Source: Candidatus Excrementavichristensenella intestinipullorum
GTDB lineage: Bacteria > Bacillota > Clostridia > Christensenellales > Aristaeellaceae
Direction: 5' to 3'
NCBI GenBank assembly: GCA_018711685.1
Contig: DVHZ01000118.1
Coordinates: forward strand, 1 to 64,000
DNA: 64,000 bases
The notes under the pieces: generated by a model
What the model saw: the letters and a program-made list of their open reading frames with translations, nothing else
The model's database searches: none
Told to the model about the DNA's origin: nothing
Shown: positions 1-64,000 of the stretch, one piece after another
Numbering within the stretch: position 1 is the stretch's first letter
Layout of the letters: the number at the start of each line of letters is the position of its first letter
Translations under genes and position numbers: made by a program

Positions 1-37
1 ACCGCGCCCCCGCCCCGCCTTCGGCGGGGCGGCCCCC

Positions 38-74
38 CAGCCTTCCCCGATAAGACGGGGCGGGCTGTTTTTTT
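38..74 (+). terminator. Rho-independent terminator of the upstream (out of window) gene
   Basis: CAGCC-tt-CCCCG ataaga CGGGG-cg-GGCTG followed by TTTTTTT. Confidence 0.7.
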
Positions 75-136
75 ATTACGCCGGGTCGCCCAGAGCCGTC
101 CCATGGGAGAGGGCGCTTCTTTTTTTTGAAAGGGGA

Positions 137-165
137 TTGACACGATGGCGCGAGTGATATATAAT
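137..165 (+). promoter_or_regulatory. Sigma-A type promoter of the ytrA-like operon
   Basis: TTGACA (137-142), 17-nt spacer, TATAAT (160-165). Confidence 0.85.
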
Positions 166-188
166 GTACTTATACATTAAGTACATTA
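162..188. promoter_or_regulatory. Probable operator of the GntR/YtrA regulator
   Basis: Perfect 11-bp inverted repeat TAATGTACTTA-TACAT-TAAGTACATTA overlapping the -10 and the start region. Confidence 0.7.
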
Positions 189-208
189 AAGTACAGAGGG
201 AGGGCATT

Positions 209-583
209 GTGGACATCATCATCAGCAGCAATACCAACATGCCCATATACGAGCAGATCACCTCCCAGATGAAGGGGATGATCATGCGGAGGGAGCTGGA
301 GGCGGGGGAAGCGATTCCCTCCATGCGGGCGATGGCCAAGGCGCTGCACATCAGCGTGATTACGGTGCAGCGGGCCTACGAGGATTTGCAGCGGGACGGG
401 TTTATCGAGACTACGGTAGGGCGGGGCAGCTTTGTATCGGCCCGGAACAAGGATTTTTATCAGGAAGAGCAACAGCGCCGGGCGGAGGAGCATTTGCAAC
501 AGGCGGCGCAAATCGGCAGGAGCTGCGGCATCGGGGTGGAGAAGCTGGCAGAACTGCTGAAACTATTTTACGAGGAGGCATAG
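209..583 (+). CDS. GntR family (YtrA subfamily) transcriptional regulator
   Basis: wHTH motif MPIYEQITSQMKGMIMRRELEAGEAIPSMRAMAKALHISVITVQRAYEDLQRDGFI; GTG start at 209 preceded by AGGGAGGG (track ORF starts at 164). Confidence 0.85.
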   Translation: MDIIISSNTNMPIYEQITSQMKGMIMRRELEAGEAIPSMRAMAKALHISVITVQRAYEDLQRDGFIETTVGRGSFVSARNKDFYQEEQQRRAEEHLQQAAQIGRSCGIGVEKLAELLKLFYEEA

Positions 584-591
584 GAAAGCGT

Positions 592-1455
592 ATGGCGGAA
601 AACATCCTGCGGGTGGAAGGGCTGACCAAGGTCTACCCAGGCTTCACCCTGGACAAGGTAAGCTTTTGCGCGCCAAAAGGCGCCATTGTGGGGCTGATCG
701 GGGAAAACGGAGCGGGGAAGAGCACGGCGCTGGAGGCCATATTGGGGCTAATCCGGCCGGACGGGGGCAAGGTATGGCTGTGGGGCCAGGAAGGGGAAAG
801 CCTGGAGCCGGACCAGCGGGAGAAGATCGGGGTGGTGCTGGACGGGGGCAACTTTCCCCAGGGGCTGACGGCGGCGCAGCTGGACCGGGTGCTGGGGAAC
901 ATCTATCCCTCCTGGCAGGCAAAGCGGTACTTTGCCCTGCTGAACAGGCTGAAGGTACCTGGGGGGAAGAAGGTCAAGGAGCTGTCCAAGGGGATGAAGG
1001 TCAAGCTGGCGCTGGCGGCGGCGCTGAGCCACGATAGCCGGTTTTTGGTGCTGGACGAGGTCACCAGCGGCCTGGACCCGGTGGTGCGGGAGGACATCCT
1101 GGACTTATTCCTGGAATTCGTCCAAGACGAGGAAAACGGAATTCTGATTTCCTCCCACATTACCGGGGACCTGGAAAAGGTGGCGGACTACATCGTGTTT
1201 TTGCACCAGGGCAAAGTACTTTTGGAAAAGCCCAAGGACCAACTGCTGTACGAATACGGCATCCTGCGCTGCGGGGAGGAGCAGTTCCGCGCCCTGGACA
1301 GGGCGGACCTGCTGGCCTGGCGCAGGCAGGGGTACCAGTGGGAGGTGCTGGTGGCGGACCGCAAGGCGGCCCAGCGGAAATATGCTCAAGGGGTGGCGGA
1401 CCCGGCCAGCCTGGAGGAAATCATGCTGATGTACGTAAAGGGGGAGCGGCCATGA
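592..1455 (+). CDS. ABC transporter ATP-binding protein
   Basis: Walker A GENGAGKST, signature-like LSKGMK, Walker B FLVLDEV. Confidence 0.9.
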   Translation: MAENILRVEGLTKVYPGFTLDKVSFCAPKGAIVGLIGENGAGKSTALEAILGLIRPDGGKVWLWGQEGESLEPDQREKIGVVLDGGNFPQGLTAAQLDRVLGNIYPSWQAKRYFALLNRLKVPGGKKVKELSKGMKVKLALAAALSHDSRFLVLDEVTSGLDPVVREDILDLFLEFVQDEENGILISSHITGDLEKVADYIVFLHQGKVLLEKPKDQLLYEYGILRCGEEQFRALDRADLLAWRRQGYQWEVLVADRKAAQRKYAQGVADPASLEEIMLMYVKGERP

Positions 1456-2066
1456 AAGGGCTGATGCTGAAGGACTATTATCAACTGCGGGAGGGGCTCG
1501 GGCTGACCCTGTGCGTGCTGGCGGCCATCGGGGCGGGGATCGCCTTTCTGGTATCGCCCTGGGCGCTGGCCATCGTGGCAGCGGCCACGCTGAGCATGCA
1601 GGTGGGCGCTACCATCTCCATGGACAAGGCGGCCCAATGGGACCGCTACAGCGCCACGCTGCCCCTGTCCCGCCGCCAGGTGATCGGGGAGAAATACGCC
1701 TTGTACGCCCTGCTGTGCCTGGCGGGGCTGGCGCTGGGGCTGGCGGCGGGGGGCGCGGCGGCCTGGCTTCAGGGCCGGTGGGCCTGGCGGGACCTGACGC
1801 TCTACGCCAGCGTGGCCCTGATCGTGTCCCTGCTGCCGGGCAGCGTGAACATTCCTTGGGCTCACCTGTGGGGAGAGGAAAAGGGCATGGCGGGGCTGAT
1901 CCTGTCCTACATGGCCAGTTCCGCCCTGGTGACCGGGCTGGTGCTGGCGCTGAAAGGGTGGATGGATATGCAGGCGCTGTTTCCCCTGTTGGCAGGGCTC
2001 AGCGCCCTGGCCTACCTGCTGTCCTGGCGGATATGCCCCGACAGGATTGCCCGCAAGGACCTATAG
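1452..2066 (+). CDS. ABC-2 type permease subunit
   Basis: ATG overlaps the ATPase stop; multiple hydrophobic TM segments; start refined from ORF 1338..2066. Confidence 0.75.
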   Translation: MKGLMLKDYYQLREGLGLTLCVLAAIGAGIAFLVSPWALAIVAAATLSMQVGATISMDKAAQWDRYSATLPLSRRQVIGEKYALYALLCLAGLALGLAAGGAAAWLQGRWAWRDLTLYASVALIVSLLPGSVNIPWAHLWGEEKGMAGLILSYMASSALVTGLVLALKGWMDMQALFPLLAGLSALAYLLSWRICPDRIARKDL

Positions 2067-2077
2067 CCCAGCGCAAA

Positions 2078-2109
2078 AAGAGCGGCCGCCGGTTCTGGCG
2101 GCCGCTCTT
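2078..2109 (-). terminator. Intrinsic terminator between convergent genes
   Basis: AAGAGCGGCCGCC ggttct GGCGGCCGCTCTT; T-tract on the minus-strand side. Confidence 0.75.
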
Positions 2110-2120
2110 GGGCAGGGAGG

Positions 2121-3656
2121 CTACAGGGAGAAATTGGTGGAATAGCGGTTGATCTTTTTGATGACCCGCTGCTTGTCCGCGCCCTTGAGCACCACGGGGG
2201 TGGCGTTGTTCTTGGCGGCGCTGCTCATGCTGCAGGGGATCACGTCGGGGGGCTGGACGGTGATTTTGCCGGTGCTGTCGTCCAGGATAAAGGTCTGGCG
2301 GTAGATCATGGTATCCATGTCCTGGGGGGTAAGGATGGCGGAGGAGAAGTTGCCCAGGCTGTATACGATATACCGGTCCTTATACTTTTCAATGCCGCTG
2401 ACCACATGGCTGTGGTGGCCCACCACCAGGTCGGCCCCGGCGGTGATCAGGGAGCGGGCCAGGCTGCGCTGGGAGGCGCTGACGCTGTACACGTATTCCT
2501 TCCCCCAGTGCAGGGACACCACCACCAGGTCGCATTGCTTGGCCAGGCGCTTGACGGTGCTGCGGATCTGGGCGGCGCTCATGTTGGTATAGGAATAGGC
2601 GCAAAAGCCCACCCGCACCTTATTTTTGGTGACGGTGGCGGTGACGCCGTTGCCCACATAGGCCATGCCGTGGGCGCGCACGGCGGAGCGCGTCTTGGCC
2701 ACCGCGCCGGAGATATCGTAGGCGTGGTTGTTGGCGTGGCCCACCACGTCCACCCCGGCATCGCTGAGGATATGGGCGTAGGCGGGCTTGGCCCGGAACA
2801 CGTAGGTCTTGTTCTTGTAGCTGGTGCCGGTGGTGAAATTGCTCTCCAGGTTAATCAGGGTGAGCTCGTCGGAGCCGGAGAAATACCGGTCCACGTTCTT
2901 AAAGAACTTGCCCCCGTTGGCCTGGTACAGCCTTTCGTAATGGGCCTGGGAGGCGGTGAGGGAGGCGGCGCGGCGGGGGTCGCCCCCCACGGTAACGTCG
3001 CCCACGGCGGTAATGGTGATGCTGCGCCCCGTGCCCGGCTGGGGGGTAGGCTCCGGTTCGCCGGGTATGGTGATCTTGCACTTGGCGCTCTTGGCGCCCG
3101 CCTTGGCGGTGATCACCGCCTGGCCGGGAGACAGGGCGCTGACCAATCCGTTTTCGTCCACCGAGGCCACCTGGGGATTGCCGCTGGACCAGGTGACCTG
3201 GCGGATGGAGGCATCCTCCGGCTTAATGACGGCGGTGAGGGTCAGGCTCTGCCCCACCTCCAGCAGCAGGTCCTCGCCGCTGAGCTCCACCTTGTTTACC
3301 CGCACCAGCTTGGTGCGCACCGTGCATACCGCGCTGCGGCCGTCGTTGGTCACCGCCCGGATGCGGGCCACCCCCACCTGATCCCCCGCCGTCACCAGCC
3401 CGTTTTCGTCCACCGTGGCTACGGCGGGCTTGGTGCTGGTCCAGGTGATCACCACCACCTCCGGCGGAACCGGCGCGGGCATCAAGGTGGCCTCCAGCTG
3501 GAAGCTGTGGTTGCAGGACAGGTTGATCTGCTTCTTGCTCAGGTAGATGGCCCCTTCGGCCTTGGCTGGCGGGATGGCCAGCACCAGGGCCGCCAGCAGC
3601 GCCGCCAGCAGGGCGGCGGCCAGCACAGGGGTCCGCCGGGTGGAAAGGTTGTTCAT
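2121..3656 (-). CDS. CapA-family (PGA_cap metallophosphatase-like) secreted protein with N-terminal BIG2 domains
   Basis: Signal peptide MNNLSTRRTPVLAAALLAALLAALVLAIPPAKA; BIG2-like WTSTKPAVATVDENGLV and WSSGNPQVASVDENGLV; CapA motifs TAVGDVTVGGD, NLESNFTTG, GHANNHAYD, VVSLHWGKEY, VVGHHSHVVSGIEKY. Confidence 0.85.
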   Translation of the reverse strand: MNNLSTRRTPVLAAALLAALLAALVLAIPPAKAEGAIYLSKKQINLSCNHSFQLEATLMPAPVPPEVVVITWTSTKPAVATVDENGLVTAGDQVGVARIRAVTNDGRSAVCTVRTKLVRVNKVELSGEDLLLEVGQSLTLTAVIKPEDASIRQVTWSSGNPQVASVDENGLVSALSPGQAVITAKAGAKSAKCKITIPGEPEPTPQPGTGRSITITAVGDVTVGGDPRRAASLTASQAHYERLYQANGGKFFKNVDRYFSGSDELTLINLESNFTTGTSYKNKTYVFRAKPAYAHILSDAGVDVVGHANNHAYDISGAVAKTRSAVRAHGMAYVGNGVTATVTKNKVRVGFCAYSYTNMSAAQIRSTVKRLAKQCDLVVVSLHWGKEYVYSVSASQRSLARSLITAGADLVVGHHSHVVSGIEKYKDRYIVYSLGNFSSAILTPQDMDTMIYRQTFILDDSTGKITVQPPDVIPCSMSSAAKNNATPVVLKGADKQRVIKKINRYSTNFSL

Positions 3657-3786
3657 GGCCGGGTCCTCCTTTGCCGGACGCGGAGCCCCGCCGCCCCTGG
3701 CGGCGCCCCGCCGGTTCATGACGGAAAAATTGCAAATTAGGTGAGGAATGGGGCAAATATTGATAAAATAATGATAATTCTATTTC

Positions 3787-3816
3787 ATTATAGCTGACTA
3801 TTTTTGGTAAAGTCAA
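3787..3816 (-). promoter_or_regulatory. Promoter of the CapA-family gene
   Basis: Minus strand TTGACT-18-TATAAT. Confidence 0.65.
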
Positions 3817-3955
3817 GGGGAAACAGGGGGACCGGCCGGGAAAATTTGTTAAAACATTGCTAAAGATTGTGCCGCAGTCCTTCGGCGGGCCAGGCGGTTT
3901 CTGCCGGGTCCCTGGGGCGGGGCGGGCGGGCTGCGGCGGTTGGCCCCGCCGGGCC

Positions 3956-4600
3956 TCAGCGCACCCGCTCCATCCTGCCCGCGTCGATTTCGTAGACCTT
4001 GGCGCACAGTTGTTCGATATCCCCTGGATTGTGGCTGGCTACGATCATGGTGGCCCCCTGCTGTCCTAGGCCATGGATCAGGGTGTACATTTCCTTGAGC
4101 CCGGTCTTGTCCAGGCCGTTAAAGGGCTCGTCCAGCAGCAGGATGGAGGGGTCCTCCATCAGCGCTTGGGCCAGGCCCAGGCGCTGGCGCATTCCCATGG
4201 AATACTTGCCCACCCGCTTCCTGCTTTTCGGGTCCAGCCCCACGGTTTGGATGGACCGGGTGATGTTCTCCTTGGGCACCCGCCGGTTCAGCACCCACAG
4301 GGCGTACAGGTTGTCGTAGGCGTTTTTGCTGGGCAGGAACCCCGGCGCTTCGATCACCGCGCCGATCTCCGGCGCCCGCTGGATGTCCGTCCCCAGGCCC
4401 TTGCCGTTGATGCGCACCTCCCCCTGGTCCGGCCGCATCAGGCCGCACAGGCACTTGAGCAGCACCGACTTGCCCGAGCCGTTGTTGCCCACCAGCCCCA
4501 CGGCCTCCCCGGCCTCCACCGTCAGGTCGATGCCCTTGAGCACCTCCTGCCGCCCAAAATGCTTCACGATGCCATGGGCCTCAATACAGGCGTTGGCCAT
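3956..4600 (-). CDS. ABC transporter ATP-binding protein
   Basis: GNNGSGKSVLLKCL, YSMGMRQRLGLAQAL, ILLLDEPFNGLD. Confidence 0.9.
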   Translation of the reverse strand: MANACIEAHGIVKHFGRQEVLKGIDLTVEAGEAVGLVGNNGSGKSVLLKCLCGLMRPDQGEVRINGKGLGTDIQRAPEIGAVIEAPGFLPSKNAYDNLYALWVLNRRVPKENITRSIQTVGLDPKSRKRVGKYSMGMRQRLGLAQALMEDPSILLLDEPFNGLDKTGLKEMYTLIHGLGQQGATMIVASHNPGDIEQLCAKVYEIDAGRMERVR

Positions 4601-4617
4601 CGTCTGTCACCTCTCCC

Positions 4618-5490
4618 TTATAGATTGCGGTAGGGCACCGAAAAGTCAATCCTGTGGGCCCAGGCCGCGCACAGCGCCGCCAGCCCCCCGATCAGCCCCA
4701 GGAACAGGGCGAAGGATTCCCAGAAGGCGGGAAACCTCTGAATCAATAATTGGTTGATGTCGTGGAGACAGCCCAGGGAATGCACCAGCAGGGACCAGCG
4801 CTGGTTGGCAAATACGCTCCCGTCAAAGGCGATGAAGTAGCCCAAATTGTGTACGCACAGGGCCACCGCAATGCCCACCCCCTTGCGGAACACCAGGTTC
4901 AGGGCGAACACCATCATGCCTATGGTCAGGCAGTACAGGCTCTGCAGCCCCAGGGACAGCCCCAGGAAGGCGTAGGGGGTATAGAGCGTCATCATGTACT
5001 TGTTGGGGAAGAATATTTTCAGTTGAGAGGCGATGCCCCCCTCGTCGTTGGCAATGGCCCACAGGGTGGAGCTCCACAGGTTGCCGGAATAGGCGTAAGG
5101 GATGGTCAGGGCCAGGGCGAAAGCCAGCCGCACCAGGGCGTACAGCAGGCAGGCCGCCGCCACGTACAAAAGCTGGGCCAGCAGCCATTCCCCCCGCCCC
5201 ATGCGCAGCCCCACGTAGGTGGCCCGCTCGTCCAGAAAGGGGGCGTCGGACAGGAAGATGACCAGCCCAATCATCCACAGAAAGCAGGGGACACGGTGGG
5301 AGGTCATCTGCAAATAGGGCTCCAGCACCTGCAGGGGTTCCCCCAGCAGCTGGCTCGCCCGAATCAGGGCCACCGCCGGTTCCAGGGTGAAGTTCAGGTT
5401 CAGCGCCAGGGCCAGCCAGAACAGGGGCTTCCGGGGCCATTCCCCCATCTGCTGCCCCGCCAGCCTCAGGGCTTTGCGCAAGCTACACAT
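4618..5490 (-). CDS. ABC-2 type permease / membrane protein
   Basis: Multi-TM protein in operon with the ATPase. Confidence 0.65.
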   Translation of the reverse strand: MCSLRKALRLAGQQMGEWPRKPLFWLALALNLNFTLEPAVALIRASQLLGEPLQVLEPYLQMTSHRVPCFLWMIGLVIFLSDAPFLDERATYVGLRMGRGEWLLAQLLYVAAACLLYALVRLAFALALTIPYAYSGNLWSSTLWAIANDEGGIASQLKIFFPNKYMMTLYTPYAFLGLSLGLQSLYCLTIGMMVFALNLVFRKGVGIAVALCVHNLGYFIAFDGSVFANQRWSLLVHSLGCLHDINQLLIQRFPAFWESFALFLGLIGGLAALCAAWAHRIDFSVPYRNL

Positions 5491-6262
5491 GGCGCAGCCT
5501 CCTTTTCATGGCCCCTACGCACAGCCCGCCGAACAGGATATAGTACCCCAGCTCCATCAGCAGGGGAACCCATAAGCCGCTATAGCGCAGGTTATTGGCG
5601 TTGTGCAGGTATGCCGGGTGGAACAGGCCGTCCGGCATCAGGGTGCAGGTGGTCTGGTAGATCACCAGGGGCAGCACGTATACGCTGAGCCGGTGGTTGA
5701 CGAAGCAGGCGAAGAACAGCCCGGTGAGGGACCACACCCAGCCGTACAGCGCCACCACCGCTACCTTCACCGCCAGGGCCGCCCCCGCCCCGTGGGTCAG
5801 GATGAAGTCCTTCCAAAAGGGCATGTTGTAGTAGGCGGGAAAATTTGCGGCGGTGGCGGGCTGGAACAGGAGGACGCCCAGGGCGCTGATCACCCCGTAG
5901 GGGATGGCCAGGGCCGCCGCCCCGGAGAGGGATACCGCCAGCATCTTGCTGGCGATGTACCGGTTGGGGGTGGTGTGCAGCAGGATGTACCGGGCGTAGT
6001 TGCTGCGGCATTCGTCAAAAAAGGAGGCGGCGTAGGGCAGGGTGCAGAACAGCACCACAAAGCGGCCTAGACCGGTAAAGGCGTCCACGTGGGAATAATA
6101 GGTCATCACGTCCATGGTGGACAAGCCCTGCCAGGCGGGGATGATTAACTCCATGGTGGGGCGCAGCAGCACCACCAGGGCCGCCGCGCTGCTCAGGTAC
6201 AGCCAGGGGCTTTTCAGCGCCGCCCGAGCGTCTGCAAACATAGGCTTCCCTCCTGTTGGCAA
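5483..6262 (-). CDS. ABC transporter permease-like membrane protein
   Basis: Multi-TM protein overlapping the 4618..5490 gene by 8 nt. Confidence 0.65.
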   Translation of the reverse strand: MPTGGKPMFADARAALKSPWLYLSSAAALVVLLRPTMELIIPAWQGLSTMDVMTYYSHVDAFTGLGRFVVLFCTLPYAASFFDECRSNYARYILLHTTPNRYIASKMLAVSLSGAAALAIPYGVISALGVLLFQPATAANFPAYYNMPFWKDFILTHGAGAALAVKVAVVALYGWVWSLTGLFFACFVNHRLSVYVLPLVIYQTTCTLMPDGLFHPAYLHNANNLRYSGLWVPLLMELGYYILFGGLCVGAMKRRLRHV

Positions 6263-6403
6263 AACGCGGCCAGCCGGGCCGGGACAACCGGCCCGGCTGG
6301 CGCTGTGTGATGGGATTGCAAGGTCCGGGTGAGGCTTACCACCAGGTAGCCCCTTGGCCGGCGCGGGTCCCCAACTGCTGGGCGTTAAAGTACCCGCTTC
6401 ATA

Positions 6404-7495
6404 CTAACCTTCGTCCACAGCGGTAACTCTGCTCTCCAATACGCCGGTTTGAGCGTCCACCGCGAAGGATGAGGTATAGCGGCCGGTAGCGCCCTCGGGG
6501 GCTTCATCAGCTGTTAGCATAAAAGAAGTATCGTCTGTGGAGAAATACCACACGGGTCGCGCAGTCCACTGGTCCTCTTCCGTCACATCCCGCTGATAGC
6601 GCACCCGCAGGGACACTTGGGTAAAGGGAGCGGATGTCAAAGGTTGCAACTCGCTGCCAATATGTTGGTTGGCGATATTGACGGCCTCGTCCAAAGACAA
6701 TAGGGTTTCCACCGGCTGGGCATCTTCAATGGTATAGAAATTCATCCAAGAAATAGAAGTGAGGCGGGATGGGGAAAAAACCGCGATTTCCATCCCCAAA
6801 TCGCTGCCCCTGTCCTGCACCGGCGCTACGTCGAAGGGGGTGTAATTGGGGTAGAAATAGACCCCCCGCCGGTTGGCTCTGTCCTCGTAATAATCGACTG
6901 TAACGCCGGACAGCCCCAATCCCTGGGCGATGCGGTCCAGTTCCGCTTTTGCCGTAGCTGAATCCATCTGGTTGTCGGAGACGGCGGCATCCCAATTTTT
7001 CGTTTCATTTACGGTGCCATCGTCCAAGGAATATTCAAAAGCGATATAACCTTCAATATTGATATCTAATGAACCTACGGCTCCATTCCCCAAATTGGCC
7101 TTCCAGCTGGATTCAGTATAAACTTGCTCCACCTCCAACACCTCTTGCGCTTGGGCAAAGAAGATGGAATGAAGGGCGTCCAGGTCGGGCTTCGCGGGGA
7201 CCAGGGTGTAGGAATAGAAGGTTTCCGCTTGGGGCACTTGAGCGGTGGCGCGTATAACCAACTGCTGGCTGCCTTCGCCAAAGGCTACGTCAATCTGCCG
7301 CCCATCGTCCTGACACACCAGGGCGTAGGGGGACTTGGTGGCCTGTGCGCCCATCTGCTCCGCTTGGGACATGGCCCGCTGCGCCCCCGCGTCCTCCACC
7401 CCTTGGGGAGTGGCTTGACAGCCGCTCAGCGTCAAGGCCAGGCAGAGCAGGAACACCGGGAAAAGGCGCTGAATTGCCTTTTTCACGGAACGCAT
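6404..7495 (-). CDS. Predicted lipoprotein of unknown function
   Basis: Lipobox LTLSGCQATP; SD aaaggagg upstream of the ATG. Confidence 0.65.
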   Translation of the reverse strand: MRSVKKAIQRLFPVFLLCLALTLSGCQATPQGVEDAGAQRAMSQAEQMGAQATKSPYALVCQDDGRQIDVAFGEGSQQLVIRATAQVPQAETFYSYTLVPAKPDLDALHSIFFAQAQEVLEVEQVYTESSWKANLGNGAVGSLDINIEGYIAFEYSLDDGTVNETKNWDAAVSDNQMDSATAKAELDRIAQGLGLSGVTVDYYEDRANRRGVYFYPNYTPFDVAPVQDRGSDLGMEIAVFSPSRLTSISWMNFYTIEDAQPVETLLSLDEAVNIANQHIGSELQPLTSAPFTQVSLRVRYQRDVTEEDQWTARPVWYFSTDDTSFMLTADEAPEGATGRYTSSFAVDAQTGVLESRVTAVDEG

Positions 7496-7707
7496 CCTCC
7501 TTTAATCAATGGATTGGGACGTCGGAGATTCGGGCGAAAGCGAAAAATAGCCTCACTTCGCTGGCCACCGGGCAATGGAGTTGGCCCGGCGGGCCGTCAA
7601 GCGGGGCCCGTGGTGGGAGACAATGGAAACACCTCTTTCGCAAAATAAGTATTATCCCATGGAGAGTCATATAAGGTACAAGAAAAATACAACTAATATT
7701 CATAAAA

Positions 7708-7737
7708 ATTGTAACACATTGTCCATTGAAGTGTCAA
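7708..7737 (-). promoter_or_regulatory. Candidate promoter for the 6404..7495 lipoprotein gene
   Basis: Minus strand TTGACA-18-TACAAT about 210 nt upstream of the start codon; -35 lies in palindrome TGTCA-ATATA-TGACA. Confidence 0.5.
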
Positions 7738-7811
7738 TATATGACAGGGCGCAATTCGCCAAATCTATAACGATAATGTGTGGCAAAAGTGTGGCGATTT
7801 CGATACAAAAA

Positions 7812-7836
7812 GGAAGGACGGCAAAACCGTCCTTCC
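7812..7836 (-). terminator. Intrinsic terminator after yebC
   Basis: GGAAGGACGG ttttg CCGTCCTTCC then TTTTTG on the minus strand. Confidence 0.8.
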
Positions 7837-7868
7837 CGGGGTGGGGCCCAAGGGGGGAGAGCGGGGGG

Positions 7869-8618
7869 TTAGTCCTCCTCGTCCTCCGACTCGGGCAGGT
7901 TGGCGTTGTGGAACACGGCCTGGGTATCGTCGTAATCCTCCAGCCAATCCACCAGGCGTTCCACCTTGGCGGCCAGCTCGGGGTCGGTGATATCCACGGT
8001 ATTGTTGGGGACCATGGCCCGCTCGGCGGAGAGGAAGACGCAGCCGGCCTTTTCCAGGTTTTCCCGGACGCTGGAGAAATCGGCGGGGTCGGTGTAGATG
8101 ATGACCTCGTCCTCGGCCACTTCCACGTCGGCGGCGCCGGCATCCAGCGCCAGCATCATGAGCTCTTCCTCGTCCAGCTTTTTCTGGTTATCCAGCTCGA
8201 TGACGCCCTTGCGCTCGAACATCCAGCTGACGCAGCCGGTAGCGCCCAGGGAGCCGCCGCACTTATCGAAGATATGGCGCACTTCGGCGGCGGTGCGGTT
8301 CAGGTTGTCGGTGACGATCTCCACGATGATGGCCACGCCGCCGGGGGCGTAGCCCTCGTAGGTGATTTCCTTATAGTTCGCCGCGTCGCCCTCGCCGGCG
8401 GCCTTCTTGATGGACCGCATGATGTTGTCGCCGGGCATGTTGGCGGCCTTAGCCTTGGCCACCACATCCCGCAATTTGCCGTTGGTGGCGGGGTCGGGCC
8501 CGCCCTCCCGCACGGCGATGACGATCTCCCGGCCGATCTTGGTAAAGATCTTGCCGCGCTGAGCGTCGGTCTTTTCCTTTTTGTGCTTGATGGTGGACCA
8601 CTTGTTATGTCCGGACAT
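7869..8618 (-). CDS. yebC: YebC/PmpR family DNA-binding regulatory / translation factor
   Basis: MSGHNKWSTIKHKKEKTDAQRGKIFTKIGREI family N-terminus; start refined from 8678. Confidence 0.95.
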   Translation of the reverse strand: MSGHNKWSTIKHKKEKTDAQRGKIFTKIGREIVIAVREGGPDPATNGKLRDVVAKAKAANMPGDNIMRSIKKAAGEGDAANYKEITYEGYAPGGVAIIVEIVTDNLNRTAAEVRHIFDKCGGSLGATGCVSWMFERKGVIELDNQKKLDEEELMMLALDAGAADVEVAEDEVIIYTDPADFSSVRENLEKAGCVFLSAERAMVPNNTVDITDPELAAKVERLVDWLEDYDDTQAVFHNANLPESEDEED

Positions 8619-8711
8619 AAATACGCCCCCTGCTATAAATGGATACTCCATCATAGCACACGGGGGCGCATTTGTCAAAAGATTTGCTGTGAAGTTTGCC
8701 CGGCGGGGCCC

Positions 8712-9128
8712 TCATTTTTCCATGGATTTATATTTTTCATAGGCCACGGACACCAGGGCCTTATCCTGGCTATAGGTAATTTTGTCCATAGCGGCGTCGA
8801 AGGGGAAGTAATCGCCGTCGGTAAAGCCCTGTTCAAAGGCGATGCGGTAATCCAGGGTATCGGCGCGCATCACATACCAGGTGATGCGGTTGCACACCGG
8901 CTGGTGCCGGGTGATGGAATAGAACTCATAGCTGGTTTGCCCGGCGGGGGAGATGATTTGGGCCTTGATCCCGGCCTCCTTGAACACGCGGTCCAGGGCC
9001 ACGTCCTGGGCCAGGCGCTTATCCCGGATGACGCCCTTAGGCAGCACCCATTCTTCCTTTTCATTGCGCAGCAAGAACACCTTATCCCCGCAGAACACCA
9101 CGCCCCCGGCGCAATTGCGAAATATCAT
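8712..9128 (-). CDS. NUDIX hydrolase domain protein
   Basis: Start at MIFRNCAGGVVF; Nudix-like WVLPKGVIRDKRLAQDVALDRVFKEAG (degenerate box). Confidence 0.75.
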   Translation of the reverse strand: MIFRNCAGGVVFCGDKVFLLRNEKEEWVLPKGVIRDKRLAQDVALDRVFKEAGIKAQIISPAGQTSYEFYSITRHQPVCNRITWYVMRADTLDYRIAFEQGFTDGDYFPFDAAMDKITYSQDKALVSVAYEKYKSMEK

Positions 9129-9319
9129 AGGCGACGACCACCTTTCCTGATATTTTCCCACGTCTATCTTAACATAGCCCGCCTGAAAAAGCAACCCCCG
9201 GGGCCGTGCCGAACAGGACCGTATTCACCCTAGGATAGCCATCCGGTTAGCCTGTTGGCTTGGTCCAGGGCACTTCCCATATCCATGCTGGGAAGTTCCT
9301 CCCTGCCCCGTAACCACAA

Positions 9320-9348
9320 ACTGGCGCGCCTATTTCAGGCGCGCCAGT
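9320..9348 (-). terminator. Intrinsic terminator
   Basis: ACTGGCGCGCCT / AGGCGCGCCAGT, 12-bp perfect stem. Confidence 0.7.
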
Positions 9349-9364
9349 CCTTCGTATGGTGGTT

Positions 9365-10345
9365 TTAGTTCAGATAGTCCAACCGTACCCGGTAATCGTC
9401 TCCGCTGGAAAAATAGTCTACGGTGATCTGCAGGTTGTTCTTCTTAAATACGGCGGAGAAGATGTTGTTGGTGGGCTCCAGGCTGCCGGAGATGGTCCAG
9501 CCGGCCTCCATTAATGCGCTGGTATAGGCCAGGGCGTCGGTGGAGGACGCCAGGCGGTACGTAAGCACCCGGCTGGCCGCAGCCACCCCCTCCTCTACCG
9601 ATACCAGCTTGCCGGCCTCCGGCAGAGGGAATGCGTCGTAATCCTGATCGTCCCACCCAATCTGCGGCTCGGCACACAACACGACCTTGCTCTCCAGATT
9701 GTTGTCCACCAGGTGGATTTCCACCTCGTTAAGCGCCAGCACCGACAGCCGGGTCGTGCGCACGTAAATCTGTGCGCCCTCCTCTACCAGCGTCTCAATA
9801 TACTGGCTGAAACTCCTGGTGGTCTCCGACGGCACTTCTACCTGGGCGTAACCGTCCTCCACCGTGGTCTCATAGGCGGCGGACTCCAATACGGGCACTC
9901 CCGGGAACAGCGCCGAAGGCCAATAGTTCACCGGAGCCGGGGTGGCCGTTAGTAGGCCGCCAGGCCCGCCGGTAACACCGGGCTGCGGGCTAGCCGCGCC
10001 GGGCATGGGCTGTACCTGTATTCCCTGCTGGGATTCCAGGCGGCGATGGGTGAGCTGGATAGATCCATAGATGGCCAGGCCTACCACCACGGCGGCGCAG
10101 ATGGCGAACACCAGGTACTGCGTCCACTGCTTTCTATGCTCTCGCCGTAGGTCCTCCTCCAGGGAAAAAACGTCCTCGTCGTACTCCTCCTCGTAGGCCG
10201 AGTCCTCCTCTTCCTGTTGGTCCTCGTCCTCCTGGAGCTCGTCCTCTGAGTCGTATTCTTCTTCATCGTACGCCTCGTCCTGGTCGTACGCCTGGTCTTG
10301 GCTATACGCTTGCTCGTCGTATTCTTCGCGCCGGTCCTTGCTCAT
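9365..10345 (-). CDS. Single-pass membrane protein with very acidic N-terminal cytoplasmic domain
   Basis: Asp/Glu/Tyr/Gln-rich N-terminus then one TM (YLVFAICAAVVVGLAIYGSIQL) and an extracytoplasmic domain. Confidence 0.6.
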   Translation of the reverse strand: MSKDRREEYDEQAYSQDQAYDQDEAYDEEEYDSEDELQEDEDQQEEEDSAYEEEYDEDVFSLEEDLRREHRKQWTQYLVFAICAAVVVGLAIYGSIQLTHRRLESQQGIQVQPMPGAASPQPGVTGGPGGLLTATPAPVNYWPSALFPGVPVLESAAYETTVEDGYAQVEVPSETTRSFSQYIETLVEEGAQIYVRTTRLSVLALNEVEIHLVDNNLESKVVLCAEPQIGWDDQDYDAFPLPEAGKLVSVEEGVAAASRVLTYRLASSTDALAYTSALMEAGWTISGSLEPTNNIFSAVFKKNNLQITVDYFSSGDDYRVRLDYLN

Positions 10346-10440
10346 GCTTCACGCCCCCTTACCTTCGTAGCGTTGAGCCTATTATAGCATACCTTCCGGG
10401 CCTTTTTCAATCTCCTGAATCAGTTCTCCAGGTCCAGTCT

Positions 10441-11121
10441 TCAGGTATTGGTCGTGCGCACCGACTGCACGTTGGCGTGCTCGGACAGGGTAACCACGAT
10501 ATCCCGATAGGTCACCTCGGCAGGCAGGTGCAGCACGTACATATTGGTGTACAGGTTGGCCCCGTCCTTGGTATTTTCCACACTAAAGTCCACGTCCAGT
10601 ACCTTAATGCCCTTTTCATCAAAATAGTGATTGATGAAGTCGATGGTTTCCACCCGATGAATAAACTTGATCTCCACCCGCTTATTCACGTTCACGTGGA
10701 CAATCCTTTGCAGCATCAGCAGCACGATGATCACCAGGACGCAGCCCAGGCCGGCGATGAGGTAATACCCCATGCCCGCCGCGATGCCCAGGCAAGCCGC
10801 ATTCCACAGGGAGGCGGCGGTGGTGAGTCCGGCGATTTTCTTACGGGCGGTGAAGATGGTGCCGGCGCCCAGGAAGCCGATACCGCTGACCACCTGAGCG
10901 GTGATGCGGCCCAGGTTGAAGTGCAGTCCGCCGGTATCGCCCAGGCTCTTCAGCTCCTCGGCGATGCTGCATTCGATGAGGGCGATCACGCAAGCGCCCA
11001 GGCATACCAGCACATGGGTGCGCATACCGGCTGGGCGGTTTTTTCGTTCCCGCTCCACTCCGATCACCGTACCGATAAGGATAGCCACCACGATGCGCAA
11101 CACAATATCCATCCAAGTCAC
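10441..11121 (-). CDS. MgtC/SapB family membrane protein
   Basis: IGTVIGVERERKNRPAGMRTHVLVCLGACVIAL; VVSGIGFLGAGTIF; LTTAASLWNAACLGIAAGMG. Confidence 0.92.
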   Translation of the reverse strand: MTWMDIVLRIVVAILIGTVIGVERERKNRPAGMRTHVLVCLGACVIALIECSIAEELKSLGDTGGLHFNLGRITAQVVSGIGFLGAGTIFTARKKIAGLTTAASLWNAACLGIAAGMGYYLIAGLGCVLVIIVLLMLQRIVHVNVNKRVEIKFIHRVETIDFINHYFDEKGIKVLDVDFSVENTKDGANLYTNMYVLHLPAEVTYRDIVVTLSEHANVQSVRTTNT

Positions 11122-11154
11122 TGCGATATTCCCCCCTCTGGCGATAAATGCTTT

Positions 11155-11186
11155 CTTACGGCGGAGCGCTTCCGCCCCGCCGTAAG
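11155..11186 (-). terminator. Likely terminator of the rpmH-rnpA-yidD-yidC-jag operon
   Basis: CTTACGGCGG / CCGCCGTAAG inverted repeat immediately after jag. Confidence 0.55.
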
Positions 11187-11211
11187 CTATCTTTGGTTTA
11201 TGATCCCGGAA

Positions 11212-12237
11212 TTATTTTAAGGTGATGACCACCCGGCGATAGGGCTCTTCCCCTTCAGAATGGGTGGTTACGTAGGGATTGTCCTGAAGCGCGGAGTGCA
11301 GCACCCGCCGCTCGTAGGGATTCATGGGCTCCAGGGCTACCCGATGCCCTGTGCGGCGTGCCCGATTGGCCATCCGCTCCGCCAGGCGCCGCAGGGCTAC
11401 TTCCCGCTTGGCCCGGTAGTGCTCCGTATCCAGGGTCACCCGCAGGTACTCGCTGCGGCCCTTGTTCACCTGCAGGCTGGTCAGGTACTGCAGCGCATCC
11501 AGGGTCTCTCCCCGCCGCCCGATGAGCACCCCCAGGGTATCCCCGATCATCTGCACCCGCAAATGCCCTTCGCTCTCCTGGAGGCGAATCTCCACCTCCA
11601 CCTTCATCAGCCGGGTGAGCTCCTTTAGAAACTCATAGGCGTTCTTCCCGTCCTGGGATAGGTTGTCAATGTCCAGGGGCGGCAGGTCTTCCACCGGCGC
11701 CGGCTCCATGGGCGCGGGGACCGGGGCCGGCTGCTCCACCTTGGGCGGGCGGGGCTTCTTCTGCCGGGACTGACGGGCGCCCTGGCGCTGGCCGGGAACA
11801 CGGTTCTGACCCGCCTCTCTCCGGATCTGGTCTTCCTCCTGGGCGTCCTTCCCCGCCTCGGCCTGGAAACCGCCCTCGGCCTGCACCCCTTCGGACCGGG
11901 CCGCCGCCTTGAGGGGCGCCGCCTCCCGGGGTTTGTCCTGCGGCCTGTCCTGAGCCTGGGGCTTCTCCTGGGGTTTTTCCTGAGGCCTGCGGGCTGGCTT
12001 GGTCTTGGGCGCGGTCTGTTGATTCAGGGAGAACACCGGCATCTCGAAGTCAAAATCCTCGTTCTGCTCCTTTACCGTGAGCCGCACCCGGGCCAGTTTG
12101 CCGAACATGCCAAACAAGCCGGGGCTTCCGTACTCCAATACCTCTATATTGACCTCGCTGGACGCCTTGCCCAGCTCCTTCAATCCGGCCTGAACGGCGT
12201 CTTCCACCGTCTTGCCGCTCTTTTCGATGAAGTTCAA
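11212..12237 (-). CDS. jag: Jag/KhpB family RNA-binding protein (Jag-N, KH, R3H)
   Basis: Jag_N-like N-terminus, KH loop VLIGRRGETLDALQYL, R3H ERMANRARRTGHRVALEPMNPYERRVLHSAL; Pro/Gln-rich linker. Confidence 0.93.
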   Translation of the reverse strand: MNFIEKSGKTVEDAVQAGLKELGKASSEVNIEVLEYGSPGLFGMFGKLARVRLTVKEQNEDFDFEMPVFSLNQQTAPKTKPARRPQEKPQEKPQAQDRPQDKPREAAPLKAAARSEGVQAEGGFQAEAGKDAQEEDQIRREAGQNRVPGQRQGARQSRQKKPRPPKVEQPAPVPAPMEPAPVEDLPPLDIDNLSQDGKNAYEFLKELTRLMKVEVEIRLQESEGHLRVQMIGDTLGVLIGRRGETLDALQYLTSLQVNKGRSEYLRVTLDTEHYRAKREVALRRLAERMANRARRTGHRVALEPMNPYERRVLHSALQDNPYVTTHSEGEEPYRRVVITLK

Positions 12238-13160
12238 GGCTTCACAACCTCCTCCGTCTTGGGGGTACGCTTCTCAAAGAACCAGTTGATGGCAAACTGC
12301 TGAATCATCATAATGATGTTCACCGCCACCCAGTAGATGGCGAAAGCCGCGTTGGAGGTGGCGCAGAACCAGATGGACATCAAGGGGAACATCCAGTTCA
12401 TGAACTTGTTCTGCTGCTGTTGCTGCTGGGTCTGACCCACGCTGAGCAGCTTGCTGGAGAAATACTGGGTCACAAAGGCCAATACCGGCAGGATGAACAG
12501 GCCGTTGAATTGGGCTGGAATGTTGATCTCCCAGAACAGCATGGGCGCGGTATACACGAACTGATTGGCGCCGTACTGGGCCGCGATGGCCGCGTATTCC
12601 GGCGTGGTCAAGAATTCCCGCACCGTGGCCAGGTTCTCCGCGGTGAGTACGCTGCTGCCCCCCAATTCGCCAATGGCCATCAGCTGGTCCCCAATGGCGG
12701 GCACGATGGTGGCCATAAAGGAGTCGGGCTGGAACACGTTCTTGATCCACAGCCAGGATTGGAACTGACTGGGATCGAACACGCCGTTTTTCATGTCCAG
12801 CAGCATCTGCACCGTGTGCTCGTTGGCCAGGGCGCGCATGGCGTCGAACATGCAGATCAGGATGGGAAAGGAGATGAGCAACGGCAAACAGCTGCTCATG
12901 GGGTTGACCTTTTCCTTGCGGTAGAGCTCGCTGGTCTTCTGGTTGAGCTTTTCCCGGTCGTTGGCGTATTTCTTCTGGAGCGCCTCCAGCTTGGGCGCCA
13001 GGGCTGTAATGCGCTTCATTTCCCGCTTGCTCTTGATGTCCAGGGGCAGCACCACCAGGCGGATGAGCACGGTGAACACCACCACCGCCCAGCCGTAATT
13101 GCCCACAAAGCGGACGATAAACTCCAGAATATCCTTCAAAAAGGCGCTGAAAAAGAACAT
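12234..13160 (-). CDS. yidC: YidC/Oxa1 family membrane insertase
   Basis: NYGWAVVVFTVLIRLVVLPLDIKSKREMKRITALAPKLEALQKKYANDREKLNQ; multi-TM; start inferred at MFFFSAFLKDILEF. Confidence 0.95.
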   Translation of the reverse strand: MFFFSAFLKDILEFIVRFVGNYGWAVVVFTVLIRLVVLPLDIKSKREMKRITALAPKLEALQKKYANDREKLNQKTSELYRKEKVNPMSSCLPLLISFPILICMFDAMRALANEHTVQMLLDMKNGVFDPSQFQSWLWIKNVFQPDSFMATIVPAIGDQLMAIGELGGSSVLTAENLATVREFLTTPEYAAIAAQYGANQFVYTAPMLFWEINIPAQFNGLFILPVLAFVTQYFSSKLLSVGQTQQQQQQNKFMNWMFPLMSIWFCATSNAAFAIYWVAVNIIMMIQQFAINWFFEKRTPKTEEVVKP

Positions 13161-13202
13161 TGAATCACATTCCTCCCTCACCAGTGGGGATTAGGGGGCG
13201 GA

Positions 13203-13415
13203 TCAGGGCACCGGGTCGTAGCCGCCGTGACTAAAGGGATTGCAGCGCAAAATGCGCCACAGAGCCAGTGCGCCGCCCTTGAGGGCGCCATAGCGGCGAA
13301 TGGCCTCCAGGGCGTACTGGGAGCAGGTGGGGTAGTATTTGCAGCAGGGGGGCATACAGGGACTGATGCGCCTGCGATAAAACCGAATGACGGCCATCAT
13401 GGCCCGCGCGATCAT
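13203..13415 (-). CDS. yidD: Membrane protein insertion efficiency factor YidD
   Basis: [36 protein letters not shown]...[14 protein letters not shown]. Confidence 0.95.
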
Positions 13416-13798
13416 CGCCCTTCCTCCTTGAAAAGCGCCGCCCGCGTCAGCAAGCGCCGCATTTCCTCGCCCATGGCCCGGTGGCCGGTATGGGCCGCGG
13501 CGCTGCGCGCCGCGAACACATACTTGCCCGGCTTGAGCCCGGGCCTGAGCATACGAAAATCCTCGTGCATCCACCGCCGCAAGCGGTTACGGGTCACCGC
13601 GCCGCCCACCTTGGCCGATACCGAGAACCCTACCTTCAAGGCCTTGTCCCTCATATAGATAAGCACCATCGACCGCCCTGGAAAGGATTGTCCACGGCGG
13701 TAGACCAGCCTATACTGCTTGTTGCGGCCCAGGCTGAACGCCCTGCCCAGGCGATAGGGGTGTCCGCTTGCGGCCCCTGCGCAATCGTCCCTTTCCAA
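13412..13798 (-). CDS. rnpA: Ribonuclease P protein component
   Basis: [25 protein letters not shown]...[31 protein letters not shown] start proposed; between rpmH and yidD. Confidence 0.88.
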
Positions 13799-13803
13799 CG
13801 CGG

Positions 13804-13938
13804 TTAAGCGGAGAGCACCTTGCGGCCCCGGGCGCGGCGGGCCTTGATCACCCTGCGGCCGGCCTTGGTCATCATCCGGGCGCGGAAACCGTGTACTTTG
13901 CTCCTCTGGCGCTTCTTGGGCTGATAGGTACGCTTCAT
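13804..13938 (-). CDS. rpmH: 50S ribosomal protein L34
   Basis: [44 protein letters not shown] (44 aa; below the ORF-track cutoff). Confidence 0.97.
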
Positions 13939-14072
13939 TGTGGACAACCTTCCTTTCTAAAATGGGGATCTCCCTGAGATATCTTGAATCGCCGCGGCGC
14001 CTGAATGACCGCGGCAAGCCAATCCACAGCAAATATGCCGGTCAAGCCGACAACCATTTAAGTATAAGGTAA

Positions 14073-15623
<1,551 letters not shown>

Positions 15624-15893
15624 AATTCCGCCCCAGATTACCCATCCATGGCGCGGGGCTGTAGGCCAAGCCCCAATCCATAGCCCTGCGCCGCCACACA
15701 GCCCCCTGCTTCCGTCGGAGGCAGGGGGGCTGACCGTTGGCCTTACCTCTGTCAAGTCTATGAGGCGTTCCTGACGGGGGGCGCCCAGCGCGAAAAACCG
15801 CATACGCCGATCCATGGCGCAATGCAAGACGGGCGCGGCAGGCCCGCATGGCGGGATCATGGCGCAAAGGCATATGTAAGCGCATATCTTAAC

Positions 15894-15922
15894 TTGACAG
15901 GACCGGGTAAAGACTCTATAAT
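15894..15922 (+). promoter_or_regulatory. metNIQ operon promoter
   Basis: Exact consensus TTGACA (15894-15899), 17-nt spacer, TATAAT (15917-15922). Confidence 0.9.
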
Positions 15923-16022
15923 CTAACCTAATCCTGTGTTGGGTGCGTCGCCCTGCGCCTTCGTTGGCAGATAATTGGGCGGCGCGTCCACCCCATTAAT
16001 TAGGAAAGGAGATTGCCACGGC

Positions 16023-16133
16023 ATGAAGCGCTTCTTCGTAAACGCCATGATGATGCCCCGGAACATGCGTCGCGAAATGCGCGGCGGCATGTTCTTTTGC
16101 GCGTCTGTCAGCCGGGGCAATGTCCGTCCTTAA
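16023..16133 (+). CDS. Methionine-rich leader peptide upstream of metN
   Basis: ATG with SD AAAGGAG (16005-16011); MKRFFVNAMMMPRNMRREMRGGMFFCASVSRGNVRP; 7/36 Met; stop just before an intrinsic terminator; not in ORF track. Confidence 0.8.
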   Translation: MKRFFVNAMMMPRNMRREMRGGMFFCASVSRGNVRP

Positions 16134-16181
16134 TCCGGGTAGGCTCTTTTGCCGGCAGATCGCGTGGTCTGCCGGTTTTTT
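16055..16181 (+). promoter_or_regulatory. Candidate transcription attenuator (competing RNA helices) controlling metNIQ
   Basis: GCCCCGG (16055-61)/CCGGGGC (16112-18); GAACATGC (16061-68)/GCATGTTC (16087-94); CGCGTCTG-CCGG (16100-16115)/CCGGCAGA-CGCG (16152-16164); terminator CCGGCAGA/TCTGCCGG. Confidence 0.7.
16152..16181 (+). terminator. Intrinsic terminator upstream of metN (attenuator terminator)
   Basis: CCGGCAGA tcgcgtgg TCTGCCGG followed by TTTTTT. Confidence 0.85.
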
Positions 16182-16265
16182 GTGGCAAAGACGGACCCCC
16201 GCAGGGCTTGCGGACCGGGCGCGGCGCCCGGATAGGCGACCCAAATATACGACCGAGGTGAGGGC

Positions 16266-17285
16266 ATGAGCCAGAACCAGAACCAGCCCATGATCCGTAT
16301 CGAAGGGCTGAGCAAGATCTACGGGACCGGAGCTGCCCAAGTGGCGGCCCTGAAAAACGTGAGCCTGACGGTAAACCGGGGGGATATCCACGGCATTATC
16401 GGCATGAGCGGCGCGGGCAAATCCACCCTCATCCGCTGCATCAACCGGCTGGACACCCCCACCGAGGGGCGCATCTTCATCGACGGGCAGAACGTGCTGG
16501 ACCTGTCGGGCAAGGCGCTGCGGGACATGCGCAAGCGGGTCAGCATGATTTTTCAGCAATTTGGGCTGCTGATGCAAAAGACGGTGGAGGGCAACGTGCG
16601 CATACCCCTGGAAATCGCCGGGGTGAACCGGCGGGAGGCGGACCAGCGGGTGCGGGAGCTGCTGGAGATCGTGGGGCTGGAGCACAAGGCCAAGGCCTAT
16701 CCGGCCCAGCTATCCGGCGGGCAGAAGCAGCGGGTTGCCATCGCCCGGGCTCTGGCCTCCAACCCGGAGGTACTGCTGTGCGACGAGGCCACCAGCGCCC
16801 TGGACCCCATGACCACCCAGTCCATTCTGGCGCTTTTGCAGGACATCAACCAACGCATGGGCATCACCATCATCGTCATTACCCACGAGATGGCGGTCAT
16901 CCGCCAAATCTGCAACCGGGTGACCATCATCGACGGCGGCGTGATCGTGGAGGAAGGCAGCGTGGATCAGGTGTTTACCCACACCCGCTCTGCCGCCGGG
17001 CGCCGGCTGTTCGGCATCATCAAGGACGAGCCCGCCGACGACGTGATCACCGATGCGCTGCGCATCGTGTTCGACGGCACCACCCGCAACGAGCCCCTCA
17101 TTTCCACCTTCATCCTGAAATCGGGCATGGCGGTGAACATCCTGTCGGCGGATATGCACCGCATCGGGGGCAAGGCCTTTGGCCAGATGCTGCTGGAGCT
17201 CCCCCATTCCTACGCCGACCGGGAAAAATTGGCCAACGGCCTGCGGGAAATGGGCCTGACCGTGGAGGAGGTACACAACCAATGA
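16266..17285 (+). CDS. metN: Methionine ABC transporter ATP-binding protein
   Basis: MIRIEGLSKIYGTGAAQVAALKNVSLTVNRGDIHGIIGMSGAGKSTLIRCINRLDTPTEG; C-terminal NIL-type domain; followed by metI and metQ. Confidence 0.95.
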   Translation: MSQNQNQPMIRIEGLSKIYGTGAAQVAALKNVSLTVNRGDIHGIIGMSGAGKSTLIRCINRLDTPTEGRIFIDGQNVLDLSGKALRDMRKRVSMIFQQFGLLMQKTVEGNVRIPLEIAGVNRREADQRVRELLEIVGLEHKAKAYPAQLSGGQKQRVAIARALASNPEVLLCDEATSALDPMTTQSILALLQDINQRMGITIIVITHEMAVIRQICNRVTIIDGGVIVEEGSVDQVFTHTRSAAGRRLFGIIKDEPADDVITDALRIVFDGTTRNEPLISTFILKSGMAVNILSADMHRIGGKAFGQMLLELPHSYADREKLANGLREMGLTVEEVHNQ

Positions 17286-17944
17286 CCATGGAGAAGATTT
17301 GGGAACTGGTGTGGCAGGGCCTGGCGGACACCGCCTACATGACCTTCCCCTCCGCCCTGTTCGCCTACCTGCTGGGCTTGCCCCTGGGCATTTTGCTGGT
17401 GATCACCCAGAAAGGGCATATCCGCCCAGCGCCCACCTTCAACGCGGTGCTGGGGGGCGTGGTCAACTTCCTGCGCTCCATCCCCTTCCTCATCCTGCTG
17501 GTGATGCTCTTCCCCGTGACCCGGGTGGTCATGGGCACCGCCATCGGCACCCGCTCCATCATCTTTCCCCTGGTGGTCAGCGCCTTCCCCTACGTGGCGC
17601 GGATGGTGGAGGGGTCCCTGAAAGAGGTGGATGCCGGGCTCATCGAGGCCGCCCAGTCCATGGGCATGTCCACCTTCCAGATCATCCGCAAGGTGCTGCT
17701 CCCCGAGGCGCTGCCCTCTTTGGTGAACGGCGCGGCCATCTGCATCACCACCATCCTGGCCTACACCGCCATGGCGGGGGCCGCCGGCGGCGACGGCCTG
17801 GGCAAGATCGCCATCACCTACGGCCTGAACCGGCGGGAGTACGGCGTGATGTACGCCGCCTCCATCGCCCTGGTGGTGATGGTGCAGCTGATTCAGATTA
17901 TCGGCAACCTGCTCACCCGCACCTTGGACCACAGAAAGCGCTGA
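17282..17944 (+). CDS. metI: Methionine ABC transporter permease
   Basis: MTMEKIWELVWQGLADTAYMTFPSALFAYLLGLPLGILLV...; start refined from 16778. Confidence 0.95.
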   Translation: MTMEKIWELVWQGLADTAYMTFPSALFAYLLGLPLGILLVITQKGHIRPAPTFNAVLGGVVNFLRSIPFLILLVMLFPVTRVVMGTAIGTRSIIFPLVVSAFPYVARMVEGSLKEVDAGLIEAAQSMGMSTFQIIRKVLLPEALPSLVNGAAICITTILAYTAMAGAAGGDGLGKIAITYGLNRREYGVMYAASIALVVMVQLIQIIGNLLTRTLDHRKR

Positions 17945-18005
17945 CCCCTGGCGGCACGGGCCGCTTCCTATACCATACCCCGGTATTTTGAAAGGAGGAA
18001 CTCCC

Positions 18006-18833
18006 ATGAAAAAACTGCTCGCTACCCTGCTGGCTCTCACCCTGCTGCTGAGCGCCGCCGGCGCCATGGCCGCGGAGAAGATCGTCATCGGCGCCACGCC
18101 CTCTCCCCACGAGGAGATCCTGGAGCTCATCAAGGATGACTTTGAGGCCCTGGGCTATGAGCTGGAGATCGTCACCTTCACCGAGTATCCCCTGCCCAAC
18201 CCCGCCCTGGCCGACGGCGAGCTGGATGCCAACTACTTCCAGCATCTGGCCTACATGGAGAGCTATAACGACACCGTCTCCGACGAGGAGAAGCTGGTCG
18301 CCGCCATCGGCGTACACTACGAGCCCTTCGCCATCTACGCCGGCCGCACCGCCAGCCTGGATGAGCTGCCCGACGGCGGCATCGTGGTGGTCACCAACGA
18401 TCCCTCCAACGAGACCCGCGCCCTGCTGCTGCTCCAGGAGGCCGGCCTGATCACCCTGCCCGAGGGCACCGATACCAGCTCCTCCGTCACCGTGCTGGAT
18501 ATCGTGGACAATCCCAAGGGACTGGACATCCGGGAGATGGACGCCAACCTGATCCCCTCCACCCTGGCGGACGTGGATATCGCCGTCATCAACGGCAACT
18601 TTGCCCTGGACGCCGGCCTGAGCCCGGCCCGTGACGCCATTTTCGTAGAGCCCGCCGATTCCGAAGTGGGCAAGGTATACACCAACTACGTGGTCATCCG
18701 CCAGGAGGACGTGGACAGCCAGTGGGTGAAGGACCTGGAGAGCGTGCTGTGCTCCCAGAAGGTGGCCGACTTCATGCTGAACAACGAGGCCTATCAGGGC
18801 GGCGTGATCCCCGTATTCACCACCGAGGAATAA
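18006..18833 (+). CDS. metQ: MetQ/NlpA family substrate-binding protein
   Basis: IVIGATPSPHEEILELIKDDFEALGYELEIVTFTEYPLPNPALADGELDANYFQHLAYME; lacks a lipobox Cys. Confidence 0.93.
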   Translation: MKKLLATLLALTLLLSAAGAMAAEKIVIGATPSPHEEILELIKDDFEALGYELEIVTFTEYPLPNPALADGELDANYFQHLAYMESYNDTVSDEEKLVAAIGVHYEPFAIYAGRTASLDELPDGGIVVVTNDPSNETRALLLLQEAGLITLPEGTDTSSSVTVLDIVDNPKGLDIREMDANLIPSTLADVDIAVINGNFALDAGLSPARDAIFVEPADSEVGKVYTNYVVIRQEDVDSQWVKDLESVLCSQKVADFMLNNEAYQGGVIPVFTTEE

Positions 18834-18854
18834 GGCAATCCCAATGCCCAACCG

Positions 18855-18877
18855 GAAGCCCCCGCCACGCGGGGGCT
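18855..18877 (+). terminator. Intrinsic terminator after metQ
   Basis: AAGCCCCCGC cac GCGGGGGCTT then TATT. Confidence 0.75.
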
Positions 18878-18882
18878 TTATT

Positions 18883-18932
18883 CCCCAGGAGGCCCCCGTT
18901 TCGGCCATAGCCGAAACGGGGGCCTCCTGGGG
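18883..18932. terminator. Bidirectional terminator-like long hairpin between convergent genes
   Basis: Perfect 23-bp inverted repeat CCCCAGGAGGCCCCCGTTTCGGC cata GCCGAAACGGGGGCCTCCTGGGG followed by TTTAT. Confidence 0.75.
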
Positions 18933-18989
18933 TTTATCGTCTTCCGGCCTCCAGCCCAGCGCCATGAAAAGCGGCGGGCGGGGAATGGC

Positions 18990-21026
18990 TTACACGCCCT
19001 GGGCGCAGTTCTTGCCGGCTACGTAGCCGTAGTACACGCACAGGGAATGGCTGATGCCCCGGAAGCAGATGGGGTATTCCACCGCATAGCGGCTGCCCTG
19101 GACGTTGCCGCATACGTACAGCCCAGGGATGATGTCCCGGGTGGGGTTCTCCGCGGTGCCTGTAAAGGTGTGGCAGTTCTCGTCGGACTCCAGGCCGCCC
19201 ACGCACACCAGCATGGAGGTGGTGCTCCAGGTGCAGGCGTAGAAGGGGCCGTTCTCCAGGGGGAACATGCGGCTGGCGTCTTTTCCGAAGTCCGCGTCGT
19301 AGCCCTCCCGGCACAGCTGGTTGTAGCGCTCCACGCTGGCCTTGGCGTTTTCTAGGGCCTGGCCGGTGTATCCCAGCTGATCGAACAGCTCCTCCAGGGT
19401 ATCGGCCTTGAAGTTGTAGGCGTTGGCCTTGGCGGACACCTTGGTATACTGCCGGTCGGTGAAGTTGGGATTGCTCTCGTCCTCATCCTCGGGGATGATA
19501 TAGCACAGCCCGCCGTGGTTGGCCGGCATGTAGGGAATCTGCTCCGGCCATTTGCTGTCGTAGATCTGGTAGGTCGTCTGATCGGGCTGCAACTCGATCT
19601 GATTTTCCAACTGCTGGCCGGGAATGCACTCGTTCATGAACCGCTCCCCGTGCTTGTTCAGCTGCAGGAAGGGCGTCACGCCCATGCCGCCGCCCATGTG
19701 GTGGGTCATGGGGGCGTGGAAATCCTGTACCTTGGCGCCGATCCAGGCGCCCATGCGCAGCCCGTCGCCGGTGGGGCAGGGATTGCCCTCCACGTCCACG
19801 CCCAGCATACCCATGGCGCCCATATTGGTGATCTTCTTCTCCACGATCTCCGGGGCAAAGTGCTCCATGATCCGCGGGTCGCCGCTGTTGTCCCCGGTGG
19901 CCAGGATCACGCCCTTGGCGGCGTTGAACTGGATGTAGCGGTTGGCGTTCTGGGCATCCCGGACGATCACGCCGGTCACCCGGCCCTGCTCATCCTGGAG
20001 CAGCTTGGTGCCGAAACAGCCGAAGTAAGTCTTGGCCCCCAGTTCCAGCGCCTTGTTCAGGTTGGCCTCCACCACGAACCCCTGCTGGTCCTTGCGGCTG
20101 GAGCGGAATTCCATGGAGGAGGGGAAGGTGGGGAATTCTTCCTTGGTATAGTCGTAGTGCTCGGGCAGCGGCCAGGACAGGGGCACCAATATGCCCTTGT
20201 CGAACTGCTCCTGGGTCACCGCCTGGCGGGTGGAGTCGCAGATGGTGATGTCCGGGCAGGCGGCGATGAACCAGTCGATGGCCTCCCAGGCGTGGTCGGC
20301 CCACTTCTTGAGGATGGAGCGCTTATTGCGGTAGGTACACTCCCGCATCAGGCGGTTGACCACCAGGTCGGTATCCACGATGCCTTCCCGGCCCCAGCGC
20401 TGGTTCAGGGGGCCGTTGAGCACCGCGTATTCGCCGGAACGGCAGTTGAAGGAGGCGCCCTTCTCGATCAGCGCCACGCTGGCCCCCTCCTCCGCGGCGG
20501 CCCGGGCCGCGCACACGCCGGACAGGCCCGCGCCTACCACCACCACGTCCACGTCCACCGTCTCGTCTATCGCCGGGATGTCCGGCTCCTCGCCCAGCCA
20601 GTCCATCTGGTCCTGGGCCTGCTCCTGCACTACCGGCGCGATGTCCACCGTCTCGCCCTTGGCCTGGGCAATACAGGCCTTGGCCGCCTCGGTGACCGCG
20701 TTGCTGGTCAAGGACACGCCGGAGATGGCGTCGATGTCGGCGCTCTGGGCCGCCAGGATGCGCTGGGCAAACTCGCCCCCTTGCTCCAGACCATAGCCGG
20801 TGGTTTCCTTGGAGGTGTCCACCACCACGTCGGTAATCTCATTGGCGCTAAAGGTCATGGTCACCGTGACCTCTCCCATGCCGGTGGCGGTAGCGGAATA
20901 GGTGCCCGGGGTGTACAGCCCCTTCTCCTGGCCCAGGGCGGGTACACCCATGCCTGCGGCGGCCAGGCCCAGGGCGCCGGCTGCGGTGCCCTTGAGAAAA
21001 TCGCGGCGGTTGATGTTCCTGTTCAT
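18990..21026 (-). CDS. Tat-exported FMN-binding / FAD-dependent flavoprotein reductase (fumarate/urocanate reductase-like)
   Basis: Tat-type signal NRRDFLKGTAAGALGLAAAG; FMN-bind domain with DAISGVSLTSNAVTEA; FAD GXGXXG-like VDVVVVGAGLSGVCAARAAAEEGASVALIEKG; C-terminal GLYVCGNVQGSRYAVEYP; start refined from 21116. Confidence 0.9.
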   Translation of the reverse strand: MNRNINRRDFLKGTAAGALGLAAAGMGVPALGQEKGLYTPGTYSATATGMGEVTVTMTFSANEITDVVVDTSKETTGYGLEQGGEFAQRILAAQSADIDAISGVSLTSNAVTEAAKACIAQAKGETVDIAPVVQEQAQDQMDWLGEEPDIPAIDETVDVDVVVVGAGLSGVCAARAAAEEGASVALIEKGASFNCRSGEYAVLNGPLNQRWGREGIVDTDLVVNRLMRECTYRNKRSILKKWADHAWEAIDWFIAACPDITICDSTRQAVTQEQFDKGILVPLSWPLPEHYDYTKEEFPTFPSSMEFRSSRKDQQGFVVEANLNKALELGAKTYFGCFGTKLLQDEQGRVTGVIVRDAQNANRYIQFNAAKGVILATGDNSGDPRIMEHFAPEIVEKKITNMGAMGMLGVDVEGNPCPTGDGLRMGAWIGAKVQDFHAPMTHHMGGGMGVTPFLQLNKHGERFMNECIPGQQLENQIELQPDQTTYQIYDSKWPEQIPYMPANHGGLCYIIPEDEDESNPNFTDRQYTKVSAKANAYNFKADTLEELFDQLGYTGQALENAKASVERYNQLCREGYDADFGKDASRMFPLENGPFYACTWSTTSMLVCVGGLESDENCHTFTGTAENPTRDIIPGLYVCGNVQGSRYAVEYPICFRGISHSLCVYYGYVAGKNCAQGV

Positions 21027-21154
21027 GGCAATTCCCTCCTCATGTCGATGGCGCGGGACGATCCCCCGCTCCCCCGCCACCTCTGCGGCGCGGGAGAATC
21101 TGTTATTATTATACATTCGTCACATGGTGATGGGTCAATTGGGCAATCCCTTGT

Positions 21155-21183
21155 TTGACAAGAAAAAAGAGCCGTGCTATACT
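21155..21183 (+). promoter_or_regulatory. Promoter of the MerR-family gene
   Basis: TTGACA-17-TATACT. Confidence 0.75.
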
Positions 21184-21263
21184 TGTGAAAAATTAAACGT
21201 CCTGTTTTGTGACGGTTTTCTCCGCGAAAAAAGCCGTCACCATGTGACGGATTTGGAGGCTTC

Positions 21264-22100
21264 ATGAAGATCAAGGCGACGGACATGGAAAAGATATTCG
21301 GCCTGTCCCCCAACGGCATCCGCCTGTACGAGAAATACGGCATTCTGCGGGTGGCGCGAATGGCGGGCAGCCGTTACCGGCTGTACGACCCGGAGGCGCT
21401 GCAGGCCATGGGATGCGGGGTGCAGCTGCGCCGCTACGGCTTTTCCATGGGCGAGACCGCCCGCCTGCTGGGAGCGGCGGAAGATGGGGAGCAGCTCCAG
21501 GCCCTGGAAGCCAGGGGCCAAGCCATAGACCGGGAAATCGAAGGGCTGGCCCAGGCCCGCAAGAGCCTGACGATCCGGGTCCGGCGCATCCGCCAGGCTC
21601 ACCAGCTTCTGGACCAATGCGCCGTGGAGGAAAAGCCCGCCATGTATTTTCTGGGCGTGCTGCGGGGGCAGGAGCCCATTGAGCCGGAGGCGGGCGAAAT
21701 GCTGGGGCAATGGGTAAAGCGCTACGCCCCCCACCTTTCCACAGCCGTGCTGCTGGACGGGCCCTATCTGACCCGGGAGCGGTATGACCAGCCGCCCCTG
21801 CGGGGCGTGGCGTTGGACGCGGAGATGGCCCTGGCCCTCGGCCTGTACGCCGGCCGCCAGGTGGTCTATCTGCCCCCCAAGCCCTGCGTGGTGACGGCGC
21901 TGCGCTTCTCCCCCGGGGAGGATCTGACCCCCCACTTCGCCCGGGTGCGGCGTTACGCCCGGGACAACCAGCTCACCCTGTACGCCGGCGGATTGTTGCG
22001 GCAGGTACAGTGCGCCTTCCGGGAAGGCAAGTGTATGCACACTGCGCTGTTATACGCCCCCCTGGCCGGCGACGAAGACCGCTTCGGCCAGATGCGCTGA
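21264..22100 (+). CDS. MerR family transcriptional regulator
   Basis: LSPNGIRLYEKYGILRVARMAGSRYRLYDPEALQAMGCGVQLRRYGFSMGETARLL; divergent from flavoprotein reductase. Confidence 0.88.
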   Translation: MKIKATDMEKIFGLSPNGIRLYEKYGILRVARMAGSRYRLYDPEALQAMGCGVQLRRYGFSMGETARLLGAAEDGEQLQALEARGQAIDREIEGLAQARKSLTIRVRRIRQAHQLLDQCAVEEKPAMYFLGVLRGQEPIEPEAGEMLGQWVKRYAPHLSTAVLLDGPYLTRERYDQPPLRGVALDAEMALALGLYAGRQVVYLPPKPCVVTALRFSPGEDLTPHFARVRRYARDNQLTLYAGGLLRQVQCAFREGKCMHTALLYAPLAGDEDRFGQMR

Positions 22101-22428
22101 GTCTCGCCTTGGCCAGGCCGGCGCCCTCTCCCGGACGGGATCAATAGAGGAATCCGGTCCCGCCTCGCCGCCTTTGCCCGGATGGCGCGGAACCTCGCCG
22201 CCTTCCGCCGAATGTGCTGGAAGCACTCCCCCCGCAATCTACCCCCCGGCTCAGGCCAACATAGCCGCCTTCCGCCAAATGAGGCGGACCCGTTTCGCCG
22301 GAATCTGCCGGACACATCCCGCCACTCCTCTCCGCCTCCCAGAGGAATTCGCCGCAGGCGTTCCCTTAACCGGCCGCTTGGATGGGATAGCGCCGCGGCG
22401 CCCTTCTCCCGCCGGCAGCGCCGGCGGG

Positions 22429-22485
22429 GTCCCAAAACCGCCCCCGGCCCATCCCGCAGGGATGGGCCGGGGGCGGTTTTGGGAC
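22429..22485. terminator. Long perfect inverted repeat between convergent genes (terminator-like)
   Basis: 27-bp arms GTCCCAAAACCGCCCCCGGCCCATCCC / GGGATGGGCCGGGGGCGGTTTTGGGAC, 3-nt loop. Confidence 0.7.
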
Positions 22486-22495
22486 ATGATTTTGA

Positions 22496-24025
22496 TCAGG
22501 TCCAGTATTTTCTGTCCAGGGAGCGGTATTGCACCGCTTCGGCTACGTGGGCGGCGTCGATTTTTTCGCTGCCCGCCAGGTCGGCGATGGTACGGGCTAC
22601 CTTGATGACCCGGGTATAGGCGCGGCTGGACAGGCCCAATCGCTCCCCTGCGGTCTTGATCAGCTGCTCTGCGGCGGCGGTCATGGGGCAAAAGGCGTTC
22701 AACGTGCGGGCATCCAGGCGGGCGTTGCAGGCGATAGCGCGTCCCCTATACCGTTCCCGCTGCACCGCCCGGGCCTTTTCCACCCGGGCGCGGATAGAGG
22801 CGCTGTCCTCTTCCCCGCGCTTGCCGGTCAGGTCCCCTACCGGCACGCTCTCCACCTCGATGTGCAGGTCGATGCGGTCCAGCAAGGGGCCCGAAACCCG
22901 GTTCAAATACTGCTGGATCTGCCGGGGCGTACAGCGGCATTCGTGGGTACGGGAGCCGTAGTGGCCGCAGGGGCAGGGGTTCATGGCGCACACCAGCACG
23001 AACTGGGCCGGATAGGTGGACTGGGCGCTCACCCGGGTTACGGTGACGGTGCCGTCCTCCATGGGCTGGCGCAGCGCTTCCAGCACGTCCCGCCGGTACT
23101 CGGGCAGCTCATCCAGGAAGAGCACCCCGTGGTGAGCCTTGCTGATCTCTCCGGGCAGGGCGGCGGCGCCGCCGCCGGTCATGGACACCGCCGAGGCGGT
23201 GTGGTGCGGCGCACGGAAGGGTCGCTCCGTGAGCAGGCCGCTCTCCGGGGCCATGCCGGCGCAGGAATGGATGCGGGTAACCTCCAGGGCCTCCTCAAAG
23301 GTCATATCGGGAAGGATGGTGGGCAAACACCTGGCCAGCAGGGTCTTGCCCGAGCCGGGCGGGCCCACCATCAGCACGTTGTGGCCGCCGCTGGCGGCGA
23401 TTTCCAGGGCCCGCTTGGCCCCCAATTGGCCCACCACGAAGGAAAAATCCACCGCCGGGCGCCTTTGGCCCAGCAGCTGCTGGTAGTCCACCGGCTGGAT
23501 GCTTTCCAGCTCCCCTTCCCCGGCCAGATAGGCCACCACCTGGCGCAAATGAGCGGCGGGTAGCAGTTCTATGCCGCTGACACACTGCACCTCGGCCCGG
23601 TTATCATAGGGCAGGATGAGCCGCTTTAACCCCAGTCCCCGCAGGGCGATGGCCATGGGCAGTGCGCCCCGGACGCTGCGGATGGAGCCGTCCAGGGACA
23701 GTTCCCCCAGCAGCGCCACGCCCTGGAGGTTGGCTAGGGGCACCCGGCCCTGGGCGGCCACCACCCCCACGGCGATGGGCAAATCGAAGAACGGCCCCTC
23801 TTTTTTCTGGTCCGCTGGGGCCAGATTGACCACCAGGCGGTCGTCGGGGAAGCTATAGCCGCTGTTGCGCAGGGCGGCCCGTACCCGCTCCCGGGATTCC
23901 CGCACTGCGGCGTCGGGCAAGCCCACCACGTCGAACAGGGGCATTCCCGAGGACAGGTTCACCTCCACCCGCACGCCAAACCCTTCCACGCCGCTGAGGG
24001 CGCAGCTGTTCACCGTAGCCAGCAC
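22496..24025 (-). CDS. YifB/ComM family Mg-chelatase-like AAA ATPase
   Basis: GVEGFGVRVEVNLSSGMPLFDVVGLPDAAVRESRERVRAALRNSGY; GPPGSGKTLLARCLPTILPDM; GVLFLDELPEY; start (GTG 24025) inferred. Confidence 0.93.
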   Translation of the reverse strand: MLATVNSCALSGVEGFGVRVEVNLSSGMPLFDVVGLPDAAVRESRERVRAALRNSGYSFPDDRLVVNLAPADQKKEGPFFDLPIAVGVVAAQGRVPLANLQGVALLGELSLDGSIRSVRGALPMAIALRGLGLKRLILPYDNRAEVQCVSGIELLPAAHLRQVVAYLAGEGELESIQPVDYQQLLGQRRPAVDFSFVVGQLGAKRALEIAASGGHNVLMVGPPGSGKTLLARCLPTILPDMTFEEALEVTRIHSCAGMAPESGLLTERPFRAPHHTASAVSMTGGGAAALPGEISKAHHGVLFLDELPEYRRDVLEALRQPMEDGTVTVTRVSAQSTYPAQFVLVCAMNPCPCGHYGSRTHECRCTPRQIQQYLNRVSGPLLDRIDLHIEVESVPVGDLTGKRGEEDSASIRARVEKARAVQRERYRGRAIACNARLDARTLNAFCPMTAAAEQLIKTAGERLGLSSRAYTRVIKVARTIADLAGSEKIDAAHVAEAVQYRSLDRKYWT

Positions 24026-24113
24026 GGGCGCTCTCCCCTTCCTCTTTCGCAAATTCAAGATACGGCTTTCGCAAATTTGGGATACGGCCTGGGGCGGCGT
24101 CCCTCGGCCCGCC

Positions 24114-27100
24114 CTAGAAATTTTCCCAGTGGAACCAGCGCAGGTACTGGGCGTAGCTGCGCAGCACGGGCAGTCCACTCATGAGGGGATAGAAGGCGAT
24201 GAACATCACCGAGGCGGCGGCGCAGTAGGCGATGCCGCCTATGCGGTAGGCCCTGGCTCCCCGCTGCTTGCGCACCCACTCGAACAGGGCCACCGTAGCC
24301 AGGATGATGAAGGGCACCGAGGCAAAGTAGTGGTAGATGAAGGTACTGCGGGTGACGAACATCCAGGGCACGTACTGGGCCAGGAAGCCCACCACCACGT
24401 ACAAGTAGCGCCGGTCGCCCCGGGCGGCGGTGGCCAGCCGGGCCATCACCCACACCATGGCCAGGGCGCCGCCCCACCACACCACCGGGTTGCCCATGCA
24501 GGAAATGGAGGACACCATACCGGCTCCCAAGTATCCGCTGCCGGAATAGTACCACATGGGCTTGACGATGAGGGGCCACTCGTACCAGCGAGACTTAAAG
24601 TAGTGGTTATCCCAACCCAAGTTGCTATGGTAATTAAACATGTCCTTTTGCACCTGCCACACCCCCGCCAGATTGAACCGGCCCGAGGGGTCCAGATGCC
24701 AGTAATAGGTCATATAATAAATGAGGGCAGGCACCACCAGGAAAGCGATCACGCAAAAACCGATGGTGATGAGGGCGTTCCTGGGGAACTGGCGAACCGC
24801 CCGCTGGGCCACCCGCCGGGCGTCCTGGTCCAGGGTGCGCAGGTTGCGCTTGGCATAGCGGTACTCCCGGTAGCGCTGGGCCAGGGTGAAGAAGAAGATA
24901 AACGCCAGCCCCAACGCCCCGTACAGCCCGATCCACTTGCAGGACACAGCCAGTCCCATGCTGATCCCGCACAGCCCCAGGGGAACCAGGGTACGGTGCA
25001 ACTTCACGTGGTAGAAGCTCATCATAGCGTACCGGATCATGAACAGGTACATCAGCATGATGAAGAACACCGCGAACACGTCGATGGTGGCCAGCCGGGA
25101 CTGGGTAAAGTGCATACAATCGCTGGCCAGCAGGAAGGCCCCGATAAAGGCCAAAGAGCTGCGCCGGAACAATTGCTTGCCCAGCAAATACATCAGCGGC
25201 ACCATCAATACCCCGAACAACGCCGGCATGAAGCGCCAGCCGAAGGGGGTCATGCCGAACAGCTGGATGCCCACCATGATGAGCACCTTACCCAGAGGCG
25301 GGTGGGTGTACTCGTACACGCTCTCCCACTGGTTCAGGAACTCATAGGCGGTGCGGCCATGATAAATCTCGTCGAAGTACATGCCGTTGAGGTAGGAGGG
25401 ATAGGGCGGCACCGTCTCCTGCTCGTCGATGAGGGCCTTGGGGTCGTAGTCGTACCCGGCGCTGCCCCCCACGCTGTACACCGAGGCAATGGGCAGCACC
25501 TGGCCGTTTTGATCCAGGAAGCCCACCTCGCACAGGGTAAGCCCCGCCCGCTCGGCGATGATGCGCACGTACCGGGCCCGCTGGACGTAGCCCTGCTCCA
25601 CCGCGTAGAAGGAGCCGTCGTCCTCCTTCTCGCTGGGCTGGTACCACAACCATTGGAATATCTTGCCCTGGTCGTACTGGGCGTAGTGGGCCTCGCTCCA
25701 CACCTGGCCGTCCTCGGACAACTGCACCAGGAAGGTGGAGGAGCAGATGCTTCCGTAATAGGTCATGGTGAAGTCCTCCACCTGGCCCAGGTCGAAGGTG
25801 ATCTGTTCGCCGGAGGCCGTGGCCTTCCATTGGGTCTGGGGTGCGCTCATGCTGCCCAGGTTGGGAAAGGCCACCGCCGCGTACAGGGCGGTAAGCAGCA
25901 CCATCAGGGTGATATCCCTGCGCTTTAGGTTGAGCCGGGCGTCCCTGCCCTTGAGCAGCCCTTCGGCCACTCCGCTTTGGGCCCGCTCCTTTTCCTTTGC
26001 CTTGACGCCCTGGGAGCGGTACACCCGGGTGATGGTAATCATGTGGCCGCTGACGCACATCTCCCATCCGGTCCAGGCCAGGAAAACGCTGGTGAGCACG
26101 TTGATCAGGGAGATCAAGTGATTGAGGGTTTGCTGGCTGGTGGCCAAATATTCGCTTTGCAGCACCAGGGCCACGTTCATGAACTGGGAGAAGGAGAGCA
26201 AGGTGAACGCGCCCAACAGCCGCAGATCCCTATCGAACACATAGGCCAGCAACAGGAAAGCCAGGGCGGGATACATGTATCTTTCGTGCATCATGGGAGC
26301 GAAGGCATACACCAGGGCCAATATCACCGCCCCGCACAGGAACACCTTGCCCCGATCCTTGGCCTTGATATACAGGAACAAGCCAAAGGCGTAGGCTGCC
26401 GCCAGCATGGCCATGGCGAACAGGGTCACCGAGGGGACCTGGGACATCTGAATCCAGTTGAGCCCCATCAGTTCATACAGGTTACAGGCGTTCACCGTAA
26501 TATAGCGGTAAGTGTTCATCACCCCGCCGTACTGGCCCAGCAGCCAGCAAAGGGGCCTGAGCCACTGGGGCAATGCCTGATAATCCTCCAGCAGCGCCGG
26601 GGGCAACGACCAGATAAAGGGCAGCGACAGGGCCAGCCACAGGCCGATACCCAGGCCCAGCCCTCCCAGCAGCCGCAGCAGGGTCTTGCCCTTCTCCTGG
26701 CTCTCCACCACCTCCAGGACCAGCATAGCCAGCCCCAGGGGCGCCAGCATCAGCGCCTGGGGCTTGACCAGCACCGCCGCCGCGTACAGGGGCAACGCCG
26801 CCAGGTAGTGGCCGTGGGCGGCTGCCAGCATACAGCAAAGCAGCAGCGCGGTGAGCACTCCATCCACCTGGCCCCAGGCGGCGGAATTGATGATGGCGGC
26901 AGGATTGAAGGCAAACAACGCTCCCATCAGCGCCGCCACCCAGTCGCCCAGGGCCTCTTTGCTCCACCGGTACACCAGATAGGCGCAGGCGATGTCCGCA
27001 GCCATGGGGATCAATTTGATGATGAGCCAGGAAATCTGCCCATCCAGGGGCAACCCCAATCCCTGGATCAGGGTGCCGCACAGCCACAGCACGTACATAT

Positions 27101-28034
27101 ACCCCGGGGGATAATCGCAAAACACCTGATCGGAGTAAAAGCCCCCCGGGCCCACCTGGGCCATCCGGGCGGCCCACCCCTCAAAGCAGTTCATGTCCGC
27201 CTCGTAGCCCCGCACGCTGACCGCTAGCGCCACCCGCACCGCCATGGCTAGAGCGCACAGCATCCAGAAGGTGCGGCGGCAGGCGGCGGCGTTGCCCTGG
27301 GCGGGCAGTTTACTGCGCAGGGCCGCCACCAAAAATCCCACCAGCACCAGAACGTAGCAAATTCCCACGCACAGGGTCACAAAGGTCTCCGGCACCACGA
27401 CGAGAGGCTGATCCTCCTGGTCCTCCCCCTCGGGCTCCACGGGAGGCAGGGTAGACAGGGGCTGGACGAAGGCGCCCTCCGGCGCCTCCTCCAGGGCCAC
27501 CATCTCAAAATTGTCAAACCACGCCCGGCCCACGTTGAGAGAGCCGTAATTGCCCACCCGGGCCATCAGGACCAGCTGCGTCTGATCCGAGCCGGTCACG
27601 CCGTACAGGGTCACCGGCGTCCATTCTCCCCGGGTATCGTACACCGTCTCCGAGGAAACGAAGGTATCCTTGATAGACAACCCCGCGCCGGCGGCGTTGG
27701 TGGAGCAGCCTTCCGCCCGCACCATGCAGCTGATGCGGTACAACGTGTCCGGCTGGACCTGTACTGTCTGCTCAAACCGGGCATCGTTCTCGCTTAAATT
27801 ATCCACGTACAGGCTGTATCCGCCCTCGTAAGCGGAGGACACCGCCGCCAGCTCACTGCTGCCGTCATAGTACCACATGCCTTTGATCCAGCCGCTGGGC
27901 AGCCCGTCCTCGTCCACTTCCTCAATGCCGCCGTTGACGATAAGGTTTTCGGTTTCGCTGGCCCAGACCCCTTGCGCGGCCAACAACAGCGCCAGCAACA
28001 CCAGCGCGAAGATTCTGCTTCCTCTCATACGCAC
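24114..28034 (-). CDS. Large double GT-C glycosyltransferase (N-terminal CBM-like domain, GT-C membrane domain, C-terminal PMT/GT39-like domain)
   Basis: 1306 aa; signal peptide; jelly-roll-like N-term; SVRGYEADMNCFEGWAARM...CDYPPGYMYVLW; PMT-like YFDEIYHGRTAYEFLNQWESVYEYTHPPLGKVLIMVGIQLFGMTPFGWRFMPALFG. Confidence 0.82.
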   Translation of the reverse strand: MRMRGSRIFALVLLALLLAAQGVWASETENLIVNGGIEEVDEDGLPSGWIKGMWYYDGSSELAAVSSAYEGGYSLYVDNLSENDARFEQTVQVQPDTLYRISCMVRAEGCSTNAAGAGLSIKDTFVSSETVYDTRGEWTPVTLYGVTGSDQTQLVLMARVGNYGSLNVGRAWFDNFEMVALEEAPEGAFVQPLSTLPPVEPEGEDQEDQPLVVVPETFVTLCVGICYVLVLVGFLVAALRSKLPAQGNAAACRRTFWMLCALAMAVRVALAVSVRGYEADMNCFEGWAARMAQVGPGGFYSDQVFCDYPPGYMYVLWLCGTLIQGLGLPLDGQISWLIIKLIPMAADIACAYLVYRWSKEALGDWVAALMGALFAFNPAAIINSAAWGQVDGVLTALLLCCMLAAAHGHYLAALPLYAAAVLVKPQALMLAPLGLAMLVLEVVESQEKGKTLLRLLGGLGLGIGLWLALSLPFIWSLPPALLEDYQALPQWLRPLCWLLGQYGGVMNTYRYITVNACNLYELMGLNWIQMSQVPSVTLFAMAMLAAAYAFGLFLYIKAKDRGKVFLCGAVILALVYAFAPMMHERYMYPALAFLLLAYVFDRDLRLLGAFTLLSFSQFMNVALVLQSEYLATSQQTLNHLISLINVLTSVFLAWTGWEMCVSGHMITITRVYRSQGVKAKEKERAQSGVAEGLLKGRDARLNLKRRDITLMVLLTALYAAVAFPNLGSMSAPQTQWKATASGEQITFDLGQVEDFTMTYYGSICSSTFLVQLSEDGQVWSEAHYAQYDQGKIFQWLWYQPSEKEDDGSFYAVEQGYVQRARYVRIIAERAGLTLCEVGFLDQNGQVLPIASVYSVGGSAGYDYDPKALIDEQETVPPYPSYLNGMYFDEIYHGRTAYEFLNQWESVYEYTHPPLGKVLIMVGIQLFGMTPFGWRFMPALFGVLMVPLMYLLGKQLFRRSSLAFIGAFLLASDCMHFTQSRLATIDVFAVFFIMLMYLFMIRYAMMSFYHVKLHRTLVPLGLCGISMGLAVSCKWIGLYGALGLAFIFFFTLAQRYREYRYAKRNLRTLDQDARRVAQRAVRQFPRNALITIGFCVIAFLVVPALIYYMTYYWHLDPSGRFNLAGVWQVQKDMFNYHSNLGWDNHYFKSRWYEWPLIVKPMWYYSGSGYLGAGMVSSISCMGNPVVWWGGALAMVWVMARLATAARGDRRYLYVVVGFLAQYVPWMFVTRSTFIYHYFASVPFIILATVALFEWVRKQRGARAYRIGGIAYCAAASVMFIAFYPLMSGLPVLRSYAQYLRWFHWENF

Positions 28035-28193
28035 CTGCCCGTTTTTTCGTTTATCCTTATCAATTCCACGCCCGTACCGCTCATTCCTTCAAAAATATGG
28101 GGCTATTCCCAAAAATTTATCCTTTCTTTTCGTCTATCCCTCATTGCCGCGCCGCCATACCAGCGGCATGGCCCAAGCTTTCCCCCTGCCCGC

Positions 28194-28547
28194 CTATTCC
28201 TCCCTGGCTTCAAACGCCCCGGGCAAATGGCGCACGCCCTGGGGCGTCACTTCCACCACGTCGAAGCGCACCCGCTGATTTTCCAGGCCTTTGCCCCGCA
28301 AATACCACTGTGCCGTCCGCAATATGCGCCGGCGTTTGGCCCGGTCCACCCCCCAGGCAGGAGCGCCGTAGGCGGCGGTGGAGCGGCTCTTCACCTCGAT
28401 AAAGCACAAAAAGCCCTCCATCCGGGCGATCAGGTCGATCTCCCCCCAGGGGCAGCGCAGGTTACGTTCCAGGATCTTAGCCCCCCGCTCCTTCAGATAC
28501 CGCTCCGCCTCCCGCTCCCCCAGGGCGCCCAACCGGCGCCTATCCAT
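28194..28547 (-). CDS. YraN family protein (UPF0102)
   Basis: LGALGEREAERYLKERGAKILERNLRCPWGEIDLIARMEGFLCFIEVKSRS. Confidence 0.92.
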   Translation of the reverse strand: MDRRRLGALGEREAERYLKERGAKILERNLRCPWGEIDLIARMEGFLCFIEVKSRSTAAYGAPAWGVDRAKRRRILRTAQWYLRGKGLENQRVRFDVVEVTPQGVRHLPGAFEAREE

Positions 28548-29175
28548 GGTCCTGAAGGAAATGGCCGATGAAGCTGGCCCGGTGCAGGGGGCAGGGGCCG
28601 AAGCGCTTCAGCGCCTGGATGTGCTGGGCGGTGCCGTAGCCCTTGTTGCTGGCAAAGCCGTACTGGGGATAGAGGGCGTCCTGCTCCGCCATCCACCGGT
28701 CCCGCACCACCTTGGCCACGATGGAGGCGGCGGCGATCATGTAGCTGGCGGCGTCGCCGTGAACGATGGCCTTCTGGGGTCCGGGCAGGTCTAGCCCGGC
28801 TACCGCGTCCACCAAAAACATGGCCCCCGCCGCGCCCTGGGCGCACTTCTCCATGCACAGCCGGGTGGCCCGCAAGATGTTCAGCCGGTCGATGTCCCCG
28901 GCCTCCAGCCGGGCCACCTTCACGTAGCTGGCCGCCTGGAGAAGCTGTTCGTACAGAGCTTCCCGCCTCTTGGGGCTGAGCTTCTTGGAATCGTCCACCC
29001 CCGGAACCAGCTTGTCCGGAGGCACCACGATGCAGGCGGTGACCACCGGCCCCGCCAGGGGACCCCGGCCCACCTCGTCGATGCCCGCCACCTGATAGCC
29101 CGCCGCCCAGTATTCCTTCTCCCATTGGGTCATCCGCTCCAGCTTCTGCTGGGCGCTCTCCCTGGCCACGGCCAT
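28540..29175 (-). CDS. rnhB: Ribonuclease HII
   Basis: VAGIDEVGRGPLAGPVVTACIVV...DDSKKLSPKRREALYE...SIVAKVVRD. Confidence 0.95.
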   Translation of the reverse strand: MAVARESAQQKLERMTQWEKEYWAAGYQVAGIDEVGRGPLAGPVVTACIVVPPDKLVPGVDDSKKLSPKRREALYEQLLQAASYVKVARLEAGDIDRLNILRATRLCMEKCAQGAAGAMFLVDAVAGLDLPGPQKAIVHGDAASYMIAAASIVAKVVRDRWMAEQDALYPQYGFASNKGYGTAQHIQALKRFGPCPLHRASFIGHFLQDHG

Positions 29176-29312
29176 CCCTCCTTCCGGTCCTCTCCGGCTT
29201 TCCGGCCCTTTTGCGGCCCATCCGCCGCCTCCGTCCGCCGCCTCCGGCGCACCGCTGGGCCGGGCCGTCTCCCCGCGTCCCCGGCGCTCCCGGGGCGGTC
29301 CGCCGCGTTCCC

Positions 29313-30164
29313 CTATTTGGGTGGCAATTCCAGGGTGATGCGGCCCACCTTGCCCCCTCGGAACTCGTCCAGCACCAGGGCGGCGGCCCGCTGAACGTCC
29401 GGCCGGCCGCCGGACATCAGCCAGCCCCGGCCCCGGCAGGCCATCTCCAGCAGTTCATAGCCCGGCGCCTCTTCCTGGATCTCCTCCAGCTTGAACCGGG
29501 CCCGGGTCTGCTCCGGCGCCAGCTCCATCAGCCGCTGAAGCAGCTGCCCGGCCAGCTCTTCCCCGTCCATGATCTGGTCGCGGATCGAGCCCAGAAAGGC
29601 CAACGTGCGGGCGGCGGCCTGGTCCTCCAGCTTGGGCCACAGCATACCCGGCGTATCCAACAGCTCCAGGTAGGGCCCCACCTTCACCCACTGGTTGGAC
29701 CGGGTCACCCCGGGCCGGTCGGCGGTCTTGGCCACCGCCTGGCCGTTCAGCCGGTTAATAAATGTAGATTTCCCCACGTTGGGAATGCCCAGCACCATCA
29801 GGCGCACCGTCTTTTTGACCCCCCGTGCCTCCATGCGCTGCACCGCCGGGCGCACCGCCTGCTGGATCAGCTCCAGGATCTCCCCGGTCTTGCCCCCGGT
29901 GGACTGAAAGCGCGCCGCCGCCAGCCCCCGGCCCCGGTAGTGGGCCAGCCAGGCGGCAGTCGCCGCCTGGCTGGCCAGGTCGGCCTTGTTGAGCACCAGC
30001 ACCCGGGCCTTGCCCCGAACCAGGGCGTTCAGGTCCGGGTTGCGGGTGGAGATGGGCGCCCGGGCGTCGCACAGCTCGATCACCGCGTCCACCGAGCGCA
30101 GCTGGCCCATGAGCAGGCGGCGGGATCTGGCCATATGGCCGGGATACCAATTGATATCGGGCAT
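29313..30164 (-). CDS. rbgA: Ribosome biogenesis GTPase YlqF/RbgA
   Basis: INWYPGHMARSRRLL; circularly permuted GTPase LNKADL, GIPNVGKSTFINRL, GVTRSNQW, DTPGMLWPK. Confidence 0.93.
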   Translation of the reverse strand: MPDINWYPGHMARSRRLLMGQLRSVDAVIELCDARAPISTRNPDLNALVRGKARVLVLNKADLASQAATAAWLAHYRGRGLAAARFQSTGGKTGEILELIQQAVRPAVQRMEARGVKKTVRLMVLGIPNVGKSTFINRLNGQAVAKTADRPGVTRSNQWVKVGPYLELLDTPGMLWPKLEDQAAARTLAFLGSIRDQIMDGEELAGQLLQRLMELAPEQTRARFKLEEIQEEAPGYELLEMACRGRGWLMSGGRPDVQRAAALVLDEFRGGKVGRITLELPPK

Positions 30165-30190
30165 GAAGGCTCCTCCTTGAATGGATAAAC

Positions 30191-30216
30191 AAAAGCCGCA
30201 CTTCTGTGCGGCTTTT
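30191..30216 (-). terminator. Intrinsic terminator after rplS
   Basis: AAAAGCCGCAC ttct GTGCGGCTTTT. Confidence 0.8.
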
Positions 30217-30227
30217 GCCATGAAAAC

Positions 30228-30569
30228 TTACTTCTCCTTGACCTTGGCGGCCTTGCCGCTGCGATTGCGCAGGTAGTACAGCTTGGCGCGGCGCACCTTG
30301 CCCCGGCGAATGACCACGATGTGGTCCAGCCGCGGGGAATGCAGCGGGAACGTACGTTCCACGCCGATGCCGTAGGACACACGGCGCACGGTGAAGGTCT
30401 CCCGGGCCGAGCCGTTGCGGCGGGCGATGACCACGCCCTCGAACGCCTGAAGGCGCTCGCGCGTTCCCTCGACGACCTTCACGAATACGCGAACGGTATC
30501 GCCAATGGCGAACGCGGGGATATCGGAACGCAGCTGGGCGCTCTCGATGGAGCGAATGACCTCGTTCAT
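30228..30569 (-). CDS. rplS: 50S ribosomal protein L19
   Basis: [78 protein letters not shown]. Confidence 0.97.
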
Positions 30570-30829
30570 TGGAATGCCTCCTCCTTCCCTCCAGGACGTT
30601 CATAACCGGCCTACCGGCAGCGGACCGCCCGATTTCACAGCGGCTATTATACCATGCCCCCAGGGGACAAGGCAAGTTAATTTTTCCCCTTTCTCATCTT
30701 CGTCTCCAGGTTTCCATCGGGTTTTAATTTTCCTCTAATCCAGTTTTCTTGTCCTCTCATCTGAATGCGCTATACTATAGCCATGGTAAACCCCATCGCC
30801 AGCAAAACAATAGACGGAGGCGCATAAAG

Positions 30830-31351
30830 ATGACCAATTTTGAAATGGTGGAACGGCTTCGCATGAAGGCCAACGTGAGCTATGAGGAGGCCAAGGCAGC
30901 CCTGGAGGCCTGCAACTGGGACCTGCTGGACGCTATGGTGCTGCTGGAGCGCCAGGGCAAGGTGCGGGACCAGGAAGAAGCCAACTACACCACCCGAGAG
31001 GAGGCCGCCCCTCAGGCCCCCAAGGGCAAGGATTTCAAAGGGGTGTTGGGCAAGCTGGGCAAAAAGTTGGTGAGCCTTATCGATTACCTGTGCCGCAATA
31101 GCTTTGAAATTGCCTACAAGGGAAAGGTGGCGCTCACCCTCCCGGTGCTGGTGCTGGTGCTGTGCCTGATCTTCCTCTTCCCCTTCACCCTCATCGCCCT
31201 CATCGTCGGGCTGTTCTTCGGCCTGCGCTACGCCTTCCGTGGCCCGGAGCTGGACAAAGGGCCGCTGAACAGCGCCATGGACAAGGCGGCGGATATGGCC
31301 GAATCCATCAAGCAGGACGTCCAAAATCGCAAGGACGGCGCCCAGGATTGA
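30830..31351 (+). CDS. UBA/TS-N-like domain protein with C-terminal TM segment (DUF4342-like)
   Basis: MVERLRMKANVSYEEAKAALEACNWDLLDAMVLLE plus hydrophobic segment; start refined from 30749. Confidence 0.7.
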   Translation: MTNFEMVERLRMKANVSYEEAKAALEACNWDLLDAMVLLERQGKVRDQEEANYTTREEAAPQAPKGKDFKGVLGKLGKKLVSLIDYLCRNSFEIAYKGKVALTLPVLVLVLCLIFLFPFTLIALIVGLFFGLRYAFRGPELDKGPLNSAMDKAADMAESIKQDVQNRKDGAQD

Positions 31352-31418
31352 CGGAGGTCGGACACATAGCCGGGGCCGTCCGCCGGGCAGCCCCAAGCCC
31401 CAAGGGCGGCCCTCAGGA

Positions 31419-31447
31419 TTGACAACGGCGGCTCAATAGGGTATGCT
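31419..31447 (+). promoter_or_regulatory. Promoter of the two-component operon
   Basis: TTGACA-17-TATGCT. Confidence 0.6.
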
Positions 31448-31566
31448 GATGGGGGGCTGTTCCGGGGATACGCCCGGGGCCGCCTGGGGAATCAAACATT
31501 CATTCACGCCGGCGGGTGGGGCGCGGCCCCGCCCGCCGGCGCAGCGCGGGCAAGGAGGCGGGTGCG

Positions 31567-32271
31567 GTGGCGGCGGAAAGGATATTGCTGGTGGAGGACG
31601 AGGTCAAGCTCTCCCGGTTTGTGGAGCTGGAGCTGGTTCACGAGGGCTATCAGGTGGATAAGGCCTTCGACGGCCGCACGGGCCTGGACATGGCGCAAAC
31701 CCAGCCCTACGACCTGCTGCTGCTGGACGTGATGCTGCCCGGCCTGTCCGGCCTGGAGCTGCTGCGCCGGGTGCGCAGGAACAGCCAGACCCCCGCCATC
31801 CTGCTCACCGCCCGGGACGCGGTGGCCGACAAGGTCACCGGGCTGGACATGGGCGCGGACGATTACGTAACCAAGCCTTTTGAGATCGAGGAACTGCTGG
31901 CCCGCATCCGGGCCGCCCTGCGCAAGCGGGGCCAGGCTCCGAACCGGCACAGCCAGGTGCTCAGCGCCGGGGTGCTGGCCTTGGACGGGGAGCGCTATAC
32001 CGCCCGGTACGGCGATGAGGAGCTGACGCTGACCAACCGGGAGTTCGCCCTGCTCAAGGCGCTGCTGGAGAACAAGGACATCGTGCTCACCCGGGAGGCA
32101 TTGCTGGAAAAGGCGTGGGGCTACAGCTACCTGGGCGAGACCAACGTGGTGGACGTGTACATCCGCTACCTGCGCCAGAAGATCGACGACCGGTTCGGCG
32201 TCAAGCTCATCCACACCGTCCGCGGGGTGGGCTATGTGCTGCGGGAGGAGCGGGGCCATGAAAACGCGTAA
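31567..32271 (+). CDS. OmpR/PhoB family response regulator
   Basis: RILLVEDEVKLSRFVELELVHEGYQVDKAFDGRTGLDMAQTQPYDLLLLDVMLPGLSGLELLRRVR; wHTH C-terminus; GTG start proposed (track ORF starts 31516). Confidence 0.92.
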   Translation: MAAERILLVEDEVKLSRFVELELVHEGYQVDKAFDGRTGLDMAQTQPYDLLLLDVMLPGLSGLELLRRVRRNSQTPAILLTARDAVADKVTGLDMGADDYVTKPFEIEELLARIRAALRKRGQAPNRHSQVLSAGVLALDGERYTARYGDEELTLTNREFALLKALLENKDIVLTREALLEKAWGYSYLGETNVVDVYIRYLRQKIDDRFGVKLIHTVRGVGYVLREERGHENA

Positions 32272-33733
32272 GCGCACCGCCTCCGGCGAAAACGCCGCCT
32301 CCCCCCAGGACGGGGCGGAGCGCCGCCGGGCCCGAAAGGGCGGCAAGAATCCAGGAAAGCCCATGCGCTCCATGGCCCGGCGCATTCACCGGGCCTGGTC
32401 CCGCCGGCTGCTTCGCACCTATCTGGTCACCGACCTGCTGGTGCTGGCTTTGGCGCTGTACGGGTTCTGCTTCTTCGTGGAAACCCAGGCGTTGGGTTCC
32501 TTCGACCCGCACCGTCCCCGGGGCCTGAGCTTTTCCCAGGACGCCCTGGCCTTTTGGCGGTGGGCCCAGGAGCAGGAGGGGCTGAACCGGGTTTGGGCGC
32601 TGCTCCATCCCGGTGCCTGGCGCCAGGCGGCCCACAGCGCGGTGTACCGCTTCGCCGGTTCCCAGGACCTATGGCTGGAAGCGCCCCTGGACCCCTTCCT
32701 CACCGCCCTGGAGGCTGCCATGGGGCCCTTGCTGCTCATTCAGCTGGTCCTGTGGCTGGCAGGGCGGCTGTGGGGCGGCGGCTACGCCCGGCGCGCCCTC
32801 AATCCCATCATCCAGATCACCCAGACCGCCCAGCGCCTCTCCGCCCACCCCGATCCCCCGCCGCCCCGGCGGGACGACCAACTGCATCATCTGGAGGACG
32901 CCATCCAATCCCTGGCTCCCGAGCGTCAGGGCGTCAAGCTGTCCACCGGCGACAAGGAGCTCAAGGGCCTGGAAGAGGCCATCAACAGCCTGTTGGAGCG
33001 TATGCGCGCCGCCTACGCCCAACAGGCCCGCTTTGTTTCCGACGCCTCCCACGAACTGCGCACCCCCATCGCGGTGATCCAGGGCTACGCCAACATGCTG
33101 GACCGGTGGGGCAAGCAGGACGAATCCATCCTCGACGAGTCCATCGCCGCCATCAAGTCGGAATCCGCCCACATGAAGGACCTGGTGGAACAGCTCCTGT
33201 TCCTGGCCCGGGGAGACAGCGGCAGGCAGGCGCTGAATCCGGTTTCCTTCGACTTGGGCGAACTGATGCGCGAGGTCCACGAGGAGTACGCCATGATCGA
33301 CCGCGCCCACCAGTGGCGGGCCGACATCGCCCCTGGCCTTAACTACGTGGGGGACGAAGGGCTCATCAAGCAAGCCGCCCGCATCCTGGCGGACAACGCG
33401 GTCAAGTATACCCCTCCGGGGGGCGTCATCTGGCTGCGCGCCTTTTCCCAGCCGGGGGAGGTGTGTTTTTGGGTGCAGGATAGCGGCATCGGCATCTCCC
33501 CCGCCGAAGCGCCTCATATCTTCGAGCGCTTCTACCGGGCCGACGCCGCCCGCTCCGCCCAGGACTCCCCCGGTCCCACGGCGGCGGGCACCGGCCTGGG
33601 CCTGTCCATCGCCCAATGGATCATATCCAGTCACGGCGGCTATTTCCAGGTCAGGAGCTGGAAGGACCTGGGCACCCGCATCATGGTCTGCCTGCCCCTG
33701 GTCCAGTCCGATTCTCCTCCCTCCGTCCCCTGA
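32258..33733 (+). CDS. Sensor histidine kinase
   Basis: FVSDASHELRTPIAVIQGYANMLDRWG; DNAVKYTPPGG; GTGLGLSIAQWII; two TM segments. Confidence 0.93.
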   Translation: MKTRKRTASGENAASPQDGAERRRARKGGKNPGKPMRSMARRIHRAWSRRLLRTYLVTDLLVLALALYGFCFFVETQALGSFDPHRPRGLSFSQDALAFWRWAQEQEGLNRVWALLHPGAWRQAAHSAVYRFAGSQDLWLEAPLDPFLTALEAAMGPLLLIQLVLWLAGRLWGGGYARRALNPIIQITQTAQRLSAHPDPPPPRRDDQLHHLEDAIQSLAPERQGVKLSTGDKELKGLEEAINSLLERMRAAYAQQARFVSDASHELRTPIAVIQGYANMLDRWGKQDESILDESIAAIKSESAHMKDLVEQLLFLARGDSGRQALNPVSFDLGELMREVHEEYAMIDRAHQWRADIAPGLNYVGDEGLIKQAARILADNAVKYTPPGGVIWLRAFSQPGEVCFWVQDSGIGISPAEAPHIFERFYRADAARSAQDSPGPTAAGTGLGLSIAQWIISSHGGYFQVRSWKDLGTRIMVCLPLVQSDSPPSVP

Positions 33734-33926
33734 TTGGGCCGCCCCTCTCCCCTGCTCCCTCCATTCCCCGCCCGCCAATCTTGGCTCCGAGCATTCCCCG
33801 TTAGGCTGTGGCCCCATCCCCTCATCCGGCCATCCCCTGCCCCCATCCCGGTGCGGCTGCCGTCCTATATTCCTCCCGGCTATCTCCCGCCTCAACAGAC
33901 CATTCGAAGCGCCGGGCCGGCCATGA

Positions 33927-33955
33927 TTGAAAGTTGCGCCAGTCTGTGGTATACT
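33927..33955 (+). promoter_or_regulatory. polA promoter
   Basis: TTGAAA-17-TATACT. Confidence 0.65.
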
Positions 33956-34017
33956 AAGAGGTATGACCCGCAGGGAAGAAGCGCAATTCCTTGGCGCGGG
34001 GGATGGGAGGGCTTGGT

Positions 34018-36648
34018 TTGAGCAAAAAAATGGTGTTGGTAGACGGGAATTCTTTGATGCACCGGGCCTTTCACGCCCTGCCCCTGCTGGACGACGGGGC
34101 CGGGGTCTATACCAACGCGGTATTCGGCTTTCTCTCCATGCTCTTTAAGGTGCTCAAGGAAGAACAGCCCCAATACCTGGCCGTGGCCTTCGATTTGCAC
34201 GGCCCTACCTTCCGTCATCAACAATATCAGGACTATAAGGCGGGCCGCGCCCCCACGCCCCCGGAGCTCAAGCCCCAGTTTCCCCTGCTCAAGGAGCTGC
34301 TGGAGGCTATGCACGTCGCCCAGGTGAGCCTGGAGGGCTACGAGGCAGACGACATGCTGGGCACTTTGTCCGCCCGGTGGGAGGCCATGGGCCAGGAGGC
34401 CCTGCTGGTCACCGGCGACCGGGACGCCTTTCAGTTGGCCGGGCCCCATACCGCCATTCTCTACACCAAGCGAGGCATCACCGACACCCAATTGGTGACC
34501 CCGGACTATTTGATGCAGACCTACGCCCTGTCCCCCAGCCAGATGATCGACCTCAAGGGGCTGATGGGGGATACTTCCGATAATATTCCCGGCATTCCCG
34601 GCGTGGGGGAAAAGACGGCGCTGAAGTTGTTGGGCCAATACGGCTCTTTGGAAAACGCCCTGGAGCAGGGCGCGGTAGAGCAAAAGGGGAAGCTCCGGGA
34701 AAAGCTGGTGCAATACGGGGACCAGGCCCGCTTTTCCAAGGCGCTGGCCACCATTTGCCGGGACGCCCCCATCGATCTGGACCCCGAAGCGCTGCGCCTG
34801 CACGACCTGGCGGGGGGCCGTCAGGCCCTGGAGCGCTACAAGCTCAAGTCTTTGAGCCAGCGCCTGTCCCAGCTGCCCGGCTGGATGCTGGGGGACGCCG
34901 GGGATTGCCCCTCCGGCGAACCCGGCCCGGAAAAGAGTCCTTCCCCGGCGGGGGAAAGGGCCTGGCGGCCTCCCGTCACCCTAGACGGCGCCCAGAGCGC
35001 TGCGGCGTGGGCGGCGGCTCAGGACCCGTCCCAGGCGGTGGCCCTGGCCCTGGCCCTGGACGAGGCCAGCTGCGCCCTGTCCGGCGGCGCACAAGGGCTG
35101 ATTCCCCTGGGCGGGGGCGATCTGCTCAGCCCGGGCTTGACCCCGGAGGAGGTATGCCGCTGCCTCTCTCCCCTGCTGTCCGGGCCGGGGGAAAAGGTCG
35201 TGTGGTCGGTGAAGGACCTGATGACCCGAATGCCCCAGGAGGGCGTCCTGGCGGGGCAGGTGCACGACGCCATGCTGGCAGCCTACGCCCTCAATCCGCA
35301 ACAGCGCTCCTATAGCCTACCCAGCCTGCTGGAGGACGGGGGACTGACGCCGGCGGAGGGGGAAACCCAGGCGGCCAAATTGTTCCAACTGCGGGATGCC
35401 CAGCTGGAGCGGCTGAACCAGGACGGGCTGTTGTCCCTGTATCGGGATATCGAGCTGCCCCTGGCCTATACCCTGCGGGACATGGAGCGGTGCGGCTTTT
35501 TGGTGGATCAGGAGGTGCTGCGGCAGTTGGGGCGGGAGTACGCCCAGCGCATCCAGGAGGACCGTCAGCAGATCTACCAACTGGCGGGGGAGCAATTCAA
35601 CCTGAATTCTCCCAAACAGCTGGGGGACATCCTCTTCGGCAAGCTGGGGCTGACCGGGGGGAAGAAGACCAGCAAGGGCTGGTCCACCACGGCGGACATT
35701 TTGGAGGAGATGGCGGACCGGCACCCCATCGTGCCCCTGGTGCTGGATTACCGCAAATACTTTAAGCTGAACAGCACCTATGTGGAGGCGCTGCTGCGGC
35801 TGGTGGGCCCCGACGGGCGCGTGCGCACCCAGTTCGACCAGACCGCCACCGCCACGGGCCGCATCAGCAGCAACGAGCCCAATTTGCAGAATATCCCGGT
35901 GCGTACCGCCGAGGGGCGGCAGATCCGCCGCGCCTTTGTGGCGGGGCCGGGCCATGTGCTGGTGGACGCGGATTATTCCCAGATCGAGCTACGGGTGCTG
36001 GCCCACATGTCCCAGGACCAGACCCTGTGCGACGCCTTCCTCCGGGGCCAGGACATTCACCGGCGCACCGCCGCGGAGGTATACGGGGTGCCCATCGGTC
36101 AGGTGACCGGGGAGATGCGCTCGGCGGCCAAGGCGGTAAATTTCGGCATCATCTACGGCATATCGGATTTTGGGCTGGCCCGGAACATCGGGTGCAGCCG
36201 GAAGGAGGCCGCCGGGTTCATTGAGCGGTACTTCGCCCGGTATCCCCAGGTCAAGGCCTTTATGGACGGGCAGGTGGCCCTGGCCAAGGCTCAGGGCTAC
36301 GTGACCACCCTGTTCGGGCGGCGGCGCTACATCGCCGAACTGCAAAGCCCCAACTACAACACCCGGAATTTCGGCCAGCGGGCCGCCATGAACAGCCCGA
36401 TTCAGGGCACGGCGGCGGACATTATCAAGCTGGCCATGATCCGTACCCAGCGCGCCCTCAAGGAGGCTGGGCTTCAGGCCCGGCTGATCCTCCAGGTCCA
36501 CGACGAGCTCATCGTGGAAGCGCCGGAGGGCGAAAAGGAAGCGGTGGCTCAGCTGCTGCGGCAGAGCATGGAGGGGGCGGCCCAGTTGCAAGCGCCCCTG
36601 AAGGCAGACTTGTCCACGGGGAGGGATTGGCATGAGTGCAAAGCATAG
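34018..36648 (+). CDS. polA: DNA polymerase I
   Basis: 5' nuclease domain MVLVDGNSLMHRAFHALP...; polymerase motifs DADYSQIELRVLAH, RSAAKAVNFGIIYG, QVHDELIVEAP; TTG start with SD GGGAGGG proposed; track ORF starts 33991. Confidence 0.95.
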   Translation: MSKKMVLVDGNSLMHRAFHALPLLDDGAGVYTNAVFGFLSMLFKVLKEEQPQYLAVAFDLHGPTFRHQQYQDYKAGRAPTPPELKPQFPLLKELLEAMHVAQVSLEGYEADDMLGTLSARWEAMGQEALLVTGDRDAFQLAGPHTAILYTKRGITDTQLVTPDYLMQTYALSPSQMIDLKGLMGDTSDNIPGIPGVGEKTALKLLGQYGSLENALEQGAVEQKGKLREKLVQYGDQARFSKALATICRDAPIDLDPEALRLHDLAGGRQALERYKLKSLSQRLSQLPGWMLGDAGDCPSGEPGPEKSPSPAGERAWRPPVTLDGAQSAAAWAAAQDPSQAVALALALDEASCALSGGAQGLIPLGGGDLLSPGLTPEEVCRCLSPLLSGPGEKVVWSVKDLMTRMPQEGVLAGQVHDAMLAAYALNPQQRSYSLPSLLEDGGLTPAEGETQAAKLFQLRDAQLERLNQDGLLSLYRDIELPLAYTLRDMERCGFLVDQEVLRQLGREYAQRIQEDRQQIYQLAGEQFNLNSPKQLGDILFGKLGLTGGKKTSKGWSTTADILEEMADRHPIVPLVLDYRKYFKLNSTYVEALLRLVGPDGRVRTQFDQTATATGRISSNEPNLQNIPVRTAEGRQIRRAFVAGPGHVLVDADYSQIELRVLAHMSQDQTLCDAFLRGQDIHRRTAAEVYGVPIGQVTGEMRSAAKAVNFGIIYGISDFGLARNIGCSRKEAAGFIERYFARYPQVKAFMDGQVALAKAQGYVTTLFGRRRYIAELQSPNYNTRNFGQRAAMNSPIQGTAADIIKLAMIRTQRALKEAGLQARLILQVHDELIVEAPEGEKEAVAQLLRQSMEGAAQLQAPLKADLSTGRDWHECKA

Positions 36649-37261
36649 GGCCCTGCGCCTGGGGCTGACCGGAGGCGTGGGCTGCGGGAAATCCACCGCC
36701 GCCGCCGTGCTCAAGGAGCTGGGCGCCGCCGTGGTGGACGCCGACGCCATCTCCCACAGCCTCACCATGGCGGGAGGCGCGGCGGTAGAGCCCATCCTGG
36801 CCCAGTTCGGCGCCCAGATGGGGGACGGCCAGGGCGGCATCGACCGGCGCGCCCTGGGGGAGCTGGTCTTCGCCCAGCCCCAGCAGCGCCGGGCGCTGGA
36901 GGGCATCCTCCACCCGGCCATTCAGAAGGAAATGATGCGCCAGATCGACGCGGCGGACCAAGAGGGTGCGCCGGTGGTGGTGCTGGACGTGCCTTTGCTG
37001 TACGAATGCGGCCTGGACGCCCTGTGCGACCAGGTATGGGTGATGTCGGTGGACCAGGAGCAACAGGTGCTGCGGGTGCTCAAGCGGGACCAGATCAGCC
37101 GGGACCAGGCCCTGTCCCGCATCCGCAGCCAGATGCCCCTGGAGGAAAAGCGGGCCCGGGCCCAGCGGGTGGTGGACACCGGCCGCAGCGAGGCCGAGGT
37201 GAAAAACGAGCTCAAGCGGCTGTACCGGGAGCTTACCAAGGAGATCGCGAGGAGAGGCTGA
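36632..37261 (+). CDS. coaE: Dephospho-CoA kinase
   Basis: LRLGLTGGVGCGKSTAAAVLKELGAAVVDADAISHSL. Confidence 0.94.
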   Translation: MSAKHRALRLGLTGGVGCGKSTAAAVLKELGAAVVDADAISHSLTMAGGAAVEPILAQFGAQMGDGQGGIDRRALGELVFAQPQQRRALEGILHPAIQKEMMRQIDAADQEGAPVVVLDVPLLYECGLDALCDQVWVMSVDQEQQVLRVLKRDQISRDQALSRIRSQMPLEEKRARAQRVVDTGRSEAEVKNELKRLYRELTKEIARRG

Positions 37262-37262
37262 T

Positions 37263-37880
37263 ATGTACTCAACCCATACCGTCATGACTCGCCGCCGGCG
37301 CAGGCCCCGGCGGCGGCGGATATGGCCCGCCCTGAGCGGCATTTTGCTGTGCCTGGTTCTGGCCGGAGCGGGCCTGTACTACGTTTTGCACTACCCATCT
37401 CAGGTGGAGCAGATCGCCTATCCCCTGGAATACGAGGACTTGATCCGCCAGAACGCCGCCCAATACGGGCTGGACCCGGCCCGGGTGGCGGCGGTGATCT
37501 ACTGCGAGAGCAGCTTTCGCTCCCAGGTGGTGTCCTCTGCCGGCGCGGTGGGGCTGATGCAGATCATGCCTTCCACCGCAGAGTGGATCGCCCAGAAACT
37601 GGGGGAAGCCTATGATGAACAGCTCCTGTACGACCCGGCCGTCAACATCCGCTATGGCTGCTGGTACCTGAATTATCTGGAGCAGCGCTTTGACGGGGAT
37701 CTAACCAAGGTCACCGCCGCCTATCATGCCGGCGGCGGCCAGGTGGACCAATGGCTGGAGGACCCGGCGGTTTCTTCCGATGGCTCCACCTTGGAAAATA
37801 TCCCCTCTCAGGTCACCGCCGCCTACGTGGAAAAGGTGGCCCAAGTGCTGGAACACTATAAGGAGATCATGGATTCATGA
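37263..37880 (+). CDS. Lytic transglycosylase (Slt-type)
   Basis: VAAVIYCESSFRSQVVSSAGAVGLMQIMPSTAEWIAQ...YNPAVNIRYG-like; N-terminal TM. Confidence 0.9.
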   Translation: MYSTHTVMTRRRRRPRRRRIWPALSGILLCLVLAGAGLYYVLHYPSQVEQIAYPLEYEDLIRQNAAQYGLDPARVAAVIYCESSFRSQVVSSAGAVGLMQIMPSTAEWIAQKLGEAYDEQLLYDPAVNIRYGCWYLNYLEQRFDGDLTKVTAAYHAGGGQVDQWLEDPAVSSDGSTLENIPSQVTAAYVEKVAQVLEHYKEIMDS

Positions 37881-39625
37881 AGCGGTACCGTCGCATCGCC
37901 GCCCTGGTGCTAGCCCTGTGCCTGGCGGTTTTGGCCCTCGCCGGCTGTTCCCGGGGGGGCGGCTCTACCATCACGGTAATCGAGACTACCCCCGGACCCT
38001 ACAGCCAGGAGGAGTACCCCAGCGTAGGTTACTTCAGCCCCAGCAGTACGCCGGAAGCCTATCAGGATGAGATCATCCCCGCCCCGGTGGACGTCAACGA
38101 TTTTAGCCAGAGCTTGACGGAACCCACTCCCGCCCCGGTAGTCAACGATATGACCCATGGCGACTTCACCTACGGCGTGGTGGTGGATACCGGCGTGGAC
38201 ATTCATCCCCTGCGCACCCAGCACAAGGACATGTACTCGGTGAACAAGCTGATTTTCGAAAGCCTTGTGGAGCTTAACGAGCAGCTGCAGCCGGTTCCCC
38301 TGCTGGCCGACCGCTGGTCGGTGGAGGGCAACGTGTGGACCTTTACCCTGCGCAGCGGTATCCAGTTCCACAACGGCCAAGCCCTTACCGCAGATGACGT
38401 GGTGGCCAGCTATCAGGAGATTCAGCGCAACCCGGACACCCACTGGTACCAGCTCACCCAGCTGATCTCCGACATGGCCGCGGTAGATGAACTCACCGTA
38501 CAGGTGACCAGCAAGTCGGCGGGATACATGCTGCTCTACGCCATGACCTTTCCCGTGGTGGAGTCCTCCACGGTGGCCAGCAGCTGCATAGGGCTGGATA
38601 TGCCCATGGGCACCGGGCCCTACTGGTACATCCAGTACGACGCCCCCAACGCTTTGCGCCTGGAGAGCAACGCCCTGTGGTGGAAGCGGCCATCGGGCTA
38701 CATCCAGAGCGTGGTGGTGCTGTTTTATAAGACCATCCGCTCCGCCCTCACCGGGCTGGAGCTGGGCGAGGTGGACGCCATCGCTACCGACTACCCCACC
38801 GCCGCCATCAGCAAAAACCTCACCGACCGCACAACCCTGGACTATTCCACCCAGACCTACGAATGTATCGTGCCCAATTTGAGCGGGGCAATCCTCTCCG
38901 ATATCAGCGTGCGCCAGGCCATCATGTACGCCATCGACCGCACCACCCTGGCCAGCACCGCCTACGCGGGCATGGCCCAGGAAAGCGAGGTGCCGGTGAT
39001 CCCCGGCAGCTATCTGTACGACGCCCAGGCCACCCGATACAATTACAGTCCGGAGCTGGCGCTGCAAATCCTGCGGGACGCGGGCTGGTCCGACCCGGAC
39101 CAGGACGGATTGCTGGAAAAGGAATTGGGCGGCGCCACCCGCCGCTTGTCCCTGAAGCTGTTCACCTACGACCGGGGCACCACCGCCACCCGCTCCGAGG
39201 CGGCGGAGCTCATCGCCAAGCAGCTGCGCACGGTGGGCTTTGAGATCGAAGTGCAGGTGGGCACCGCCTCCGCCATCCAAAAGCGCCTCAGCAGCGGGGA
39301 TTTCGACCTGGTGCTGTGCGGCTTTGAACTCAGCGAAGCGCCCAACTTGGCCTTCCTGTTGGCTGGGTCGGGCAGCTGCAACTACTCCCGGTACAACAGC
39401 AGCCAGATGGATACCTACCTCCACGACGCCCTCTCCGCCGCCACCGAGGCGGAATTGATCGCCGCCATGAGCAACGTGCAGATGATCGTGGTGGAGGATT
39501 TGCCCATCCTGGGCCTGTTCTTCCGCTCCGGCGTGTTCATCTCCCGCACCTCGGTGGGCGGAATGTCGGGCACCTACCAGTACGACGTGCTCAGGGGCCT
39601 GGCCAACGTGATCCCCACCCTGTAA
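37877..39625 (+). CDS. Peptide/oligopeptide ABC transporter substrate-binding lipoprotein (SBP family 5)
   Basis: Lipobox LALAGCSRGG; LADRWSVEGNVWTFTLRSGIQFHNGQALTADDVVASYQ. Confidence 0.9.
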   Translation: MKRYRRIAALVLALCLAVLALAGCSRGGGSTITVIETTPGPYSQEEYPSVGYFSPSSTPEAYQDEIIPAPVDVNDFSQSLTEPTPAPVVNDMTHGDFTYGVVVDTGVDIHPLRTQHKDMYSVNKLIFESLVELNEQLQPVPLLADRWSVEGNVWTFTLRSGIQFHNGQALTADDVVASYQEIQRNPDTHWYQLTQLISDMAAVDELTVQVTSKSAGYMLLYAMTFPVVESSTVASSCIGLDMPMGTGPYWYIQYDAPNALRLESNALWWKRPSGYIQSVVVLFYKTIRSALTGLELGEVDAIATDYPTAAISKNLTDRTTLDYSTQTYECIVPNLSGAILSDISVRQAIMYAIDRTTLASTAYAGMAQESEVPVIPGSYLYDAQATRYNYSPELALQILRDAGWSDPDQDGLLEKELGGATRRLSLKLFTYDRGTTATRSEAAELIAKQLRTVGFEIEVQVGTASAIQKRLSSGDFDLVLCGFELSEAPNLAFLLAGSGSCNYSRYNSSQMDTYLHDALSAATEAELIAAMSNVQMIVVEDLPILGLFFRSGVFISRTSVGGMSGTYQYDVLRGLANVIPTL

Positions 39626-39747
39626 TCCCGGACCCAGGCCGGCTGGATGCCCGCCCCGGGAACCCTACTACCCTGGACGCGGGCTAGACCGGACGTCCGC
39701 CCGATGGATGATCCCATTGGATGTATGAAGTGAAGGAGGAAACGGCG

Positions 39748-40869
39748 ATGCGGCAGATCGGCATGGGCGTGGTAGGCTGGGGCTTCATGGGCAAGACCCA
39801 CACCCACGCATTGCGGGAAATGGGCCTGTTCTATTCGGAGGCGGACTTTCGCCCCGTGCTGGAGTGCGTGTGTACCCGGCGGCTGGAGGTAGCCCGCCAG
39901 GCCGCCCAGGACGCAGGCTTCGCCCACTATACCGACGATTTCGACCAGCTGCTGGCCATGCCCCAGGTGGAGGCAGTGTCCATCTGCACCCCCAACGCCC
40001 TGCACCTGCCCATGGCCCTGAAGGCCCTGGAGGCGGGCAAGCACGTATACATCGACAAGCCCCTGGCCATGAGCCTGGAGGAGGCGCTGCGCATCCAACA
40101 GGCTGTTGAGCGCACCGGCCTCACCCTGCAGGTGGCCCACAACAACCGCTTCTTCCCCGCCATGCTCCGAGCCCGGCAGTTGGTGGAGCAGGGACGGGTG
40201 GGCCAGGTGCTTTCCTTCCGCTGCGATTACCTGCACTCCGGCTCGGTGGACGCCAGCCGTCCCGCCGGATGGAAGATGTCCAGCCAGGGCGGCGTGCTGC
40301 TGGATCTGGCCAGCCATGCCGCCGACCTGATCCTGTGGCTGGCCGGGCCGGTGAAAGAGGTGTGCTGCCGGACCCGCCTGCTCTACGCCCAGCGCCCGGC
40401 CTCCGGCGGCGGCCAGACCACCGACCTGGGGGAGGACCAGGTGCTGGCCCTGATGCGCTTGGAGAACGGCGCCCTGGGCACGCTGGAGGCCAGCAAGATC
40501 GCCACGGGCACCGACGACGAGCTCTCCTTTGAGCTGTACGGCGACAAGGGCGCCCTGCGCTGGCGCTCCATGGAGGCCGATTACCTGTACTTCTTCGACA
40601 ACACCCGCCCCGAGGCCCCCTTGGGCGGGGAGCGGGGCTTCCAGCGCCTGTCCTGTGGCGCCCGGTACCCCTGGCCTGGCGGGCAATTTCTGCCGGTGAA
40701 AAATACCATCGGCTGGGACCGGGCCCATATGCACTGCTACTTCTCCTTCCTCAACGCCTTGGTCCACGGCCTGCCCGTCAGCCCCGGCATCGGCGAGGCC
40801 GTGGCCCTGCACCGGCTCATGGACGCCATGAAATTCTCCAGCCAAAACCAGAGCTGGGTATCCGTGTAA
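39748..40869 (+). CDS. Gfo/Idh/MocA family oxidoreductase
   Basis: MGVVGWGFMGKTHTHALREM; GKHVYIDKPLAMSLEEA; start refined from 39721. Confidence 0.92.
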   Translation: MRQIGMGVVGWGFMGKTHTHALREMGLFYSEADFRPVLECVCTRRLEVARQAAQDAGFAHYTDDFDQLLAMPQVEAVSICTPNALHLPMALKALEAGKHVYIDKPLAMSLEEALRIQQAVERTGLTLQVAHNNRFFPAMLRARQLVEQGRVGQVLSFRCDYLHSGSVDASRPAGWKMSSQGGVLLDLASHAADLILWLAGPVKEVCCRTRLLYAQRPASGGGQTTDLGEDQVLALMRLENGALGTLEASKIATGTDDELSFELYGDKGALRWRSMEADYLYFFDNTRPEAPLGGERGFQRLSCGARYPWPGGQFLPVKNTIGWDRAHMHCYFSFLNALVHGLPVSPGIGEAVALHRLMDAMKFSSQNQSWVSV

Positions 40870-40986
40870 CCGCCGCCCTGCCCCGGACGTCCAAGGCGTC
40901 CGGGGCTGGGCAAAACCTGGCCCCCTACCGGCGGCCCTGCCGCCGGGCCAAAGCGCCCAATCCACTTCTGAAAGGGGATATCCGCC

Positions 40987-42708
40987 ATGATCTCCCTCAG
41001 GCAGGACGCCCTGCTGCTCAGCCTCAAGCCCTTCGACGCCCTGCGGCTGATCCCCGAGGCCCGGGACAAGGCCACCTGGTCCAGCGTAGAGCGGAGCTGG
41101 GCCGGCCAGGTGACGGTCCGCGCCGCCCAGGCCTTGGCCTACGTGCCTCCCGCCGCCCAGGCCAGCGATTACCTGCGCTTCCTACGGGAGGGCAGCGGGC
41201 CCTGGCTGGAGGCCTGGACCGGCGCCCGGGAGCGGCTGAAAGCCCTGGCCCTGGGCGCCTGCGTCCAGGGCAGCCCGGCCCTGATACAGGGCGTGGCGGA
41301 TCAGCTGTACGCCTTGTGCGAGATAAGCGATTGGGCGCTGCGCCAGCCCCAACCGGATTATCCCGACTTTACCCATGGCTGCGTCGACGTGGACGCCTGC
41401 GAAACCGGAGCGTTGCTGGCGGTAACGGCGAAGCTGCTGGGCGAGGAACTGGACGCCCTCTCCCCCCGCATCGCCGCTCGGGTGCGCCGTGCCCTGGACC
41501 GGCGGCTGATGGAGCCCCTCATCAACCACGATCCCCAGGTATGGCTGCTGGCCCCGGAGGACGCGCCCCGGGCGGCGGCGGCGCTGATGACCGTAGCCCT
41601 GCTGATGGAGCGGGACGACCGGCGGCGCTGGCTGGCCCTGCGGCGCATTCTCAAGCTGCTGGAGGGCTACCTCAAGGACCGGCCCGCCGACGGCGGCTTC
41701 GATGGGGGATTGGAAGCCCACCTGACCCAAGCCATGGCGGTGAACGACTGTTTCTCCATGCTCAGCGTGGCCAGCGGCGGCGAAGTGGAGCTGCGGGACG
41801 AGCCCCTGTTCGTGGCCATGGCAGGTAGCTTCGTGTCCTGCCACATCGCCGGCAACCTGTTTCTCAATCCGGGAGGTTCCATGGCCCCCCGCCTCTCCCC
41901 CGACCTGTTGTTCCGGCTGGGGGAAAGTGCCCGGGTCAGCGCCCTGTGCGGACTGGCCGCCTGGCTGCGCCGGGGCTTGCAGGACGAGGCCGCGCCTCCC
42001 TTCAGCCAGCCTACCGAACCCCTGCTCCAGCAGGTGATGAACGCCTTGGGCCGGGATGACCTGATGAAGCAGGCGGCCCGTTCCCCCGTTCCGGAGTGGG
42101 TGGAACTGCCCCAAAGCGGCCTGTTGGCCGGACGCATGGACGGCTTCTACGCCGCCCTTACCGGCCCGGCGGGCCAGGCGGCGGGGGATATCGTCCTGTT
42201 CTATGGGGACCGGCCCTTGATCATCGGCCTGCCCCAGGCCCCTTCCACGCCCCTGGTCAACGGTCAGGACCAGCGCTCCAGCCCCGGCGCCCAGGACGTG
42301 GCCCACAGCGGCGGGCCGGGCTGGCACATGCTGTCCATGAACCTGGCCTGCGCCTATCCACCCGCCGCCCAGCTGGTGAGCTGGCAGCGCACTTGGATGC
42401 TGGCCCCCTCCGAGGGCGGGCTGCGGCTGATGGATGTGTTCGACCTGGATGCCCCCGGTCAGGTGGCCTTCCGCTTCATTACTCCTTCCATGCCCCGGGT
42501 GCAGTCCGGCGGCGCGTTGCTGGCGGAAGACAGGGTGTGGATGGAGTTTGATCCCGGCTTGGCCGCCCAGGTGGACTGGGTGACAGTCCCTCCCAACCAG
42601 CGCCATCTGTGGGGCGAACGGGTTTTCCGCCTCACCCTGACCACCCCTCAGGCTTTGCCCGGCGGCAACTATGATTTCCTGTTCCGGCCCTGGGCCGGCG
42701 GAGTATAA
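40987..42708 (+). CDS. Heparinase II/III-like (alpha/alpha toroid) protein, function uncertain
   Basis: Position between a Gfo/Idh oxidoreductase and a class II aldolase; helical-repeat N-terminus and beta-rich C-terminus; DGGFDGGLEAHLTQAMAVND. Confidence 0.5.
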   Translation: MISLRQDALLLSLKPFDALRLIPEARDKATWSSVERSWAGQVTVRAAQALAYVPPAAQASDYLRFLREGSGPWLEAWTGARERLKALALGACVQGSPALIQGVADQLYALCEISDWALRQPQPDYPDFTHGCVDVDACETGALLAVTAKLLGEELDALSPRIAARVRRALDRRLMEPLINHDPQVWLLAPEDAPRAAAALMTVALLMERDDRRRWLALRRILKLLEGYLKDRPADGGFDGGLEAHLTQAMAVNDCFSMLSVASGGEVELRDEPLFVAMAGSFVSCHIAGNLFLNPGGSMAPRLSPDLLFRLGESARVSALCGLAAWLRRGLQDEAAPPFSQPTEPLLQQVMNALGRDDLMKQAARSPVPEWVELPQSGLLAGRMDGFYAALTGPAGQAAGDIVLFYGDRPLIIGLPQAPSTPLVNGQDQRSSPGAQDVAHSGGPGWHMLSMNLACAYPPAAQLVSWQRTWMLAPSEGGLRLMDVFDLDAPGQVAFRFITPSMPRVQSGGALLAEDRVWMEFDPGLAAQVDWVTVPPNQRHLWGERVFRLTLTTPQALPGGNYDFLFRPWAGGV

Positions 42709-42748
42709 GCGGGAAAAGAACAACATCAAGAGCGAAGGAGATGTGACC

Positions 42749-43471
42749 ATGAACCCACTGCAGCAGAAATACCAGGCGCAAATTCAGGAATTGGCCGACG
42801 CTTCCAACCGGCTGGCGGAGCTGGGCTTCGTCACCAGCCAGGGGGGCAATTTGTCCATGCGGGCGGATGAAAACGTGCTGCTGATCACCCCCACCAAGGT
42901 GCCCAAGATTCAGGTCAGGTTTGAGGATATCTGCGTCATCGACATGAAGGGAACCGTGCTCTACGCCAAGGAAGGCCGCAAGCCCACCGGCGAGTGGCCC
43001 TTCCATACCCGCATCATGCAGCGCCGGCCCGACGTAAAGGGCGTGGTCCATGCCCATCCCCCGGTGCTCACCGGCTTCGCCATCGCCGGAGGGGACTGGC
43101 TGCGTCTGCCCTTCCTGCCCGAGCCCGCCCTGGAGGTGGGCCCCATGATGCTGGTGCCCTACGCCGAGCCCCTCAGCGACCAGTTGGCGGAGAACTTCGA
43201 TCCCTTCCTGGACAAGAGCAACGGCTTCCTGATGGAGAACCACGGCGCTGTAATGGTGAGCCCGGAAGGGGTCATGCGGGCCATTGAGTTCCTGGAAATG
43301 ATGGAAGCCGCCGGCAAGTCCATCATCGTATCCAAGATCCTGGGCAACGCCAAGCCCATTGCCGCCCCCGACGTAGCCAACCTGGACAACGTACTCCGGG
43401 TGCGCAATATGCCCATGCCCGGCACCCCCGGCGTGGTCAAATCCCTGAGCGACATCTTCGTGGTGGAATAA
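42749..43471 (+). CDS. Class II aldolase/adducin family protein (AraD/FucA-like)
   Basis: GFVTSQGGNLSMRADENVLLITPTKV; VVHAHPPVLTGFAIAG; FLMENHGAVMVSPE; start refined from 42671. Confidence 0.9.
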   Translation: MNPLQQKYQAQIQELADASNRLAELGFVTSQGGNLSMRADENVLLITPTKVPKIQVRFEDICVIDMKGTVLYAKEGRKPTGEWPFHTRIMQRRPDVKGVVHAHPPVLTGFAIAGGDWLRLPFLPEPALEVGPMMLVPYAEPLSDQLAENFDPFLDKSNGFLMENHGAVMVSPEGVMRAIEFLEMMEAAGKSIIVSKILGNAKPIAAPDVANLDNVLRVRNMPMPGTPGVVKSLSDIFVVE

Positions 43472-43587
43472 CCCGATTCGTTCCCCGTATCACAACGGCG
43501 CACCGAGAAAGCGACCTGGGCCCCGGGGGCTGAGGACCTTTGACCCTGGGCCCAAGAAACGGGGGCAGTTCATTCTTTTTCGCATAC

Positions 43588-43622
43588 ATAAAGCCTGTTC
43601 CATCCACGGGAACAGGCTTTAT
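43588..43622. terminator. Bidirectional intrinsic terminator
   Basis: ATAAAGCCTGTTCC / GGAACAGGCTTTAT. Confidence 0.8.
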
Positions 43623-43675
43623 CATGCTTGCTGCGCCGGGCGGCCCAGCAAGCCTCTTACCGGAAAGAATGGGCT

Positions 43676-45688
43676 TCAGCTGGGTAATTGGGTCAAGACC
43701 ACCGCTACCTTTACCTGGTATTGGACTTCGTCAATGTCCAGAGCGCCGCCGTCCTCCACCGCAAAGCGCACCTCGTACAGGGCCTGCGGCTCCAGGGGCC
43801 GGGCGGCATCCAGCGGTTCGCCGCCATCGGCGCACAAAGTCCATTCCCCTTCGTAAGGATGGAACTGCCCCTGAGCATCCTGGTACATCAGGGTATAATC
43901 CTGAGGGGCGGCCTCCAGGCCGTTGAGCCGCACCGCCAGAACGGCTTGCTGGCGCAAATTGGGGATGGACACCCGGTTCAGATAGCTTGCCGCTTCCCAC
44001 TCCTGCCCCAACTGCCGGCTGGAAAGGCGATAGCGCTCCATGCCGCTCAGAGGCAGCGCCTTCACCGGGCTGTGGGGCAGATAGGCGGTCTCGTCCCGCC
44101 AGCACACCATCTCCATGCAGTTGGTGGGGCAGTACAGGGCGTTGCCCCTGGGGTCGGCAATGAGCCCCACGGCCAGGTTATTGTATCCCGCCATGGCGGA
44201 CACACCGGCGCCATACAGGGTCTCGCCGGTATCGAAATCCAGCGCCTCAAAGCGCCACCCACCCTGGCTGTCCTGCCAATAACCGTAAAGATAGCCGGTG
44301 GCGGTGGACAGCTTAATCATGGCGGTTTCCCGCACATCGTTCCGGCTCCATACCCGGCGGGCCTCATAGCCCTGCTGGGTCTTCACGAAGTCCACCCGTT
44401 CCACGCCGGGGGCGATGTATTGGTTGCCCTTCTGCATCCAGTTGGCGTCGTAAATGTTGTCGTAGGATTGAATGGAGGAATCCGCGCCGGGCTCGGACAA
44501 GCCGGCGTTTCCCGCGCCGAACCAGTTGGCCACCACCACCGAGGCGGAGCCGTCCTGCCAGCCGTATACCAGAATGGAATTTTCCACGGACACGGGCGCG
44601 CCCGCCACCCCGTCCAAAATCGGGGTCTGGGCCACGATCTGGCCGGTTTCAGAGGACACGGCGATCAGGTTCACCGGGTCCAGGTTGTCTGTAAAAATCA
44701 CCAGGTCCCCGGTGAGGGTGGGAGACGTGCCGCTGCCCCAGGACAGGCCGCCGCCGGTATAGCCCGATTCGGGCAGGGCGTCGTTGGCCCCGGCGCTTTC
44801 ATAGGGGGTGCGCCAGGTCACCTGCACCCCGTCCTGGGCAGTGAGCATGTAGCAGGCCAGGTTGGTGAGGATGACCGCGCCGTCTTCATTGGCGGCAATG
44901 CCGTTTTCCGCGCCCTCCCCCTGGTCCAGCGGATAGAGGAAGATGTGCTCATCCAGGTCCGGCGCCTCCGGACTGCCCGCCAGAGCCATGTATTCGCTGG
45001 AGATGTAGCCGATCAGCCCGGCAGGGTCCCGCTGGGGATAAATCCGAAATCCCCCCGTGACAAACCACAGATTGCCCTGATAGTCGTACACGATGCTCAA
45101 TAGGTTCTGCCCCACCTCTTCCCCCAGAATGCGGGCGGCGGCGGCCATCACGTCGATGTCCGCCAGCTTTTCAAACACCGGCAGCACCTGCCCGTCCTGG
45201 TCCAGGGTGCGCATCACCAGAATATGGCCGTGGGAGGTGGGCGCCACCACGTTGTCGTTGGCGTCTACAAAGGAATAGGAGATCTGGAAGGCGTACCCGG
45301 CCCCGTCATCCCGCTGAGGCACAAAGGAACCCAGCCGCTGCACCTGTTCCCCGTCGAAGGATACGATGGATATGCCCCCCAGGAAGGGCGTCACCGCGTT
45401 GCCCCGGCTGTCGTAAAAGGCCGCCGAGGGCGCGTGGATGTTCTGGGTTTCCAGGGAAGCGGTCACCCGGCTGTATATGCCCAGGGGGGCCACAGCATCG
45501 GTCACGTCGGAAGCGTACACGTCGTTGTGGATGGAGTTGTCGCCCCGGCCCATGTAGGGGTTCTCCGCCACCGGATTCTCCGGCAGCGGCCTGGGCTGAA
45601 GCGTCCTCCACTGCTCCTGCGCCCCAGCGCATCCTCCCGCCAGGGCCAACATCAAACACAGCACCGCCGCCCATATCCTCCGCATCAT
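43676..45688 (-). CDS. Secreted/lipoprotein of unknown function, beta-propeller-like repeats possible
   Basis: MMRRIWAAVLCLMLALAGGCAGAQ signal; no clear catalytic motif; start refined from 45715. Confidence 0.55.
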   Translation of the reverse strand: MMRRIWAAVLCLMLALAGGCAGAQEQWRTLQPRPLPENPVAENPYMGRGDNSIHNDVYASDVTDAVAPLGIYSRVTASLETQNIHAPSAAFYDSRGNAVTPFLGGISIVSFDGEQVQRLGSFVPQRDDGAGYAFQISYSFVDANDNVVAPTSHGHILVMRTLDQDGQVLPVFEKLADIDVMAAAARILGEEVGQNLLSIVYDYQGNLWFVTGGFRIYPQRDPAGLIGYISSEYMALAGSPEAPDLDEHIFLYPLDQGEGAENGIAANEDGAVILTNLACYMLTAQDGVQVTWRTPYESAGANDALPESGYTGGGLSWGSGTSPTLTGDLVIFTDNLDPVNLIAVSSETGQIVAQTPILDGVAGAPVSVENSILVYGWQDGSASVVVANWFGAGNAGLSEPGADSSIQSYDNIYDANWMQKGNQYIAPGVERVDFVKTQQGYEARRVWSRNDVRETAMIKLSTATGYLYGYWQDSQGGWRFEALDFDTGETLYGAGVSAMAGYNNLAVGLIADPRGNALYCPTNCMEMVCWRDETAYLPHSPVKALPLSGMERYRLSSRQLGQEWEAASYLNRVSIPNLRQQAVLAVRLNGLEAAPQDYTLMYQDAQGQFHPYEGEWTLCADGGEPLDAARPLEPQALYEVRFAVEDGGALDIDEVQYQVKVAVVLTQLPS

Positions 45689-46053
45689 CCCGGTTCCACC
45701 TTTCTCTCGCCGCACTCGGGGCGCATCCCCTATCTTTTATTGTAACATATCCCTTTTCGCCCCGTCAACGCCGGCTTTCTCCCTGATCCCCATCATTTTT
45801 ACCGAAGCATGACATATCCGGGCATCAACCCCGTCCATGCCTCAGGGGATCCGGCTCCCGCCCAAAAACAATGGGTCCGCCCCACTCACGAGGCGGACCC
45901 CCAATGATTGTTCCTACAGGCGGCCTTTTTGCCGGGTTTTCCCCCAAATGCTATCGCCAAGCCGTTTCCGCGGGAGGCGTTTTTCCACGCATCCCCCTTC
46001 GGGGCGCGGCCCATCCGGCGAAGCGCCTGCGGATAGCCCCTCCGGAAGCGGGT

Positions 46054-47448
46054 TTATTCGCCGGCCACGGTGAAATCGGTCTTTTCCTCCAGCCAGGCGG
46101 GCAGGTCGGGAATGGCCACCAGTTCCTGGGTCATGGTGTCCCGGTCCCGCACGGTGACCTTGCCGGTCTCCAGGGTGTCGAAATCGATGGTGATGCAGTA
46201 GGGGGTGCCCGCCTCGTCGGCCCGGCGGTAGCGCTTGCCAATGGAGCCGGTCTCGTCGTACTCCACCCGGAACTTCTTGGCCAGCAGGCGGTAGACCTCC
46301 TTGGCCTTGTCCCCCAGCTTGTTCTTCTGCAGGGGCAGCACGGCGGCCTTGATGGGGGCCAGGGCGGGATGCATGTGCAGCACCACCCGGCTGTCGCCGC
46401 CCTCCAATTCCTCCTCGTCGTAGGCGTTGCACAGGAAGGCCAGCACCAGCCGGTCCACGCCCACGGAGGGCTCCACGCAGTAGGGCACGAACTTCTCCCC
46501 GGTGGCCGGGTCCAGGTACTCCATGGACTCGCCGGAGTGCTGCTGATGCTGGGTCAGGTCGTAATCGGTGCGGTCTGCGATGCCCCACAGCTCGCCCCAG
46601 CCGAAGGGGAACAGGTACTCGATGTCCGTGGTGGCCTTGGAATAGAAAGCCAGCTTGTCCTTTTCGTGGTCCCGCAGGCGCAGCTTGTCCTCCCGCAGGC
46701 CCAGGGCCTTGAGCCAATCCCGGCAGAAGGCGCGCCAGTAGGTGAACCACTCCAGGTCCTCGCCGGGCTTGCAGAAGAACTCCAGCTCCATCTGCTCGAA
46801 CTCCCGCACCCGGAAGATGAAGTTGCCCGGGGTGATCTCGTTGCGGAAGGACTTGCCGATTTGGCAAATGCCGGCGGGCAACTTCTTGCGGGTGGCCCGC
46901 ATGGCGTTCTTGAAGTTGACGAAGATGCCCTGGGCGGTCTCGGGGCGCAGGTAGATCTCCGCCGCGCTGTCCTGGTTGACGCCCTGGAAGGTCTTAAACA
47001 TCAGGTTGAACTGGCGGATGGGGGTAAAGTCCTCCTTGCCGCACACCGGGCAGGGAATGTGGTGCTGGGCGATGTACTCCTCCAGCTGCTGATTGGTCCA
47101 GCCGTCGCCGGTGAGCTGGCCGCCGGTAAAGTCCTCGATGAGCTTATCGGCGCGGAACCGGGCCTTGCAGGCCTTGCAGTCCATCAGCGGGTCGTTAAAG
47201 CCGCCCACATGGCCCGAGGCCACCCATACTTCCCGATTCATCAGGATGGCGCAATCCAGCCCGGTATTGTAGGGGCTTTCCTGGACGAACTTGCGCCACC
47301 AGGCCTTCTTGATGTTGTTTTTGAATTCTACGCCCAGGGGGCCGTAATCCCAAGTGTTGGCCAGGCCGCCGTAAATTTCCGAACCGGCGAAGATGTAGCC
47401 CCGGTTCTTGCACAGCGATACCAGCTTGTCCATCGTAAGCTCAGCCAT
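46054..47448 (-). CDS. glyQS: Glycyl-tRNA synthetase (single-chain, dimeric type)
   Basis: [77 protein letters not shown]. Confidence 0.97.
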
Positions 47449-47672
47449 GAAATCCCCTCATTCCACGATTTTGTTTGAACCTAATCATACCAGAATTCGT
47501 CCAATTCCTGCAAGGCTTTCGTGTTAAATTCCACCCGTTTCCCCTGGGGAGTGGTCAAAAAGCGCCGGAGTATGCTATAATTAAAGATACAATCGATTTT
47601 TATGGCCCCGAATGGGGTTCTGTATCCTTGAATTGGGCCGCATTGCGCCCACTGTACGGAGGTTGGTTGAGC

Positions 47673-50471
47673 ATGAAAGGCACTCGATGGATGCTGCTGG
47701 CGGTCCTGCTGGCCTGGGCGCTATGCGCCAACGCCCTGGCTGCCGGCAACGGGGAAACCACCTATCGCGCCCTACTCATCGGCGTGGACGGATACCAGAC
47801 CAACGCCCTTTCCGGCTGCGTCAACGATACGGGGCGCATGTCCCAGGCGCTCCAGGCGGCCAATGAGGCGGGAGCTTTCTATCAGGCTCCGGTGATCCGC
47901 TCCAACCTGCAAACCGACGAAATCCTGCAGCTGAGCAGCGAGCTTGAAACCTGGAATGTGGACGAGGACGACGTCACCTTCTTCTACTACGCCGGCCACG
48001 GCTACCTGAGCGACAAGGGCACCCCGGCCATCGTGGGCAAGGACAACAAGATGCTGTCCATCGCCGACCTCATCGGTCTGCTGGACAGCGTGCCTGGGGT
48101 GAAGATGGTGGTGCTGGACTGCCGCTACGCCGATTCCCTGCTGGATACCGCTGGGGAGGAGCAGCACGGGACCCAGGCCGCGCTGCAGGCCCTTTCCGCG
48201 TTTAACCAGGCGGTGGTCTCCGCCTTCCAGCAGAGCGCCAACGCTTCCAATTATTATGTCTTAGCCGCCTCCACCCTGGCCAGCAGCGAGGAAAAGGCGC
48301 TGCCTGCCGGGGAGGACCCCAGGGGCGTGGTCACCTACCTGCTCACCCAGGGCTGCGGCTACGACTACGTGGAGCAGCGCCCCACCGACCTGCTGCCTGC
48401 CGACGCCAACGAAAACGGCGCCATCTCCCTCACCGAGGCCCGGGACTACATCCTGGACCAGCTGGAGACCATGGAGAACGGCGATGAAATCCTGGTGGAC
48501 GTGGCCATCTCCCCCGAGGGCAGCTCCTATCCCCTGATGGCCCGCCGCGCCACCAGCGAGGTGCTGGAGGTCACCCTGGGCCAGGATACCCTGGAAGTGC
48601 CCGTGGGCCGCACCCGCCAGCTGGAAGCCCAGACCCAGCCCCCCAATGCCTCCAAGCGCACCATCTCCTGGACCAGCTCGGATTTGTCCGTGGCCACCGT
48701 GGACGAGTACGGCGAGGTCACCGGCCTGCGCCCGGGCAGCGCCCGCATCGCTGCCACCACTGCCAACGGGCTTACCGTGTTCGCCGATGTCACCGTGAAG
48801 GACGTCACCCTGGTGGACGCCCTGAGCCTGAACACCGCCCGGCTCACCGTGGGCAACGCAAGCCAGGTGCAGCTGAATTTGACCATGACCCCCGCCAACG
48901 CCACCGAGGCCATCCATTGGTCCACCGGCAACAGCGCCGTGGCCACCGTGGATGAAAACGGGCTGATCACCTGCGCGGGCCTGGGGGAAACCTATATCAC
49001 CGTGGCCAGCGAAAGCGGCGTGGAAGCCACCTGCGCCATCACCGTGGTGGACCCCGCCAGCGTGGTTACCGCCATCCAGGTAAATAAAAAGAACGTGGAG
49101 CTGTTCGAGGGCGAAACTACGGTGATCCAAACCAAGATACAGCCCGCCAAGGCGGCGGACAGCAGCGTCACCTTCACCTCCAGCGACCCCACCGTGGCCC
49201 AAATCGAGGGCGACAGCATCATCCTGGGCGTATCCGAAGGGGAGTGTACGGTGTACGCCACCGCCTCCAGCGGCGTATCCGCCCAGATTCAGGTGTCCGT
49301 CAAGGGCCCCCAGCTCCAGCTGAGCAAGAAAAATCTGTCCCTGAAGCGGGGCGGCACCGCCACATTGCAGACCCGTACCCAGCCCACCGGCCTGTCCGGA
49401 ACCATCACCTGGGAGAGCGACGACGAGGCGGTCGCCACCGTGGAGAACGGCAAGGTTACCGCCGTGGCCGCCGGCGAGGCCATGATCACCGCCCGCATGG
49501 ACAACGGCGCCAGCGCCCAGTGCCGGGTGCTGGTGGAGGGCGTGGCGGTGAAGAAGGTGCGAGTGCAGCCCAATACCCTGAGCCTGGAAGTGGGCGCCAC
49601 CTCCGAGCTCAGCGCCGCCGTCCAGCCGGAAAACGCCACCATCCAGGACGTGACCTGGAGCAGCGGCAACGAGGCCGTGGCCACCGTGGATGAAAACGGC
49701 AAGGTCACCGCCGTGGCCGCCGGCAAGGCGGTGATCACCGCCTCCGCCCACAACGGCGTCAAGGCCAAGTGTCAGGTCACCGTGAAAGCCATCGCGGTGA
49801 GCCAGGTCGCCTTGGATATGTCCGAAGTGGAATTGGTGGCCGGGTTGCCCGGCTTGAACCAGGTCACCCTCACCGCCCAAACCGACCCGGTGGAGGCGGG
49901 CAGCGGTTCGCTGAAGTGGGCCAGCTCCAATCCCAAAGTGGCTACGGTGGATTCCACCGGCACGGTCACCGCCAAACAGGCGGGCAAAGCGGTAATCAAG
50001 GCCACCGCTCGCAGCGGCAATAAGAACGTGAGCGCCACCTGCAATATCGTCGTGACCGCCAACCGCGTCCAGAACAAGACCCCCATCGTGGGTGAGGAGC
50101 GCCTGGTGTACACCAGCGCCCGGCGTATCTTCTACAATCAGGGCAATCTGGTCATCGAACTGTACTTCGCCAACCGCACCGGCTCGGCAGTCACCCTGCC
50201 CGAGGCGGGCACCCTGACCCTCACCCTGGCCGACGGCCAGTCCTTCCCCGTGAAGGAAATCACTGCGGGCAGCCGCAAGCTCAAGGCGGGCAAAAACGGT
50301 GTCATCACGTATAAGACCAAAGTAGCCCAGGGCGATGTCCTCTACGGCCTGGACCTGCGGGGCGCTTCCGCCCAGCTGGTCACCGCCAGCCAGGCGGCGG
50401 AAACCACTCCCCTGGACGAAACCGAAACCGCGGCTTCCGGCGACGCCACCGCTGCGGATCAATCCGAATAA
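47673..50471 (+). CDS. Secreted caspase-like (peptidase C14/metacaspase) protein with six BIG2 domains
   Basis: Signal MKGTRWMLLAVLLAWALCANALA; YRALLIGVDGYQTNALSGCVNDTGRMSQAL; His motif FFYYAGHGYLS; Cys motif KMVVLDCRYADSLL; six Ig-like repeats. Confidence 0.85.
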   Translation: MKGTRWMLLAVLLAWALCANALAAGNGETTYRALLIGVDGYQTNALSGCVNDTGRMSQALQAANEAGAFYQAPVIRSNLQTDEILQLSSELETWNVDEDDVTFFYYAGHGYLSDKGTPAIVGKDNKMLSIADLIGLLDSVPGVKMVVLDCRYADSLLDTAGEEQHGTQAALQALSAFNQAVVSAFQQSANASNYYVLAASTLASSEEKALPAGEDPRGVVTYLLTQGCGYDYVEQRPTDLLPADANENGAISLTEARDYILDQLETMENGDEILVDVAISPEGSSYPLMARRATSEVLEVTLGQDTLEVPVGRTRQLEAQTQPPNASKRTISWTSSDLSVATVDEYGEVTGLRPGSARIAATTANGLTVFADVTVKDVTLVDALSLNTARLTVGNASQVQLNLTMTPANATEAIHWSTGNSAVATVDENGLITCAGLGETYITVASESGVEATCAITVVDPASVVTAIQVNKKNVELFEGETTVIQTKIQPAKAADSSVTFTSSDPTVAQIEGDSIILGVSEGECTVYATASSGVSAQIQVSVKGPQLQLSKKNLSLKRGGTATLQTRTQPTGLSGTITWESDDEAVATVENGKVTAVAAGEAMITARMDNGASAQCRVLVEGVAVKKVRVQPNTLSLEVGATSELSAAVQPENATIQDVTWSSGNEAVATVDENGKVTAVAAGKAVITASAHNGVKAKCQVTVKAIAVSQVALDMSEVELVAGLPGLNQVTLTAQTDPVEAGSGSLKWASSNPKVATVDSTGTVTAKQAGKAVIKATARSGNKNVSATCNIVVTANRVQNKTPIVGEERLVYTSARRIFYNQGNLVIELYFANRTGSAVTLPEAGTLTLTLADGQSFPVKEITAGSRKLKAGKNGVITYKTKVAQGDVLYGLDLRGASAQLVTASQAAETTPLDETETAASGDATAADQSE

Positions 50472-50530
50472 TTCCCCCGCTCTGGAGGGCAAATCCGGCG
50501 GCCGCTTTGAAAAGCGGCCGCCTTGTACTG

Positions 50531-50572
50531 TCCAAAAATCCGCATTGCGGTACGGCAATGCGGATTTTTGGA
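50531..50572. repeat. Perfect 18-bp inverted repeat (terminator-like)
   Basis: TCCAAAAATCCGCATTGC ggtacg GCAATGCGGATTTTTGGA. Confidence 0.8.
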
Positions 50573-50640
50573 TAGAAAAGATGAAAAAGAGCCCGGGCCG
50601 TCAGGGGTAAAACGTTGGGCTGGGCCGCCGCTCAGCCCCC

Positions 50641-50799
50641 TTATTGATCCCCACCGCGGCAACCCGGACAGCCGCCCCCGCAGCCGCCCCCGCAGCCGCC
50701 CCCGCAATGCCCCTTGCCCGAGCGCTTATCCCGTATCATTTTGGCCACGATCAGCCCCACGACTACCGCCAATCCGCCGCCAATCAACCATGTTGCCAT
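50641..50799 (-). CDS. FeoB-associated Cys-rich membrane protein-like small protein
   Basis: MATWLIGGGLAVVVGLIVAKMIRDKRSGKGHCGGGCGGGCGGGCPGCRGGDQ; SD TTAGGAGGAAAGCGAT; single TM; absent from ORF track. Confidence 0.85.
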   Translation of the reverse strand: MATWLIGGGLAVVVGLIVAKMIRDKRSGKGHCGGGCGGGCGGGCPGCRGGDQ

Positions 50800-51069
50800 A
50801 TCGCTTTCCTCCTAAGTTAGTCTTATTTAACTCATCAAAAAAAGTGTATCACGCCGTAAGGCTTCTGTCAACCCCTATGCGTGGAGGAAGCCCAATTTTC
50901 CCTTCGCCGCCATTGGGGGGCCGGGGCGCGTTCTAGCTCCTGTGGGCGTTGTTTTCTAAGGAAAGGGCCTAGGCCGGTGGACGCGTCGAAAAAAAAGGCG
51001 AGGTATTTTCTGTGCGGCCCGTCCCCATATTCCGTCTGTCCGGGGCATATGGATGGGTTGGGGGGAGGG

Positions 51070-52560
51070 ATGCGCTTGCCTGGTGAAAAGGGGGCGGCCC
51101 GCAGCGCCTTGACCGTGGCCCTGATGACGCTGGTGGGGGAAATCGCCGCATATCTGGGGGACCTGGCCTTCGCCAGCCATTACGGCGCCACGGCCATCAG
51201 CGACGCTTATCTGGCGGCGGGGGGACTGCTGTCCCTGCCGCTGATGCTGCTGGCGGCCGGGGCTGGGGCCACCTTTATACCCCACTACCTGAAGCGCCAG
51301 GGGCGGCAGGCCGACGAGTTTGCCAGCAACCTGCTGGGCATCTATGGGGGCCTGGCCCTGGTGGGCTGTCTCCTAACCATGGCGCTGGCCCGGCCCCTGG
51401 CCTGGCTGCTCCATCCGGGCTTTGACCGGGCCCGGCTGGACATGGCGGTGGCCGCGGCCCGGGTGATGCTGCCCGCCCTGCCCCTCCTGGCTCTGTCCCT
51501 GCTGCTGGGCCAGATTCTGGAGGCCCACGGCCGCTTTCTGGCGGCTCAAGCGGCGGCGCTGCCCCGCAGCCTGCTATTGGCCGTGGCCTGCGTGTTCTTT
51601 GCCCGGCCCTTCGGCCTGTGGGCGGTGGCCTTCAGCGTGCTGGCCGCCGGGGTGGTCCAGGCGGTGATGCTGTGGCTCCTGGCCCGCAGCACCTTTCGCT
51701 TCCGGCCCTATCTGAACTTGAGGGCGGACTATTTGGGGCAGATGGCCCGGCAGGCCCTGCCCGCCCTGATTTCCATGGGGGCGGGCCAGGTGAACATGGC
51801 GGTGAGCCACGCCCTGGCCTCGGGGCTGGCTGCCGGGCAGCTCACCTCCATGAGCCTGTCCATGCAGCTGGTGATGCTGCTCAACACCCTGCTTACCCTG
51901 CCCTTGACCACGGTGATGTTCCCGCGCATGAGCCGCATGGCCGCCGCCGGGGACCGTCAAGGGGCGCTGAAGGGATGCTCCGCCTGCGTTCGGTACATCC
52001 TAGCGTTCTTAATCCCCGCGGTCTGCGTGGGCTGCGCCTGTCCCGGGGAGATCGTCCAATTGGCCTACGGCTGGGGGGCTTTCGGCCGGGACTCGGTGGC
52101 CCTTACAGCCTCCCTGTTCGCCCTGCACCTGCCCGGCGCCCTGGGCATGGGGCTGAGGATGCTCTTTACCAGTGCCTTTCACGCCCTGTCCGACACCCGC
52201 ACGCCCCTTTACGCCGGTCTGGGCGGCGCGGCGGTCAATCTGGGGCTGTGCCTGACCCTGGTCCCCACCCTGGGCGTACGGGGATTGGCCCTGGCCAGCA
52301 CCCTTTCCTCCCTGCTCTGCGCCCTCTTTCTGGGCTTCGCCCTGGCCCGGACCCAGCAAGGCGGCGTCCACTCCTTCAGCGGGCCGCTGAAACGGCTGGC
52401 CTTGCCCGGCCTGCTCTGCCTGCTGGCTGCCCTGGGCCTTCGCCGCCTGCTGCCCTCCGGCGCGCCCGCCCTGCCGGCGCTGCTGCTGTGCGCCCTGCCC
52501 GCCTGGAGCCTGTACTGCTTGGCCCTGATCCCAGGCAGCCGCGCCGCGCCCTTCCCCTAA
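51070..52560 (+). CDS. MurJ/MviN-like lipid II flippase family protein
   Basis: AARSALTVALMTLVGEIAAYLGDLAFASHYGATAISDAYLAA; many TM segments; start ambiguous (51049 or 51070). Confidence 0.88.
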   Translation: MRLPGEKGAARSALTVALMTLVGEIAAYLGDLAFASHYGATAISDAYLAAGGLLSLPLMLLAAGAGATFIPHYLKRQGRQADEFASNLLGIYGGLALVGCLLTMALARPLAWLLHPGFDRARLDMAVAAARVMLPALPLLALSLLLGQILEAHGRFLAAQAAALPRSLLLAVACVFFARPFGLWAVAFSVLAAGVVQAVMLWLLARSTFRFRPYLNLRADYLGQMARQALPALISMGAGQVNMAVSHALASGLAAGQLTSMSLSMQLVMLLNTLLTLPLTTVMFPRMSRMAAAGDRQGALKGCSACVRYILAFLIPAVCVGCACPGEIVQLAYGWGAFGRDSVALTASLFALHLPGALGMGLRMLFTSAFHALSDTRTPLYAGLGGAAVNLGLCLTLVPTLGVRGLALASTLSSLLCALFLGFALARTQQGGVHSFSGPLKRLALPGLLCLLAALGLRRLLPSGAPALPALLLCALPAWSLYCLALIPGSRAAPFP

Positions 52561-52575
52561 GATAGGGCTGCCCCC

Positions 52576-52665
52576 GCCCGCTTGCCATGAGACGAGCGCC
52601 GCCTCCCGCCGCCTTGCCATGTAGTGAGCGCCGCCCCGCCGTTTTCCATGAAGCGGGCGCTCTCG
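52576..52665. repeat. Three degenerate ~30-bp tandem repeats
   Basis: Units with core CTTGCCATGagacGAGCGCCGCC / CTTGCCATGtagtGAGCGCCGCC / TTTTCCATGaagcGGGCGC; CCATG at 52585, 52617, 52646. Confidence 0.55.
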
Positions 52666-52758
52666 CCTTACCTGGGGCAAGCGTGCCCTGCTCCGGCGCA
52701 AAAAAACGCCCCGCCGGACCGGCTGGTCCGCGGGGCGGTACAGGGGCGGTGGAAAGGT

Positions 52759-53205
52759 TTACAGTGCGCCTTCCAGCGCCTGGTCCAGGATGCGGGCGGC
52801 GCTCTCCACCAGGCCCACGCAGGGCCGCGCCTTGTAGTAGGCCTGCGTGCGGGGGCTGGGCGCCGGGCGCTCTCCCTTGAGCAGGCCCAGCAGTTCCCTG
52901 CAGGTGTGGGAACCGTTTTCCGCCTCAAATTGGGCCACCAGCTGCTGCATCCGCTGGTACAGCGCCGCCTTGGCCTGGGTATCCCGGAAATCGGTGGTGG
53001 CGGTGAGCAGGCCCATCACCATGAGCATGGCGCTCACCGCGCCGCAGTTCTCCCGCATCCCGCCCAAGCCGCCGCCGAAGGGGGCGGCCAGGCGCAGCAG
53101 GGTATCCGTCTCCAAGCCTAACTCCGGCTGAAAGGCCAGCAGCACCGCCTGGCAGCAATTCTGTCCCTCCAAAAACAGCTCCCGGGCTCTCTCCTCGTGA
53201 CCCAT
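52759..53205 (-). CDS. C_GCAxxG_C_C family protein
   Basis: GQNCCQAVLLAF...FGGGLGGMRENCGAVSAMLMVMG; start refined from 53355. Confidence 0.9.
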   Translation of the reverse strand: MGHEERARELFLEGQNCCQAVLLAFQPELGLETDTLLRLAAPFGGGLGGMRENCGAVSAMLMVMGLLTATTDFRDTQAKAALYQRMQQLVAQFEAENGSHTCRELLGLLKGERPAPSPRTQAYYKARPCVGLVESAARILDQALEGAL

Positions 53206-53215
53206 GGCTCCCTCC

Positions 53216-54049
53216 TTACGCCTTGCCGGCGCAGCCGAACAGCTGGAGCTTGGTTCGAGTGGCCTCCCGCACCGCCGCCCGCATGGCCAGGGACACGTCC
53301 TCAATCTTGCGCCCCTTGTGCTCCACGAAATCGTGGGCGGCGCCGGTGGCGGCATAGCTGATGTCGGTATAGATGTTGATCTTCTGAATGCCGTCCCGGA
53401 CGCAGTTGCGGAAATCCTGGTCCGACAGGCCGGAGCCGCCGTGGAGCACCAGGCTGACGGGCACCTGGGCGCGGATCTCCCGCAGCCGGCCCAGATCCAG
53501 CACCGGCTTCTCCTTATAGGGGCCGTGGGCGGTGCCGATGGCCACCGCTAGGGCATCCACCCCGGTGCGCTTTACGAAGTCCGCCGCCTGCTCGGGCTGG
53601 GTATAGGCGCTGCCGGTGTCCTCCTTGGTGTCAAACACCACATGGCCCAGTTCGCCCTCCACCGACACGCCCTTCTTGTGGGCCGCCCGGGTCAGCTCGC
53701 TCAGCAGCTCCACGTTCTTCTCGTAGGGCGCTTCGGAGCAGTCCAGCATCACCGAGGTAAACCCGGCCTCCACCGCCTTGTGTACCGTCTGGGGGGTAAA
53801 GCCATGGTCCAAGTGTACCGCCACGGGCACCGGACTGCGCCGGGCGGCGCACAACAGCTGCGCCAGGCTCAATTCCATATCGCAGCAGGCCAGCAGCACC
53901 TCCGCCGTGCCGATGATCACCGGGGCCTTCATCTCCTCCGCCGCATCCATGACGCCCAGGATCATCTCAGGGTTAAAGGTGTTGAAAAAGCCCACGCCGT
54001 ATCCTCTGGCCCGGGCGTCGTCCAGGATCTCCTTCATGCTGACCAGCAT
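53216..54049 (-). CDS. Class II fructose-bisphosphate aldolase family protein
   Basis: MKEILDDARARGYGVGFFNTFNPEM; VAVHLDHGFTPQTVHKAVEAGFTSVMLDCSEAPYEKN; LVLHGGSGLSDQDFRNCVRDGIQKINIYTDI; start refined from 54115. Confidence 0.92.
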   Translation of the reverse strand: MLVSMKEILDDARARGYGVGFFNTFNPEMILGVMDAAEEMKAPVIIGTAEVLLACCDMELSLAQLLCAARRSPVPVAVHLDHGFTPQTVHKAVEAGFTSVMLDCSEAPYEKNVELLSELTRAAHKKGVSVEGELGHVVFDTKEDTGSAYTQPEQAADFVKRTGVDALAVAIGTAHGPYKEKPVLDLGRLREIRAQVPVSLVLHGGSGLSDQDFRNCVRDGIQKINIYTDISYAATGAAHDFVEHKGRKIEDVSLAMRAAVREATRTKLQLFGCAGKA

Positions 54050-54257
54050 TGTTTTTCCCTCCGTTACTCTTATGGTTTCCCCAGCCATTATAATCGGGGC
54101 GGGCAAGGGGAACAAGCGCGGCTGTGTGAATTTCCCCCGCAGGATTCTCCTATTAGAATTTACATAATTTGTTCACAAAATTATAGCCTCGCGATTGATT
54201 GCGGCGGGGGAATGTGCTATCCTGCCAACCATTCATAAGGGAAGAAGGGACTCATGG

Positions 54258-55931
54258 ATGAATGGCATCACCATCATGCTCATCGCCCTGGTGGTGCTGG
54301 GCGGCGCCTACCTGATCTACGGGCGCTACCTGGCCAGAACCTGGGGCGTGGACCCCAAGTGCCCCACCCCCGCCTACACCATGCGGGACGGGGTGGACTA
54401 CGTGCCTTCGGACACCGGCGTGGTATTCGGCCACCAGTTCGCCTCCATCGCCGGGGCGGGCCCCATCAACGGCCCCATCCAGGCGGCGGTATTCGGCTGG
54501 GTGCCGGTTCTGCTGTGGGTGCTGATCGGCGGGGTGTTCTTCGGCGCGGTGCAGGATTTTTCCGCCATGTTCGCCTCGGTGAAGAACAAGGGCCGCACCA
54601 TCGGCTACATCATCGAGCTGTACATCGGCAAGACGGGCAAGCAGCTGTTTTTGCTGTTCACCTGGCTGTTCTCCATCCTGGTGGTAGCCGCCTTTGCCGA
54701 CGTGGTGGCCAACACCTTCAACGGCTTTGACGCCGCAGGGGCTACGGTGCAGGCCAACGGCGCCGTGGCCACCACCAGCATCCTGTTCATCGCCGCGGCG
54801 GTGGGGCTGGGCATGCTGCTGCGCTACGCCCGCACGGGCAAATGGCTCAACACCCTCATCGCAGTGATGCTGCTGGTGGCCTGCGTGGGGCTGGGCCTGG
54901 CCTTCCCGGTATACGCCAGCACCAATTTCTGGCATATCTTCGTGTTCATCTATATCGCCGTGGCCTCCATCGTGCCGGTGTGGGCGCTGCTGCAGCCCCG
55001 GGATTACCTGAACAGCTACCTGCTGGTGGCCATGATCGTGGCGGCGGTGGTGGGCATCCTGGTCTTTAACCCCACCATGAACCTGAACGCTTTCAGCGGC
55101 TTCGTGGTGAACGGGCAGACCCTGTTCCCCTACCTGTTCGTCACCATCGCCTGCGGCGCGGTATCCGGCTTCCACGCCCTGGTGTCCTCGGGCACCGCCT
55201 CCAAGCAGATCAAGAACGAGCGGGATATGCTGCCGGTCTCCTTCGGCGCCATGCTCATGGAGAGTATGCTGGCGGTGGTGGCCCTGGTGGCGGTGGGCTA
55301 TATGGCGGTGGGGGGCGTCATCCCCAACATGACCCAGCCCCAGATTTTCGCCAACGCGGTGGCCGCCTTCCTGCAAAAGCTGGGCATTCCCCAGGATATC
55401 TCCATCACCCTGATCACCCTGTCGGTGTCCGCCTTCGCCCTCACCTCCCTGGACAGCGTGGCCCGGGTGGGCCGGCTGGCCTTCCAGGAGTTCTTCCAGG
55501 CCGATTTCCAGGCCGAGGTGGGCCCGGTGCGCCGCTTCCTCACCGATAAGTACGTGGCCACCCTGGCTACCCTGGCCCTGGCCTTCGCCTTGGCCAAGCT
55601 GGGCTATTCCAACATCTGGCCCCTGTTCGGCTCTGCCAACCAGCTGCTCAGCGCCCTGGCCCTCATCGCCTGCGCGGTGTTCTTCAAGAAGACCAACCGC
55701 AAGGGATTCATGCTGTGGATCCCCATGATCGCCATGCTGCTGGTCACCCTCAGCGCTTTGGCCGTCACCATCTATACCAAGCTCAGCGGCCTAGCCACCG
55801 GCCTATCCAACAACGTGGGCGGCGACCTGTTGCAGACCGCCTTCGCCGTGGCCCTGATGATTCTGGGCGTCATCGTGGCGGGTCAGGGGCTAAAGGCCCT
55901 GCGGGTGAAGCGCGCCTCTCCGGCGGCCTGA
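54258..55931 (+). CDS. CstA-like carbon starvation / peptide-pyruvate transporter
   Basis: RYLARTWGVDPKCPTPAYTMRDGVDYVPSDTGVVFGHQFASIAGAGPINGPIQAAVFGWVPVLLWVLIGGVFFGAVQDFSAM; start refined from 54195. Confidence 0.94.
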   Translation: MNGITIMLIALVVLGGAYLIYGRYLARTWGVDPKCPTPAYTMRDGVDYVPSDTGVVFGHQFASIAGAGPINGPIQAAVFGWVPVLLWVLIGGVFFGAVQDFSAMFASVKNKGRTIGYIIELYIGKTGKQLFLLFTWLFSILVVAAFADVVANTFNGFDAAGATVQANGAVATTSILFIAAAVGLGMLLRYARTGKWLNTLIAVMLLVACVGLGLAFPVYASTNFWHIFVFIYIAVASIVPVWALLQPRDYLNSYLLVAMIVAAVVGILVFNPTMNLNAFSGFVVNGQTLFPYLFVTIACGAVSGFHALVSSGTASKQIKNERDMLPVSFGAMLMESMLAVVALVAVGYMAVGGVIPNMTQPQIFANAVAAFLQKLGIPQDISITLITLSVSAFALTSLDSVARVGRLAFQEFFQADFQAEVGPVRRFLTDKYVATLATLALAFALAKLGYSNIWPLFGSANQLLSALALIACAVFFKKTNRKGFMLWIPMIAMLLVTLSALAVTIYTKLSGLATGLSNNVGGDLLQTAFAVALMILGVIVAGQGLKALRVKRASPAA

Positions 55932-55955
55932 TCCTCCCCCAGCCCTTCGGACATT

Positions 55956-55986
55956 GGGGCGAAGCCGTGGCGCTTCGCCCCCTTTT
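55956..55986 (+). terminator. Intrinsic terminator after cstA-like gene
   Basis: GGGGCGAAGC cgtggc GCTTCGCCCC then CTTTT. Confidence 0.7.
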
Positions 55987-56105
55987 CATGGCAAAAAAGG
56001 ACCAATTTTTGCCATTGCGCCAGCCAATTACAATTTGCCCTTGTGTTTGCCCCCCAAAATCCGTATAATAGAGGCATTGGAAAATACTTGCGGAGGGAAA
56101 GCAAC

Positions 56106-56768
56106 ATGAACAAGTTTTTTGCCACTTTGCTCGCCTTGGCGCTGATCTTTACCCTGTGCGCCGGCGCCTTGGCCGAGGTGGTCCCCCAGGCCACGCCCGA
56201 CTCCAAGGAGGTGGCCGAGGCGGACGAGTGGCTCTACGAAGAAGACGTCCTGATGGCGGAGGAGAACTTCGACCTGGACCTGTTCGACGATGTGGCTCAG
56301 GAGGACGCCGACATGTGGGACGATGAGGACAATCAGGTGGAGGACACCCTGATGTCCGCCATGGAGGTCTACAGCTGGTTTGTGCTCTATCCCCTGGACG
56401 TGGATTACGATAAGCCCAACGCCGCAGGCGACCGCTATCAGGTGCTGGACGAGCGCTTCAACACCATGGACGCCCTGCGGGACATGGTCAGCCAGTACTT
56501 CAGCGACGATATCGTGGAGGACCTGTTCTCCATGGGCGTATACACCGAGGAGGACGGCTATCTGTACACCACCGACGAGGGCCGGCAGATGGACGTACAC
56601 ATCGGCGAAACCGAGTTTGAACTCACCGAGGAGACCGGCGAGGAGAAGGTCTACACCGTCACGGTGAACTACTGGGGCGAGGAGGACAACTCGGTGGAGG
56701 TCCTCACTTACGTGCAGCAGCTCATCGACGGCCAGTGGAAGTTCACCCAATTCCCCTTCTACTGGTGA
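56106..56768 (+). CDS. Secreted acidic protein, IseA (DL-endopeptidase inhibitor)-like
   Basis: Signal MNKFFATLLALALIFTLCAGALA; VYSWFVLYPLDVDYDKPNAAGDRYQVLDERFNTMDALRDMVSQYFSDDIVEDLF resembles IseA-type family; start refined from 56043. Confidence 0.55.
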   Translation: MNKFFATLLALALIFTLCAGALAEVVPQATPDSKEVAEADEWLYEEDVLMAEENFDLDLFDDVAQEDADMWDDEDNQVEDTLMSAMEVYSWFVLYPLDVDYDKPNAAGDRYQVLDERFNTMDALRDMVSQYFSDDIVEDLFSMGVYTEEDGYLYTTDEGRQMDVHIGETEFELTEETGEEKVYTVTVNYWGEEDNSVEVLTYVQQLIDGQWKFTQFPFYW

Positions 56769-56850
56769 TCCGCCCTTGCCCGGCAAAATGAAGGCCGCCC
56801 CGCCCTTCCGATGGAAGGGCGGGGCCTTTTTTCCGGTCCGGCAGGCCCTT

Positions 56851-57834
56851 TCAGGGCTCCGGGGCCTCCCGGGCGGTCAGGCTTTGGATGGCCCAGCGGG
56901 CGTGAAGGTGAAGCGGCGGGTAAGGGTCCTGGGTCAGGGGCTCCAGCAGGGGCAGGCAGTCGGTCCGGCCCAAATTGACCGCGATCAGGCAAGCCCGGGC
57001 CTGTATGCGCTTTTTCCGGGCGTAATTGGCCCCGATCCAGGGGACCAGGGGCCGCACCTGGCCCGCCAGCAAACTGGGCAAATCCAGGGCCCGGGCTAGT
57101 TCCGGGGGCATCGGCTCCCTCTCCCCTTCCCGGCCCCGGGGGCATACCTGCTGGCACAGGTCGCAGCCCAGCAGGCTGTTGCCCAGCAGGGGCCACAGGC
57201 TCCGGGGCACCGGCTGCCCTTCCGCCAGCGCCCGCAGGCACTTGCTCACATCCACCTTCTCCCCGTCCAGGGCTCCCACCGGGCAGGCCCGCAGGCAGGC
57301 GCCGCATTGGCCGCAGGGCTGGGCCGCCGGGGGCTGCGGCGGGTCCAGGGGGAGCGGCGCGTCGGTGAGCACCGCCTGCACCGCGAAGCGGCTGCCCCAG
57401 GGGGACAGGGCGGTGAGGCCGTTGCGGCCGTATGCGGCGGTCCCCGCCAGGGCCAGGCAGGGCTTATAGGGCAGGGCGGGATGGCATAGCGCCTGAAAGC
57501 CCGCCGCCTCCAGGGTGCGGGCCAAGGCGGGGCTGTGTTGGTACGCCCATTGGGAGCAGGGGTAATAGGCCGATAGGGAAACCAGCCCGGGCCGGGGCGC
57601 GTAGGGGCGGTAGCCCTTGAGCAGCAGCACCACCCGCTCCGCGCCGGGCAGCAGTTGCCGGGGGTTCCAGGTCAACCCCGCCCAGTGGGGATTCTCGCCC
57701 GCCTCTCGCCGCCACCGCTCCAGGGGCCGGGCGGGCGCCACCGCCAGGCGGTCAAATCCCAGGGCTGCGGCCTGGGCCTCCAGCGCCTCCCGCAGCCCCA
57801 CCCCCCGGGTCACGCAAACAGCCGGGCCAGCCAC
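56851..57834 (-). CDS. queG: Epoxyqueuosine reductase (QueG-like), double 4Fe-4S
   Basis: CGQCGACLRACPVGAL ... CDLCQQVCP; C-terminal HEAT-like repeat. Confidence 0.88.
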   Translation of the reverse strand: MAGPAVCVTRGVGLREALEAQAAALGFDRLAVAPARPLERWRREAGENPHWAGLTWNPRQLLPGAERVVLLLKGYRPYAPRPGLVSLSAYYPCSQWAYQHSPALARTLEAAGFQALCHPALPYKPCLALAGTAAYGRNGLTALSPWGSRFAVQAVLTDAPLPLDPPQPPAAQPCGQCGACLRACPVGALDGEKVDVSKCLRALAEGQPVPRSLWPLLGNSLLGCDLCQQVCPRGREGEREPMPPELARALDLPSLLAGQVRPLVPWIGANYARKKRIQARACLIAVNLGRTDCLPLLEPLTQDPYPPLHLHARWAIQSLTAREAPEP

Positions 57835-58514
57835 TCCGCCGCCGGCTGATAGGCCAGGATCACCACCATGGCGGGCAGCATATTGCCCACCCGGATGCGC
57901 TCCTTGGTCAGGCCGAACATGTTCATGCCCAGTCCGATGATGAGCAGGCTGCCCACCGCGCTCATCTGAGCGATCACATTTTCCGACAAAAAGCCGGAAA
58001 TCTGCCCGGCCAGCAGGGCGATCCCCCCTTGATACAGGGTGAGGGGCACCGCCGACAGGATCACCCCCGGCCCCAGGGTGGAGGCGAAGATGGCCGCCGA
58101 CACCCCGTCCAGGGCCGACTTAGCCAACAGGGTATCCGCCTTGCCCGACATCCCGGCCTCTAGGGATCCCACCACCGCCATGGCCCCCACGCAGAACAGC
58201 AGGGTGGCGCTGACAAAGCCCTGGGAAAATCCGTCGTCACCCCGGGCAAGCCGGCGCTGGGCCCAAGCGCCCAGCTTGTCCAGCCCGTCCTCAATGCGCA
58301 GCCATTCCCCGATTGCCGAGCCCGCCACCACCGACACGATGACCCCCATCATGCTGTCGGCGGCGATGGCGCCGGAAATGCCGATCACCAGCACGCACAG
58401 CGCCAGGGCATGATGAATAATGAGGCGAAACTTTTCCGGGATGCCGCCCCGCAGCAATGTCCCGATCACGCCGCCGGCCACCACGGTCAGGGCGTTTACC
58501 CATACGCCGATCAT
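57810..58514 (-). CDS. DUF554 family membrane protein
   Basis: GVWVNALTVVAGGVIGTLLRGGIPEKF...GLDKLGAWAQRRL... Confidence 0.9.
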   Translation of the reverse strand: MIGVWVNALTVVAGGVIGTLLRGGIPEKFRLIIHHALALCVLVIGISGAIAADSMMGVIVSVVAGSAIGEWLRIEDGLDKLGAWAQRRLARGDDGFSQGFVSATLLFCVGAMAVVGSLEAGMSGKADTLLAKSALDGVSAAIFASTLGPGVILSAVPLTLYQGGIALLAGQISGFLSENVIAQMSAVGSLLIIGLGMNMFGLTKERIRVGNMLPAMVVILAYQPAAEWLARLFA

Positions 58515-58548
58515 ATTGCTTTCCCGCCTTTCTCCGCCGGTACGGCTC

Positions 58549-58710
58549 CCGCCTGCGGCCCTTGGTTCCGCGCTTCGGCCTCATGGGGACGCCTCCGGCC
58601 CTTGGGCCGCCGGGTTTGGCCGCATTGAGCCCCGCCGCCGGCCTTTTGGCCCCCCGCGCTTTCGGATCGCTCGGTCCCCGCGCCTCCGGCCATTGGGCCG
58701 ATGGGCCTGG
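58549..58710. repeat. Degenerate short intergenic repeats
   Basis: About five ~20-bp copies resembling CGCCTCCGGCCCTTGGGCCG between DUF554 and purR. Confidence 0.4.
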
Positions 58711-58712
58711 CC

Positions 58713-59531
58713 TCAGTAGATATCCGAGGGAGTGACCCTTTCCACGCCCCGATTGGGGCCGGAGGGGTCCAGCACCAGGAGGCTCTTGGCCCCCTTGACC
58801 TTTTTCTGCTGAGGCTGGGCGGTGGCGATCATCACCCCTACGCCCACCACCTGGGCCTGGAACTCCCCCATCATGTCCACCATGCCCTGGAGGGTTCCGC
58901 CGCCCTTCATGAAATCGTCCACAATCAGCACCCGCTGCCCCGGGCGCACCGACCGCCGGGCCAGGGCCATGGTCTCGATCTTCTCCCCCGAGCCCCCGGC
59001 GATATAGTTGATCTTCACCGCCGGGCCCTCGTAGGCCCGGGAGTCCCGCCGGGCAATGACCAGGGGCGCGTCCAGCATGTGGGCGGTCATCATGGCGATG
59101 GGGATGCCCTTGGTCTCCATGGTGAGCACCAGCTGGGGGGCGGCGTCGTAGTACAATTGCGCCAGCAGCCGGCCCAGCATCCGGGCGGTAGCGGGATGGG
59201 CGGTCACGTCGGAGGTGTACAGAAATCCGCCGGGCAGCAGCCGCCCCGGGTCGCTGAGGCGGTGGGCCAGCTCCTCCAAAAAGGCCCGGGCCTGTTCCCG
59301 GCCCACCGTAGCCCGGTAGCGCACGCCTCCCGCCGCTCCGGCTATGGTGGACAATTCCCCCAGGCCATGCTTGTCCAGTGCCTTGCGCAGGATGTCGATA
59401 TCCTCGCTGATGGTGGACTTGGCCGCGTCTAGCTTCTCACAGAACTCCCCCAAGGTATGGATCTGGTTGGGGGTTTGGGACAGCGTGCTCAACATGACCC
59501 CCAGCCGCTCGTTGCGCTTGATGCGCTCCAT
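58713..59531 (-). CDS. purR: Pur operon repressor (PurR, B. subtilis type, PRTase fold)
   Basis: RIKRNERLGVMLSTLSQTPNQIHTLGEFCEKLDAAKSTISEDIDILRKAL; PRTase motif VLIVDDFMKGGGTL; start refined from 59651. Confidence 0.95.
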   Translation of the reverse strand: MERIKRNERLGVMLSTLSQTPNQIHTLGEFCEKLDAAKSTISEDIDILRKALDKHGLGELSTIAGAAGGVRYRATVGREQARAFLEELAHRLSDPGRLLPGGFLYTSDVTAHPATARMLGRLLAQLYYDAAPQLVLTMETKGIPIAMMTAHMLDAPLVIARRDSRAYEGPAVKINYIAGGSGEKIETMALARRSVRPGQRVLIVDDFMKGGGTLQGMVDMMGEFQAQVVGVGVMIATAQPQQKKVKGAKSLLVLDPSGPNRGVERVTPSDIY

Positions 59532-59670
59532 GGCCTTCCCTCCCGAATTCCGAATATTTTCGGTGTGCACCCCGGAATAAGGCCCGAATACCGGCCTTTC
59601 TCCCTTTATTATTCCCTGACGTCCAGAGGCATGTTCGGCTATTTTGGGCAATAATCCGTACTTTCATGAT

Positions 59671-59699
59671 AGTATAGCGAATTTGCCGCAGGCTGTCAA
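59671..59699 (-). promoter_or_regulatory. purR promoter
   Basis: Minus strand TTGACA-17-TATACT. Confidence 0.8.
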
Positions 59700-59829
59700 C
59701 CTGCGAGGGTAGACTTAACCCTCCGGGGGAAGGCCCTCGCCCCGGCTCTCAAACATTTAACACCCATTGGGGCCGTAGGGGCGTATAATGGAGAGACAGG
59801 AAAAATATTACGGCAGGGGAGGCGCGGCT

Positions 59830-61230
59830 ATGGCGGCGCATATTCGGGATTACCAAGGGGGCAGGGTGGCCTTTGTGGGCATCGGCGGCTGCTCCATGTC
59901 GGGGCTGGCGGGGCTGATGAAGGAGCTGGGCTACCAGGTGACCGGCTCCGACCGGACCGCTTCCCACAAAACCGAGCACCTGGAAGCCCAGGGCATCCCG
60001 GTGTCCATCGGCCACCGGCCGGAAAACGTGCGGGGGGCGGACCTGGTGGTGTACACCGCAGCCATCCCTTCGGACAATCCGGAGCGGGCCGAGGCCCGGC
60101 GGCTGGGCATTCCCCAGCTGGAGCGGGCCACCCTGCTGGGGCAGCTGATGGAGGGTTATACCCAGGCGGTGGGGGTAAGCGGCACCCACGGCAAGACCAC
60201 CACCACCGCCATGCTGTCCCAGGTATTCGTGGAATGCGGCGTTCGCCCCACGGTGCACATCGGCGGCGAGCTGGACGCGGTAGGCGGCTCTACCCTGCTG
60301 GGGGACAAGGAATTTTTTATCACCGAGGCCTGCGAGTTCGCGGGCAGCTTCTGGCAGTTCAAGCCCACCATCGCCCTCATCCTCAACATCGACGAGGACC
60401 ATCTGGACTTTTATAAGGACATCGACGACATTGAAAACGCCTTCCACCGCTTCGCCGGCCTCACCCCCCAGGAGGACGGCTGGGTGGTGGGCTGGGGCGA
60501 CGACAAGCGGGTACGCAACGTGATGGAGCGGTCGAACCGCCATACCCGCTCCTACGGCCTGTCCCCCCACAACGAGCTGCGGGCGGAACAGCTCAGCTAC
60601 GACGAGCTGGGCCGGGCCCACTTCACCGCCACCCTGTTCGGCCACCCCCTGTGCGAGGTGGACCTGGCGGTGTCCGGCGCCCACAACGTGCTCAACGCCC
60701 TGGCCGCCATCGCCGTCTCCTCCATCTGCCAGCTGCCCATGCAGCAGGTGGCCTCCAGCCTGTCCCGGTTCACCGGCGCGCACCGGCGCTTTGAGCTCAC
60801 CAGCGTCACCGACGGGGTGAACGTGTACCAGGACTACGGCCACAACCCGGCGGAGATCAAGAACGCCCTATCCATCGCCAAGCTCCAGCCCCACCGCACC
60901 CTGTGGGCCGTGTGGCAGCCCCATACCTATTCCCGCACCAAAAAGCTGTTCAGCCAGTTCCTGGACGCCTTCCACGACGCGGACCAGGTGCTGGTCACCG
61001 ACATCTGCGCCGCCCGGGAGCAGGACCCGGGGGACATCGCTTCCTCCATGCTGATTCAGCCCCTGCGGGACCACGGAAGCCCCGCCCACCTGACCCCCTC
61101 CTTCGACGACGCCGAGGCCTTCCTCCGGGCCCACTGGCAGCCCGGCGATCTGGTGGTCACCCTGGGCTGCGGCGATATCGACCTGCTCAACGAGCAAATC
61201 AAGCTCCATGGGGATACGCCTGGGAAGTAA
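59830..61230 (+). CDS. murC: UDP-N-acetylmuramate--L-alanine ligase
   Basis: VAFVGIGGCSMSGLAGLMKELGYQVTGSDRTAS; GVSGTHGKTTTTAMLSQVF; start 59830 proposed (track 59788). Confidence 0.95.
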   Translation: MAAHIRDYQGGRVAFVGIGGCSMSGLAGLMKELGYQVTGSDRTASHKTEHLEAQGIPVSIGHRPENVRGADLVVYTAAIPSDNPERAEARRLGIPQLERATLLGQLMEGYTQAVGVSGTHGKTTTTAMLSQVFVECGVRPTVHIGGELDAVGGSTLLGDKEFFITEACEFAGSFWQFKPTIALILNIDEDHLDFYKDIDDIENAFHRFAGLTPQEDGWVVGWGDDKRVRNVMERSNRHTRSYGLSPHNELRAEQLSYDELGRAHFTATLFGHPLCEVDLAVSGAHNVLNALAAIAVSSICQLPMQQVASSLSRFTGAHRRFELTSVTDGVNVYQDYGHNPAEIKNALSIAKLQPHRTLWAVWQPHTYSRTKKLFSQFLDAFHDADQVLVTDICAAREQDPGDIASSMLIQPLRDHGSPAHLTPSFDDAEAFLRAHWQPGDLVVTLGCGDIDLLNEQIKLHGDTPGK

Positions 61231-61243
61231 TCCTGAAGAGAGA

Positions 61244-61299
61244 CTGGCGCCTGAATGGGGGCCATGGACTTTCGTCCATGGCCCCCATTCAGGCGCCAG
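61244..61299. repeat. Perfect 26-bp inverted repeat hairpin
   Basis: CTGGCGCCTGAATGGGGGCCATGGAC tttc GTCCATGGCCCCCATTCAGGCGCCAG. Confidence 0.85.
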
Positions 61300-61342
61300 C
61301 CGTGGGCGGTTCCGGGGCCCAAGGCCCGGAACCGCCCACGGC
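61299..61342. repeat. Second 18-bp inverted repeat abutting the first
   Basis: GCCGTGGGCGGTTCCGGG / CCCGGAACCGCCCACGGC. Confidence 0.85.
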
Positions 61343-61423
61343 CACCCCGGTCAGTTCATTAACCCGGCAAAATTATCATAAAATATAAATTTTGCCTCTT
61401 CCCCGGCTGGTTGAAACTTTTAC

Positions 61424-61451
61424 TTGCTTTTTTCCGTCAGAGGCATATAAT
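61424..61451 (+). promoter_or_regulatory. ctsR operon promoter
   Basis: TTGCTT-16-TATAAT. Confidence 0.65.
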
Positions 61452-61453
61452 AT

Positions 61454-61470
61454 AGTCAAAGATGGTCAAA
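61454..61470 (+). promoter_or_regulatory. CtsR operator
   Basis: AGTCAAA-GAT-GGTCAAA matches the CtsR heptad direct repeat (R)GTCAAANNNRGTCAAA, just downstream of the -10. Confidence 0.88.
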
Positions 61471-61489
61471 AGCATGGGAGATGATCCGG

Positions 61490-61969
61490 ATGGCTCAATT
61501 GAGCGATACCATAGAGCAATTTATCAAGGAACTGATGAGCGGGGACACCCAGATCGAGCTGAGGCGGAACGAGCTGGCCCAGCATTTTGGGTGCGCGCCC
61601 AGTCAAATCAACTACGTGCTGGCCACCCGTTTTTCGGTGGACCACGGCTATCTGATCGAGAGCCGCCGGGGTGGCGGCGGGTACGTGCGCATCGTGCGGA
61701 TGCAGATTCACGGGGCGGACGACCTGCTGAGCACGCTGCTAAGGCGAGTGGGCAACGCCATTGAGGAGGAGGCGGCTCTGGCCATCATCCAGCAGCTCAT
61801 GGAATCCAAGCTGGTGACGGCCAAGGAGGCCAAGCTGATGGGGGCCGCCGTATCCAGAAGCGCCATGGCGCTGCCGGTGACGGCGAAAGACGTGCTGCGG
61901 GCGTCGGTGATGCGCAGTATGCTCAAGCAGGTATTTCGCAATTTGGAGGGAGAAGGGCATGATCTGTGA
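61490..61969 (+). CDS. ctsR: Transcriptional repressor CtsR
   Basis: LSDTIEQFIKELMSGDTQIELRRNELAQHFGCAPSQINYVLATRFSVDHGYLIESRRGGGGYVRI. Confidence 0.96.
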   Translation: MAQLSDTIEQFIKELMSGDTQIELRRNELAQHFGCAPSQINYVLATRFSVDHGYLIESRRGGGGYVRIVRMQIHGADDLLSTLLRRVGNAIEEEAALAIIQQLMESKLVTAKEAKLMGAAVSRSAMALPVTAKDVLRASVMRSMLKQVFRNLEGEGHDL

Positions 61970-62555
61970 CGAGTGCGGGGTGAACACGGCCACTATCAAG
62001 CTGATGACCATCAGCGGCGGAGAAAAGACGGAGCGGCACCTGTGCACCCAGTGTATGCGGCGGCTGCGGGGGCAGTTCGGGGTGGTGGACCTGTCCAGCC
62101 TGGCGGGCATATTGAGCGGACTACTGCAGCAGGCGGCCAAGCAGCTGAGCCCGGAAGAGGCGGAAGCGGCGGCGGACCTGTGCTGCGAAGGCTGCGGGCA
62201 GAGCTACGAGGCCTTCCGGGAAAGCGGCTTTCTGGGATGTGCCCAGTGCTACCAGGCTTTCCGGGAACCGCTGACCACGCTACTCAAGCGGGTGCAAGGG
62301 CACGCCCAGCATTGCGGCCGCATCCCCGGCCGCAAGACGGACGACGTATCCCTGCGGCTGAGCCTGAGCCGGATGAGACAGCAGCTAAACCGGGCCATCG
62401 CCCAGGAGGAATACGAGGAGGCCGCCCGGCTGAGGGATCAGATCCGGGCGCTGACCGCCCAGTTGGAGAGCCGGGAAGCCGGGCAAAGCGCGCCGGACGC
62501 CGCCGTCTCTCCCCAGAGCGCCCTTCAGGAGGGAGGCGATGCCCGTGAACAATGA
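61959..62555 (+). CDS. mcsA: McsA (zinc-finger, UVR motif activator of protein arginine kinase)
   Basis: MICDECGVNTATIKL, CEGCGQSYEAFRESGFLGCAQCYQAF, UVR-like LNRAIAQEEYEEAARLRDQIRAL. Confidence 0.94.
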   Translation: MICDECGVNTATIKLMTISGGEKTERHLCTQCMRRLRGQFGVVDLSSLAGILSGLLQQAAKQLSPEEAEAAADLCCEGCGQSYEAFRESGFLGCAQCYQAFREPLTTLLKRVQGHAQHCGRIPGRKTDDVSLRLSLSRMRQQLNRAIAQEEYEEAARLRDQIRALTAQLESREAGQSAPDAAVSPQSALQEGGDAREQ

Positions 62556-63579
62556 GGATATCACCCGGCGTGCGCCGGAGCAGGACGTGGTGGTGTTCAG
62601 CCGGGTACGCCTGGCCCGCAACTATGCCGACACTCCCTTTTCCCCCAAAATGGAGGCGGAGCAGGCCGGGCAGATGATCCAGAGGGTGCGGGAGGTCATC
62701 GCCCAGGGCCCGGAAGCGGAGCAATACCAGTGCCTGTTGATGCGGGAGCTCAGCGAGGCCCAGCGCAACCAGTTGGTGGAGCACCACCTGATCTCCTACG
62801 ACCTGCTCAAATACGCGGACTGGTCTGCCACCTTTATCTCCAGCGGCGAAACGGTGTCGGTGATGGTGAACGAAGAGGATCACCTGCGCATCCAGGGGAT
62901 GCTGCGGGGGCTGCAGCTGGAACGGGCGGCGGAATTGGCTTTCCACATGGAGGAGCGGCTCAGCGTCCAGGAGGAGTTTGCCTTCGACGCCCAATGGGGT
63001 TACCTGACCAGCTGCCCCACCAATACCGGTACCGGAATGCGGGCCTGCGCGGTGGTGCATCTTCCGGCGCTGTCGGCGTCGGAGCAGATCAACCCCCTGG
63101 CCCAGGCAGCGGCCCGGCTGGGCATGACGGTGCGGGGCCTGTATGGGGAGGGCAGTGACGCCAAATCCCACCACCTGTACATGATTTCCAACCAGGTGAC
63201 CTTGGGCCGCAGCGAGGAGGACATCATCCGCTCCCTCATCGTCACCACTCAGCAGATCGCCGCAAGCGAGCGGGCGGCCCGGACACGAATGATGTCGGAT
63301 CAGGGCGCCACGATGCTGGATAGGCTGATGCGCACCCTGGGCATCGTAAAGTACGCCCGGATCATGCGCCTGGACGAAATGTTGCCCCGGCTCAGCGACG
63401 CCCGGTTAGCCGCCGCTTTGGGGCTGTTGGATTACCCTCTTACAGGGCTGGATAACCTGATCTGCGACCTGCAGGACGGCTCCCTGTCCGCCCGGGCGGG
63501 CCGGGAGATGGCCTCGGTGGAGCTCAACGCCCTGCGGGCCGATATCCTGCGCGACGCCTTCCGGGACGTGGAGCCCTGA
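62539..63579 (+). CDS. mcsB: Protein arginine kinase McsB
   Basis: VVFSRVRLARNYADTPF; LTSCPTNTGTGMRACAVVHLPAL; SD AGGAGGGAGG. Confidence 0.95.
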   Translation: MPVNNEDITRRAPEQDVVVFSRVRLARNYADTPFSPKMEAEQAGQMIQRVREVIAQGPEAEQYQCLLMRELSEAQRNQLVEHHLISYDLLKYADWSATFISSGETVSVMVNEEDHLRIQGMLRGLQLERAAELAFHMEERLSVQEEFAFDAQWGYLTSCPTNTGTGMRACAVVHLPALSASEQINPLAQAAARLGMTVRGLYGEGSDAKSHHLYMISNQVTLGRSEEDIIRSLIVTTQQIAASERAARTRMMSDQGATMLDRLMRTLGIVKYARIMRLDEMLPRLSDARLAAALGLLDYPLTGLDNLICDLQDGSLSARAGREMASVELNALRADILRDAFRDVEP

Positions 63580-63694
63580 GGTCTTGGCCAGGAACGGCCC
63601 AAATAGACAATACCCCCGCGCCCGGTTCCGGGAAGCCGTTTCCGGAACGCGGCGCCCCCCATGGGCCCGGCGCGGAACAGATGGAGGACGAAAT

Positions 63695-64000
63695 ATGGCA
63701 TTTTATTCCCGGTTTACCGAGCGGGCCCAGCGGGCGCTGATGGCCGCCCAGCGCGAGGCCGCTCAGATGGGGCGCAATTACGTGGGCACCGAACACCTGC
63801 TGCTGGGCGTGCTGGCCAATCCTGGCGCGGCGGGCATGGTGCTGGGGGGCATTACCCTAGACGCAGCCCGCGGGGAGATTCTGTCGCTGTTGGGGCAAGG
63901 CGATAATCCCGAGGCCAAGGCCACGGCCTACACGCCCCGCACCAAGAAGGTGTTGGAGCTGAGCGCCCGGGAAGCCCACGAGCTCAAGCAGAATTACGTG
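63695..64000 (+). CDS. clpC: ClpC ATPase N-terminus (truncated by window end)
   Basis: MAFYSRFTERAQRALMAAQREAAQMGRNYVGTEHLLLGVLANP; last gene of ctsR operon. Confidence 0.92.
   Translation, partial: MAFYSRFTERAQRALMAAQREAAQMGRNYVGTEHLLLGVLANPGAAGMVLGGITLDAARGEILSLLGQGDNPEAKATAYTPRTKKVLELSAREAHELKQNYV

Follow-up and report, generated by a model that had tools for sequence, protein, structure and literature searches.

The locus considered here raises the question of whether a secreted protein carrying a caspase-type head on a stalk of Ig-like repeats is an extracellular protease. It lies in a window of 64,000 nucleotides, i.e. the whole stretch of DNA that was analysed, and its product is called the window protein below. 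A preliminary description of the locus had presented this product as an active extracellular metacaspase. We came to a different answer, as the Cys position is occupied by Arg in all four full-length orthologs and the His is lost in the three others. The window protein is very probably a non-catalytic secreted pseudo-orthocaspase.

Architecture of the window protein

The general layout that had been proposed, in which a secreted protein bears a caspase fold on a stalk of Big_2 repeats, is correct (Table 1). By hydropathy and rule the N-terminus is signal-peptide-like with an A-x-A site. The caspase-like fold that follows is recognized by Pfam as Peptidase_C14 (PF00656) over residues 32–180 (E 8.8e-11; 42.4 bits versus a cut-off of 21.4), placing the protein in the C14 family by profile, and the domain scores 176.8 bits with an HMM of its own family. 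The six BIG2 modules described correspond to six Big_2 stretches (Pfam, E 1.4e-78). Together with the rule-based signal peptide, these tandem repeats are what is expected of a secreted Big_2 surface protein. Like modules had also been noted in a CapA-type protein of the window, where Pfam indeed finds two Big_2 domains before PGA_cap (2121–3719, minus strand). Neither LPXTG nor SLH was seen on reading the translation of the window protein for a cell-wall anchor, and there was no such Pfam match.

Table 1. Features of the window protein gene and its upstream region (positions in the window)
Feature	Position	Strand	Basis or remark
CDS, 932 aa	47673..50471	+	signal peptide, then pseudo-caspase, six Big_2 and the C-terminal domain
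Sigma-70-like promoter candidate, TGGTCA-18-TATAAT, TG before second hexamer	47552..47581	+	consensus match only
Shine-Dalgarno-like GGAGG, ATG 10 nt downstream	47658..47662	+	sequence reading
Signal peptide, residues 1-24, MKGTRWMLLAVLLAWALCANALAA	47673..47744	+	hydropathy and A-x-A rule, no trained predictor
Caspase-fold domain, residues 30-291	47760..48545	+	Pfam C14; own-family HMM; AlphaFold2
His109, catalytic His position	47997..47999	+	Arg/Cys/Gln in the three other orthologs
Cys150, variable column, taken as catalytic in the preliminary description	48120..48122	+	alignments
Arg151, catalytic Cys column	48123..48125	+	Arg in 4/4 orthologs
Six Big_2, residues 297-376, 381-459, 465-544, 547-622, 625-706, 708-796	48561..50060	+	Pfam
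C-terminal beta domain, residues 800-905 (approx.)	50070..50387	+	without Pfam family
glyS-type gene, divergent; class II tRNA synthetase core and anticodon-binding domain	46054..47448	-	context only

The AlphaFold2 model of the caspase domain (pLDDT 92.3, pTM 0.90) has a predicted caspase-type alpha/beta fold. Its top PDB matches are metacaspases, MALT1 and caspases (TMq about 0.50–0.57, probability 1.00), their high rmsd meaning that the core alone matches. A metacaspase proper has a separate p10 domain and a Ca2+-binding Asp. The name 'metacaspase' is unsupported for the window protein, whose domain ends at about residue 291.

The further C-terminal domain that had been described is a beta domain for which Pfam has no family, and it recurs in further secreted proteins with Big_2 from the bacterial family. 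In the PDB, the folds that match it best are those of Big_2-CBM56, S-layer and phage Ig-like domains. Two other loci (L148:1-1800 and L150:1-1803) encode secreted-type proteins in which Big_2 repeats are followed by the C-terminal domain of the window protein, and the N-terminal part of these proteins resembles, by eye, a ComEC-type metallo-beta-lactamase fold. Since the C-terminal module thus stands behind a different head, the stalk appears to be a part for display that can be used again.

Register of the active site

Of the intact His/Cys dyad that had been claimed, the His part stands, YYAGHG providing His109, and the Cys part does not, as R151 and not C150 aligns with the Cys column. The motif DCRYAD in the window protein contains D149, C150 and R151, and the bacterial family to which the genome belongs has caspase domains whose second motif reads D-[S/A/C]-C-x-S-G. 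Between VPG and this motif the alignment is free of gaps (VPGVKMVVLD-C-R-YAD versus VPGTVILMLD-S-C-YSG), so that the column of the catalytic Cys is occupied by Arg151, and C150 belongs to the variable column before it. The dyad was misread because 'DCR' had been matched to the motif by eye with a shift of one residue. The register of Arg151 was constant in three alignments (MAFFT with 98 domains, a separate MAFFT with 68, and a profile without the ortholog group), and in the HMM built without the four orthologs R151 fell in the Cys column, the posterior being in the top band throughout this stretch. An intermediate reading, in which an alignment of the four orthologs suggested that the dyad was kept in the window protein and lost in the three others, was overturned by the register of the wider alignment.

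The identity of the Cys column is given by solved structures: in the profile of our alignment A1 it coincides with the Cys by which metacaspase-4 of Arabidopsis catalyses, and in the crystal of the C139A mutant of this enzyme (6w8r) the column has Ala. Among 89 non-redundant caspase domains of the family, an unselected set, this column holds Cys in 82, with Arg in the four orthologs only, and the His column holds His in 84. The sequence C-x-S-G is essentially fixed in the 64 relatives of A1, which is a selected set (figures of 64/64) that omits some family members, including L123, L124 and one L141 copy with altered dyads; the four orthologs have R-x-[A/T/P]-[D/E], with A-D, A-D, T-D and P-E replacing Ser-Gly. 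In the column of C150, active-looking relatives have Cys, Ser or Ala, and two of the orthologs have Met and Leu. Judging from these alignments, the catalytic Cys of the window protein is gone. Compared with an active orthocaspase or metacaspase, the window protein is thus the only one of the four orthologs to have the catalytic His, and Arg151 stands where D-x-C-x-S-G has its Cys; a p20-type domain in which one dyad residue or both are replaced is characteristic of a pseudo-orthocaspase, in which proteolytic activity would be lost as well.

The ortholog group and its active-looking relatives

Only four full-length orthologs, including the window protein, were found in 308 genomes of the bacterial family. 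Their caspase halves score 617, 405, 321 and 235 bits (lowest 234.6), and the next match scores 101. The three others were also returned when genome contigs were searched with the ortholog alignment, and their records read Clostridiales, Clostridia (sheep duodenum) and Eubacteriales; a search of the genome contigs with the window protein alone gave no match, and an order-wide sample contained no further close ortholog. A fifth ortholog, in genome G065 (L144), is cut by a contig end and its C-terminal part alone is visible. In the tree the four orthologs form a single clade (support 100/100) on a long stem. Their sister is the pair L042 and L128 (98/74), the nearest dyad-intact relatives, which have the same caspase-then-Big_2 order as the window protein. 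As the clade that bears Arg is a single one and has His, Arg, Cys and Gln at the His position, a single loss of the Cys on its stem, followed by repeated losses of the His, is most likely. Arg for Cys is a clade trait rather than a sequencing error, and the window protein is best read as derived from active-looking secreted caspase-Big_2 proteins.

The gene is kept and not decaying, as indicated by its open reading frame in four independent assemblies, with no frameshift or stop, by the divergent glyS that adjoins it at all four loci, by the confident predicted fold and by the dN/dS values against the congener, which are about 0.43 for the caspase part and about 0.53 for the stalk (NG86; rough at such distances and with GC-rich codon usage). 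Identity with the congener is 66% in the caspase part versus 59% in the stalk, and D52, D149 and R151 are invariant in the group. Conservation of the downstream MurJ was not seen in the other ortholog loci examined.

Caspase domains are frequent in this bacterial family, occurring in 148 of 300 genomes (about half), and of the 77 caspase-domain ORFs that no locus end truncates, 66 have a signal-peptide-like start by a simple rule. The genome of the window protein itself encodes, on other contigs, at least five secreted-type proteins that combine Big_2 with a caspase domain in which both His and Cys are present (L001, L002, L004, L103 and L104), all five starting signal-peptide-like. Big_2 precedes the caspase domain in most of these paralogs. 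From their sequences, an extracellular caspase that is active would more probably be found among them.

Several other observations were made on the family. A widespread group of about 650–750 aa (L105–L121 and L104:1151-3124), found in many genera, has an N-terminal part of about 230 aa, two Big_2 and then a caspase domain with CHG and DCC-x-SG; several of its members are absent among the matches listed for Pfam C14. The locus L141 (G259:C37:66000-76000) holds three caspase-domain genes within one 10-kb stretch. Other altered dyads are Met with DSA in L123, Lys with DSC in L124, and Cys to Phe (DAFGSD) in L141:7905-8711, and these different alterations would suggest separate losses.

Possible roles of the caspase-type head

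With Arg at the position of the Cys, the protein is most likely a protease that has lost its activity and was retained to bind or regulate, and not an active enzyme. We propose that the protein is exported by its predicted signal peptide and bears the caspase-type fold on the six Ig-like Big_2 repeats, with the Ig-like C-terminal domain at the end. The change from Cys to Arg would have occurred in the common ancestor of the four-genome ortholog group, so that cleavage by a His/Cys mechanism is not expected, and the head may bind rather than cut. An acidic pair of S1-pocket Asp residues is described for T. brucei MCA2 in PMC6426788, and its equivalents in the window protein are D52 and D149, that of D52 being our own motif match (GCVND). 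As both are kept, basic peptides or proteins may still bind; alternatively, Arg151 may itself fill the S1 pocket. The protein could then be a binding module or decoy for the targets of the active-looking paralogs, or a regulatory partner of these paralogs. Its function is thus probably one of binding, decoy or regulation, and its link to the caspase-Big_2 paralogs of the same genome is a tentative one.

A fair possibility is that the window protein is a general adhesin or surface-structural protein with the dead caspase head as a mere binding tip and no relation to the active paralogs. The domain is a pseudo-caspase in this view too, and the role alone differs. The six Big_2 with an Ig-like C-terminal domain, the PDB fold matches of that domain, and the combination of stalk and C-terminal domain with another head in L148 and L150 all suit such a role. 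However, no LPXTG or SLH anchor is seen in the sequence, and the conserved, specific Arg for Cys together with the retained S1-pocket acids suggests that the old active-site face probably still matters. The data fit either a binding tip or a decoy or partner of the active paralogs. It is highly improbable that selection on the gene is relaxed and that it is decaying, catalysis having gone first: the His has changed differently in three of the four orthologs (Arg, Cys, Gln) and dN/dS is moderate (about 0.4–0.5), but the four genomes show no frameshift or stop and a constant place beside glyS, the three residues R151, D149 and D52 are invariant, and the caspase part is conserved at least as well as the stalk. 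Highly improbable as well is an active secreted orthocaspase using H109 and a displaced C150, as first proposed: both residues are there, the C14 score exceeds its cut-off and C150, a free Cys one residue from the Cys column, is conceivable as a displaced nucleophile, but its column is variable even among active-looking relatives, with Met or Leu in two orthologs, Arg holds the Cys column in all four with the following Ser-Gly gone, the other three have dropped the His, and neighbouring residues on a beta strand normally point opposite ways, as C150 and Arg151 would on strand E119-128 of the model.

The pseudo-orthocaspase reading can be compared with known systems. Pseudo-orthocaspases are already described, making up 8.6% of bacterial orthocaspases, with 90% of them in Alphaproteobacteria or Cyanobacteria, according to PMC6426788. 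Like the window protein, those described there have a p20-type domain with the dyad replaced and acidic S1-pocket residues kept, and they are thought to derive from active relatives, as is the window group. The dyad variants named there include YS, YA, FS, QC, HA, YN and YY, whereas the window group has Arg in the Cys column (H-R, R-R, C-R and Q-R), is hosted by a clostridial family and has the domain at the head of a Big_2 stalk. Fold and parent family are common to the window protein and active orthocaspases of C14 such as MaOC1, including the paralogs of the same genome, but the window protein is without the catalytic Cys and the following Ser-Gly. Big_2 fibrillar adhesins, as a general class, likewise present a terminal domain on a tandem Big_2 stalk; unlike them, the window protein shows no LPXTG or SLH and has a caspase fold as its head. 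That prokaryotes have extracellular caspase homologs had been anticipated in PMC3501461. A full-text search of open-licence papers gave nothing relevant on secreted or Big_2 caspases in Firmicutes, and an Arg-type, secreted, Big_2-stalked clostridial pseudo-caspase group was not found in the open-licence literature searched; the group would then be new among pseudo-orthocaspases.

A model for a regulatory role is provided by the eukaryotic pseudo-caspases cFLIP-L and T. brucei MCA4, dead caspase domains that pair with or are processed by active ones (PMC6426788). They are not secreted Big_2 proteins and their architecture is unrelated; for the window protein such a partnership is hypothetical. 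The same paper argues that prokaryotic pseudo-orthocaspases are mostly not regulators of active ones. A further-reaching idea, which we consider unlikely, is that the clostridial lineage employs its expanded repertoire of secreted caspase-Big_2 proteases extracellularly, and that the ortholog group is a dedicated extracellular pseudo-caspase with the conserved Arg151 in, or blocking, the former S1 pocket, by which the active proteases are controlled as by a decoy, an inhibitor or a partner. If true, it would follow the logic of cFLIP in an extracellular, bacterial setting.

With an attractive misreading corrected, interest shifts to the many secreted caspase-Big_2 proteins of the family that have intact sites. 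Bacterial pseudo-caspases have so far been discussed mainly for photosynthetic bacteria. Here, in an anaerobic family of Clostridia, one branch appears to have turned into an extracellular pseudo-protease with Arg fixed in place of Cys. A group of this kind, secreted, borne on a stalk and encoded in one genome with active-looking relatives, would make the role of dead bacterial caspases directly testable.
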